From: Synergistaceae bacterium
GTDB taxonomy: Bacteria > Synergistota > Synergistia > Synergistales > Synergistaceae
Direction: 5' to 3'
Assembly: GCA_031268885.1 (NCBI GenBank)
Contig: JAIRWR010000092.1
Span: 1 to 42,548, forward strand
DNA length: 42,548 nucleotides
A program made the position numbers and the translations under genes. Position 1 is the stretch's first letter; each line of letters starts with the position of its first letter. A model generated the notes under the pieces. The model saw nothing but the letters and a program-made list of their open reading frames with translations. It was not told where the DNA came from and ran no database searches. Of the stretch, positions 1 through 42,548 are shown one piece after another.

Positions 1-2
1 TA

Positions 3-108
3 ATGCATAGTGTTGCTAATCGCATGAACTGTTAAATTACAACGGGTTGATGGTGCCAGTGTTACAATGATTAAATACTGATAAACAGAGAAAAACAACA
101 CTATGCAT
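3..108. promoter_or_regulatory. 13-bp inverted repeat upstream of rep
   Basis: The 13-mer ATGCATAGTGTTG at 3-15 is repeated as its exact reverse complement at 96-108, 21 bp before the start of the initiator-like gene. Inverted repeats just upstream of plasmid rep genes often serve as operators for autoregulation, so that role is inferred here. The arms do not match the iterons downstream of the gene. The 80 bp between the arms are AT-rich and probably hold the rep promoter, but no clear -35/-10 pair stands out. Confidence 0.55.
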
Positions 109-129
109 ATACTGATTTAAAGAGATAAT

Positions 130-882
130 GTGACTCTTGATTATCGATTCGACAAACAAAAGTCGCGTCGTCTGAAAAAAATCTTAAAACTAAATCAAGA
201 AGCGTTGAGTTTTAGTTTAGGTCGCCGCGCTTCTCGACTTTGGTATTCCTTAATTGTCATGGCGGCGGAACAAGGCTTTGGCACAAATGGAACCTTTAGG
301 GTAAGCGATCTTGTCAGATTGTGGGAATGTAAAAAAAGTGGTCGTCTTTACTCTGATATTAAACAGACGTTTTTGTCCTTGGCGTCTTTTAATCCTCATT
401 ATGACAACAACAAAAGCGGCGCTAACCGAGTTGAATGGGGATATAGTTTTTTTGACGCTTGGCTTATTGAAGGCGAAGGAGACGACGCGATATTTTCTTT
501 TGAGCTAAATAAAGTAGCTTTGGGAATCACTACCGAATGGCTTGACGACAAAAAGTTGTCGTTTAAAACCCTCAAGGGCGGATATTTGTCAATTCCAGTT
601 AGCGAGCTAAAAGGCAAGCGTCTTGATCCTAAGTATGAAAATTTTATCGAGCGTTTGCGTTTGCTCCCGCCAGGAAAAATTAAAGTTCTCTACTACACTA
701 TTCTCGATGACTGGATAAAAATCGGAGATGATATGATCCGCGAGCACAGAATGCGATGCCATGATTTAGTGATTGATTATCTGCAAAAAGCGAAAACCTC
801 AAAAGAGATCACCGGTTTTTCCTCGCTCGTGAGAGGGTTTAAAAATTGGCGCGAAACTTGGGCCGTCGAAATTATGAAATAA
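130..882 (+). CDS. putative plasmid replication initiator protein
   Basis: A 250-aa basic protein starting at GTG 130 behind an AAAGAGAT Shine-Dalgarno-like stretch. I do not recognise the family with certainty. The N-terminal third (about residues 10-70) is rich in Arg/Lys helices and has the look of a winged-helix DNA-binding domain, as in iteron-plasmid Rep proteins. The main argument is context: a perfect inverted repeat lies upstream, and seven direct 17-bp iterons begin 8 bp after the stop codon, the classic arrangement of an iteron-controlled origin. ParA and a small partner follow at 2.9-4.0 kb. Base composition is AT-rich compared with the core genes later in the window. An unrelated DNA-binding protein or a decayed Rep remains possible. 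Confidence 0.6.
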   Translation: MTLDYRFDKQKSRRLKKILKLNQEALSFSLGRRASRLWYSLIVMAAEQGFGTNGTFRVSDLVRLWECKKSGRLYSDIKQTFLSLASFNPHYDNNKSGANRVEWGYSFFDAWLIEGEGDDAIFSFELNKVALGITTEWLDDKKLSFKTLKGGYLSIPVSELKGKRLDPKYENFIERLRLLPPGKIKVLYYTILDDWIKIGDDMIREHRMRCHDLVIDYLQKAKTSKEITGFSSLVRGFKNWRETWAVEIMK

Positions 883-889
883 TCACTAA

Positions 890-1263
890 GGTGTACATAG
901 CGCCGGGTGTACATAGCGCCGGTTTTCGTAAATAAATACCTCAATATGAGCATGACATTATCCCCCGACGAAGCAGAAGTTTTCCACCAAAAAACGATGA
1001 TGATATAATTTGATATATTTTGATGCCCGTCATTTTTAGTGGTTGATATACTTTGATCGGTGTACATAGCACCGGTTTTCCAAAACCATGTTTTCTCAAG
1101 TTTTGATTTATTTTGAACACTTTAAAAATTCGGACGGCGCTTTTTTTAACGCCAAAAATTTGCCAGTGGTGTACATAGCACCGGTTGCTCCAGGCTACGA
1201 TGGTGTACATAGCACCGGTTTTTGGTGTACATAGCACCGGAAAAGTGGTGTACATAGCACCGG
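890..1263. repeat. iteron array, seven 17-bp direct repeats (probable origin)
   Basis: Seven copies of GGTGTACATAGCRCCGG in the same orientation: 890-906, 906-922, 1059-1075, 1168-1184, 1202-1218, 1224-1240 and 1247-1263. The first two carry G at the variable position and share one base; the other five carry A and are identical. Four of the five A-type copies and one G-type copy are followed by T-runs. Spacing is irregular: a tight pair, two singles, then a cluster of three. This matches Rep-binding iterons of theta-replicating plasmids and lies directly downstream of the initiator-like gene. Confidence 0.85.
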
Positions 1264-1728
1264 TTTTTGACGAAATATTTTTTCAGCTTTCTTGAAACAT
1301 CGGCGAAAATCGCGGGAGCGAAAATTTTTTTCGTCCGCTTTTCGATTTATGATAAATATATTTATAAATTATTATTACACTTAAGGCTTGCAAACAGACC
1401 TATAACCTAAGACCCGAAAATCGCGTTTGCCACTCCCCTACCATTTTCTCATTTTTCTCGTTTGGAAATAATTTGAATAATCGCTATGAGCGCAATAGAA
1501 AAGAATGGCAAAATTTTCGTTTTTTTAAGCCCATTTTCCCCCTTTTATCTTACCAACCACGAAATACATTTTCCAATGTATATCAGCCGTTTTTAACAGG
1601 ATAAAATAAAAATTTCCGTATTTAATCCAGGTTTTTAGCTTTTTGATTCCCAAATAATTAAATTTATTTCTGATAAAATGAAAGGTTATTAGAGTTTAAC
1701 TTTCAATAATATCTGGAGGTGGGTTTGA
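1264..1728. other. AT-rich gene-free stretch next to the iterons
   Basis: There is no convincing coding region in these 465 bp. The stretch is very AT-rich, especially around 1345-1380, and sits beside the iterons, where a DNA-unwinding element of an iteron origin would be expected. I found no clear DnaA box. The last 15 bp hold the strong GGAGGTGGG ribosome-binding site of the SprT-like gene. Confidence 0.4.
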
Positions 1729-2415
1729 TTGGCAACCATTGAGAGAATTGTGCATGAGTTAGACAATCTGTTTGTGTTCTTTAATTGGCGGTTTTTTTCT
1801 GGCGAACTACAAAAGCCCGTGATCGCGGTTCAGACAAATCAACATCACGGTGGCGCGATGGGTTGGTGCGTGACGCGCAAGATGTGGAGACAAACCCAAA
1901 CTCAAGAGGAGTATTACGAGATCACTGTATGTCCCGAATTTTTTGATCTTGGGCTGGTAAAACTTTGCGACACGCTGTTACATGAGCTGGTTCATCTTTT
2001 CAATCTGCAAAAAGGGATTAGCGATACCTCGCGCGGCGGATATTACCATAACGAGAAGTTTAAACAACAGGCGCTAAAGAGAGGTTTACTCGTCGAAAAA
2101 CACCCGAAATACGGCTGGTCGCTCACAAACTTGAAGCCGGAGACAATCAAGTTTGTGGAGTCGCTTAAAATTGATCGGGAGGTGTTTAATCTGATGCGCA
2201 AGCGGCCGTTCTCAAGCGAAGAAATCGTGGCGGGCGAAACTGGAGGGGCATCGAACACGAACAACGCTCAAGATGCTTCTCCCCTACCCCGTCAGTCTTA
2301 TCGCAAGTATATCTGCCCAGCGTGCAGCATATCCGTCAAGGCAACGAAGGATGTGCGAGTCAAGTGCGACGACTGCGGAGTATTGATGGAAAAAGTGGCG
2401 AAAGATCGAGGTTAA
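1729..2415 (+). CDS. SprT-like zinc metallopeptidase-domain protein
   Basis: A 228-aa protein starting at TTG 1729, chosen because a GGAGGTGGG ribosome-binding site lies 6-14 bp upstream. It carries an HExxH zinc site in the context LLHELVHLFN (about residues 84-93) and a downstream YHNEKFK segment, as in SprT/Spartan-type peptidases. A C-terminal zinc ribbon (CPAC...CDDC, about residues 196-217) is also typical. Family members act on DNA-bound proteins or DNA-protein crosslinks, and plasmid- and phage-borne copies are common. It lies between the putative origin and the partition genes, so a role in replicon maintenance is plausible but not shown. Confidence 0.8.
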   Translation: MATIERIVHELDNLFVFFNWRFFSGELQKPVIAVQTNQHHGGAMGWCVTRKMWRQTQTQEEYYEITVCPEFFDLGLVKLCDTLLHELVHLFNLQKGISDTSRGGYYHNEKFKQQALKRGLLVEKHPKYGWSLTNLKPETIKFVESLKIDREVFNLMRKRPFSSEEIVAGETGGASNTNNAQDASPLPRQSYRKYICPACSISVKATKDVRVKCDDCGVLMEKVAKDRG

Positions 2416-2504
2416 ACTTTGATAAGAGGCGTTGCGCTTGTATTATGTACAGGCGCAACGCCAAAAGCATGCTATTTTTTTCGAATTCTCTGGCATTTTA
2501 TTGA

Positions 2505-2735
2505 TACGTTAAAACATTAAACAACTAAAATATTAAAACACTAAAACACTAAAACACTAAAACATTAAAATATTAAACAACTGAAATATTAAACCACTAA
2601 ACCACTAAACCACTAAACCACTAAAATGTTAAAATACTATAAATACAAACAACTTAAACGTTTTAATATTACAATACTAAAACACTATAATATTAAGTAA
2701 TTAAAATATTCTAATATTCTAATATTCTAATATCA
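2505..2735. repeat. degenerate AT-rich 8-9-bp tandem repeats upstream of parA
   Basis: About 230 bp made of short units such as TAAAACAC, TAAACCAC, TAAAATAT and TTCTAATA, several in perfect runs (for example four TAAACCAC units around 2594-2625). The block extends as AT-rich DNA to the start of ParA at 2896, so 2416-2895 contains no gene. Short tandem arrays immediately upstream of parA commonly act as the centromere bound by the partner protein. The small RHH-like gene downstream of parA would be the matching binding protein. Confidence 0.65.
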
Positions 2736-2895
2736 TAGTGTCATATTTTAAAATATTTTAAGGACGAAACTACTATCTTGATATTTAATATTATGCAATT
2801 ATAATGTTATATAATTAAAATAATATAGTATTAAAAAATTATAACGTTAAAAAATTATAACGTTAAAATGTTTTTTGGACGCAGAAAGGAACAAT

Positions 2896-3660
2896 ATGGA
2901 CACATCAATCATCATTGCGATTGCCAATCAAAAAGGTGGAGTCGCCAAAACAACCACGACGGCATCGGTAGCCGCAGCCTTAAAGCGGCGCGGTTTTCGC
3001 GTTTTAACCATTGATCTCGATCCGCAGGGCAATTTATCTGATTCTTTGGGCGCGGAGATGTTCAAACTCCCAACCACCTATGAACTCTTAAAAAGAGTAT
3101 CACTCGCGCCAGACGTAACCCAACATCTGGACGCTTGCGATATTATCCCTTCTAATATCATGCTGGCGGGAATTGAGCAGGAGCTATTAAGCGAGACGGG
3201 CAAAGAATATCGCCTTAAGGAGACCTTACGGCCAATCTCAGATCGCTACGACTATATCCTGATTGATACGCCGCCTTCTCTTGGCGTTTTGACCATCAAC
3301 GCCCTTACTTGCGCCGACAAGGTGATTATCCCGACAACCGCTGGAATATTTGCCGCCAACGGCATCCAGCAACTCAACAATACCATTCTCAACATCAAAA
3401 AATACTGTAATCAAGGTCTGCAACCTGCCGGCATACTCTTGACTAAATTTAATCCCAGAACGATGGTTGGCCAAGAGATGAAGGAATTAACAAGGCATCT
3501 GGGCCAGCATATCAACACCAAGGTTTTCCATACCTTTATCAGGGTCAGCGTCGCTGTCGAGGAAGCCCAAGCAAACAAGCTCGATTTATTTTCTTATCGG
3601 CAGGACTCAACCGTGGCCCAAGATTACAACGCTTTTGTTCAGGAGTATTTGGAAGGATAA
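2896..3660 (+). CDS. parA: ParA-family partition ATPase
   Basis: A 254-aa ParA/Soj-type Walker ATPase with the deviant Walker A motif KGGVAKTTTT near the N terminus, the A' motif TIDLDPQGNLS and the Walker B-like segment YILIDTPPSLG. The frame is open from TTG 2875, but ATG 2896 has AGAAAGGA at a normal distance and is preferred. The protein lacks the long N-terminal HTH domain of type Ia ParA proteins, so it matches the short type Ib class that works with a small partner. That partner overlaps closely, starting 2 bp after this stop codon. The product would move or position the replicon using ATP-dependent nucleoid binding. Confidence 0.92.
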   Translation: MDTSIIIAIANQKGGVAKTTTTASVAAALKRRGFRVLTIDLDPQGNLSDSLGAEMFKLPTTYELLKRVSLAPDVTQHLDACDIIPSNIMLAGIEQELLSETGKEYRLKETLRPISDRYDYILIDTPPSLGVLTINALTCADKVIIPTTAGIFAANGIQQLNNTILNIKKYCNQGLQPAGILLTKFNPRTMVGQEMKELTRHLGQHINTKVFHTFIRVSVAVEEAQANKLDLFSYRQDSTVAQDYNAFVQEYLEG

Positions 3661-3661
3661 A

Positions 3662-4033
3662 ATGAAAATGAAGAAACCCATATTTGATCGCAATCTCGCT
3701 TTCAATAACATAGTCAGCACCGGGGTAGGGGAGAGCAAAGCGAAACCGGAAAAGCAGAGCGAAGCGAAACCGGAAAAACCAAACGCTCCCACTTTGTCCA
3801 TAAGTTGGCCTCAAGAAACTACGGCACCGGATAAAAAAATTATCGAAAAGGAGCACAAAAACAACGCGTATGCGCTGATACCGACTACGGTTTACTTGAC
3901 CAGGCAGCAACGCAAGGCATTGAAGCTGAGATTAGCGCTTAGCGACGGTTTTATCGATAAGGATCAATCGGCGATAGTGCGGGCGGCGCTTGACTCCTAT
4001 CTAAGCGATATCCTAAAACAGTTTGAAGCTTAA
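3662..4033 (+). CDS. small partition partner, ribbon-helix-helix-like
   Basis: A 123-aa protein starting at ATG 3662, one base pair after the parA stop, with the GGAAGGATAA end of parA serving as its ribosome-binding site. The N-terminal half is low-complexity and contains a duplicated KAKPEKQSE/EAKPEKPN stretch. The C-terminal 45 residues (ALIPTTVYLT...SAIVRAALDSYL) look like a ribbon-helix-helix DNA-binding fold. This size and layout fit the ParG/omega class of centromere-binding proteins that pair with short ParA ATPases. The likely binding target is the tandem-repeat block upstream of parA. Assignment rests on position and architecture rather than a recognised full-length family. Confidence 0.7.
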   Translation: MKMKKPIFDRNLAFNNIVSTGVGESKAKPEKQSEAKPEKPNAPTLSISWPQETTAPDKKIIEKEHKNNAYALIPTTVYLTRQQRKALKLRLALSDGFIDKDQSAIVRAALDSYLSDILKQFEA

Positions 4034-4036
4034 CTT

Positions 4037-4312
4037 TCAAAAAAGTAGGAGAGAAATATTTTTGTTCCTCTTCTCTAAGGCGCGATCCAAGCAAGCGAGG
4101 ATTTGAGTTGATGTTTTTAGCTCGCACTCCCAAATCCTAATGATCATCCAACCCCTGGCTTGAAAATACGCGGTAACGCTCGCGTCGCGCTTTTTATTCC
4201 TCGCGATTTTCTTTTCCCAATACTCGGCGTTGTTTTTTGGATGCGTATTACGGCAATCGTGTCCGTGCCAGAAACAACCGTCCATGAAAACAGTGATTTC
4301 ACCAATAACAAA
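4037..4312 (-). pseudogene. vsr: truncated Vsr-type very-short-patch-repair endonuclease
   Basis: The minus-strand reading frame carries clear Vsr motifs: FVIGEITVFMDGCFWHGHDC, then N..YW..KI.RN..RD and GW...RIWECEL. In E. coli Vsr the segment before this contains about 50 residues and ends with a PDFV motif whose Asp is catalytic. Here that point reads AEFV and the homology stops, so the N-terminal third and the catalytic Asp are missing. The break coincides with the start of cas2-like sequence on the opposite strand (about 4301-4313). The open frame continues to 4363 only through unrelated DNA. The fragment converges on the parA/partner operon with a 3-bp gap. Confidence 0.8.
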
Positions 4313-4573
4313 CTCCGCCGTAAGTTCGAGAAAACCCTGCGCGACTTTGGTGTGAGGATTCAATACAGCGTGTTCTCCGACCGATATAGATGCGGAGCGG
4401 ATACGGAAATGCGCGAAGAGTTGTCCGTGCTGCTCGTTAAGTTCCGTGATTGCCTCAATCCGACGGGCAGCGTGGTTATTCTTGAGCGGTTGCCGGACGC
4501 GAAAATAAACCTTCTGTACGGAAACGCGCTGCCGGGCCGCTCGGCGTTTAAAATCTTTTTTAAAATCTTTTAG
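4301..4573 (+). pseudogene. cas2: 5'-truncated cas2
   Basis: The plus-strand frame reads TNNKLRRKFEKTLRDFG, RIQYSVF and SVVILERLPD, which match Cas2 after its first beta strand, including the conserved QYSVF core. The N terminus with the usual YDI motif is absent: upstream the frame runs into antisense vsr sequence. The C-terminal end (LYGNALPGRSAF...) is intact. A CRISPR leader-like region and repeats follow 290 bp downstream, the usual cas2-leader-array order, which supports the call. Cas2 normally works with Cas1 in spacer acquisition; no cas1 or effector gene is present in the window. Confidence 0.75.
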
Positions 4574-4863
4574 CTTGACAGATAAGTTCCTAAAATGATA
4601 AACTTTTATCGTTCAAGGTAACCTGATTCCCCGTGATTTTTTACCCTCGAAAATAGGCATCGCGGGGAATGAGTATGTTACAAAAGCGTCGTGACAACAA
4701 GAGGTTTGCGGTAAGCGGGTTTGCGGTACCTGAAAGGGTTCTTTCCGCGCTCGAAATACCACAGAAGTATTGCGTGAGGGAAACATTTTTCAAGCTTAAA
4801 ATGAATCGCTGGGAATTTAGGGGTTGCAAGTCCAGTGATTGCAAGGGCTGAAATTGACAAGGG
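4574..4863 (+). other. CRISPR leader-like region with hairpin
   Basis: No credible gene lies in these 290 bp. A hairpin is formed by ATTCCCCG at 4626-4633 and CGGGGAAT at 4663-4670, with further GAT/ATC pairing inside. The distal part (about 4787-4863) is a purine-rich stretch with two TTGCAAG units that abuts the first CRISPR repeat. Position between cas2 and the array suggests it is the leader. Confidence 0.45.
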
Positions 4864-5028
4864 GTTACGTAACCACTTATCCCGCAAGGGAATTAAAACA
4901 AAAAAGCACCAGGCCGATACGGTTATCGTCTGTCAAGTTTATGTAATCACTTATCCCGCAAGGGAATTGAAATCAGTTTCGCTCATTATGACCTCTTTTA
5001 CAAGATAATCGGGGTTACATAACCGCTT
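4864..5028 (+). CRISPR. degenerate mini CRISPR array, 2 full repeats plus a partial
   Basis: Two 36-bp repeats lie at 4864-4899 and 4938-4973. They share the core ACTTATCCCGCAAGGGAATT and differ at five positions overall. The spacer between them (4900-4937) is 38 bp. A third element at 5014-5028 matches only the first 15 bp of the repeat (GTTACATAACCGCTT) and defines a second 40-bp spacer (4974-5013). The conserved 3' end, A-T-T-[AG]-A-A-A-[CT], is like that of type I/III repeats. With cas2 truncated and no other cas genes here, this is probably a remnant or an orphan array. Confidence 0.8.
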
Positions 5029-5156
5029 CCTTTGTACAGTCTCTGTCTGCGGCAAGATCGGGCATGAAGGACACTATTGTGTTGTCCGCGCATTAAACGA
5101 GAATATCATTCCACGCCTAGTCCAGCCGGTTGCCTTCCAAATTCACCATCGCCTTC

Positions 5157-5421
5157 ATTAGATCTGGAGAGTTCAAAGTTCTTGCACCAAGAAGTGTAGG
5201 GCGGGAAGATATTTGTTTCTGATGGTTGATACAACTATTCACAGAGGTGTCACAGAAGAGAGTATGTTACAAATTTTTGTGGGAGGATTTTTATGCAGTT
5301 TCGGAGAATTAGCGAATTTGGGCATACTGCTGATAATTCATTCTTGTATCGTTTCGTGTGGTGAATCAAATTACTCGAAGGTAACACGAAGCTTTAGAAC
5401 TTTGAACTCTCCAGATTAGAT
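5157..5421. mobile_element. MITE-like element with TIRs and 7-bp target duplication
   Basis: The 251-bp element spans 5164-5414. It begins CTGGAGAGTTCAAAGTTCT and ends with the exact inverted copy. The 7-mer ATTAGAT occurs directly on both sides (5157-5163 and 5415-5421), as expected for a target-site duplication. The interior has no credible transposase, so it would be moved in trans. The same terminal sequence bounds the 17621-19492 element and, in decayed form, 7391-7527. Nothing else was recognised between the CRISPR remnant (5028) and 5549 except a small hairpin at about 5504-5529. Confidence 0.85.
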
Positions 5422-5549
5422 TTAACCTGCCCTGAGAATGTCATGATATATTTTATATCAGAAGACAAATTTGGCGGAGGTGCGCGATGTGGGTTGGAGG
5501 GCAGCTGTCATTATGTTTCTGACAGCCTGAGCGGTATAGGGCAAAAATC

Positions 5550-5822
5550 ATGGAGGTTTCGAGTATATTGAAGAGAACGATCTGTTATGTGTTTTTGGCG
5601 GTCTGTGCAGCGGTATTCATGCGCGGCGCGGCGGGAGCAAACGAGCTGGACGACAGGAACGTGGCGAATCTGTTCATCGTTGCTGACAGAGTCTGTTCGT
5701 ATGGCGATCTTTGTTGGGAGGTGAGATTCAAGGACGAGTGCAAGCTCCACGCGACAGTGCTCTGGTGGTGTGCCTGCCGTCGAATATCTCTTTCAGCAGT
5801 GCACTGCACTGCCTCTGGCTGA
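5550..5822 (+). CDS. small secreted protein of unknown function (possibly decayed)
   Basis: A 90-aa frame beginning with a plausible signal peptide (ILKRTICYVFLAVCAAVF followed by GAAGANE). The mature part contains ELDDRNVANLFIVADRVCSYGDLCWEVRFKDEC. From about residue 66 the translation becomes Trp/Cys/Arg-rich and unnatural, whereas the +2 frame reads SALVVCLPSNISF, so a frameshift near 5750 may have altered the C terminus. The region 5591-5795 is duplicated at 6524-6728 with about 90% identity. Differences in the first part are mostly silent or conservative, which argues that the frame was once under selection. I do not recognise the family. Confidence 0.4.
   Translation: MEVSSILKRTICYVFLAVCAAVFMRGAAGANELDDRNVANLFIVADRVCSYGDLCWEVRFKDECKLHATVLWWCACRRISLSAVHCTASG
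5591..5795 (+). repeat. 205-bp direct repeat, copy 1
   Basis: This segment matches 6524-6728 without length change and about nine tenths of its bases. It covers most of the small secreted-protein gene. The pair flanks the 208-aa gene at 5874-6500, a layout that allows excision or amplification by recombination. Confidence 0.85.
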
Positions 5823-5873
5823 TCCGGGATAGGATTTTCGAGTTCACATACAAAAAAAGGAGCGTAATCACGT

Positions 5874-6500
5874 ATGAAAACCGCTGAAATTATACTTCAA
5901 TGTATTGACTTGTACGAAGAATATTTGTCTTCCGAATATGCGATGTATCTCATATTGAGAGATGAAAAAGACGTGAACTTGCACCATCTTTTCCTGTACG
6001 GCAATATTGATAAGGCGCGTACCGCACAAGAACTCATCCGCAAAAACGATGAAAATCATACAAATGATAGAAAAGTAAAAATACATACCAGTGGCAACGG
6101 TGCTGTAAATATACTCGAATCAACGCAAAAGGCGAGAATCGTTCTTGTATCCAAAGAATTGTTATACGATTGCGTCTTAAGTATTGATGAGAAAATTACA
6201 ATAAAAATAGATCTTTTCTCCACAATGTATGGGAAAAGCAGATGCAGTGATTATTATGTCATCAAACAAATTAGAATTGGAGATGATGATGTTTTTTTAA
6301 TAAATACACGTTTTGACATCAATAACTACCAGGGGACACTTTGGGACTGTGTGAGGGAAATTTTTTACACAGAAAATGGAAAAGAGCATCCGTATTCGGA
6401 GTACAACCTTAATTATGAAGATGCTTATGCGAATTGGATGAAAAGGTCTCTGGAAGAAGTTATCATTGATACGTATAATCAGTGGTGTGTTTTTATATGA
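5874..6500 (+). CDS. protein of unknown function
   Basis: A 208-aa soluble, AT-rich protein beginning MKTAEIILQCIDLYEEYL behind AAAAAAAGGAG. It has no signal peptide, no membrane segment and no motif that I recognise. Acidic and aromatic content is high at the C terminus (NLNYEDAYANWMKRSLEEVI). It lies between two copies of the 205-bp repeat, in a row of small AT-rich genes downstream of a toxin/immunity operon on the opposite strand. An orphan immunity-type protein is possible from context, but nothing in the sequence proves that. Confidence 0.55.
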   Translation: MKTAEIILQCIDLYEEYLSSEYAMYLILRDEKDVNLHHLFLYGNIDKARTAQELIRKNDENHTNDRKVKIHTSGNGAVNILESTQKARIVLVSKELLYDCVLSIDEKITIKIDLFSTMYGKSRCSDYYVIKQIRIGDDDVFLINTRFDINNYQGTLWDCVREIFYTENGKEHPYSEYNLNYEDAYANWMKRSLEEVIIDTYNQWCVFI

Positions 6501-6755
6501 ATCACGGACGTAAATTTATGGCAGTTTTTGATGGTCTGTGCCGCAGTATTCATGCGCGGCGCGGTGAGAGCAAACGAGCTGGACGACAGGAACGTAGCAA
6601 ATCTGTTCATCATTGCTGACAAAGTCTGTTCGTATGGCGATCTTTGTTGGGAGGTGAGATTCAAGGACGAGTGCAAACTCCGCACGACAGTGCTCTGGTG
6701 GTGTGCCTGCCGTCGGATATCTCTTTCAAACGTTTCACCAGGTATCGCATACTAG
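6501..6755 (+). pseudogene. truncated second copy of the small secreted-protein gene
   Basis: The frame follows directly after the stop of the 208-aa gene and reads WQFLMVCAAVFMRGAVRANELDD, then the same VANLFI.AD.VCSYGDLCWEVRFKDEC block as the copy at 5550. The proper start and the first part of the signal peptide are missing. As in copy 1, the alternative frame after KDECKL reads naturally (SALVVCLPSDISFKRF), pointing to a frameshift that predates the duplication. A start at TTG 6528 is possible but has no good ribosome-binding site. Confidence 0.5.
6524..6728 (+). repeat. 205-bp direct repeat, copy 2
   Basis: Direct repeat of 5591-5795. Beyond its end the two copies diverge completely, so the duplicated unit is sharply bounded on both sides. 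Confidence 0.85.
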
Positions 6756-6956
6756 TGACCGGTGCTGTGGATATACTAATGTTGGGACCGGCGTATATTT
6801 GTCACTGACCGACGCGAGTTATTGATTAAAAATATAGACTTGAGAGTTCAAAGTTTGTAGAGGCAGTACGTTTTAAATATACTTACTCAGCGCGGGCTTC
6901 ACTCAAGTCGCCGAGTAGCCATACATATACCCTTAATTATAAGGAGGTAAGAACAG

Positions 6957-7331
6957 ATGCTTTTTGAAAGACATATCAAAATCGCGTTGCTGGTTTTGGG
7001 TTTTATTCTTGGCGATGCCTTAATTCAGATAGCGCTTGCGAATCAACCAATATCACATAATGTCGTGCTCAGAATAAATTTTCAGTATATTTATCCTTCT
7101 CCTGATAAATACCCAGACAGTTCGAGGGAGACTTGCCCCGTGTTTGATAGAAAGTTCGTGGCCCCGGCAATCGAAAAAAACATTGCGATCAATATGTTAA
7201 TCCGTAGAAATAATCAGGGGATTTGGGGCATTCTGTCGCAAAGCGGTTTTACGGCAAATAGGACGACATTCATTCCACATCAGTATATTTATCTTTCCCG
7301 TGATAGAGCCCCGAACGATTGGGCATATTGA
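6957..7331 (+). CDS. small exported protein of unknown function
   Basis: A 124-aa protein with an excellent ribosome-binding site (AAGGAGGT at 6941-6948) before ATG 6957. The first 28 residues form a signal peptide or anchor (IALLVLGFILGDALIQIALA, then NQ). The mature part has two QYIY motifs (FQYIYPSP and HQYIYLSRD) and no motif I recognise. Upstream, 6756-6956 contains no gene but includes a lone copy of the TIR-like sequence TTGAGAGTTCAAAGTTTG near 6840. It belongs to the same run of small AT-rich genes as its neighbours. Confidence 0.5.
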   Translation: MLFERHIKIALLVLGFILGDALIQIALANQPISHNVVLRINFQYIYPSPDKYPDSSRETCPVFDRKFVAPAIEKNIAINMLIRRNNQGIWGILSQSGFTANRTTFIPHQYIYLSRDRAPNDWAY

Positions 7332-7390
7332 ACCTGCTTTCCGGGTTAACATAACGATGTTTCCCATAAACACAGGTATTACAACGTAAT

Positions 7391-7527
7391 TGGAGAGTTC
7401 CAAGTTCTCAACAAGCACTTGGTATCACTTGATTGATCGATTATGTCTTTAAAATGATTCAACTAAGTATTTGCAACACGTTAGATCATCCTGTTGCTTT
7501 CGCTTCCGAGAACTTTTAACTCTTCAG
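7391..7527. mobile_element. decayed 137-bp element with TIR-like ends
   Basis: The left end TTGGAGAGTTCCAAGTTCTC and the right end, read inverted as CTGAAGAGTTAAAAGTTCTC, match the terminal repeat of the 5164-5414 MITE with a few changes. There is no clear target duplication. It occupies most of the gene-free interval 7332-7583. Confidence 0.6.
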
Positions 7528-7583
7528 ATAGTTATATAAACAATAAGTTTCCTAGGGGATGAAGAATGTGAAAGAAAATTGTC

Positions 7584-7942
7584 ATGAATGATAAATTCTC
7601 TATTTTTCATGTGTACCCTCATGAGCGTATCCTTTTATACGCGCTTCCTATTTTGATACTACCAACAGCCTTTTGTATTTGGCTGGAAAAAAGGGGATAT
7701 GAGAGAAATTTTCTCTACTTTATTTGTTATGTTGCATTCGGTTTTTGTTTTTCTAGAGTCGTTATCTATATACTTATATTTAGAACCTTCTTTCGTGCGC
7801 TTGCGTTTATGAATATGAAGTGAGCGACGGGAAATACATCAAAATCTTTGGAGAAGGTATACTTGCCAAAGATATTTCATTTGACCAAAGTGGATCCGTA
7901 ATCTTTATACCTCTTAGGAGGCTACTGAATAGTTACAAATAA
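7584..7942 (+). pseudogene. frameshifted small membrane protein
   Basis: The first frame (7584-7823) encodes 79 residues with two membrane segments (LLYALPILILPTAFCIWL and FLYFICYVAFGFCFSRVVIY). After its stop, another frame continues at once with EYEVSDGKYIKIFGEGI and ISFDQSGSVIFIPLRRLLNSYK, ending at TAA 7942. The second part reads like genuine protein, so one frameshift near 7800 probably split a gene of about 118 codons. Two membrane helices followed by a short soluble domain is the inferred original layout. Function is unknown. Confidence 0.5.
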
Positions 7943-7991
7943 AGAGTTGATTACGTGGAAAACCAGACTAAATTGATTAGGTCATTCTGAA

Positions 7992-8795
7992 ATGTTTGTC
8001 CTGGCGACAATCATAATCATAGTTATTATCACTATCCTCTCGCGTTTGCCCAGCGACAGAGAGGAGCAGGAAGAAACGTGCGAATATTATCTTAATATTA
8101 TGTTTAACGCGCGGTCTGTTTTAATAGGCATTAAAGCGTCTTCTTTGTTTGCTGTCGTTTTTACGATGACGAGATACATTCCCTTGGAACGACCATTATT
8201 TCATGCCCAACAGTTTTATCAAAATAATAATTTTATAATAACTTTTATATCAGTTTCACTCATATCGTTTGTATTATGGTTTTTAATTTTAGGGTTGAGC
8301 ATTTTTGGATTTCGTTGGTATTATGAAGAAGCTCGGCTTTCAAAATATGCGCCAATGGGTCTGTGCTTGGCGATTCTATCTTATTGTATTTTTTGTCAAT
8401 CAGCTCCCAGATGGTATGACGGATGGGATGCAACACATGGTTCTTGGCATTTTCCAGTTCCATACGAGAAAATATTCATAGGAAATGTAATGATATTATT
8501 GGTTGGTAGCATAATTTTAAAAGGCATAAAAAAACCGGTATTTTATTCATTATTGTTTGTATATTCCATTATATTATCCTCATTCTATTTTATTTTTAAT
8601 ATATCAAACAATCTTTTCTCTGGAGAAGAACTATTTTTGATATATGAATTAATAAATTATACGACGAATAGTAACTTATTGGGGTTTCTCATATGGTACA
8701 TTGTATTCGCATTAGCTTTTTGGATTTACATAAAAGAGATTTTCCCTGAAGACTTTTCGTCGGCGTCAAGCGACATCAACACTAAAAACGCATAA
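7992..8795 (+). CDS. multi-pass membrane protein of unknown function
   Basis: A 267-aa protein with about seven hydrophobic segments, including MFVLATIIIIVIITIL at the N terminus, FIITFISVSLISFVLWFLIL, YAPMGLCLAILSYCIFC, IFIGNVMILLVGSIIL, VFYSLLFVYSIILSSFYFIF and LGFLIWYIVFALAFWIYI. It is strongly AT-rich. I do not recognise the family. It converges on the minus-strand immunity/toxin operon and, with the other small AT-rich genes before it, may belong to a collection of cassettes linked to that operon. Confidence 0.55.
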   Translation: MFVLATIIIIVIITILSRLPSDREEQEETCEYYLNIMFNARSVLIGIKASSLFAVVFTMTRYIPLERPLFHAQQFYQNNNFIITFISVSLISFVLWFLILGLSIFGFRWYYEEARLSKYAPMGLCLAILSYCIFCQSAPRWYDGWDATHGSWHFPVPYEKIFIGNVMILLVGSIILKGIKKPVFYSLLFVYSIILSSFYFIFNISNNLFSGEELFLIYELINYTTNSNLLGFLIWYIVFALAFWIYIKEIFPEDFSSASSDINTKNA

Positions 8796-8964
8796 ATCGT
8801 TACGGGAGCTGGAACATCCTTATTGACTTAAAAAATTCTTATATATAATTAATTTTGTTAGATGGGTATTTAATCGTTATAGTGCTAAGAGGTGTAAGGA
8901 TTACGGAGAAAAAGAACGAAATTAAAGTAAGGAGAAAAAATTTCAAAGCTGGAGGCGACGGGCA

Positions 8965-9366
8965 TCAATTGTCCCAATAGTCCTGACGAGAGATAAAAAT
9001 GGATTCAATTTCTCCATAGGGGGCGTAGGCACTCAATCCAATTTTCTTGCTTGTGCAGCCATCTGTGGCGATCTGTAAATCGCTGTCGAGTTTTTCAACA
9101 TAACCGCAAAAATCCTGAAAAGTCATTGTCATAATGTTTTTCTCGTTCAAAAGAAGTTCGGCTTCGGAGAAAAATTCCACGGCTTCACAGCATTCGTTCG
9201 TATCGTAATAGACATGACAAAATCCAAACGAATCGGTGGTCGCTTTGCTGAATCGGTTTTTTTTGAATTCTTTCCACTCGCCCAAAAGATCACGAATTTC
9301 CTTGCGCCCCATGCCGAAAGTAATGGTCCCCACGCTCTTCAACGGAACGATTTTGAACGCTTCCAT
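8965..9366 (-). CDS. probable immunity protein for the upstream toxin
   Basis: A 133-aa soluble acidic protein. Its start overlaps the toxin stop by one base (TGATG), a sign of translational coupling. The N terminus reads IVPLKSVGTITFGMGRKEIRDLLGEW, a GxxxFGM...EIR.LLG pattern that I associate with small proteins found beside polymorphic toxins. No signal peptide or membrane helix is present, so it would act in the cytoplasm by binding the toxin. Assignment as immunity protein rests mainly on order, size and coupling. The 170 bp downstream of it contain no gene. Confidence 0.65.
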   Translation of the reverse strand: MEAFKIVPLKSVGTITFGMGRKEIRDLLGEWKEFKKNRFSKATTDSFGFCHVYYDTNECCEAVEFFSEAELLLNEKNIMTMTFQDFCGYVEKLDSDLQIATDGCTSKKIGLSAYAPYGEIESIFISRQDYWDN

Positions 9367-9983
9367 CAGATTTTTCCCTCCTCATGAAGCTGTTTCGCAT
9401 ATTCCTTCATTTCACCAATCCCTTGGTCGTATTTATCCCCAAATTTATCATAAAGATCATCAATATCCATCCGCACAGCCTCTTCAAATTTACCTTGCTC
9501 AATAAGCTCCGCCTGTCGAGCCCGGTATTCCTGTGCTTCTTTGGAATTACCGCAGCTTGCGGTCTTTCTGTGGTCGTCTTTGTCCATTATTATCGCCGGA
9601 CCGTCGTTGCGTTCGAGCGGACTTATGCTGTCGGCAGGCATGTGATGAATCTCCTGGCCTTCTTTGGACACATGCTTTAGCTCGCTGTAACTCCCTCCTT
9701 GCTTTTGGCGGATTTCGTCTATTCCTTCTTTTTCTGGCTCAGGGCCTTCCGCTTTAAAGGTATCCCGGATATCCTCGGCGTCAAATAAATCCGGTCCATT
9801 CAAATCAGTTCCTTCAACGTTCCAAAGTGTTTCATCTTCGGACGTTTCAAACTTGCCTGGACCGTCTTCGATACTCTGCCTCATCGGGTCACGCGTTTCA
9901 GAAACCTCGAATTTTCCGGGACCGTTCTCAATTGTGTTCGCCATTCCTTCCACTGCCGACTTCGCAATTGCTTCCAGCGCCAC
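9366..9983 (-). CDS. HNH/EndoVII-like nuclease toxin
   Basis: A 205-aa protein starting at GTG 9983, with GAGGTG seven bases upstream lying over the end of the preceding HerA-like gene. The C-terminal half carries GQEIHHMPADS (His113-His114), GPAIIMDKDDHRKTASCG and a long charged tail (MDIDDLYDKFGDKYD). This matches the arrangement of HNH/EndoVII-fold toxin domains at the ends of polymorphic toxins. The N-terminal 90 residues are acidic and low-complexity with a duplicated GPGKFE motif (residues 21-26 and 41-46). There is no Sec signal. The N terminus could therefore be the recognition region for the ATPase encoded immediately upstream, which is inference. Confidence 0.7.
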   Translation of the reverse strand: MALEAIAKSAVEGMANTIENGPGKFEVSETRDPMRQSIEDGPGKFETSEDETLWNVEGTDLNGPDLFDAEDIRDTFKAEGPEPEKEGIDEIRQKQGGSYSELKHVSKEGQEIHHMPADSISPLERNDGPAIIMDKDDHRKTASCGNSKEAQEYRARQAELIEQGKFEEAVRMDIDDLYDKFGDKYDQGIGEMKEYAKQLHEEGKI

Positions 9984-9994
9984 TTCCAGTCACC

Positions 9995-12900
9995 TCACAG
10001 ATTATCACCAAGACGCGTCTTGAACACGCTAAAAATTTCTTTCTTCCTTGGATTGTTCCGAACCAGCACGGTTAAAAGCTCGGACAAAAGTGATGCTGTT
10101 TTCGCGTCCGTCAGTTTCACGCCGAGCAGCAGGTCATCCAGCATAGCCGTCAAATCTTCCACCGTCGTCGACGTAAAATCCGCCTCTTTCAGTGTTTTGA
10201 ATTCCGACTCCCGGTCGGCGGCCCGCCTTTTTACATACTTATTCAAAAAAGCGTCATATGGAGATGAAACTCCGGTGACATACGCCACGTCCTCTTTCAT
10301 GCGGCCGGCATCACATGGCCCTACGAACCAGGTGTCGATGAAGTCTCGGTGCAGTCGGAGGCAACGGTCGTAACAACCGGGGAAAGAACCGTTCAGGTTG
10401 TCGAAAAGAAGCTGCGCGTAATGGATCAGATAACAGGCCCGCCGCAGGTCGTTTCCCGCTCGAAATTCCCTCGCCAGCAAAGCGGAAAATTTTTCTTTGT
10501 AGGCTTTCAGCGCCTCTGCCTCGCCCGTCATCATCACGACTAACGCGCCCATCACCCCAAAGAACGCTTTGTCCGAATATTTCCTGAAATCCTCTTTCGT
10601 GTAGGCTTCCGCGATGCCCTCTGTTTTTTCAAACCCCGGATAACGGGCGAAAACGTCAATATGCTCGGCCCGGAACTTCTCCATGTGCGGGCAGATTTCT
10701 TCGTCCGTAACGATTTTCCATTCCTCGTCCTCATTCTTACCTTTAGACTGTTCTATCTTCACGAGAAACGCCTTGTCAGCTCCCTCCCGGTGAATCACCG
10801 CCTGCCCGACTTCCAGCAGGCAAAGCTCGCGGTTTTGGGCTTCCGTCAGATTCATGGTGCTGCCCACGTAATCTCGGTCGTCTTGCGCCAATGTTCTGTG
10901 AATGAATTTGATGTTGGTGTTTTTCACCACATCCGGCGTCAGCTTGCTGGGAATCTGGTCTACGATGATGATGCCCTGGCCGTAGGCGCGGATTTCCGAA
11001 ATCACGTTAGTGAAGGTCTCCACAGCCTTGCTCCGGCTGTCCCCCACCTCCGGTGAGACGAAGTCCGGCGTGTGGCGCAGCAGTCTGTGGGCCTCCTCGA
11101 TAAGCAGGACATGATTCAACGAGCTTTCCAGCTCGCCGGAGCTTTCCCGGTGCTGGTAGATCGCGGCCAGGATCAGGCCCATCATGAAGCATTTTTCATC
11201 GTCATCGCCTATGTTTTTCAACTCCAGAACTACGGGCTTATTCAAAAGCTCGCCTATCGGCGTGGAGCGCCGCGTGTTGAGCATCAGGCCCTTGCTTCCC
11301 GTCAACAGGCTCGACAGCCGCGCCATCAACGCCGCCCTGATATTGCTGCTCACTTCCTCGGCGTAGGCTTTCTCTTTGACGATGGATGGGATTTTTTCGT
11401 GAAGGTCTTGAAGCGTCGGCAGGTAATCGAAAAACTCGCCGCTTTTCAAGTCGTCCAGGTATCGGTTTGTGGAAGACGCCAAGTCCCACCCTTTGTCCCT
11501 GTAAATGTCGATGATGGACTCCTCCAGAATATAGGGCATGGATGCGTACATGGGAAACGCGGCGTTGAACACCGCCTTGATGGAGTCGATGTGCGTCAGC
11601 AGTTCGCTGCCCGGCGAGAATTCGAAGGGGTTGAGGCGGAAGGGGGACACCGTTTCGCTGCCCAGGGTGAAGATTTGCAGGTCGGGCATGACGCCGAGCA
11701 TCTGGCGGTACTCTGTTTTGGCCGGTTCGATCACCATGAAGGGCAGATTGAGCTTCCGCAGGAGGGTGACGCAGGTATTGGTTTTTCCCGAGCCCGTGAC
11801 TCCGCAGACAAAAGTATGTTTTTGAAAAAGGTTTTTTGGGATTTTGTAGGGCATATTGTCCATCGGCGTGCGTTTATGGATCACTTTCCCTATTGTGATG
11901 TCGTCGCCTCCGGGAGAAGGGATATAGTTGACGCCAAAAGACGCGGCCTCGCGAATCGTCAGGCCCTGTACCTCCTGACGGGGGACATTCATGATGATCG
12001 AAAGCTCTTCCGTATTCATAGGCGTGCTAACTCCGCCCATCATCTCGCCGAAGGGGTGTCCGAGCTCGGCCTTCTCGATCGCCGTCCACGCTTTTTTAAG
12101 TTCTTCTTTTGAGATTTCGTCGGGCCGCCCCCGGATCGCCTCTAGCACTTTCGCGGCATTTCCGTCTTCTTCCCGCAAGCGTTTCCACACGTCGGCAAAC
12201 TTATCTCCGATGGACTCCGCGTATTTCTGTATTTTTTGCAGAGCAGAGAGCTCCTCCTTGAGTTCTTGCAGTTCTGTGCCATAAAGGAACAGGTTGTATT
12301 TAGGATTGTTGAAGTTGAAGAGGTATTTCCCGACAGCCTCGGAGTTTACCCTGACGGAGCGAATCGGCTCCCAATAGGTCGCGTCGCCGGAAAGCGCGGC
12401 ACGGAGCAATCCCTGAGCTCGAAGCTGCGTGTACCGGTTTTTTGCAAGCAAGTACACGCCTACGTTCCAGAAACCCAGGTTTTTCCCGCCCTGCAGCCTT
12501 TCGATGTAAGCGTCGCATAGTCTTTCGCAGTGTTCGGCGGTTTTGTTGAGCATCTCCTGAGTGACGGCCCGGCTCCTGTTCCAACCTCGGGCATAGCCGC
12601 CCTGGCCTCCAAATCCCGTAGTTCTTCCGATAGTATCGGCAACGGTTTTAGTGAACGATTCCGTGCGTCCTAAAGGACTTCCTGTAAAGTAAGCAAGACC
12701 GTTGCCGATTAGATTTCCAATACCAGCTCCCACTGAAACGCCGATAAATGTTCCAATCACAGGGATAATTGAACCCACAATGCCTCCAATTATCCCTCCC
12801 ATCGATCCAGGTACCGCTCCTCCGCCGGTTTGTATAAGGTTGCCTTTTCCCATATAATTTCCGCCGGTGGTGTCGCCGATAGATTCAGTATGGGCCTGAT

Positions 12901-13675
12901 TGTCCGCCGACATACCGAATAAGCCGATATTTACCGTGTCGGAAGAGCCTTTCATATTCTGAACCGTGGTTTTGACTTGAGAATGGATGGACGTGCCCAG
13001 GTCGAAAAGGTTTTGGATCACCCCGTCGATTTCAGGCAAGGAGATGGGCTCCGCGATGGCAACGAGGCAGTATTCCTCGCCTCTCATGCCCTCAATGAAA
13101 CGGTCGATGCCCTGAACGTAAGGCCCCTGCGGGTCCTTGAGGCGCAGGGATGGGATACCGGGAAACGCGCGGACGTTTTCCTGGTTTCCCAGCATAGGGA
13201 CGAGAATGTCGTTTTTGATGTCCTCGGCGGAAAGCGAGGTCAGCTTTGCCCCCAAAAAATTGCCGTGAAGCGTCTGGCGTAAAATTTCCGCGTACTCTGG
13301 CGTGCTGACGTCCGAAGTCGAGCCGATACTTTTCGACAGCCCATAATAGAGCGAGGTTTTTTCCTTTGTTCCGCATATGACCGACACGACGTTTTGAGAG
13401 TCGTCCTGCATGGACGCAAGGACGTTCTGCATGTTGAGGAGATGCAGTCCCAGGTTGGATTCTCCCTCGTGGTTCACTTCGTCGATCCTCATCATGCGCA
13501 GGTGGGTTTGGTAATTGTAGTCATCCTCCACAGGGTTAGTCGTCAGTTCGAGGCGTTCTGAATCGACGATATCCAGATAGCGCCGTTCCAACGAAAAAAG
13601 AAGTACTTCATCGAAGGCCGGAAGTACGCTTTGCCGCTCTTTGTCCGAGAGCAGCAGTTTATCCTTTTTAGACAT
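9995..13675 (-). CDS. large HerA/FtsK-type ATPase with internal glycine-zipper segment
   Basis: A 1226-aa protein. The N-terminal 260 residues match nothing I know. Residues about 285-332 form a hydrophobic glycine-zipper stretch (GGIIGGIVGSIIPVIGTFIG and on to GNLIGNGLAYFTG), typical of membrane-inserting or trafficking segments. The ATPase lies at 595-980: Walker A GVTGSGKT (625-632), Walker B VLLIEEAH (about 856-863), and the HerA-type segment IIIVDQIPSKLTPDVVKNTN followed by HRT. A helical C-terminal domain follows. HerA-like pumps translocate DNA or polypeptide. Eleven base pairs separate its stop from the toxin gene, and two Hsp70-like genes lie just upstream. A toxin-translocating ATPase is the favoured reading; a defence-type HerA is the alternative. 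Confidence 0.75.
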   Translation of the reverse strand: MSKKDKLLLSDKERQSVLPAFDEVLLFSLERRYLDIVDSERLELTTNPVEDDYNYQTHLRMMRIDEVNHEGESNLGLHLLNMQNVLASMQDDSQNVVSVICGTKEKTSLYYGLSKSIGSTSDVSTPEYAEILRQTLHGNFLGAKLTSLSAEDIKNDILVPMLGNQENVRAFPGIPSLRLKDPQGPYVQGIDRFIEGMRGEEYCLVAIAEPISLPEIDGVIQNLFDLGTSIHSQVKTTVQNMKGSSDTVNIGLFGMSADNQAHTESIGDTTGGNYMGKGNLIQTGGGAVPGSMGGIIGGIVGSIIPVIGTFIGVSVGAGIGNLIGNGLAYFTGSPLGRTESFTKTVADTIGRTTGFGGQGGYARGWNRSRAVTQEMLNKTAEHCERLCDAYIERLQGGKNLGFWNVGVYLLAKNRYTQLRAQGLLRAALSGDATYWEPIRSVRVNSEAVGKYLFNFNNPKYNLFLYGTELQELKEELSALQKIQKYAESIGDKFADVWKRLREEDGNAAKVLEAIRGRPDEISKEELKKAWTAIEKAELGHPFGEMMGGVSTPMNTEELSIIMNVPRQEVQGLTIREAASFGVNYIPSPGGDDITIGKVIHKRTPMDNMPYKIPKNLFQKHTFVCGVTGSGKTNTCVTLLRKLNLPFMVIEPAKTEYRQMLGVMPDLQIFTLGSETVSPFRLNPFEFSPGSELLTHIDSIKAVFNAAFPMYASMPYILEESIIDIYRDKGWDLASSTNRYLDDLKSGEFFDYLPTLQDLHEKIPSIVKEKAYAEEVSSNIRAALMARLSSLLTGSKGLMLNTRRSTPIGELLNKPVVLELKNIGDDDEKCFMMGLILAAIYQHRESSGELESSLNHVLLIEEAHRLLRHTPDFVSPEVGDSRSKAVETFTNVISEIRAYGQGIIIVDQIPSKLTPDVVKNTNIKFIHRTLAQDDRDYVGSTMNLTEAQNRELCLLEVGQAVIHREGADKAFLVKIEQSKGKNEDEEWKIVTDEEICPHMEKFRAEHIDVFARYPGFEKTEGIAEAYTKEDFRKYSDKAFFGVMGALVVMMTGEAEALKAYKEKFSALLAREFRAGNDLRRACYLIHYAQLLFDNLNGSFPGCYDRCLRLHRDFIDTWFVGPCDAGRMKEDVAYVTGVSSPYDAFLNKYVKRRAADRESEFKTLKEADFTSTTVEDLTAMLDDLLLGVKLTDAKTASLLSELLTVLVRNNPRKKEIFSVFKTRLGDNL

Positions 13676-13765
13676 TCGTTTCCAACTCCATTCTCTAAAG
13701 CAAGACAGTATGTTGGTCGAATCGCTTTTATACGTTTTGCGTGCCTGATCCCGGCAGGTTCCTAC

Positions 13766-15439
13766 CTATTGCGTATTCATGATTTCGCTAGCTTCACGCT
13801 CCGCGCTTTCGGAGTCTTTTTTGGAAAGCCAGGAGAAAGTAAGCATTTTTCGCCATCCTGCCCCGTTCAGCCATCCCTTGCCTCTGAGAGCATCCAATTT
13901 ATCTTTTGCCGGCGCGCTGCCATAAGACGAAGCGATGTAATACCACATGTACGCTGTTTTGCGATCGTTTTTCTCATACATGGCCCCAGCTTCTTCACTC
14001 ATCTTTCTTAACGAAGCCACCGCATACATGTCCCCGTTCCTGGCGGCTTTGATGCACTGTTCCGCTGTTTTTCTGCGGGACAGTTCCGCGGAGATATCGT
14101 CGTTTTTTTTCGCTTCCTGCCCTCTGCCAGCAGTTTTTTTATCCCGTTCAAATACTTGCCAAGGCCGCCAGCGTCTTTTCCGCAGCGGGCTATCCACGTT
14201 CTCCGAATCCGCACGTTCTTCTGTCCGTCTCCTCAATCCAGCCGCTTTCGCCTCTTTATCCTGGGCGTCTTTGGGCCGTGCCGGAACCACATTCGGGCCC
14301 AATGCGCTGAAACGTCCGTAAAGCGCCAAGCCCTTGGCGACAACTTCCACAGGATTGGCGCTTACCACGATCTCACTATTGGGGAACAGGTCTTTGATTC
14401 CTTTTTTGACATAGTACAGCCTGGAAGACCCCCCGGCGAGAATGACGCATCCGATACTTTCCGCGTTCAAAGAAGGTTGCCGGTTCAAAGCGCTGTCGAT
14501 TGGCTCTTTCAGTCGGTCGATTAAAGGTTTGCAGACCTGTTCGAAATCATCTTTCGACAAGGCGAGCTTATGAAAACCTTTTTTTGAAGATAGATAAAAT
14601 TCCTCTTCCGCAGAATTTTTGCCGTCGTTCACCTTATTCGAGAGATTCTCCTTGAGGCGTTTCGAGCTCATCTCCAGCGCTCTCAAGTCTTTCAAGTCAA
14701 AAAACTCTTCAGAAGCCCCCATTTGTCCTATGAAGTAGTCCTTGAGGGCTTCGTCGAAATTTCTGCCTCCCAGGTCTCCGAGTTCGGGCCTTTCGCTGAT
14801 GGACAATATCATGGGAATCTTGCGGATAACTCCGTCATCATCCGGCGAAACCTCTTCCACGGCAACGTCCGTCGTCCCTCCGCCGAAATCGTAAATCAGG
14901 ACGTTTAGAGGGCTTGTCAGTGATAAATCGCCCCGGTAAGAACAATAATAGATCACGCCAACAGGTTCGTCACAGCAAATGACGTTTGGAAACCCGGCTT
15001 CTTGAGCGAGGTTCACGAGGACGCGCCTCCGGTCTTTGTCCCACGCGGCTGGGCAGCCGATAACGCAGGACAAATCAGCGACTTTTTCGAGACTGAGCGC
15101 GTTGAAATATCCTTTCGCGATTTTTTGCGCCAGATGGCTCAAAAAAAGTAATGCCAGATCTTCCGGACTGTATTCCTTGCCGCTGGACGAACGGTATGTT
15201 TCGCCTGAACCGATTTCCGTCTTGAAATTGTAAAACGTGTCCTTGGTCGCCTCGTGAATTTTGTCCAGAGCCTCATCGCCAAATAGGGCGACATTGCCAG
15301 CAGCGTCGAGGCGCAACACCGTATAGACGCTCTTTTTTCCGTCTATTTCTACGATCTCTGGCTCGTATTTGGTCTTTTCTCCTATCCTCGCGACGCTCGT
15401 CTGCGTCGTCCCGAAGTCGATTCCCAGGAATGTTTTCAT
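13766..15439 (-). CDS. Hsp70-like protein lacking the membrane segment of its paralogue
   Basis: A 557-aa protein; ATG 15439 is chosen because GGGAGAG precedes it and the paralogue starts at the same point. The frame is open to TTG 15472. The N-terminal 380 residues are an actin-like Hsp70 ATPase: GIDFGTTQTSVA, the phosphate-2 motif YDFGGGTTDVAVEE, and VILAGGSSRLYYV near the end. There is no classical substrate-binding domain. After about residue 400 a basic linker leads to a C-terminal alpha-repeat tail (AAGAMYEKND... AYMWYYIASSYGSA) shared with the 15545-17446 protein. The transmembrane helix and first Sel1-type repeat of that paralogue are missing. The gene lies 90 bp upstream of the HerA-like ATPase in the same operon. 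Confidence 0.8.
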   Translation of the reverse strand: MKTFLGIDFGTTQTSVARIGEKTKYEPEIVEIDGKKSVYTVLRLDAAGNVALFGDEALDKIHEATKDTFYNFKTEIGSGETYRSSSGKEYSPEDLALLFLSHLAQKIAKGYFNALSLEKVADLSCVIGCPAAWDKDRRRVLVNLAQEAGFPNVICCDEPVGVIYYCSYRGDLSLTSPLNVLIYDFGGGTTDVAVEEVSPDDDGVIRKIPMILSISERPELGDLGGRNFDEALKDYFIGQMGASEEFFDLKDLRALEMSSKRLKENLSNKVNDGKNSAEEEFYLSSKKGFHKLALSKDDFEQVCKPLIDRLKEPIDSALNRQPSLNAESIGCVILAGGSSRLYYVKKGIKDLFPNSEIVVSANPVEVVAKGLALYGRFSALGPNVVPARPKDAQDKEAKAAGLRRRTEERADSENVDSPLRKRRWRPWQVFERDKKTAGRGQEAKKNDDISAELSRRKTAEQCIKAARNGDMYAVASLRKMSEEAGAMYEKNDRKTAYMWYYIASSYGSAPAKDKLDALRGKGWLNGAGWRKMLTFSWLSKKDSESAEREASEIMNTQ

Positions 15440-15544
15440 TTTACTCGCTCTCCCATTTATCTTAGCGCGCAAGCGTGAAGTTCGCCGTGCCTATGCCTCG
15501 ATTGATCCGTTCACACGACATTTTCAGAAGCTGACCGCGCACAG

Positions 15545-17446
15545 CTATTGCGTGTTCATAATCAAACGCGCTTCATGCTCGGCGCTTTCCGCATCAGCTT
15601 TGGAGAGCCAGGAAAAAGTGACCGTTGTCCACCATCCTGCCCCGTTCAGCCATCCCTTGCCTCTGAGAGCGTCCAATTTATCTTTTGCTGGAGTGCTGCC
15701 ATAAGACGAAGCGATGTAATACCACATGTACGCTGTTTTGTGATCACTTTTCTCATACATGGCCCCAACTTCCTCGCCCATCTTTCTCAACAAAGCCTCG
15801 GCAACCGTGTCTCCGCTCTTGGCGGTCTTGATGTACTGTTTTATCGCCCTGTAGAACCATGCCGCAGAGATGTCGTCATTTTTTTTCACTCCCAGCCCGT
15901 AATAATACATCTCTCCCAGCTTGTTTTGAGCATCCGCCAGTCCTTTGTCTGCGGCCTTTTTATAGCTTTCAAAGGCTTGTCGGTAGTCTTGGGCTGCTTC
16001 GTGCTTCAACCCCATTTCGTATTCAGCTTGAGCGTCATCTTGCGCGACGGCCTCGACTGGTTCCTGAACAATGGTGGGAGCACTTCCCTTCTCGAGATAC
16101 CAATAACCCGCCAGTAAAATCGCTATTACCACGACAGCAGCCAGAGGCAGCCAGAGCTTTTTCCACCGTGTTCGGCTATCCCTGTTACTCCTGTTCCTCA
16201 AATCCGCGCGTTCTTCGAGCAACGTCTCCAGTCCGGCCGCTTTGGCGTCTCCATCCTGGGCGCTTTCTGGCCGTGCCGGAACCGTATTCGGCCCCAATAC
16301 GCTGAAACGTCCATAAAGCGCCAAGCCCTTGGCGACAACTTCCACAGGATTGGCGCTTACCACGATCTCACTATTGGGGAACAGGTCTTTGATTCCTATT
16401 TTGACATAGTACAGCCTGGAAGACCCACCGGCGAGAATGACGTATCCGATGCCATCCACATTCAAAGAAAGTTGCCGGTTTAAAGCGCTGTCGATTGGCT
16501 CTTTCAGTCGGTTGATCAAAGGTTCACAGACCTGTTCAAATTCATTTTTCGACAAGGTAATCGTATGATTGTTGCTTTTTGAAAGTAGGAAAAAAGTCTC
16601 TCTCTCCTCAGAATTTTTGCCGTCGTCCACTGCGATCGAAAGCTTCTCCTTGAGGCGTTTCGAGTACAACTCCAGCATTTTCAAATCTTTCGGGCCAAAT
16701 GTCACTTCAGCAGTCCCCATCTGTTCAATGAAGTGATCTCTCAGGGCTTTATCGAAATTTCTGCCTCCCAGGTCTCCAAGTTCGGACCTTTCGCTGACGG
16801 ACAATATTGTGGGAATCTTGCGGATAACCCCGTCCTCATCCGGCGAAACCTCTTCCACGGCAACGTCTGTCGTCCCACCGCCAAAATCGTAAACAAGGAT
16901 GTTTTGTGGGTCTGTCAGTGATAAATCGCCCCGATCATAACAATAATAGACCACGCCGACGGGTTCGGCACAGCAGGCGACATTGGGGAACTCCGCTTTT
17001 CGAGCGATGTCCGCGATGGTGTTCCTTAGGTTTTCGTCCCACGCGGCGGGGCAGCCGATAGTGCAGGACAAGTCTTCGACTTTTTCAAGACTGGGTGCGT
17101 TAAAATATTTTTTCGCGATTTTTTGCGCCAGATACCTCAAAAAAAAGTATGTCAGCTCTTCCGGGCTATATTCCCTGCCGCAAGAGGAATGGTATGTTTT
17201 GCCTGAACCGAGGTCGGCCTTGAAATTATAAAACGTGTCCTCGGGCGCCTCGTGAATTCTATCCAGCGCTTCATCGCCAAAGAGATCGACATTCCCCGCC
17301 GCGTTGAGACGCAACGCCGTATAGACGCTCTTTTTCCCGTCTATTTCTACGATTTCTGGCTCGTATTTGGTCTTTTCTCCTACCCTCGCAACGCTCGTCT
17401 GCGTCGTCCCGAAGTCGATCCCTAGAAATGTTTTCATCCTGTCCAT
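15545..17446 (-). CDS. membrane-anchored Hsp70-like protein with Sel1-type repeats
   Basis: A 633-aa protein, first gene of the minus-strand operon. Residues 1-390 are the Hsp70 ATPase (DFGTTQTSVA at 11-20, YDFGGGTTDVAVEE at 186-199, VILAGGSSR at 336-344). A single membrane helix (WLPLAAVVVIAILLAGYWYL, about 432-451) follows, then Sel1/TPR-like repeats (AEYEMGLKHEAAQDYRQAFE, then AADKGLADAQNKLGEMYYYG). By topology the ATPase would be cytoplasmic and the repeats outside. AAGGAG precedes ATG 17446 very closely; ATG 17437 aligns with the paralogue start. Homologues of this architecture are often linked to protein secretion or surface complexes, but the partner here is inferred from operon context. 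Confidence 0.82.
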   Translation of the reverse strand: MDRMKTFLGIDFGTTQTSVARVGEKTKYEPEIVEIDGKKSVYTALRLNAAGNVDLFGDEALDRIHEAPEDTFYNFKADLGSGKTYHSSCGREYSPEELTYFFLRYLAQKIAKKYFNAPSLEKVEDLSCTIGCPAAWDENLRNTIADIARKAEFPNVACCAEPVGVVYYCYDRGDLSLTDPQNILVYDFGGGTTDVAVEEVSPDEDGVIRKIPTILSVSERSELGDLGGRNFDKALRDHFIEQMGTAEVTFGPKDLKMLELYSKRLKEKLSIAVDDGKNSEERETFFLLSKSNNHTITLSKNEFEQVCEPLINRLKEPIDSALNRQLSLNVDGIGYVILAGGSSRLYYVKIGIKDLFPNSEIVVSANPVEVVAKGLALYGRFSVLGPNTVPARPESAQDGDAKAAGLETLLEERADLRNRSNRDSRTRWKKLWLPLAAVVVIAILLAGYWYLEKGSAPTIVQEPVEAVAQDDAQAEYEMGLKHEAAQDYRQAFESYKKAADKGLADAQNKLGEMYYYGLGVKKNDDISAAWFYRAIKQYIKTAKSGDTVAEALLRKMGEEVGAMYEKSDHKTAYMWYYIASSYGSTPAKDKLDALRGKGWLNGAGWWTTVTFSWLSKADAESAEHEARLIMNTQ

Positions 17447-17561
17447 TATCTCCTTATCTCACCACGCAAACGCGAGGCCCAGACATGGAAAAACAACCGC
17501 CACAAAGCGCTGCGAGCGTCTTGCGCCCGACATTCTCTACTTGGGGCCATATCGCAAAATA

Positions 17562-17578
17562 TTCACATTCATTGTGAA
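17562..17578. promoter_or_regulatory. palindromic operator candidate upstream of the Hsp70-HerA-toxin operon
   Basis: TTCACA at 17562-17567 and TGTGAA at 17573-17578 form a perfect 6-bp dyad with a 5-bp spacer, about 115 bp before the first gene of the operon. Such a dyad fits a dimeric regulator site. The remaining 17447-17620 interval contains no gene, and I could not fix a convincing -35/-10 pair. Confidence 0.4.
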
Positions 17579-17620
17579 CAGATGAACCACCTGTAACAAT
17601 ACATACCCTTCACTCTCATG

Positions 17621-17800
17621 CTGGAGAGTTCAAAGTTCTCACATTAAAGAAGTTGAAAAGCCTTCTATCGATGTATATAATCCTTTAGTACACCACTACG
17701 AAAGGAGGTTGCCATCGGTAGAAGGCTTATGACAATTATACGATACCTACAGGCTGATGGCTATAGACAACATGTGGAATTTGATCAACTCCGCGCTAAT
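17621..17800 (+). repeat. left inverted arm of the composite element
   Basis: It matches the reverse complement of 19313-19492 with only a handful of substitutions and single-base indels. In order it contains the terminal repeat, a promoter, a self-complementary section (AGCCTTCTATCGATG pairs with CATCGGTAGAAGGCT), an AAAGGAGG stretch and a short open frame from ATG 17729 (TIIRYLQADGYRQHVEF). The order promoter, ribosome-binding site, start suggests that the arms derive from the 5' end of an insertion sequence. Confidence 0.85.
17653..17681 (+). promoter_or_regulatory. sigma70-type promoter in left arm, pointing inward
   Basis: TTGAAA (17653-17658), a 17-bp spacer and TATAAT (17676-17681). 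It reads into the element, antisense to the 3' end of the AlkZ-like gene. Confidence 0.75.
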
Positions 17801-17868
17801 TGCGCTAATGCTCCGCTGGAATCCTCGTTGGAGGTGCAGAGAAGTTGTTCTGTCTGCCCTTGTCCGCG

Positions 17869-18891
17869 TCACTGGAAATCGACCTCGCATGGTTCGCCGC
17901 AAAACAGCTCCTTTCCATATTGAGCAATGCGTTTTCGGTTTTTTTGAGAGATTTTGCAAAATGGCGTAACTGTCAGTTTCACCCCGTTCTTTTTCCACTT
18001 AGCCTGTATCCGCCCGTCAAGCAGTACGGTCGGGTGGACTATGCCTGTATTGGTGGTGACGTACCGCTTATGCCGCTCGTCCATCACACGGCTTCTGTCC
18101 CGGTATCCCATCAGGAGCTGGTCGAACCCGGCCAGAAAGATACAGCCCGGAATTTCGCCCGAGTCCGGAAGGCCCTCCGCGAAAAAGTATTCCCGGTTCT
18201 CGCATAGGATAGAGTTCAACTGGACATCGTGTTTTTCAACGTCATCGAGAATCTCACGTTTTTTCCATCCGGTGAAATAGGCGCAGTCATCCATAGTGGC
18301 TGGACCGAACGCCGTAAAGTAGCGGCGAAGCAGAAGAGCGCGGGCTTTATCTTTGTCCATCCATTCCACGCTGCGGCACAGGACGAAATTTTTTGCTGTA
18401 CCGGGGACATACGCTATCATTCCCCGCCGGTTCATCTCGTAGATCAGGCCGCCCCAGCCGTGAAAAACATTGCGCTCTTCCTCTTGAGACATGCCCTTCT
18501 TCCGGCATTCTTCCTTCAAAGCATCGCGCCCGCTGACGCCAGATTCGATCTTCTCCAGCAGGAACTTCGACCAATACTCCATCCTGCCGCTTTCCAAATT
18601 CCAGCCACTGTGCCAGTTGTCCGGGACGCCTCTCGCTGAGAGAAAAAGGCCAGTTTCGCTTTGCCGGACTGTATGAAGGGTTTTGCGGAACGACCATATT
18701 TTGACAAGCCCCTCTTCCCAGGTGGTCTCGCTGAAATCGCTTCCCCGAACGCGCAGCGCGTGTTTCGGATTGTTGGCGAATTGCGCCTGGAGGCCGCATA
18801 GTTCGGATACGACATCGCCGCACAGCGCTTTCTCAATCAAATGCTGATTATTCAGTGACGCCAGGAGCAATCCCCGGAGGTCAATTTTCAT
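17869..18891 (-). CDS. AlkZ/YcaQ-like winged-helix DNA glycosylase
   Basis: A 340-aa protein of the winged-helix HTH_42 family. The QxQ signature of AlkZ-type glycosylases appears as GLQAQFANNP near residue 34. Other family segments are W...RKTLHTVR, FTAFGPATMDDCAYFTGW and LAGFDQLLMGYRDRSR. AlkZ-family enzymes remove alkylated bases and some unhook interstrand crosslinks. The ATG overlaps the stop of the upstream YjbQ-like gene (ATGA), so the two are co-translated. It lies between the inverted arms of a mobile element, and the promoter in the right arm would drive it. Length and motifs look complete, unlike its partner. Confidence 0.8.
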   Translation of the reverse strand: MKIDLRGLLLASLNNQHLIEKALCGDVVSELCGLQAQFANNPKHALRVRGSDFSETTWEEGLVKIWSFRKTLHTVRQSETGLFLSARGVPDNWHSGWNLESGRMEYWSKFLLEKIESGVSGRDALKEECRKKGMSQEEERNVFHGWGGLIYEMNRRGMIAYVPGTAKNFVLCRSVEWMDKDKARALLLRRYFTAFGPATMDDCAYFTGWKKREILDDVEKHDVQLNSILCENREYFFAEGLPDSGEIPGCIFLAGFDQLLMGYRDRSRVMDERHKRYVTTNTGIVHPTVLLDGRIQAKWKKNGVKLTVTPFCKISQKNRKRIAQYGKELFCGEPCEVDFQ

Positions 18892-19220
18892 GAGCCGTCT
18901 CGCGGGAAGCTGCTTTGGCCTCCGTCTATGATGACCGTCTCGCTCGCGCCTACGGCGCTTGCTTTGAGGCGCGCCGCGCTGTTGCCCTCCGAGCGGCGGA
19001 ATTCTCTGCGGTCTGGAAATGCTTTATCCAGTCCGAGCAGTATGTCCCTTACAACATCCGGGTCGGCATTTTCGTTGATTGTAATGCCTGCCGTGGTGTG
19101 AGGGCAGTAAATCACGGCGAGGCCGTCAGCGACACCGCTTTTAGTCACGGCCTCGCGAACGGATGGCGTAATGTCTATAAAATCCACAGTGGATGTTCTG
19201 AGCGAATATTCAAAGAGCAT
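18888..19220 (-). pseudogene. yjbQ: decayed YjbQ/UPF0047-family protein
   Basis: A 110-aa frame from ATG 19220, with GGAGG seven bases upstream. The family blocks YCPHTTAGITINENADPDV and EGNSAARLKASAVG are clear. Full family members are about 130-140 residues and end with a G.W..I.F.EFDGPR block, which is missing here. Two conserved histidines near the second block (H.EGNS and SAAH) are arginines (FRRSEGNS, SAAR). The product probably lacks the family metal site, or has been repurposed, although it is still coupled to the AlkZ-like gene by an ATGA overlap. The 90 bp between 19221 and the right arm contain no gene. Confidence 0.65.
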
Positions 19221-19312
19221 GGGCGAACCTCCGTCTGTTTGTCAAATCTACGAGCGTTTGAGAGCCATCTTTTTCAGACATGGCGCAGTGAAAAAGTATG
19301 TATCCAAAGCCC

Positions 19313-19492
19313 ATTAGCGCGGAGTTGATCAAATTCCACATGTTGTCTATAGCCATCGGCCTGTAGGTATCGTATAATTATTATAAGCCTTCTACCCGAT
19401 GGCAACCTCCTTTAGTAGTGGAGTACTAAAGGATTATATACATCGATAGAAGGCTTTTCAACTTCTTAATGTGAGAACCTTGAACTCTCCAG
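19313..19492 (-). repeat. right inverted arm of the composite element
   Basis: Reverse-complement copy of 17621-17800. Read on the minus strand it has the same order of terminal repeat, promoter and self-complementary section. The ATG of the left-arm short frame is ATA here, so that frame is not maintained. Confidence 0.85.
19433..19461 (-). promoter_or_regulatory. sigma70-type promoter in right arm, pointing inward
   Basis: On the minus strand TTGAAA (19456-19461), a 17-bp spacer and TATAAT (19433-19438). It points at the YjbQ-like/AlkZ-like pair and is the obvious promoter for them. Confidence 0.75.
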
Positions 19493-20170
19493 TCAGTTAA
19501 TGAGATTCTGAATTTGATCCAGGGGCAATCCCGCGTTTTTGGCTATGACATCCGGCGAGAATCCGTCAGCCAGCAAATTACGGGCAAGTTCGAGCTTGCC
19601 CTTTTCTATGCCCTTTTCTATGCCTTCTTCGATGCCGCGCTGTTTTACTTCCTCCGCCGCGTCCAATTCGTAAAACGGAATATACATTATCTTTCCCTCC
19701 TCGTTCAATTGCAGCCTGTATTCTCTGTATTTTTCCGCGAGCTCCTTGTCCTCGACGCGGAGTATACGCTCTATAAAAAGCAGAAGGTCTCGCCTTTCAA
19801 ACGCATCCCAGCCTCGCTCCCCGAGAATGCCGGAGATCAAGCGCAGGTAGTTGAATTTCTGGAGATCGTCTTTACTCCTTACAGCGCACTTCGCGGAGTA
19901 AAGAGCGAGGTCTATAGGGTTTTCGCTTTCGAGAAGCTCCTTGTCGTCCAGCTCCGCCAACACGAGGTTATTATAGCGATAAACGCTTTCCGTGCCAAAG
20001 CGGGAGTACGAGTAAAACCTCTGATTTTTTTTAAGCCCCGAGGTAATTATCGCGAGGGCGGCCGGTTCCTTCCGGTAATGCGCGTAGATAAGGCATTTAT
20101 AATGATCCATGCGCTCGCTGTCTTTGGAATTGAGCGCGTTTTCGCTGCTTTCGCGTTCATCCTCGTTCAA
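19493..20170 (-). pseudogene. 5'-truncated Rpn-type PD-(D/E)XK nuclease/putative transposase
   Basis: The 225-aa frame matches the C-terminal two thirds of the Rpn/PD-(D/E)XK family: SERMDHYKCLIYAHYRKEPAALAIITS, the F..ERRDLLLFIERIL helix, and the Glu/Gly-rich GIEEGIEKGIEKGKLELAR tail ending LPLDQIQNLIN. The N-terminal nuclease core with the Asp...Glu-x-Gln/Lys catalytic residues, about 100 residues in full members, is missing. The stop codon touches the end of the composite mobile element. Upstream lies another gene fragment in the same orientation. Activity is unlikely. Confidence 0.65.
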
Positions 20171-20212
20171 TTCGCGTCACCATCCCTTCCGGATATTATA
20201 TCGCGTTTTACC

Positions 20213-20316
20213 TCAGAACAGCGGAACTACCCTGTGAGTGAACGCCTCGCGCGGCATGGGGCCAAAATAACGGCTGTCGAAACCCCTGTATGGGATCTCG
20301 ATACCAGCCAGTAATT
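20213..20316 (-). pseudogene. C-terminal remnant of a TraF-type (S26) signal peptidase
   Basis: One minus-strand frame reads LLAGIEIPYRGFDSRYFGPM then PREAFTHRVVPLF and a stop at 20213, close to the FDSRYFGP...PLW ending of S26/TraF peptidases. Upstream the homology seems to continue in a different frame as PVVLSEDNYW, so a small deletion has broken the gene, perhaps loss of a TGGC repeat unit. The rest of the gene is not recognisable. Confidence 0.45.
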
Positions 20317-20386
20317 ATCCTCGGAGAGCACGACCGGCGTAGGGTATGACAAATAGATTCGCAACTCCAAGTATTTTTCCTGCGTC

Positions 20387-20414
20387 TTGACAAACTGAAA
20401 TGAGCGGATATAAT
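20387..20414 (+). promoter_or_regulatory. consensus sigma70 promoter of the nitrogenase-like operon leader
   Basis: TTGACA (20387-20392), a 16-bp spacer and TATAAT (20409-20414). Transcription would start near 20421, 40 bp before the leader ORF and about 280 bp before the first structural gene. Confidence 0.8.
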
Positions 20415-20460
20415 GGCGCTAGTTTACCTATATAATTAATATGAATTAGGGGGATTGGCC

Positions 20461-20568
20461 ATGGCATACAGCGAGCTGGAAGTTCTGAACCGCGATGGAA
20501 AGATGAAGACGCGCGACGGCTTGATGTGCTGTCATCTCTGTATGCGCACGCGTTCAAGCGTTCCGTGA
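20461..20568 (+). CDS. putative Cys/Met leader peptide of the nitrogenase-like operon
   Basis: A 35-codon ORF starting at ATG 20461, preceded by AGGGGGA at 20448-20454. It encodes MAYSELEVLN at the start and, at residues 22-28, the run Met-Cys-Cys-His-Leu-Cys-Met, so three Cys and two Met codons lie within seven positions. It sits between a consensus promoter and an intrinsic terminator, the classical layout of a transcription attenuator in which stalling at scarce Cys- or Met-tRNA lets RNA polymerase read on. I recognise no homologue, and the role is inferred from layout and codon content. Confidence 0.6.
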   Translation: MAYSELEVLNRDGKMKTRDGLMCCHLCMRTRSSVP

Positions 20569-20579
20569 CGATGGCCTGA

Positions 20580-20641
20580 TTCCGCTTCATCCTGATATTA
20601 TTTCGCGGAAGCCAGCCGGCAGTCAGAGGCGGGCTTTTTTT
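20580..20641 (+). terminator. intrinsic terminator/attenuator with upstream competing hairpin
   Basis: The terminator stem pairs AGCCAGCC (20610-20617) with GGCGGGCT (20628-20635), with one mismatch, a 10-nt loop and a run of seven T ending at 20641. A second stem, TTCCGC (20580-20585) with GCGGAA (20605-20610), abuts it and shares A20610. It can be extended by GGC (20573-20575) pairing with GCC (20611-20613), which would invade the terminator stem. This arrangement is compatible with mutually exclusive antiterminator and terminator structures. Confidence 0.7.
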
Positions 20642-20701
20642 ATTGACTATGAAACGCTAAAACGACCCCGCACCAGGGGTTGGAGCCGAGGAGGTCATCT
20701 G

Positions 20702-22372
20702 ATGGCGAGAAAGAAGATCAATCTGAAGATATCCAGCGTCGATACCCGTGAAATGCGGCTTGGTACTATCACGTCGTGGGACGGAAGCGCGTCGGAACTG
20801 GTGGACGCGTCGAGGTATGAAGCCAGAGGGCGCGGACGCGTCACGGGAGGAGGAGAGGCTGACCGCGAAGGATGTCACGGCGGTGGGAAGGTATGCCGCC
20901 TGCGGGAGCTGAAAATGCCGTTCAATCAGCAGACTATGTGCAGTCACGCGATAGTGGCCTGTCAATTGGGAAACCTGACTGACTGCATACTGGTGGAACA
21001 TGCTCCGATAGGATGCTCGGCATCTAACGCCAGATTCAATCAGGGGTTCAAGATTGGTCTTGCCAGGCGGGGAAAGCCCATTCAGAGCATTCAGATATTC
21101 AGCACAAATCTGAAGGAGAACGACATGGTATTCGGGGCGAGCGACCGTCTGCGCCAGACGGTAAGAGACGCCAACGAGAGATTCGGCCCTAAGGCCATCT
21201 TCATCTCCATGTCGTGTTCCACGGCGATAATAGGGGAGGATCTCGACAGCCTCGCGCAAGAATTGGAGACTGAGCTTAAGATCCCCGTCGTGCCAGTCTA
21301 TTGCGAGGGATTCAGAAGCAAGCACTGGAGTACCGGCTTCGACGCCTCCCAGCACGGAATAGTCAGGCAGATCGTAAATAAGAATCCGAAAAAACAGAAC
21401 GACCTGATCAACATCGTCGCCCTCTGGGGTACTGATTACTTCACGCCGATGCTGGCTCCGCTCGGCCTTCGGGTCAATTACATGGTGGATATGGCGAGCT
21501 TCAGCGAACTCAGACAGGCATCGGAGGCGGCTGCCACCGCCACGTTCTGCCATACGCTCGGTTCTTATATGGCCACTGCGCTTGAGGAGTACTACGGAGT
21601 TCCTCAGATCGACGCCCCTCAGCCCTTCGGAATAGCCGGAACCGACGACTGGCTGCGGGCGGTGGCGAAAGCTGTCGGGAAAGAGGACATTATTGACGAC
21701 TACATAGAGAGCGAGCACAGGAGGATCTCTCCAAGGCTGGAAGAGCTGCGAAAGATACTGAAGGGCGTCAAGGGTTTTGTCTCGACCGGTTCGTCCTACG
21801 CCCACGCCATGATCTCCGTCATCAGGGATCTCGGTATCGAGGTGGAGGGGTCGATCGTCTTTCATCACGATCCGGTGTACGACGCCGGGCATGAGAATCA
21901 GGACACGCTCGGACATCTGGTGAGAAATTCCGGTGATCTCGCTCACTTCACGGTCAGCCAGACGCAGCAGTTTCAGTTTCACGGACTGCTCAAGAGGGTC
22001 AATCCGGACTTCATCATAATAAGGCACAACGGCCTGGCGCCGCTCGCCGCCAAGCTGGGAATCCCATCCTTTCCAATGGGCGACGAGCACTTCCCCCTCG
22101 GATATGACGGGATAATCCGCACAGGCGAGGCCCTGATAGGCATCCTGGCGAAGAAGAAGTTCAACGCCGTGCTGAAGCGTCACGTCGAAATCCCCTATAC
22201 CGACTGGTGGCTCTCGCAGGAGGACCAGTTCATACTAGCGAAGCATCCAGAGATACTCGATGAGCCCGATGAGACCAAGACGCCGCTCGGCGCGGACAGA
22301 TCCGCCAATCCGATCCAGATGGATCCGGACGATAATCTGAGCGCGCCGGAGGAGAAGCTGCGCTATGCCTGA
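20702..22372 (+). CDS. NifD-like nitrogenase component 1 alpha subunit
   Basis: A 556-aa protein starting at ATG 20702 behind GAGGAGGT. It keeps the three alpha-side P-cluster cysteines: Cys80 (TMCSHA), Cys105 (EHAPIGC, 25 residues later as in NifD) and Cys172 (SMSCSTAIIGED). Cys283 in FCHTLGSYMATALEEYYGVP aligns with the FeMo-co ligand Cys275. The partner histidine (H442 in GPYHGFDG) is not conserved in place: DEHFPLGYDG has Leu directly before GYDG and His three residues earlier. NifE is less likely, since a K-type gene, NifH and NifB follow and no second DK/EN pair exists. A methylthio-alkane reductase-like (MarD) or other reductase alpha subunit is the best fit. Confidence 0.82.
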   Translation: MARKKINLKISSVDTREMRLGTITSWDGSASELVDASRYEARGRGRVTGGGEADREGCHGGGKVCRLRELKMPFNQQTMCSHAIVACQLGNLTDCILVEHAPIGCSASNARFNQGFKIGLARRGKPIQSIQIFSTNLKENDMVFGASDRLRQTVRDANERFGPKAIFISMSCSTAIIGEDLDSLAQELETELKIPVVPVYCEGFRSKHWSTGFDASQHGIVRQIVNKNPKKQNDLINIVALWGTDYFTPMLAPLGLRVNYMVDMASFSELRQASEAAATATFCHTLGSYMATALEEYYGVPQIDAPQPFGIAGTDDWLRAVAKAVGKEDIIDDYIESEHRRISPRLEELRKILKGVKGFVSTGSSYAHAMISVIRDLGIEVEGSIVFHHDPVYDAGHENQDTLGHLVRNSGDLAHFTVSQTQQFQFHGLLKRVNPDFIIIRHNGLAPLAAKLGIPSFPMGDEHFPLGYDGIIRTGEALIGILAKKKFNAVLKRHVEIPYTDWWLSQEDQFILAKHPEILDEPDETKTPLGADRSANPIQMDPDDNLSAPEEKLRYA

Positions 22373-23729
22373 CATCCTGACCGATGCCAACAGATTCCGG
22401 CGGACGAACACCATAGTTCACCCGCGCTACGGCTGCGCCATCGGGGCGGTGTACAGCGTGGTGGCGATACCTGGCGGCGTCCCGATAGCCAACTGCGGCC
22501 CGGGATGCGCGGACAAACAGTTTTTTATGATGTGCGGAGAAAACGGATACCAGGGGACAAACGGCGCTGGCGCCGGAGCCATGCCAAGCGCTAATGTCGG
22601 CGAAAACGAGATTGTGTTCGGCGGGACGAAAAAGCTCGACGCGCTCATCAAATCGGCGCTCAGGATCATGAAGGGCGATATCTTCGTAGTGGTTACAGGC
22701 TGTTCCGGCGAGCTCGTAGGGGACGACGTGGGCTCCGTGGTCCGCGGATATCAGAGGGCCGGCAAGCCCGTCGTGTTCGCCGACGCTGCTGGCTTCAAGG
22801 GCAACAACATAACGGGCCACGAGATAGTTATGAAGGAGATAATCGATCAGTTCGTCGGTGATTACAAGGGGAGAAAGCGAAAGGGACTTCTGAATCTCTT
22901 CTTTGAGGTGCCGTACTTCAATACAAACTGGCGAGGCGACTTCATCGAGTTAAAGCGCGTTCTGGAGGGCGCGGGGCTGGAGGTAAACGCGCTGTTCGGA
23001 CCGGAGAGCCGAGGAGCCGCCGAGTGGAAGGATATCCCAAAGGCTCAGTTCAACCTCGTCGTCTCGCCCTGGGTCGGCATCGACACCGCGGAGCACCTGA
23101 AGGCCAAATACAATCAGCCGTACTTGCATGTGCCGATAGTGCCGGTGGGAGAGGAGGCTACGACGGAGTTCATCCGGCAGGTTGTGGAATTCGCCGGCAT
23201 CAATCCGAAAAGATCGGAGGAATTTATAAAGAAAGAGGCAAAGCTCTACTACTACTTCCTCGAACACTTTACGGAATTCTTCTCTGAATTCTGGTTTGGC
23301 CTTCCTTCAAGATTCGCCATAGCCTCGGATGCCTCCACCAACCTGGCGTTGACGAAGTTTCTGGCCGACCAGATGGGCGTTATTCCGGTGAAGCAGATAA
23401 TCACCGATAACCCGCCGGAGAGATTCAGGGATGGCATCAGACGCCTCTATGAAAACATAACCGAAGGCGTCTCCGCGGAGGTCGATTTTATCGAGGACGG
23501 TTACATAATTGAGCATGAGATCAAAAACGCCGACTTCGCTGGAACGGTCCCGCTGATACTGGGCTCCACGTGGGAGATGGACGTTGCTGCCGAACTTGGG
23601 GGGCTTTTAGTCCGAGTAGGCACTCCGAATACCGAGGAGGTGGTGATGAACCGTAGCTTTATCGGTTACAGAGGCGCGCCGACCTTCATGGAGAGGGTTT
23701 ACAGCGCGGCGGTCAGCGGCGGAAGTTAG
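22365..23729 (+). CDS. NifK-like nitrogenase component 1 beta subunit
   Basis: A 454-aa protein whose start overlaps the NifD-like gene by 8 bp, indicating coupled translation. The beta-side P-cluster cysteines are present: Cys23 (PRYGCAIGAV), Cys48 (NCGPGCAD, 25 residues on as in NifK) and Cys113 (VVTGCSGELVGDDV). It is shorter than Mo-nitrogenase NifK (about 520 residues) and lacks the long N-terminal extension. It would form the alpha2-beta2 catalytic component with its neighbour and receive electrons from the NifH protein downstream. Because all P-cluster ligands are intact on both subunits, an eight-iron P-type cluster is expected, unlike protochlorophyllide-reductase types. Confidence 0.82.
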   Translation: MPDILTDANRFRRTNTIVHPRYGCAIGAVYSVVAIPGGVPIANCGPGCADKQFFMMCGENGYQGTNGAGAGAMPSANVGENEIVFGGTKKLDALIKSALRIMKGDIFVVVTGCSGELVGDDVGSVVRGYQRAGKPVVFADAAGFKGNNITGHEIVMKEIIDQFVGDYKGRKRKGLLNLFFEVPYFNTNWRGDFIELKRVLEGAGLEVNALFGPESRGAAEWKDIPKAQFNLVVSPWVGIDTAEHLKAKYNQPYLHVPIVPVGEEATTEFIRQVVEFAGINPKRSEEFIKKEAKLYYYFLEHFTEFFSEFWFGLPSRFAIASDASTNLALTKFLADQMGVIPVKQIITDNPPERFRDGIRRLYENITEGVSAEVDFIEDGYIIEHEIKNADFAGTVPLILGSTWEMDVAAELGGLLVRVGTPNTEEVVMNRSFIGYRGAPTFMERVYSAAVSGGS

Positions 23730-23766
23730 AGAAGCGCTGGCTTATTGACGGATGTCCGGAGGATAA

Positions 23767-24663
<897 letters not shown>

Positions 24664-24693
24664 AAACACTATTACGTAAGAGAGGAGAGAGCC

Positions 24694-25500
24694 ATGCCGA
24701 ACAAAATCGAGATGAACAATCTCAGTCAGGTTTACTACGTCAGGAGCGGCGAGAGTTCGAAGAAGTCTGCCTTTTACGCGCTTAAGGATTTCACGCTCTC
24801 GGTGAGGGACGGGGAGTTTGTCGTGGTCGTCGGTCCCAGCGGCTGCGGGAAATCCACTCTCTTGGGCATCCTGTCCGGGCTCTTCAAGGCCAATTCGGGT
24901 AGCATCGCCATAGACGGCGAGACCGTTGAGGGACCAGCGCTCGACAGAGGGTTTGTGATGCAGAGCTATGCGTTGTTTCCGTGGAGGACGATCAGGAAGA
25001 ACATCGAATTTGGGCTTGAGATCAAGAAGATACCCAGAAAGGAGCGCGGCGCGATCAGCGGGGCATATATCGATCTGGTCGGCTTGAACGGATTTGAAAA
25101 CCGCTATCCGCACGAGCTATCGGGCGGCATGAAACAGCGAGTCGCTATCGCTAGGGCTCTCGCCTACGACCCAAAGGTGCTTCTGATGGACGAGCCCTTT
25201 GCCGCAGTCGATGCTCAGACGAGGGAAAAACTCCAGGACGAGCTGATTCGTATCTGGAAGAAGACCAACAAGACGATCATCTTCGTAACCCACAACATAG
25301 AGGAGGCGGTCGCCCTCGCGGACCGTGTGGTCGTCATGACAGAGAACCCTGGAACCATCAAGGAGATAGTGCCCATAGACCTGCCCCGTCCGAGGGTGAG
25401 CGTCGGGACAGGTGTCTCGGAGAGATACTCGATATTCGTAAACAAGATATGGGGGCTCCTGCATAACGAGGAGGAGAGCTTTGAGAGTGCGAAGCTGTAA
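24694..25500 (+). CDS. ABC transporter ATP-binding protein, SsuB/TauB type
   Basis: A 268-aa ATPase with Walker A VVGPSGCGKSTLL, Q-loop segment MQSYALFPWRT, signature LSGGMKQRVAIARAL, Walker B VLLMDEPFAAVD and H-loop VTHNIEEA. Sequence and length are typical of the nitrate/sulfonate/taurine family. It starts 30 bp after nifH, behind GAGGAGAG, and the two permeases and the binding protein follow in order. Its presence inside the nitrogenase-like operon implies import of the enzyme's substrate or of a metal or sulfur source; the ligand cannot be read from the sequence. Confidence 0.92.
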   Translation: MPNKIEMNNLSQVYYVRSGESSKKSAFYALKDFTLSVRDGEFVVVVGPSGCGKSTLLGILSGLFKANSGSIAIDGETVEGPALDRGFVMQSYALFPWRTIRKNIEFGLEIKKIPRKERGAISGAYIDLVGLNGFENRYPHELSGGMKQRVAIARALAYDPKVLLMDEPFAAVDAQTREKLQDELIRIWKKTNKTIIFVTHNIEEAVALADRVVVMTENPGTIKEIVPIDLPRPRVSVGTGVSERYSIFVNKIWGLLHNEEESFESAKL

Positions 25501-25529
25501 GGGCGGACAGAGATGGGGGTGACGCGGCG

Positions 25530-26303
25530 ATGAAAAAGTTTTCGAGCATGGCCGTAATAGCGGCCTTCTTTCTGATATGGGAGGCCGCCGCGAGGCTGAA
25601 TCTGATAGACACACAATTTATACCGGCGTTTTCCGTGGTAATGAGGGAGGTCTTCTCACTGGCGCGAAGCGGCGCGCTCTTCGTGCACATCTCGGCCAGC
25701 GTCATACGGCTGTTTCTGGGGATAATTCTTGCGGTGGCAGCCGCTCTGCCGCTTGGATTCATGCTGGCCGGGTGGACGCCGAGGACGGCGGATTTTCTGA
25801 ACCCGCTCTTTACCAATCTTTCCATGGCAAACCCGTTCACCCTGATTCCTGTATTTATCCTCGTGCTGGGCATGGGGGAGGTGAGCAAGGTTGGAATAAT
25901 ATTTTGGGTCGTCCTCTGGCCGGCGCTCTTTTCGACGATAGCGGGCGTAAGCCAGATAGATCCCGAGATGATAAAGGCGGCCAGGGCAATGGGAGCGAGC
26001 GGGACCAAGATATTTCTCTCCGTCATTCTGCCCGGCAGCGTCAAGCGGATATTCACCGGCGTCAAGTCCTCCGTCACGTTCGGTTTCACGGTCCTTGTGG
26101 GCGCGGAAATGATTGGGGCCAAAGCCGGGCTCGGCTTCATAATCTTCACCTCGAACCAGAACTATAACATTCCGAGGCTGTACGTCGGCATCTTGACCAT
26201 CGCGGTCGTCGGAGTAGCGGTAAGCCTGTTCATCGAAAGATTGCAGAAGCTGATAGTCGTCTGGGAGGAGAGCGCCGGTCCGGCGGCGCGAGAGACGCGA
26301 TGA
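25530..26303 (+). CDS. ABC transporter permease, SsuC/TauC type (first)
   Basis: A 257-aa inner-membrane protein with about six helices and the EAA-type cytoplasmic loop (IKAARAMGASGTKIFLSVIL) that docks to the ATPase. The N-terminal SMAVIAAFFLIWEAAARL helix and the FTLIPVFILVLGMGEVSK segment are typical of the SsuC/TauC family. Its stop overlaps the start of the second permease by 4 bp (ATGA). Two different permeases suggest a heterodimeric channel. Confidence 0.9.
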   Translation: MKKFSSMAVIAAFFLIWEAAARLNLIDTQFIPAFSVVMREVFSLARSGALFVHISASVIRLFLGIILAVAAALPLGFMLAGWTPRTADFLNPLFTNLSMANPFTLIPVFILVLGMGEVSKVGIIFWVVLWPALFSTIAGVSQIDPEMIKAARAMGASGTKIFLSVILPGSVKRIFTGVKSSVTFGFTVLVGAEMIGAKAGLGFIIFTSNQNYNIPRLYVGILTIAVVGVAVSLFIERLQKLIVVWEESAGPAARETR

Positions 26304-27097
26304 ATACCACTATTGCGCGGGCTTTTCTCTTGAAATTGAAGAAGACGGCGTTCAAGAGCCTCTCCACGCTGCTGTTTTTTGCCCTGTGGCACGCGGCGTC
26401 GGTTACTGGAATATTGGATGAGGGAATAATTCCGGGCCCGATCGGCGTAATTAAGAGGCTGTTTGTGGATATCTTCGCCGGGGACCTGTTTACCAAGCAT
26501 ATCATTCTCTCCTTCAAGCGGGCTGGCGAGGGTTTTCTGGCCTCGCTCATCGGAGGGGCGTCGCTCGGGTTTTTCCTGAAGGTCCTTCCCGAAAGGGCGC
26601 GCGCCGCTCTCATGCCCGTGCTCCGGATGTTCGAAAAGTTAAATCCTCTGGCGCTCTTTCCGGTCTTCATGCTCTTTCTTGGAATAGGAGAGGGCAGCAA
26701 GGTGATGATAATCTTCTGGGTCGCCGTGTGGCAGATCGCCTTCCACACACTTGCCGGCCTGCTCGATGTCGATCAGGACCTGGTGAAGGCGGCCAGGGTG
26801 ATGGGCGCCGGCAGAGTCGGGGTATTCTGGAAGGTATGCATCCCGGCCGCCCTTCCGGATATCTTCAACGGCGTGAAATTCGGAGCGCAGATCGCTTTTA
26901 TCTTCGTGGTGTCCGTCGAGATGCAGAGTTCCTCGGCCGGTCTCGGTTGGTTCATCAACAACGCGAAGCATATCTATAACCTGTTCGATCTGTATGCCGG
27001 AGTGATAGTCGTCGCCCTCTTGGGCGTCTTCATCGGTAAAATCCTGGCGCTTGTCGAAGATCGTCTGTTCTCCTGGAAGGAGAGGGCTATACGATGA
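26300..27097 (+). CDS. ABC transporter permease, SsuC/TauC type (second)
   Basis: A 265-aa membrane protein, paralogous to the preceding permease, with LNPLALFPVFMLFLGIGEGSK and the EAA loop VKAARVMGAGRVGVFWKVCI. The ATGA overlap with the first permease shows co-translation. Many transporters in this family use a homodimer of one permease, so the paired genes are slightly unusual. A 254-bp gap with structured RNA elements follows before the binding protein. Confidence 0.9.
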   Translation: MNTTIARAFLLKLKKTAFKSLSTLLFFALWHAASVTGILDEGIIPGPIGVIKRLFVDIFAGDLFTKHIILSFKRAGEGFLASLIGGASLGFFLKVLPERARAALMPVLRMFEKLNPLALFPVFMLFLGIGEGSKVMIIFWVAVWQIAFHTLAGLLDVDQDLVKAARVMGAGRVGVFWKVCIPAALPDIFNGVKFGAQIAFIFVVSVEMQSSSAGLGWFINNAKHIYNLFDLYAGVIVVALLGVFIGKILALVEDRLFSWKERAIR

Positions 27098-27136
27098 AGC
27101 GCCGGATAAATCCAGCAACCACGAAAGGAGAAGGCC

Positions 27137-27232
27137 ATGGCGTACTCGACTGAACGTTCGCGCGAGGCCTCATCCCGAGGCAAGGCGCGGCTTGTGCCGG
27201 CTGACCGCGGCCGGCGATGTAGGTTCTTCTAG
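27137..27232 (+). CDS. possible 31-aa small ORF before the binding-protein gene
   Basis: ATG 27137 has AAAGGAGAAGG just upstream, a strong ribosome-binding site. The 31 codons are Arg/Ser-rich, begin MAYS and end RRCRFF. The operon leader peptide at 20461 also begins MAYS behind a GGCC context, which may be a coincidence or mark two related leaders. No homologue is recognised. Confidence 0.35.
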   Translation: MAYSTERSREASSRGKARLVPADRGRRCRFF

Positions 27233-27235
27233 TTC

Positions 27236-27299
27236 TTCTATAAGTATAGAAACTCGCGGCCGGTCTTTGCGGCGGTCGATTTTTACAATCAGACCGCCG
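27236..27299 (+). other. hairpins in the permease/binding-protein gap
   Basis: TTCTATA and TATAGAA (27236-27251) form a perfect 7-bp stem with a 2-nt loop. CGGCGGTC (27270-27277) and GACCGCCG (27292-27299) form an 8-bp stem with a 14-nt loop. Neither is followed by a T-run, so they look like RNA-processing or stability elements that could set binding-protein expression apart from the upstream genes, not a terminator. Confidence 0.5.
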
Positions 27300-27351
27300 G
27301 TGAATATTCAGTTTTCTTATGAATTATGCTGACGATAAGGAGAGATAAGAG

Positions 27352-28365
27352 ATGACCGAGATAAAAAGCAGATCACACAGAATAATAACGATGGTTTTGG
27401 TATGTGCCGCATTCCTGGGAATAAGCGCGGGCTCCGCCTATCCGGCTGGAGATCTGTTCCCCATAAGGACCTCGACCAGGTTCGACTGCACGCTCGCCCC
27501 ATACCTTGTGGCAGACAAACTCGGATTCTTCAAGGAGGAGGGACTCGAACTGGTATTTACTGGAGAACTCCCATCCACGGAATATACGACCGCGATACTA
27601 GCTGGCGAGACCGATTTCGCGGATCACCATCCGAACGCGCTCGCGCTTCAGATACACGGCGGCGCCAAGGTGAAGGCTGTGGGGCGGTCGATAATAGAGC
27701 CCGACGAGAGCGCGGACCCGAGACTTCGCCACATGAGATATTACGTGACGCGCGAGGCCTATGACGCGGGGGTGAAGACCCTGGCCGACCTCGGTAAGTA
27801 CAAGGAGGGCGAGAAGCTAAAGTCCGCCGGCGTCGAGAACACATGCGAAACCTTCATACTGAACAAGGCTCTCGACAGAGTCGGGGTGAGCAGGGACAAG
27901 CTCGAATGGATAAGCGTGGATGCGGATGTGGCCAAGATTCAGGCCCAGAAGCTGAATCAGTTCGACATCATCGGCGTACACCCTCCGTTCTACGATGCCG
28001 CGGTCGAAGCGGGCTTAGTTCAAATCGGGGATTCGTCGGACGCGAAACTCGGCGAGGCTACCGGGGTGTATCTTTACTACTTCTCCAATGATTTTATCGA
28101 GAAGCACCCGAATGAGGTCGCCGGTTTCGTCAGGGCTATGACCAAAGCCCAGAGGTGGGCGAACGCGAATCTGGAGCAGACAGCGAAATGGACCGGCGAG
28201 TTCATCGGCCAGGACGTGAAGGGCAACCACTACTACTCCGAGACCACCGAGATCGACGAGGAGACTGTGCTTCCATGGATAGAGGATCTGGAGAAGACCG
28301 GAGCGCTTCCCGCCGGCGCGATAAAGGTTTCGGACATCGTAACCCATCAGTTTGAGGCGAAGTAA
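27352..28365 (+). CDS. ABC transporter periplasmic substrate-binding protein, SsuA/TauA-NMT1 type
   Basis: A 337-aa protein with a Sec signal peptide (IITMVLVCAAFLGISAGSAYPA, cleavage likely before GD). There is no good lipobox, since Val precedes Cys. The mature part has family features: RFDCTLAPYLVADKLGFFKEEGL, AILAGETDFADHHPNALALQ, and IGVHPPFYDAAVEAGLVQIG. It binds a small ligand for the permease pair. Relatives bind sulfonates, taurine, nitrate or pyrimidine precursors; a methylated or reduced organosulfur compound would suit the operon but is inference. GGAGAG precedes ATG 27352. Confidence 0.9.
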   Translation: MTEIKSRSHRIITMVLVCAAFLGISAGSAYPAGDLFPIRTSTRFDCTLAPYLVADKLGFFKEEGLELVFTGELPSTEYTTAILAGETDFADHHPNALALQIHGGAKVKAVGRSIIEPDESADPRLRHMRYYVTREAYDAGVKTLADLGKYKEGEKLKSAGVENTCETFILNKALDRVGVSRDKLEWISVDADVAKIQAQKLNQFDIIGVHPPFYDAAVEAGLVQIGDSSDAKLGEATGVYLYYFSNDFIEKHPNEVAGFVRAMTKAQRWANANLEQTAKWTGEFIGQDVKGNHYYSETTEIDEETVLPWIEDLEKTGALPAGAIKVSDIVTHQFEAK

Positions 28366-28387
28366 AGGAAGTGATGATTATAACGCC

Positions 28388-29266
28388 ATGCTTTACGCGA
28401 TACATAATGAGTCCATGAAGGTAAGCCAGTTTCACCCATGTTTCGCGGACTCGGCCATGGGCAGGTTTGGCAGGCTTCATCTTCCTGTCTCGGAGTCGTG
28501 CAATATACGCTGCCGCTTCTGCAATAGAGCTTTTAACTCGATTGAAAATCGCCCCGGGGTCACGGGCGGGATTCTCGACGCGAGTGAGGCCGTGGCGACA
28601 GTCAGGCGAGCGCTGGAACTCTGCCGCGAGATAACGGTGATAGGGATAGCCGGGCCTGGAGACGCGCTCGCGTCTGACTCCGCGATCAAGGCGCTTCGAG
28701 CCGTGCACGGGGAATTCCCGCGCTTGATAAAGTGTGTGAGCACGAATGGGCTGATGCTGCCCGAACGGGCCGACGAACTCGCTGAAGCGGGGGTGAGCGC
28801 CCTGACGGTGACGATCAACGCGGTGGCCCCCGATATAGCCGAGCGCGTCGTCTCGTATATCGACTTTGACGGACGGAGGATGACCGGAAGGGAGATGGGC
28901 GAAACGCTGATATCAAGACAGCTCGACGGTCTCAGCAAGGCCGCTCGAACCGGTGTCGCGATCAAGGTGAACGCGGTCCTGATTCCCGGGATAAACGACC
29001 GTCACGTGGAGGACATAGCTATCGCGGCAAGTCGTTGCGGCGCGGAGAGGTTCAACATAATACCGCTTATACCCCAGCACGAGTTCTCACATATCGAGCC
29101 TCCGGACTGCGAGACGCTGCAAAGGGTAAGGAGCGCCGCCGAAAGACATATCGAGGTATTCCGCCACTGTCTTCACTGCAGGGCCGACGCCTGCGGAGTA
29201 CCCGGTTTGAGCGATTTTTCGGGAAAACTTTACGGCAATGAAATGGAGACATTCTCCCATGGATAG
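28388..29266 (+). CDS. NifB-like radical SAM cofactor-assembly protein
   Basis: A 292-aa protein with FHPCF, GRLHLPVSESCNIRCRFCNRAF (CxxxCxxC cluster site), RPGVTGGIL, VIGIAGPGDALAS, CVSTNGLMLPE, KVNAVLIPGINDRH and the NifB-specific C-terminal CLHCRADACG. NifB inserts carbide and fuses two 4Fe clusters to make the 8Fe core of nitrogenase cofactors. The C-terminal NifX-like domain found in many NifB proteins is a separate gene here. The frame is open from TTG 28352 inside the previous gene; ATG 28388 is preferred, with ATG 28415 possible. Absence of nifEN suggests that the 8Fe core is loaded directly into the D/K-like protein. Confidence 0.88.
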   Translation: MLYAIHNESMKVSQFHPCFADSAMGRFGRLHLPVSESCNIRCRFCNRAFNSIENRPGVTGGILDASEAVATVRRALELCREITVIGIAGPGDALASDSAIKALRAVHGEFPRLIKCVSTNGLMLPERADELAEAGVSALTVTINAVAPDIAERVVSYIDFDGRRMTGREMGETLISRQLDGLSKAARTGVAIKVNAVLIPGINDRHVEDIAIAASRCGAERFNIIPLIPQHEFSHIEPPDCETLQRVRSAAERHIEVFRHCLHCRADACGVPGLSDFSGKLYGNEMETFSHG

Positions 29267-29615
29267 ATACCTTGCCGCCATTGCGAGCAGCGATATGAAA
29301 AACGTGGACACGCACTTCGGAAGATGCCGCGTATTTACAATAGCGGAGATAGATCCGAATGATGGGACTTACAGGATAATAGGACAGAGGGATGTGAGTC
29401 CTCCTTGTCCTTCCTGCGGAACAAAGGGAGAACCCGACGACGCGATTAATTCGGTCGTGGAAGCCCTGTCGGACTGCCGTCTGGTCATCGTCTCGAAGAT
29501 CGGCAGATGGCCGGACTCCCTGCTATACGAACGCGGGATCGAGAGCGTTCAATACCTCGGGCCGATCGACAGAGTTCTTGAACATATAGTTGGGAGAGAC
29601 AGATCAAAAACCTGA
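29259..29615 (+). CDS. NifX/NifB C-terminal-like iron-cofactor-binding protein
   Basis: A 118-aa protein of the dinitrogenase iron-molybdenum cofactor family, with AAIASSDMKNVDTHFGRCRVF, VSPPCPSCG and LVIVSKIGRWPDSLLYERGIE. It starts at ATG 29259, overlapping the NifB-like stop by 8 bp; the open frame extends to 29238 without a better start. Family members carry cofactor precursors between NifB and the catalytic protein. It is the last gene of the plus-strand operon. Confidence 0.85.
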   Translation: MDRYLAAIASSDMKNVDTHFGRCRVFTIAEIDPNDGTYRIIGQRDVSPPCPSCGTKGEPDDAINSVVEALSDCRLVIVSKIGRWPDSLLYERGIESVQYLGPIDRVLEHIVGRDRSKT

Positions 29616-29629
29616 AGAAGGCCATAACG

Positions 29630-29665
29630 CAAAGAGGGGGGATAAGAATTATCCACCCCTCTTTG
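29630..29665. terminator. long hairpin between convergent operons
   Basis: CAAAGAGGGG (29630-29639) pairs exactly with CCCCTCTTTG (29656-29665), with further GATAA/TTATC pairing inside. It lies between the NifX-like gene and the convergent flgJ-like gene and probably ends transcription from both sides. The T-runs are short. Confidence 0.75.
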
Positions 29666-29720
29666 GCAATTTTGCGCTGTTCGAGTATTCAAGCGGCCGA
29701 CGGCTTTTTTATGCCTGACT

Positions 29721-30140
29721 TCAACTCTCCGGCATCACTTCGCGCGCTTTCGGCGGCCTCAGACTCCTGGCGTTCTTCTTCTCAGCGGAGATCGCCGCCG
29801 CCGATATCCTTTCGGCTTTTATCTCGGCCGGGACCTCCAGTTGACTGTGAAGGTTGTCATATAGGACCTTCCAAACCCCTATGCCCTGACTCTCGCTCAG
29901 GTGCTCGGAGACCATCTCCACCACCGTGTCCTCCAGCGGGCCGTAGGCGCGCTTGCGATCCTCGCCGCCAATTGATCTTGCAGACTTCATCATGTCCTTC
30001 CAGATCTTCGAGAAGATCGTTCCCTCGAACTGCTTGCAGCGCGTCTCAAGGGCTCTCTCCTGTCTCCGGTACTCCTCAACCGACATGCTTCCGTCGGCGT
30101 TGCGGAGGTTGGGCCTGTTTATGTCGTTGAAGTCAGCCAT
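29721..30140 (-). CDS. flgJ: FlgJ-type rod-binding protein, no muramidase domain
   Basis: A 139-aa protein with the rod-binding domain pattern ALETRCKQFEGTIFSKIWKDMM and YGPLEDTVVEMVSEHLSESQGIGVWKVLY. Proteobacterial FlgJ has an extra C-terminal peptidoglycan hydrolase domain, which is absent. It helps the flagellar rod cross the wall. It is the last gene of the mreB-flgFGAHIJ block, 12 bp after flgI. The C terminus is charged and probably disordered. Confidence 0.85.
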   Translation of the reverse strand: MADFNDINRPNLRNADGSMSVEEYRRQERALETRCKQFEGTIFSKIWKDMMKSARSIGGEDRKRAYGPLEDTVVEMVSEHLSESQGIGVWKVLYDNLHSQLEVPAEIKAERISAAAISAEKKNARSLRPPKAREVMPES

Positions 30141-30152
30141 GCCGCCGGTCCG

Positions 30153-31289
30153 TTACTGGATCACGAGTTCGCCGTGAAGCGCTCCGGCCTCGCCCATTGC
30201 CTGGAGGACCGCTATGAGATCCCTCGGGGACGCGCCAACAGCGTTCATCGCGTTCGTCAGGTCCTCCACGGTGGATGTTGTCGGAAGTTCAACGAGCTGC
30301 GGGCTGTTCTCCTGGGCATACACATCCGTCCTAGGCGCTGCCGCCGTGGTTCCTCCGCTGAACGGTCCCGGTTGGCTTATCTCGGGTGATTCCGTCACCT
30401 TGACCATGAGGCTTCCGTGCGCGACCGACGTGTTTCCTATCGTGACGTTGCCTCCCATTACGATGGTGCCTGTGCGCTCGTTTACTACGACCTTGGCCGC
30501 GGCATCCGGCCGCACCTGAACGCCCTCGATGGAAGCCACAAAAGCCGAGGGTGCGTTCCTGTAATTTGGCGGTATGGCCACGGAGATCATGCGGCCGTCA
30601 ACGGCGTGAGCCACATTGCCGAACTTCGAATTGATCGCGGTGGCTACCCTGCTGGCGGTCGTGAAGTCGGACTGTCTGAGAAGCAGATTGACCGTTCCGT
30701 TGCTCGCGTATCGCATATCCACGCCGCGCTCGACAATGGCCCCATTGGGTATGCGCCCGACGGTGACAACATTTTTCTTCACGGACGAAGCCGCTCCGCT
30801 GTCCGCCCAGCCGCCTATGGTCAAGGGCCCCTGGGCCACGGCGTATATCTCGCCATTCGCGGCCTTGAGGGGAGTCTGTAGGAGCACCCCGCCCTCCAGG
30901 CTCTTGGCGTCTCCAATCGTGCTCACCAGGACGTCCGTGTTCTGTCCTGGCTGAAGAAACGGCGAGAGCTGACACGTCACGGTCACTACAGCCGCGTTCT
31001 TGCTGTTGAGCTGCCGCGGGTCCATCACCACCCCAAATTGATCCGTCATATTGGCCATCATCTGATTGGCCATCCGCCCCTTGTCCCCTGTGCCCTGAAG
31101 GCCAACTACAAGCCCCATGCCAACGAGCTGGTTGTCCCGGACACCCTCCACAGTGGCGAGGTCCTTCAGGCGAACCATCGGCTGCAGCGCGGCGAAAACC
31201 GCGCCGGAAGTTACCGCGGCCTCCAGGCAGATCGCACAGACTATCACGGGTAAAAATCTTGCGGCTTTGCGTACATCCATGTTGTTCAT
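30153..31289 (-). CDS. flgI: flagellar P-ring protein FlgI
   Basis: A 378-aa protein with a signal peptide (FLPVIVCAICLEAAVTSGAVFA) and conserved blocks VRLKDLATVEGVRDNQLVGM, GLVVGLQGTGDKG, SKNAAVVTVTCQLSPF, NERTGTIVMGGNV and LTNAMNAVGASPRDLIAVLQ. It forms the periplasmic P ring around the rod. The start at ATG 31289 has AAGGAG at good spacing. Full length for the family. Its presence with FlgH implies an outer membrane. Confidence 0.96.
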   Translation of the reverse strand: MNNMDVRKAARFLPVIVCAICLEAAVTSGAVFAALQPMVRLKDLATVEGVRDNQLVGMGLVVGLQGTGDKGRMANQMMANMTDQFGVVMDPRQLNSKNAAVVTVTCQLSPFLQPGQNTDVLVSTIGDAKSLEGGVLLQTPLKAANGEIYAVAQGPLTIGGWADSGAASSVKKNVVTVGRIPNGAIVERGVDMRYASNGTVNLLLRQSDFTTASRVATAINSKFGNVAHAVDGRMISVAIPPNYRNAPSAFVASIEGVQVRPDAAAKVVVNERTGTIVMGGNVTIGNTSVAHGSLMVKVTESPEISQPGPFSGGTTAAAPRTDVYAQENSPQLVELPTTSTVEDLTNAMNAVGASPRDLIAVLQAMGEAGALHGELVIQ

Positions 31290-31363
31290 CGTACTCCTTT
31301 CGATTCTTTCGATATTCCGCGCAAGTTCAGGTCAGCACTCGTTACTATCGCTGTCCGAACCGT

Positions 31364-31951
31364 TTAGAAAATCGCCTGTATGATCTGATTTATTATGCCG
31401 GTGCGCTGCGTTTTGGAGATTATACCCTTGCCGGTCACAGTGATCATCGCGTTGCCGACCCTATTGCTGTCTATGATGTTGTTGTGCGCTATGTCCCGCG
31501 GGCGGACAACTCCCTCGAAACGCACGTTCATCTTCTCCGCTCCGCTGGTCATGTATTTATCGCCCTGTATTACCATATTCCCATTTGGCATGATATCGAC
31601 CACGAGACAGCTCATCGTCGTCTTTAGTTCCTTCGTGCGCTCGACCGTGGTGTTGCTGCTCGCCGAGGAATCGGAGCCAAAGCCAAAGGCCTTGATGAAG
31701 TTGAGTATTCCAAAACCCGAGCTGATATCCTCATTTGTCGTCTTGCTCGAGCTGACCTGCCCCTCGTCGCTGTCGTCAACGCTTTCGGAGACTCGCACCA
31801 TGACGACGTCTCCTATCTGCGACGCCTTCCTGTCGGAGAACAGGCTACTGCTATCAATCCAGAGAGAATTTGCGCCGGCGGGCGCCGCAATGCCCAGCAG
31901 GAACGCCGCGACAGCTAGAAGAGACGCGAGAAATCTCCCGCGAACGCTCAT
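31364..31951 (-). CDS. flgH: flagellar L-ring protein FlgH
   Basis: A 195-aa protein from ATG 31951 (GGGGAG six bases upstream), giving a standard signal peptide (RFLASLLAVAAFLLGIAAPAGA, then NS). ATG 31996 also has an excellent AGGAGGAGG site and would add 15 residues. Family blocks: SLFSDRKASQIGDVVMVRV, RFEGVVRPRDIAHNNII, DSNRVGNAMITVTGKGIISK. FlgH of most diderms is a lipoprotein, but no cysteine occurs at the cleavage region here, so this L-ring subunit appears to be unlipidated. Confidence 0.93.
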   Translation of the reverse strand: MSVRGRFLASLLAVAAFLLGIAAPAGANSLWIDSSSLFSDRKASQIGDVVMVRVSESVDDSDEGQVSSSKTTNEDISSGFGILNFIKAFGFGSDSSASSNTTVERTKELKTTMSCLVVDIMPNGNMVIQGDKYMTSGAEKMNVRFEGVVRPRDIAHNNIIDSNRVGNAMITVTGKGIISKTQRTGIINQIIQAIF

Positions 31952-32032
31952 CTTGGACTCCCCTAGGATTCCTCTTGCAATGCCTTCGGTTTTCATCCTG
32001 ATTCCTCCTCCTGATTCATCTCGCTAAATACA

Positions 32033-32974
32033 TTATCGGCTTATCAATACCAATCCCGCATCAATTATTTTGCCCGAAAGAATTTTTTTGCTGGATAAAT
32101 TTTTCACCTTGATGACGTCGCCGATTCCGCCCCGCTGCATCGCTATTCCGTGAGCTTCTATGCCAAGTCCGTTTACACGCGCCATCAGGGTTACCGAACT
32201 GCCCGGCTTTACGAGATCTGGGCGATTCACGTCTCCGGCGGTTATCGGCCTGCCAACTCCTATCGACTGCCTGAGTTCCGCGCCGGCAATCTGTTCCGGC
32301 AACCACACATATGTGCCTATCATCCCTATCTCGTCAATCCGCATCCTTAAGTCCGCGAGATCGGCCTCCGAACCCCTCTGGATAGCATTCACGGAGTAAA
32401 CGACTGGTTGAAACCATCTCAACTTGACCTGCCTCTTAACTCTCCTCCCGTCATCGCCGGTCAGCTTCAAGGCCACGGACCTCGCGCCCGGCTGTACCTT
32501 CGGTGGGAGAGAGTAATTCGCGTATTCATCCAGATCGCCGTCAGCGATCCTCTCTACGTCGATCCGCCACTTCCACGCTGTCATCGCCCTTAGCTCCGAG
32601 GCCACTCTCGATTCCATCACAACCTTCACCGTCTCGGGCATGGAGAGCGTAATCGGCTTCCCGGCGACATCGGACAGACCGAGGGCCTCCACCACGGCGC
32701 CCATGTCAAACCGCCCGTCCGATGGCTCTATCCAAACCATCGACGCGGAGTCGGCAAGACGCGCATCCCCCTCTATATCGGCATACTCGCCCAGAAAGAA
32801 ACCGCCCTCCCTAGCCTCTATAACTGGGGGTATCTCTATGCGAAGGAGCGACGACTCCCTCGCGTCGGCGGGCGCGGAGGCAAAGACCGCAAACAGAAAG
32901 AGCGGGAGAACACCCCCGCATATAACAAGCAAATTCAGCGCCGCCCGATTCCAGATCAATCCTTCTTTTCGCAT
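32033..32974 (-). CDS. flgA: FlgA, P-ring assembly chaperone
   Basis: A 313-aa protein from ATG 32974, chosen because GGGGAGGAG precedes it; the frame is open to TTG 33010. A signal segment (LNLLVICGGVLPLFLFAVFASAPADA) leads to the mature chain. The C-terminal SAF domain shows GAELRQSIGVGRPITAGDVNRPDLVKPG and LGIEAHGIAMQRGGIGDVIKVKNLSSKKI. FlgA assists FlgI polymerisation in the periplasm. The N-terminal part is longer than in enteric FlgA. Confidence 0.9.
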   Translation of the reverse strand: MRKEGLIWNRAALNLLVICGGVLPLFLFAVFASAPADARESSLLRIEIPPVIEAREGGFFLGEYADIEGDARLADSASMVWIEPSDGRFDMGAVVEALGLSDVAGKPITLSMPETVKVVMESRVASELRAMTAWKWRIDVERIADGDLDEYANYSLPPKVQPGARSVALKLTGDDGRRVKRQVKLRWFQPVVYSVNAIQRGSEADLADLRMRIDEIGMIGTYVWLPEQIAGAELRQSIGVGRPITAGDVNRPDLVKPGSSVTLMARVNGLGIEAHGIAMQRGGIGDVIKVKNLSSKKILSGKIIDAGLVLISR

Positions 32975-33013
32975 TGCTCCTCCCCCCAACCGGTTCTTTA
33001 TAGATATCAACGT

Positions 33014-33802
33014 CTAACGTTTGATATTATTCGCGATGCGGAGGAGTTCGTCCGCTGTCGTAATAGTCTTGGAGTTTGCCTCGTATGCCCTCTGGGCCAC
33101 GATCATCTCGACCATCTCCTCCACGACCTGTACGTTCGACATTTCGACAGTCATCTGTTCGAGCGTTCCGAAACCCTCTTCTCCCGGTTCTCCGATTATG
33201 GGCGCGCCGCTCGCAGCGGTCTCCAGAAACAGATTCTTGCCGATAGAACGAAGCCCAGCCGGGTTTATAAAGCGGGCGAGCTCAATCTGCACTATCTCCT
33301 CCGGCTCCACCTCTCCCACAAGCTTTACCGTGACCGCTCCCGTCATGCTGACGCTGAAGTCAGTCGCGTCCTCCGGAACGACAGCGGCAGGCTCCAGAAG
33401 ATAACCGTCGTGCGTGACGACCTGGCCGTTCGCGTCTATCTTCCAGTTGCTGTCGCGGGTGTACGCTATCGTGCCATCCGGCATGGTAACCTGGTAGAAG
33501 CCCTCCCCTGCGATCGCGACGTCCGTGGGATTGTCGGTCGTCTGCAGGGAACCCTGAGCGAAGATCCTTGTGGTGCCGGCGACCTTCGTGCCCAACCCGA
33601 CCTGTATTCCGGTCGGTACCATCGAGTCGGGCTCCACAGGGACCCCTGGCTCGCGGTTGATCTGATAGATGAGATCCTGAAAATCAGCCCTCAGTTTCTT
33701 GTATCCCGACGTATTCACGTTCGCGAGATCGTGAGACACCACATCGAGGTGAGTCTGCTGCGCGATCATACCGCTCGCGCCGGACCATAGAGAACGAAGC
33801 AT
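33014..33802 (-). CDS. flgG: flagellar distal rod protein FlgG
   Basis: A 262-aa axial protein with the N-terminal rod signature MLRSLWSGASGMIAQQTHLD, NDLANVNTSGYK-type motif (HDLANVNTSGYK), the central GSLQTTDNPTDVAIAGEGFY block and the C-terminal VEEMVEMIVAQRAYEANSKT...ADELLRIAN. This is the standard length and pattern for FlgG. It builds the distal rod that passes through the P and L rings encoded downstream in the same operon. Confidence 0.95.
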   Translation of the reverse strand: MLRSLWSGASGMIAQQTHLDVVSHDLANVNTSGYKKLRADFQDLIYQINREPGVPVEPDSMVPTGIQVGLGTKVAGTTRIFAQGSLQTTDNPTDVAIAGEGFYQVTMPDGTIAYTRDSNWKIDANGQVVTHDGYLLEPAAVVPEDATDFSVSMTGAVTVKLVGEVEPEEIVQIELARFINPAGLRSIGKNLFLETAASGAPIIGEPGEEGFGTLEQMTVEMSNVQVVEEMVEMIVAQRAYEANSKTITTADELLRIANNIKR

Positions 33803-33876
33803 TCAAATTACCTCCCGCATATTGATCTTTTTGTAAATATCGTGTCTGTTTGTAAATACCGTGTTCATAATTTCGA

Positions 33877-34698
33877 TTACGACGTAGGCCTGCCTACAGC
33901 GCTGAAGAGTCTGCTCGTCAGCTCGTCCTGAATGGTCACCGTGCGTCCCGCGGCCTCATACGCGCGGTTGGCTTCTATCATACGCACCATCTCGTTTACC
34001 ACATTCACGTTCGATCTCTCTAACGCGCCCCCAACTATCTGAGGGGCTGGCACAAGCGCCGGGGCGCCGGACTCCGGCGTCTCCGACAGAAGGGATCTTC
34101 CGGCCTGGCGCAAGTACGTCGGGGAGGCGAACTCAACGACCTGAAACTGTCCCACGACTTCGCCGTCGGCAAGCACCTGCCCAGTCTCGTCCACGAAAAT
34201 CTGCCCGACCTCCCCTACGTTTATCCTGCCGCCAAGGCCAAGCGCAAACTCGCCCTCATGGGTCACGAGTTCGCCTGCCGGCCCCCTTTGAAAGTTGCCG
34301 GCTCTCGTGTAGAACGTGTTGCCGTTCCCATCCTCGACGACAAAGAATCCTCCGCCGTTTATCATCACATCGAGGGAATTATCGGTGTACTGAACGACGC
34401 CGGGTTCCTGGGACATGGCCGTTTCGTTCATCACGTTCGCTAACGGCATTGTCCCTATCGGCACTCGTCCTCTGATGTAGGGAAAGAACTTCCTGTCGCC
34501 GAGTTCTTCGTTTAGAACCTCGTCTACTATCGTGTACCGTTCGATCCTGTCCATCAAAACCTCTGGAAATGACTTATTGACGGCTACGCGGCCGCGAAAA
34601 CCGACGGTGTCGACGTTAGCAAGGTTATTCCCCACTACGTCAAGCATCTTCTCCTGCACCAACATTGCGGACGCACCCGCGTAGAAACCTCTGAACAT
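33877..34698 (-). CDS. flgF: flagellar proximal rod/hook-basal-body protein FlgF
   Basis: A 273-aa FlgG paralogue with MFRGFYAGASAMLVQEKMLD, GNNLANVDTVGFRGR, YTDNSLDVMINGGGFFVVED and the C-terminal VNEMVRMIEANRAYEAAGRTV. The first position of the rod genes, before flgG, supports FlgF. It lies between mreB and flgG with short gaps, apparently in the same transcription unit. Confidence 0.9.
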   Translation of the reverse strand: MFRGFYAGASAMLVQEKMLDVVGNNLANVDTVGFRGRVAVNKSFPEVLMDRIERYTIVDEVLNEELGDRKFFPYIRGRVPIGTMPLANVMNETAMSQEPGVVQYTDNSLDVMINGGGFFVVEDGNGNTFYTRAGNFQRGPAGELVTHEGEFALGLGGRINVGEVGQIFVDETGQVLADGEVVGQFQVVEFASPTYLRQAGRSLLSETPESGAPALVPAPQIVGGALERSNVNVVNEMVRMIEANRAYEAAGRTVTIQDELTSRLFSAVGRPTS

Positions 34699-34784
34699 CC
34701 CCTCGCCTCCATACTGTTCCGATTATCGAGGGGAAGAGACCGCGTCAGTCAGATGAGATTTTTCTCAACCCAGCCGCCGATGCT

Positions 34785-35825
34785 CTAGCGTCTTCTGCCT
34801 CCTCTTTTTATAGCGGACAGAATCGTCCCTGCCTCCTTGAACTTGTCCAACGTCTGAAGCGCCTTGCCCGTGCCGAGCGCCACGCACTCCATCGGCGATT
34901 CGGCTACGGTCGTCTCTATCTCAGTCTGTTGTGTCACAAGCTCGGGCAGTCCACGCAAGAGCGCCCCTCCACCCGTGAGGATAACTCCCCTGTCTATAAT
35001 ATCGGCTGCAAGTTCCGGCGGCGTTAGCTCAAGTACCCTTCGAATTCCATTTATTATCAATCCTATCGATTCTTCTATCGCTTTGGCGACGTCCACGCTC
35101 GTTATGGTCACCTGGCGGGGCAGCCCCTGAATGAGATCCCTACCCCTTATGTTCATGCTCACATCCTCTGTGATTCCAGGAAAACAGGTCCCTATTCTGA
35201 CTTTGAGGTTTTCAGCCATCTGCTCCCCTATGGCGAGGTTGAACTGCCTCCTGACGTAACGGATGATAGCCTCGTCGAATCTGTCCCCGCCAACTCTCAG
35301 TGACTCGGACACAACTATTCCGCCGAGGGATATCACAGCCACGTCCGTGGTGCCGCCTCCAATATCGACAATAAGATTCCCGCTTGGCTCCGCGATTTCG
35401 AGGCCCGCGCCGATCGCGGCCGCCATCGGTTCTTCTATGAGATACGCCTCTTTGGCTCCTATTTCGAGCGCGGCCTCAAGCACAGCCCTGCGCTCGACAT
35501 CGGTCGCGCCGGACGGCACGCAAATCATGACTCGATGGCGCACTATCCGCTCGATTCCAGTCGTCACCTTTTTTATCAACAGCCTGAGCATCACTTCGGT
35601 CATGGTGTAGTCCGCTATCACCCCATCCTTGAGGGGACGGACGGTCATGATGTTTCCCGGATTTTTGCCAAGCATCAGCTTGGCGTCGTCTCCCACAGCG
35701 AGAATCCTCCCACTGTTCCTGTCAACGGCCACTACTGACGGTTCTCTCAGCACGACGCCTTTATCCTTGATAAAAATCAGGACCGTAGCGGTTCCAAGAT
35801 CTATACCTATATCCTTCCCCCACAA
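34785..35825 (-). CDS. mreB: MreB-family rod-shape actin homologue
   Basis: A 346-aa protein with actin-type ATP motifs: DIGIDLGTATVLIF, VVDIGGGTTDVAVISLGG (as LIVDIGGGTTDVAVISL), IEEPMAAAIGAGL and ILTGGGALLRGLPEL. It polymerises under the inner membrane and guides cell-wall synthesis. The start is TTG 35825, with AGAGGTG seven bases upstream; no ATG or GTG is available nearby in frame. It could also be called Mbl. Position at the head of the flagellar rod/ring genes ties rod shape and flagellar assembly in one block. Confidence 0.95.
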   Translation of the reverse strand: MWGKDIGIDLGTATVLIFIKDKGVVLREPSVVAVDRNSGRILAVGDDAKLMLGKNPGNIMTVRPLKDGVIADYTMTEVMLRLLIKKVTTGIERIVRHRVMICVPSGATDVERRAVLEAALEIGAKEAYLIEEPMAAAIGAGLEIAEPSGNLIVDIGGGTTDVAVISLGGIVVSESLRVGGDRFDEAIIRYVRRQFNLAIGEQMAENLKVRIGTCFPGITEDVSMNIRGRDLIQGLPRQVTITSVDVAKAIEESIGLIINGIRRVLELTPPELAADIIDRGVILTGGGALLRGLPELVTQQTEIETTVAESPMECVALGTGKALQTLDKFKEAGTILSAIKRGGRRR

Positions 35826-35998
35826 AGGGCATCACCTCTCACAAGCAACCACCGCGGCAGATCCGAAAAGGCTGATTCGATATCGGAAACTTCTAGGGCA
35901 GAGGTTCGAACCTGATCAGCTCCACGTTCCAAAACGGCCTGGCGTCGTTTTGGCGATCCTATCAGCGCTTTCCAAATCTCAGCCGACGTCATGCTCAA
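35807..35998 (-). CDS. doubtful 63-aa ORF upstream of mreB
   Basis: An open frame that overlaps the mreB start by 19 bp. Its product (AEIWKALIGSPKRRQAVLER, LPRWLLVRGDALCGGRI) matches nothing I know. There is no strong ribosome-binding site. It may simply be the leader of mreB. Confidence 0.2.
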   Translation of the reverse strand: MSMTSAEIWKALIGSPKRRQAVLERGADQVRTSALEVSDIESAFSDLPRWLLVRGDALCGGRI

Positions 35999-36055
35999 TC
36001 ATACTTTTAAAGCACATGTCAGGATTATAAACGATAAGTTGGCAAGTCAGATCGA

Positions 36056-38134
36056 TCATCCCTGTTTTATCAGAGAAAAATCACCGATCGAATCGAAGAG
36101 ATCTCCGCACATGATCAACAGGGCAAGCCTGTTGCTTCTTACGGCCGGATTCGAGTCCATAACCATCACCCCGTCAAAGAAGTTCGATATTACGGGAGAG
36201 AGTTTCGACAGGGCCAGGCAGACGCCGCTCCATTCGAACGAGGAGAGGGACTTCTTCACCACCGCGCTCTGCGCGTCGAGAACGGATTTCAGGTCCCTCT
36301 CCTCGGCGGCGGTGAGGCTCGGCTCGTCGAGCTTGATTGACTTCAGCTCTTCAGCGGGCAGTTTGTTCAAGATATTACCGACGCGGATGGCCGACGTCAC
36401 CAACGACGCGAACCATTCGGACCCGCTCGCTTCGTCGAAAGCCTTCAGCATCCTGAGCGCCTGAAGGGGCCGGCTCAAACCCATCGCTCCCGCGGCGAGG
36501 CTGGTGGCGCCGTGCCCGTATCCGCGCTCCCGCAGTTGATTGTGCAATCTCTGGCGGAAGAACTCAGTCGCGTTCCTCATTGTTTCGTCGTCGGCGCCAA
36601 GCAGTTCCGCGCCCTTGCCAAATAGCCCCCCGATGTCCGCGTCCATTTCGAGCCCCCATAGTATCTCGTTGATACATCTCGCGGCCCTTCGCAGTCCATA
36701 CGGATCCTGCGAGCCGGTCGGCGGCAGGCCGATTTTGTGAATCCCTATTATCGAGTCCACCCTGTCGCAGATGCCTATGATGGCGCCCGCTCTTCCCGCC
36801 GGAAGCCTGTCCCCCGCAAACCTCGGGAGATACTGTTCGTATATGGCCGCGCACACCGCGTCGGGCTCGCCCTCCAGACTGGCGTACTCGCGGCCCATTA
36901 CGCCCTGCGCCTCTGGAAACTCGAAGACCATGCCGGTTACCAGGTCAGCCTTGGAGAGCAGCGCGGCCCGATCCACGGTCTCGCGGATATCATCCGTTCC
37001 AAGGGAATCGACGAGCCAGCGCGACATGGCGCGAACGCGTTCGCACTTGTCGTATATCGACCCGAGCCGAGCCTGATACAACACCTTTTTCAGCTCCGGG
37101 AGGCGTGATTCCAGCGAACGTGATCTATCCTCCTTCCAGAAGAAAGCGGCGTCGTACAGGCGGGCTCTCAAGACTCTCTCGTTGCCATCCACGATGACGT
37201 TCATATCCCGGGCTCTGTTGTTGCTGACACCGATAAAATGTGCCATTAGCCTGCCTGAGGCATCCCTCACCGGAAAGTATCTTTGGTTCTTTTTCATGGT
37301 CGCGATCAGCACTTCATCGGGTATGTCCAGAAACGACTCGTCGAAGGAGCCGCGGAATGGAACGGGGTACTCAACGAGTTGCGCGTTCTCCTCGAACAGA
37401 TCAGGGTCGTCGTCCACAGTGCCGCCGATCTCCAGCGCCAGCTCCGCGACGCCAGCCGTTATCATCCTCTTGCGCCTCTCGTGATCAACTATCACGAATT
37501 CGCGCTCCATTATCGCCTCGTACTCGGATGCGCTGGGGACTGTGACCGACTGGGAACCCATGAACCGGTGCCCCCTGCTCCTTCCTCCGCCCGTGACATC
37601 CCCGAACCGGACGGGTATTGTCTCGCAGTCCCATAGGGCCGTTATCCAGCGGACGGGGCGCGTGAAACGCACCGAGGGATCGGCCCAGTACATATTCTTC
37701 TGAAAAGGCAGCTTTTTGATCAGCCCCGAGAGAAATTCGGGCAGGAGGTCCTTTGTCGCCCGACCGGCCTCCCTCATCACTGCGCACAGATACTCCACTC
37801 CCTTTACCTCCATTAACATGAGGTCGGAGACGCCGACTCCCCGGCTTTTGGCAAATCCCAGCGCCGAGGCCGTATACTCCCCGTTCGCGTCGAGCGCCTG
37901 GGTCCTCGGAGGTCCCTTTACGGTTTTTTCGAAGTCGTCCTGCCTGTCCGCAAGGTCTTTGACGTACAGAACTATTCGCCTTGGCGTACCCGTCGTCTTG
38001 ATCTCTTCGTACCGCACGCGCATTTCGTCCAGGCCAGCCTTGGCCATCCTGTCCAACTCGCCTATGACTCTCGTCATCGAGCCGGCCGGTACCTCCTCCG
38101 CACCTATCTCCAACAGAAGATCCCGCTTTATCAT
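36056..38134 (-). CDS. glyS: glycyl-tRNA synthetase beta subunit
   Basis: A 692-aa GlyS with the N-terminal [76 protein letters not shown] and RIGLP-type [18 protein letters not shown] blocks, and the C-terminal anticodon-binding segment [18 protein letters not shown]. It binds tRNA-Gly and completes the heterotetrameric enzyme with GlyQ. The start overlaps the glyQ stop by 4 bp (ATGA) and has AAGGAG upstream. Length is normal. Confidence 0.97.
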
Positions 38135-39030
38135 CTTGACTCGTCTCCTTCCGCTTCGTCGAACTTACCCATAAGCGGATAACCCATATCGCGCCGCTGC
38201 TCCAGGTACGCCTTACAGCAGACGCTGGCCAGGGCCCGAACCCTGCTTATGTAACCCGTGCGCTCGGTCACGCTTATCGCGTTGCGGGCGTCCAACACGT
38301 TGAAGGTGTGCGAGCACTTGAGGACGTAGTCATAAGCCGGCAGAACCATGCCGCGTTCGATGACTTTACGCGACTCAGTCTCGTACATGTTAAAGAGGTT
38401 GAAGAGCATGTCCGTGTCGGCTATCTCGAAGTTGTACGTCGAGCCCTCCACCTCCGAACGATGATGGATGTCCCCGTATTTTACGCGCCCGGCCCAATCG
38501 AGGTCATAGACGCTGTTCACCTTTTGGACGTACATCGCTATGCGCTCGAGGCCATAGGTGATCTCGGCCGGGACCACCTCCATATCGATGCCCCCGAACT
38601 GCTGAAAGTACGTGAACTGGGTTATCTCCATTCCATCGAGCCATACCTCCCACCCAAGGCCCCAGGCCCCCGTCGTCGGGTTCTCCCAGTCGTCCTCGAC
38701 GAAGCGTATGTCATGCTCGTTCGGTTCTATCCCGAGAACCTTGAGGCTGTCGAGATAGATATCCTGAATGTTTGCTGGTGAGGGCTTCAGCACCACCTGA
38801 TACTGATAGTAGTGCTGGAGCCTGTTGGGATTCTCCCCATACCTCCCATCCGTCGGCCTGCGCGACGGTTCGACATAGGCAACCTTCCACGGTTCTGGGC
38901 CAAGCACCCTGAGTGTCGTGGCCGGGTTCATGGTTCCGGCCCCCACCTCGATATCATACGGTTGCTGAAGCACGCAGCCCCGCCCTGTCCAAAAACCTTC
39001 GAGGCGCATTATCAATTCCTGAAAATTCAA
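38131..39030 (-). CDS. glyQ: glycyl-tRNA synthetase alpha subunit
   Basis: A 299-aa Gly[61 protein letters not shown] and [20 protein letters not shown] are all as in the class II catalytic subunit. It starts at TTG 39030 with AGGAGG eight bases upstream, and the protein aligns with family starts there. The leader from the promoter is only about 45 nt, so there is no room for the glycine T-box that precedes glyQS in Gram-positive bacteria. Confidence 0.97.
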
Positions 39031-39080
39031 ACTCGGCTCCTCCTTTAGGCATAGACGCCATTTTTCGCGCGAACTCTGTA

Positions 39081-39109
39081 ATTATATCCGAATGAACCAG
39101 CGCGTCCAA
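39081..39109 (-). promoter_or_regulatory. promoter of glyQS
   Basis: On the minus strand TTGGAC (39104-39109), a 17-bp spacer and TATAAT (39081-39086). Transcription would start about 45 bp before the glyQ TTG. The rest of the divergent interval 39110-39410 holds a TATAAT at 39247-39252 on the plus strand, a candidate -10 for the sugar-kinase gene without a good -35. Confidence 0.7.
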
Positions 39110-39410
39110 CACGCCGAAGCGCGAGGATTATAAATCCCAAACGAAGGCTATGAAAGCGACATCGACGAGGTCACTCCATCCGGCGGCGCCAGCAAACCCG
39201 CGGTCGCGCGCCGGCCTAAAGCCGAGCGCCAGCCGACCGCATGGTGTATAATCCGATTCACGGGATCCGGCGAGAACTTCACTCGATGAACCTCCGGCGA
39301 GACAGCGAGACCGAGAGGATGTCGAGTCGCCGGAGCCGGTGCGTATCTTGCGCGTCAGTATGAGAACAAAAGGAGGGGGCGAGGCGTTTCCGGCGAACTC
39401 GCAAAAAGCC

Positions 39411-40391
39411 ATGCTGGACCTTGTAGCGATAGGTGGGATGATGGTCGAATTTACATGCGTGGGAAAGACGGAGGCTGGGATGCTGTTATATGAGCGCAAC
39501 CCGCACAGCGCCTCAGTTAACGTTGTCTCGCAGGTCGCAAAGCTTGGCGGCAGGGCTGGGATCATAGCCACCATCGGCAAGGACGAGCATGGAGAGTATC
39601 TCTATGACCTTATAGAGAGAATGGGGCTGGACGTGAGAAACGTGAAATTTTCCGACAACGCCGGCACTATGATTCAATTTTCCTACCTCGAAGAGGGTGG
39701 AGGACGTTACCTAACGGACTACAAGGGTCCACGCGCGGATCTTGAAATCTACACCGACAGAATTGACAGAGACCAGGCAGGAGAGACAAAGGTCTTTCTT
39801 TACACGCACCTCTCGCACACAGTTGGCGCCCCAATCTTTCAGACTACAGAGGACCTGAGGAACACAGCCGCGGACAACAACGCGATGATCGCGTACGCTC
39901 CCAACCGCCACATACCGTTCAAGACACATGAGGAGAGGCGGACCGTAGCCGACTCGGTCGAGTCGTCACAGATACTGAAATTGACGGTCGAAGAGCTCGA
40001 ATTCATCCTGGGAGAAAAGGACATATACATGGCCACTGGAAAGCTGCTTCGCAACAACGCGAAGATAGTGGCAGTGACAATGGGCAAGAATGGATGTTTT
40101 CTGCGCAACAGAAACGGCTGTGCCTATCAGCCCGCTTATGCCGTGGATGCGCTGGATACTACAGGTGTCGGGGATTCTTTCATGGGAGCTATGATTTACA
40201 TGCTGACCAGGGATGGGGTCGATTTAGACGCCATGACCAAGGGTGACCTCGATGAAACGGCCAATTTCGCAAACGCGTGCGCATCGGCATCGACAATGCT
40301 GCGAGGATCGTTCACCGCGATGCCGGGCATCGCCAGCGTGCGGTGGGTGATCAAGAATACGCCGAGGGCGTTGTCGGCTATGATCGTCTAA
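39411..40391 (+). CDS. PfkB-family sugar kinase, probably 2-keto-3-deoxygluconate kinase
   Basis: A 326-aa ribokinase-fold protein with LVAIGGMMVEF near the start, SVNVVSQVAKLGGRAGIIATIGKDEHG and the C-terminal ATP/anion-hole motif LDTTGVGDSFMGAMIYML. Start choice: ATG 39411 places the first strand as in other PfkB proteins; the frame is open to GTG 39339, and AGGAGGGGG lies 32 bp before ATG 39411 without a matching start. The next gene is a mannitol-dehydrogenase-family oxidoreductase. Together they fit hexuronate breakdown, where KdgK phosphorylates KDG, but fructokinase is also possible. Confidence 0.8.
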   Translation: MLDLVAIGGMMVEFTCVGKTEAGMLLYERNPHSASVNVVSQVAKLGGRAGIIATIGKDEHGEYLYDLIERMGLDVRNVKFSDNAGTMIQFSYLEEGGGRYLTDYKGPRADLEIYTDRIDRDQAGETKVFLYTHLSHTVGAPIFQTTEDLRNTAADNNAMIAYAPNRHIPFKTHEERRTVADSVESSQILKLTVEELEFILGEKDIYMATGKLLRNNAKIVAVTMGKNGCFLRNRNGCAYQPAYAVDALDTTGVGDSFMGAMIYMLTRDGVDLDAMTKGDLDETANFANACASASTMLRGSFTAMPGIASVRWVIKNTPRALSAMIV

Positions 40392-40533
40392 TATAAATCC
40401 GGCCAGAGTCAGATCGATGAGAGCCCAGACCGTACGGGGCCCTCTGGGGGCGTGCCACTAGTCTGTGCTCATCGGTATTGTCATTCGCGGACGACGAGAT
40501 GTTATGAAAAACTAGTCCCTGGGAGGGGATACA

Positions 40534-42150
40534 ATGTTACGGCTCAACAGAGAGTATATTGACGATCTGTCAAAGAGGGGTGAATGGAAGGCCGCCGGGA
40601 TAGCGCTGCCGGCTTACGACATCGGCGAGGCCGCGCTCCGTACCGTCAGGTCGCCGCGCTGGCTGCACTTTGGCGTAGGCAATACATTCCGGGGCCTCAT
40701 CGCTATGCTTCAGCAGCGGCTTCTCGAATCTGGAGAGGCCGACAGCGGCATTATCGCAGTAGAGGCCTTCGATTACGATATCATAGACCGGATCTGTGCC
40801 GTGTACGACAACATGACCATGCTGGTTCGCTCATCTCAGAGCGACGGAGTTCTGATGAATGTGGTGGCCTCCGTTGCCGAGGCGCTCCGAACAGACATCG
40901 ATATCGGGCGTCTGCGGGAGATATTCTGTTCTCCCAGCCTGCGGATGGTTAGTTTCACGATCACCGAGAAGGGCTATGACCTGACGGACATGAACGGCGA
41001 GATGATTCAGACCATTCGTGACGATACATCGTCCGGGCTTTGGAGAGTCAGGCATATTCTGTCCATCGTCACATCCATGCTGTATGAACGCTTCAAAGCT
41101 GGGGGCGCGCCCATCGCGCTGGTAAGTATGGATGACCTCGACCGCAACGGGGATGTCTTGAGAGACGCAATGCTGAAAATCGCCGGAGAGTGGTGCGCTG
41201 GTGACTTTATGGACGACAACTTCATCGGATATCTCGAAGATGACAGCATGGTGTCGTTTCCGTTCTGCGTGATCGACAATATCGCATCGTCCCCTTCGGA
41301 GCCGGTGAGGGAGATGCTAACGGATGCCGGCGTGGCTGATATGTCGCCATTGATAACGGCGCGCGGCGCGTGCGCGGCTCCGTTCGTGAACGCTGAACTC
41401 GCCTGGCGCGTCGTCATGGAGGATAAGTTTCCGGCCGGCCGGCCCCCTCTCGAAAAGGCTGGCGTATGTTTCGCGGATAGAAAAACCGTACGGGACTCTG
41501 GGCTCGTCAAGCTGTCGGCGTGCTTCAATCCCCTCCATGCCGCCCTCGCGATAATCGGCTGCCTGCTCAATTACGAAGACATCGCGGAGGAGATGAGTGA
41601 TCCTGTAATAAAGGCCCTTGTCATGAAAGTTGGGTATGAGGAGAGCCTGCCGACCGTCGCGGCCTCCGGCGTCTTCAATCCCGAGGCGTTTCTGAGGGAG
41701 ACAATAGAAGACCGTCTGACCAATCCATATTTACATGACACCCCAGGACGTATCGCGGCGGATATGAGCAGGAAGCTTGATACGTGCTTCGGCGCGACCA
41801 TCAGGGCTCACATGGAACGATCCGGCCTGAATGCTGATGGGATGATCGGAATCCCTCTCGTAATAGCCGCGTGGTTCAGGTATATCCTGGGTACAGACGA
41901 CAACCTGATGCCGATGCGGGTGAGCTTCGATCCGGCGTTGTCCGAGATCGAGAAGTGCCTCGACGGCGTCAGAGCGGGAGATCCGGGGAGCTACCGGACA
42001 CATCTGAGCAGTCTCCTGTCCGATCCGTTCCTGTTCTCCGTCGATCTCCGCGAGGCCGGCCTGAGAGACAGGGTGGAGTCGCTCTTCGTTCAGATGCTCG
42101 CAGGGGAGGGCGCGGTCAGGCGGACGTTGATGTCGAACCTTTTATTATAG
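40534..42150 (+). CDS. mannitol dehydrogenase family oxidoreductase, UxuB-like
   Basis: A 538-aa long-chain polyol dehydrogenase: RWLHFGVGNTFRGLIAMLQQ (NAD-binding), VSFTITEKGYDL, ALVSMDDLDRNGDVLRDAML (dinucleotide-proximal block), FPFCVIDNI and KLSACFNPLHAALAIIGCLL, containing the catalytic K...N..H arrangement. In this family FCVIDNI takes the place of P..MVDRI seen in mannitol dehydrogenases. D-mannonate oxidoreductase (fructuronate reductase) is favoured by the neighbouring KDG-type kinase. GGGAGGGG precedes ATG 40534. No terminator is obvious after the stop. Confidence 0.82.
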   Translation: MLRLNREYIDDLSKRGEWKAAGIALPAYDIGEAALRTVRSPRWLHFGVGNTFRGLIAMLQQRLLESGEADSGIIAVEAFDYDIIDRICAVYDNMTMLVRSSQSDGVLMNVVASVAEALRTDIDIGRLREIFCSPSLRMVSFTITEKGYDLTDMNGEMIQTIRDDTSSGLWRVRHILSIVTSMLYERFKAGGAPIALVSMDDLDRNGDVLRDAMLKIAGEWCAGDFMDDNFIGYLEDDSMVSFPFCVIDNIASSPSEPVREMLTDAGVADMSPLITARGACAAPFVNAELAWRVVMEDKFPAGRPPLEKAGVCFADRKTVRDSGLVKLSACFNPLHAALAIIGCLLNYEDIAEEMSDPVIKALVMKVGYEESLPTVAASGVFNPEAFLRETIEDRLTNPYLHDTPGRIAADMSRKLDTCFGATIRAHMERSGLNADGMIGIPLVIAAWFRYILGTDDNLMPMRVSFDPALSEIEKCLDGVRAGDPGSYRTHLSSLLSDPFLFSVDLREAGLRDRVESLFVQMLAGEGAVRRTLMSNLLL

Positions 42151-42300
42151 AACACAGGCATACAACAGAGTGACGAGCAGGGACGTTGTGCGCAACACTA
42201 CTGCATCTGGTGAGTGATCGTTTATCTGGTTGCCGTCGGCACTGCGTCATCCGCTTCGAGCTCGTAGGTTACGACGCAGATTGAAAGGTGGCTTGTTTTG

Positions 42301-42548
42301 TTATTGTACAGTGGGGCAGACGAACTGAAATCGCTCAACATGTTGAATATGTGAGTGATAGCAGTACTTCACGGCGTCTAATGTGTCTGCGCACTGTACT
42401 GTAACTATTTTATACCACTTTTTCATAGTCATCAGCCTGGAGATGTTGTATAATAATAAACGTAGGCTTTCTATCGATGACAATTTCCTTTAGTGTAGAG
42501 ACTTGAGAAGATATTATTATGAGAGAATGTTACTTTGAGAATGATATA
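42301..42548 (-). repeat. third, divergent copy of the inverted-arm sequence at the window edge
   Basis: On the minus strand 42425-42500 parallels the arms at 17621-17800: an AAAGGAAATTGTCATCGATAG stretch, then a frame reading TFIIIQHLQADDYEKVV, compared with TIIRYLQADGYRQHVEF in the left arm. The match is with substitutions and runs off the window, so the terminal repeat is not visible. The conserved peptide supports the view that the arms come from the 5' end of a protein-coding insertion sequence. The interval 42151-42300 contains no gene. Confidence 0.5.

Follow-up and report, generated by a model that had tools for sequence, protein, structure and literature searches.

What does the nitrogenase-like operon of a Synergistaceae bacterium do, and which signal governs its transcription? 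We analysed a 42,548-nucleotide stretch of this genome (the window), in which a short ORF and an intrinsic terminator separate the promoter from the first structural gene. An earlier note on this DNA had proposed that the operon is switched on when charged Cys- or Met-tRNA is scarce, and that its enzyme serves sulfur or methionine salvage and not nitrogen fixation. The elements on which this proposal was built, namely the promoter, a 35-codon ORF with a Shine-Dalgarno (SD) sequence and the MCCHLCM run, a hairpin, a terminator with seven T residues and a strong ribosome-binding site of the first gene, were all found in place (Table 1).

The operon and its leader region

Both catalytic subunits had their best PDB matches in the Mar proteins of R. 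rubrum (9FMG/9D9U). The D subunit matched MarD with E = 3.6e-195 (next family 4e-34) and the K subunit matched MarK with E = 1.7e-161 (next family 7e-19). That is, the closest relatives of D and K are MarD and MarK, not NifDK or BchNB. All MarD ligands that were checked by alignment are conserved (P-cluster Cys66, Cys91 and Cys158; cluster ligands Cys270 and His429), and the MarK cysteines were taken from the PDB-match alignment, where the chain numbering is offset. 9FMG is a methylthio-alkane reductase. If no sulfate is available, this enzyme turns methylated sulfur compounds into methanethiol, from which methionine can be made directly, and R. rubrum is reported to use the Mar pathway under this condition (PMC12552129). 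We conclude that the window operon encodes a methylthio-alkane reductase; its role in organic-sulfur salvage, established for the family, is transferred by homology, and its C-S cleavage activity is inferred. The sulfur-salvage role suggested earlier thus draws support from the Mar identity, from Cys leaders before related operons, metY and metK, and from the linkage with cysK described below.

Table 1. Features of the window (position 1 is its first nucleotide) and loci carrying the Firmicute element
Feature	Position or locus	Strand	Details
Sigma-70 promoter TTGACA-16-TATAAT	20387..20414	+	from sequence; TTGACA 20387-20392, 16-nt spacer, TATAAT 20409-20414
Leader ORF Shine-Dalgarno AGGGGG	20448..20453	+	from sequence; 7 nt 5' of ATG 20461
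Possible pre-emptor	20452..20462	+	pairs with 20571-20583 in full-length fold; weak, total fold not better than shuffles
Leader ORF MAYSELEVLNRDGKMKTRDGLMCCHLCMRTRSSVP, 35 codons	20461..20568	+	from sequence
Control codons Met-Cys-Cys-His-Leu-Cys-Met (MCCHLCM), residues 22-28	20524..20544	+	Cys at 20527, 20530, 20539
Candidate antiterminator 5' arm	20566..20586	+	begins at leader stop codon; duplex -22.2 kcal/mol, p = 0.013 versus shuffles
Candidate antiterminator 3' arm	20604..20626	+	overlaps terminator 5' arm
Intrinsic terminator hairpin and T7	20608..20641	+	hairpin 20608-20637, T7 20635-20641
marD-like catalytic subunit, first gene	20702..22372	+	RBS AGGAGG 20689-20694; Mar match
marK-like subunit	22365..23729	+	Mar match
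nifH/marH-like reductase (Fe protein)	23803..24663	+	
ABC importer, ATPase and two permeases, sulfonate/taurine type	24694..27097	+	
SsuA/NMT1-type substrate-binding protein	27352..28365	+	
nifB/marB-like radical SAM protein	28352..29266	+	nifB model, E 8e-76
NifX/dinitrogenase-cofactor-type protein	29238..29615	+	
Firmicute element, 5' of D genes or operon starts	L227, L229, L170, L171, L173, L176, L177, L034, L037, L230, L231, L233, L237		
Firmicute element, further loci	L250-L258		

The same genome carries a second nitrogenase-like operon (G000:C86 = L144:3918-8680, minus strand) of the order H-cysK-K-D, with the cysteine synthase gene inside. The D subunit of this second operon is closest in the PDB to MarD (9e-62). 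A promoter lies directly upstream of it, and no Cys leader was found there.

The promoter of the window operon matches the sigma-70 consensus at 12 of 12 positions and is alone in doing so in the 11 kb that were scanned (19000-30000). A Pfam search of the leader ORF gave no match. Three Cys codons fall within five codons of this ORF, and such a Cys cluster is the feature that the window leader has in common with the other leaders described below. No riboswitch or T-box match was obtained when the window was scanned with Rfam at the gathering threshold, and the Rfam scans of the window and the ortholog loci returned no relevant match.

As background for the frequency of such clusters we used 1.37 Mb of the same genome, made up of the window and stretches from 100 other contigs. 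Among 9046 short SD-preceded ORFs, 54 (0.6%) had three Cys in six codons, and a second script found three Cys in seven codons in 95 of 9252, five of these 95 being followed by a terminator. The one other strong-terminator case inspected in this background, L151, was rejected as an artefact, since its Cys leader is read from a ThiT-like gene in the wrong frame, 3' of a thiamine-type leader. Taken alone, the window site is therefore suggestive, not conclusive; what makes the case for a Cys leader convincing is its recurrence before related operons.

Cysteine leaders at other loci

We compared leaders at orthologous Mar, Mar-like, metY and metK loci from metagenome bins and draft genomes, leaving out the same-genus genome G001 because its contig ends inside marD. 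Two orthologous Mar operons of Synergistaceae possess leaders with a Cys cluster, ...GRCCPCAIMRSC... (RCCPC) in L033, followed by a hairpin that is strong but has a poor U-tract, and ...AKCCTCAC... in L045. Cys leaders were also seen at related Mar-like operons, both in further Synergistales and in Acetobacterium. In Mar-like operons whose D subunit is about 39% identical, the leaders read ...NMCMCSRMQRMC... (L160), ...NMCMCGQMR... (L166), NMCMCVCARRMC (L163), NMCVC... (L164) and ...DMCMCSRM... (L179). Weaker versions with two Cys were seen in L021 (TLCECE) and L054 (YMCIC).

Cys leaders also precede metY. The leader ...MCCCMPVGMFNCC... of Acetobacterium (L172) and the leader ...SCCACMPMC... 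of genome G068 (L058) both stand before a metY gene that is followed by a Mar-like D gene, CMCC or MCC leaders precede metY in six loci of Eubacteriaceae, and L218 and L219 have a different metY leader, ...MCSLKCC(C). An ICCHCC leader was found before metK in L041, where the gene was named from reading its translation, without a family search. In L217, L218 and L219, from other members of the Acetobacterium family, the leaders 5' of metY have the form TCQSDWIRHVLR...RMC(CR or SLKCC).

Most of these Cys leaders are followed by a terminator. The terminators before metY in Acetobacterium are weak (-8 kcal/mol), none was seen in the 75 nt read at L219, and a Synergistales operon start, L057 (G068:C58), has no leader. 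The comparison of leaders upstream of orthologous operons, by which the earlier note had suggested checking its idea, thus came out in favour of Cys clusters, mostly with a terminator, for L033, L045 and the Mar-like operons, but not for most Firmicute Mar operons, which lack a Cys leader (the Clostridium Mar upstream regions gave none). Firmicute Mar-like operons without a Cys leader were seen as well.

Structures overlapping the terminator

The terminator hairpin of the window has a folding energy of -12.5 to -13.2 kcal/mol (z = -2.28; 5 of 200 shuffles were as good). It was missed by a simple terminator scan, presumably owing to the stem mismatch and the 10-nt loop. The core of the candidate antiterminator is formed by GCGGAA (20605-20610) and TTCCGC (20580-20585), with GCC pairing to GGC at 20573-20575. 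This TTCCGC/GCGGAA pairing is the 'adjacent hairpin' that had been described before, and we consider it an antiterminator candidate because it overlaps the terminator.

The duplex test asked how well the first 25 nt, counted from the stop codon, pair with the terminator's 5' half; the best duplex was set against those obtained after shuffling these 25 nt 2000 times (mononucleotide shuffles). The window gave p = 0.013, and 10 non-redundant leaders combined gave a Fisher p of 8e-5; in 5 of the 14 leaders p exceeded 0.3. The 5' arm starts -3 to +5 nt from the stop codon in 14 of 14 leaders, so that it would be covered by a ribosome completing the leader. The arm is GATGA in several leaders from Synergistales, where it pairs with TCATC, the loop of the terminator; the sequences involved differ in other leaders. 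Dinucleotide shuffles, used in an earlier test, had given a mixed result, the prefix-fold energy being not significant (Fisher p = 0.32) and the upstream pairing of terminator nucleotides reaching p = 0.005. Because of this result, and because the duplex test was designed after the prefix-fold test and its region picked after the GATGA/TCATC pairing had been noticed, we regard the antiterminator/terminator switch as supported but not proven. Folded at full length, the leader was no more stable than shuffles (z = 0.50).

Orthologous operons without the Cys/Met run had been named beforehand as an outcome that would refute attenuation by the leader. This condition is partly fulfilled, as most Firmicute orthologs lack the Cys leader, and many of these operons carry a different element that overlaps the terminator instead. 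The element, found in Firmicute nitrogenase-like operons, has the form TTGAC-YYRR stem/AAAA-like loop-GAG(A/G), and its 3' half is the 5' arm of the terminator. Its stem varies with pairing kept (CUAG/CUAG, CUGG/CCAG, CCGG/CCGG and CCAG/CUGG), and there was no Rfam match in the loci scanned. Searching 117 genomes for the exact pattern yielded 9 copies in 4 of them, versus 0 for the reversed pattern; copies also occur before CODH-, molybdoenzyme- and copper-ATPase-like genes. We regard the element as a candidate for an undescribed attenuator. Since several Firmicute operons have a terminator-overlapping hairpin but no Cys leader, attenuation seems to be common, with a sensor that differs.

Proposed mechanism, alternatives and known systems

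Judging from sequence, we think it quite probable that this region attenuates transcription of the Mar operon by a ribosome-mediated mechanism that responds to cysteine. The parts, their geometry, the recurrence of Cys leaders before related operons and the Mar identity are direct observations; there are no expression data, and stalling, switching and the signal are inferred. With ample charged Cys-tRNA, the ribosome would reach the leader stop codon and cover the start of the antiterminator, leaving the terminator to form. A shortage of Cys-tRNA would make the ribosome stall some 25-40 nt further upstream, at the Cys codons, and the antiterminator could form, sequestering the 5' arm of the terminator and allowing transcription of the operon for organosulfur uptake and cleavage. 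Attenuation by a Cys-codon leader, as proposed in the earlier note, is backed by Cys leaders that occur independently upstream of orthologous operons, of Mar-like operons and of metY and metK.

The ORF might instead encode a functional small Cys-rich protein, either metal- or cluster-binding or a RiPP precursor, the terminator merely lowering downstream expression. A Cys-rich peptide beside an iron-sulfur enzyme and a radical SAM gene would suit such a function, and the closely related leaders L160, L166 and L179 share more than Cys. However, the peptides of the window, L033 and L045 are unrelated outside Cys: with Cys masked, all pairs scored at shuffle level (window/L033 z 0.0, window/L045 z -1.2, L033/L045 z 0.2), although MarD of the window is 83% identical to its ortholog in the genome of L033 (G014). 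Peptides that have only Cys in common despite a conserved MarD look, from such comparisons, like leader peptides and unlike a conserved small protein. With the same design before metY and metK, no Pfam match, a radical SAM gene that is NifB-like and ABC genes of the importer type, we consider a functional small protein very unlikely. We give equally little credence to a constitutive terminator or a protein-controlled attenuator in which the Cys codons are incidental. The Firmicute orthologs, having a terminator-overlapping hairpin without a Cys ORF, indicate that these operons can be under terminator control without any leader peptide, yet clusters of three Cys in 6-7 codons, present in about 1% of short SD ORFs, recur before Mar, Mar-like, metY and metK genes.

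If the leader is read as an attenuator, two amino acids come into question as its signal, cysteine and methionine. Relative to background short ORFs, Cys was the most enriched residue of the leaders (5.5-fold), followed by Met (3.6-fold). Because the leader set was chosen for Cys, this enrichment compares Met with Cys and is no test of Cys itself. Sensing of methionine, alone or together with cysteine, would agree with the Met enrichment, with the Met codons that flank the Cys codons, with the NMCMC motif in L160, L166 and L163 and with the supply of methanethiol by Mar, which leads to methionine. But no Met stands next to the Cys cluster in L033 (RCCPC) and L041 (ICCHCC), and it is cysK, not metY alone, that accompanies these operons; in Acetobacterium, cysK adjoins marD. 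At other loci, metY, metA, metK and cysK are linked to such leaders or operons. Of the Cys- or Met-responsive control envisaged earlier, the Cys part stands, since Cys is shared by all leader types, and the Met part does not hold in common. The Met-free clusters and the cysK genes in or beside nitrogenase-like operons thus support cysteine, not methionine, as the common signal, the response to cysteine limitation being inferred; we consider a methionine signal very unlikely.

The window shares a leader ORF with control codons, an antiterminator from the stop codon and an intrinsic terminator before the first structural gene with trp/his-type attenuators of Proteobacteria and Actinobacteria, but differs in its Cys control codons, its Synergistota host and its target, a nitrogenase-family operon for sulfur salvage. 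Cys-codon leader ORFs have been predicted for cys operons of Mycobacterium and Propionibacterium and for cbs of Bifidobacterium; they lack an obvious terminator, and Rho-dependent or translational control was proposed (PMC1262725). The window resembles them in that Cys codons are clustered in a short leader ORF ahead of genes for sulfur amino-acid supply, but it does possess an intrinsic terminator. Polycysteine ORFs were tested in mycobacteria (Canestrari 2020, as cited in PMC13236596); these are leaderless, whereas the window ORF has a 5' UTR, an SD sequence and a terminator and so does not belong to that class. The His leader peptides of hisS/hisZ in bacilli likewise represent attenuators beyond Proteobacteria and Actinobacteria, with a different amino acid and different genes; the paper describing them stated in 2010 that, before its own hisS case, no amino-acid leader peptide had been demonstrated outside these two phyla (PMC2965389).

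A literature search, limited to open-licence papers and hence no proof of absence, found no report of a Cys-codon leader on a nitrogenase-family operon. We lean, somewhat less firmly than for the window itself, towards an undescribed class of terminator-type cysteine attenuators across Synergistota and Eubacteriales that controls metY, metK and organosulfur reductases of the nitrogenase family, the latter being Mar and a Mar-like group that is uncharacterised and often accompanied by metY or cysK. The known range of Cys-codon leaders that have an intrinsic terminator would thereby come to include Synergistota and Eubacteriales, and the class would provide a regulatory handle on the uncharacterised Mar-like enzyme family, which, if this is true, also supplies sulfur for cysteine. 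Ethylene, methane and methanethiol are released in anoxic habitats by enzymes of the nitrogenase family, and cysteine scarcity would be the physiological signal predicted for these enzymes.

The MarBHDK system of R. rubrum (PMC12552129) has the MarD and MarK subunits, the metal ligands, a NifB-like maturase and the role in methionine salvage in common with the window. The window operon differs from it in gene order, in its ABC importer and in the Cys leader. The regulator of Mar in R. rubrum, SalR, is a protein. Near the promoter of the window, at 20422-20441, lies the sequence TTTACCTATAT. In L033, an inverted repeat TTTACCT...AGGTAAA spans the -10 region (about 622-654); it may serve as a repressor operator, in which case the initiation of transcription could be under control as well.
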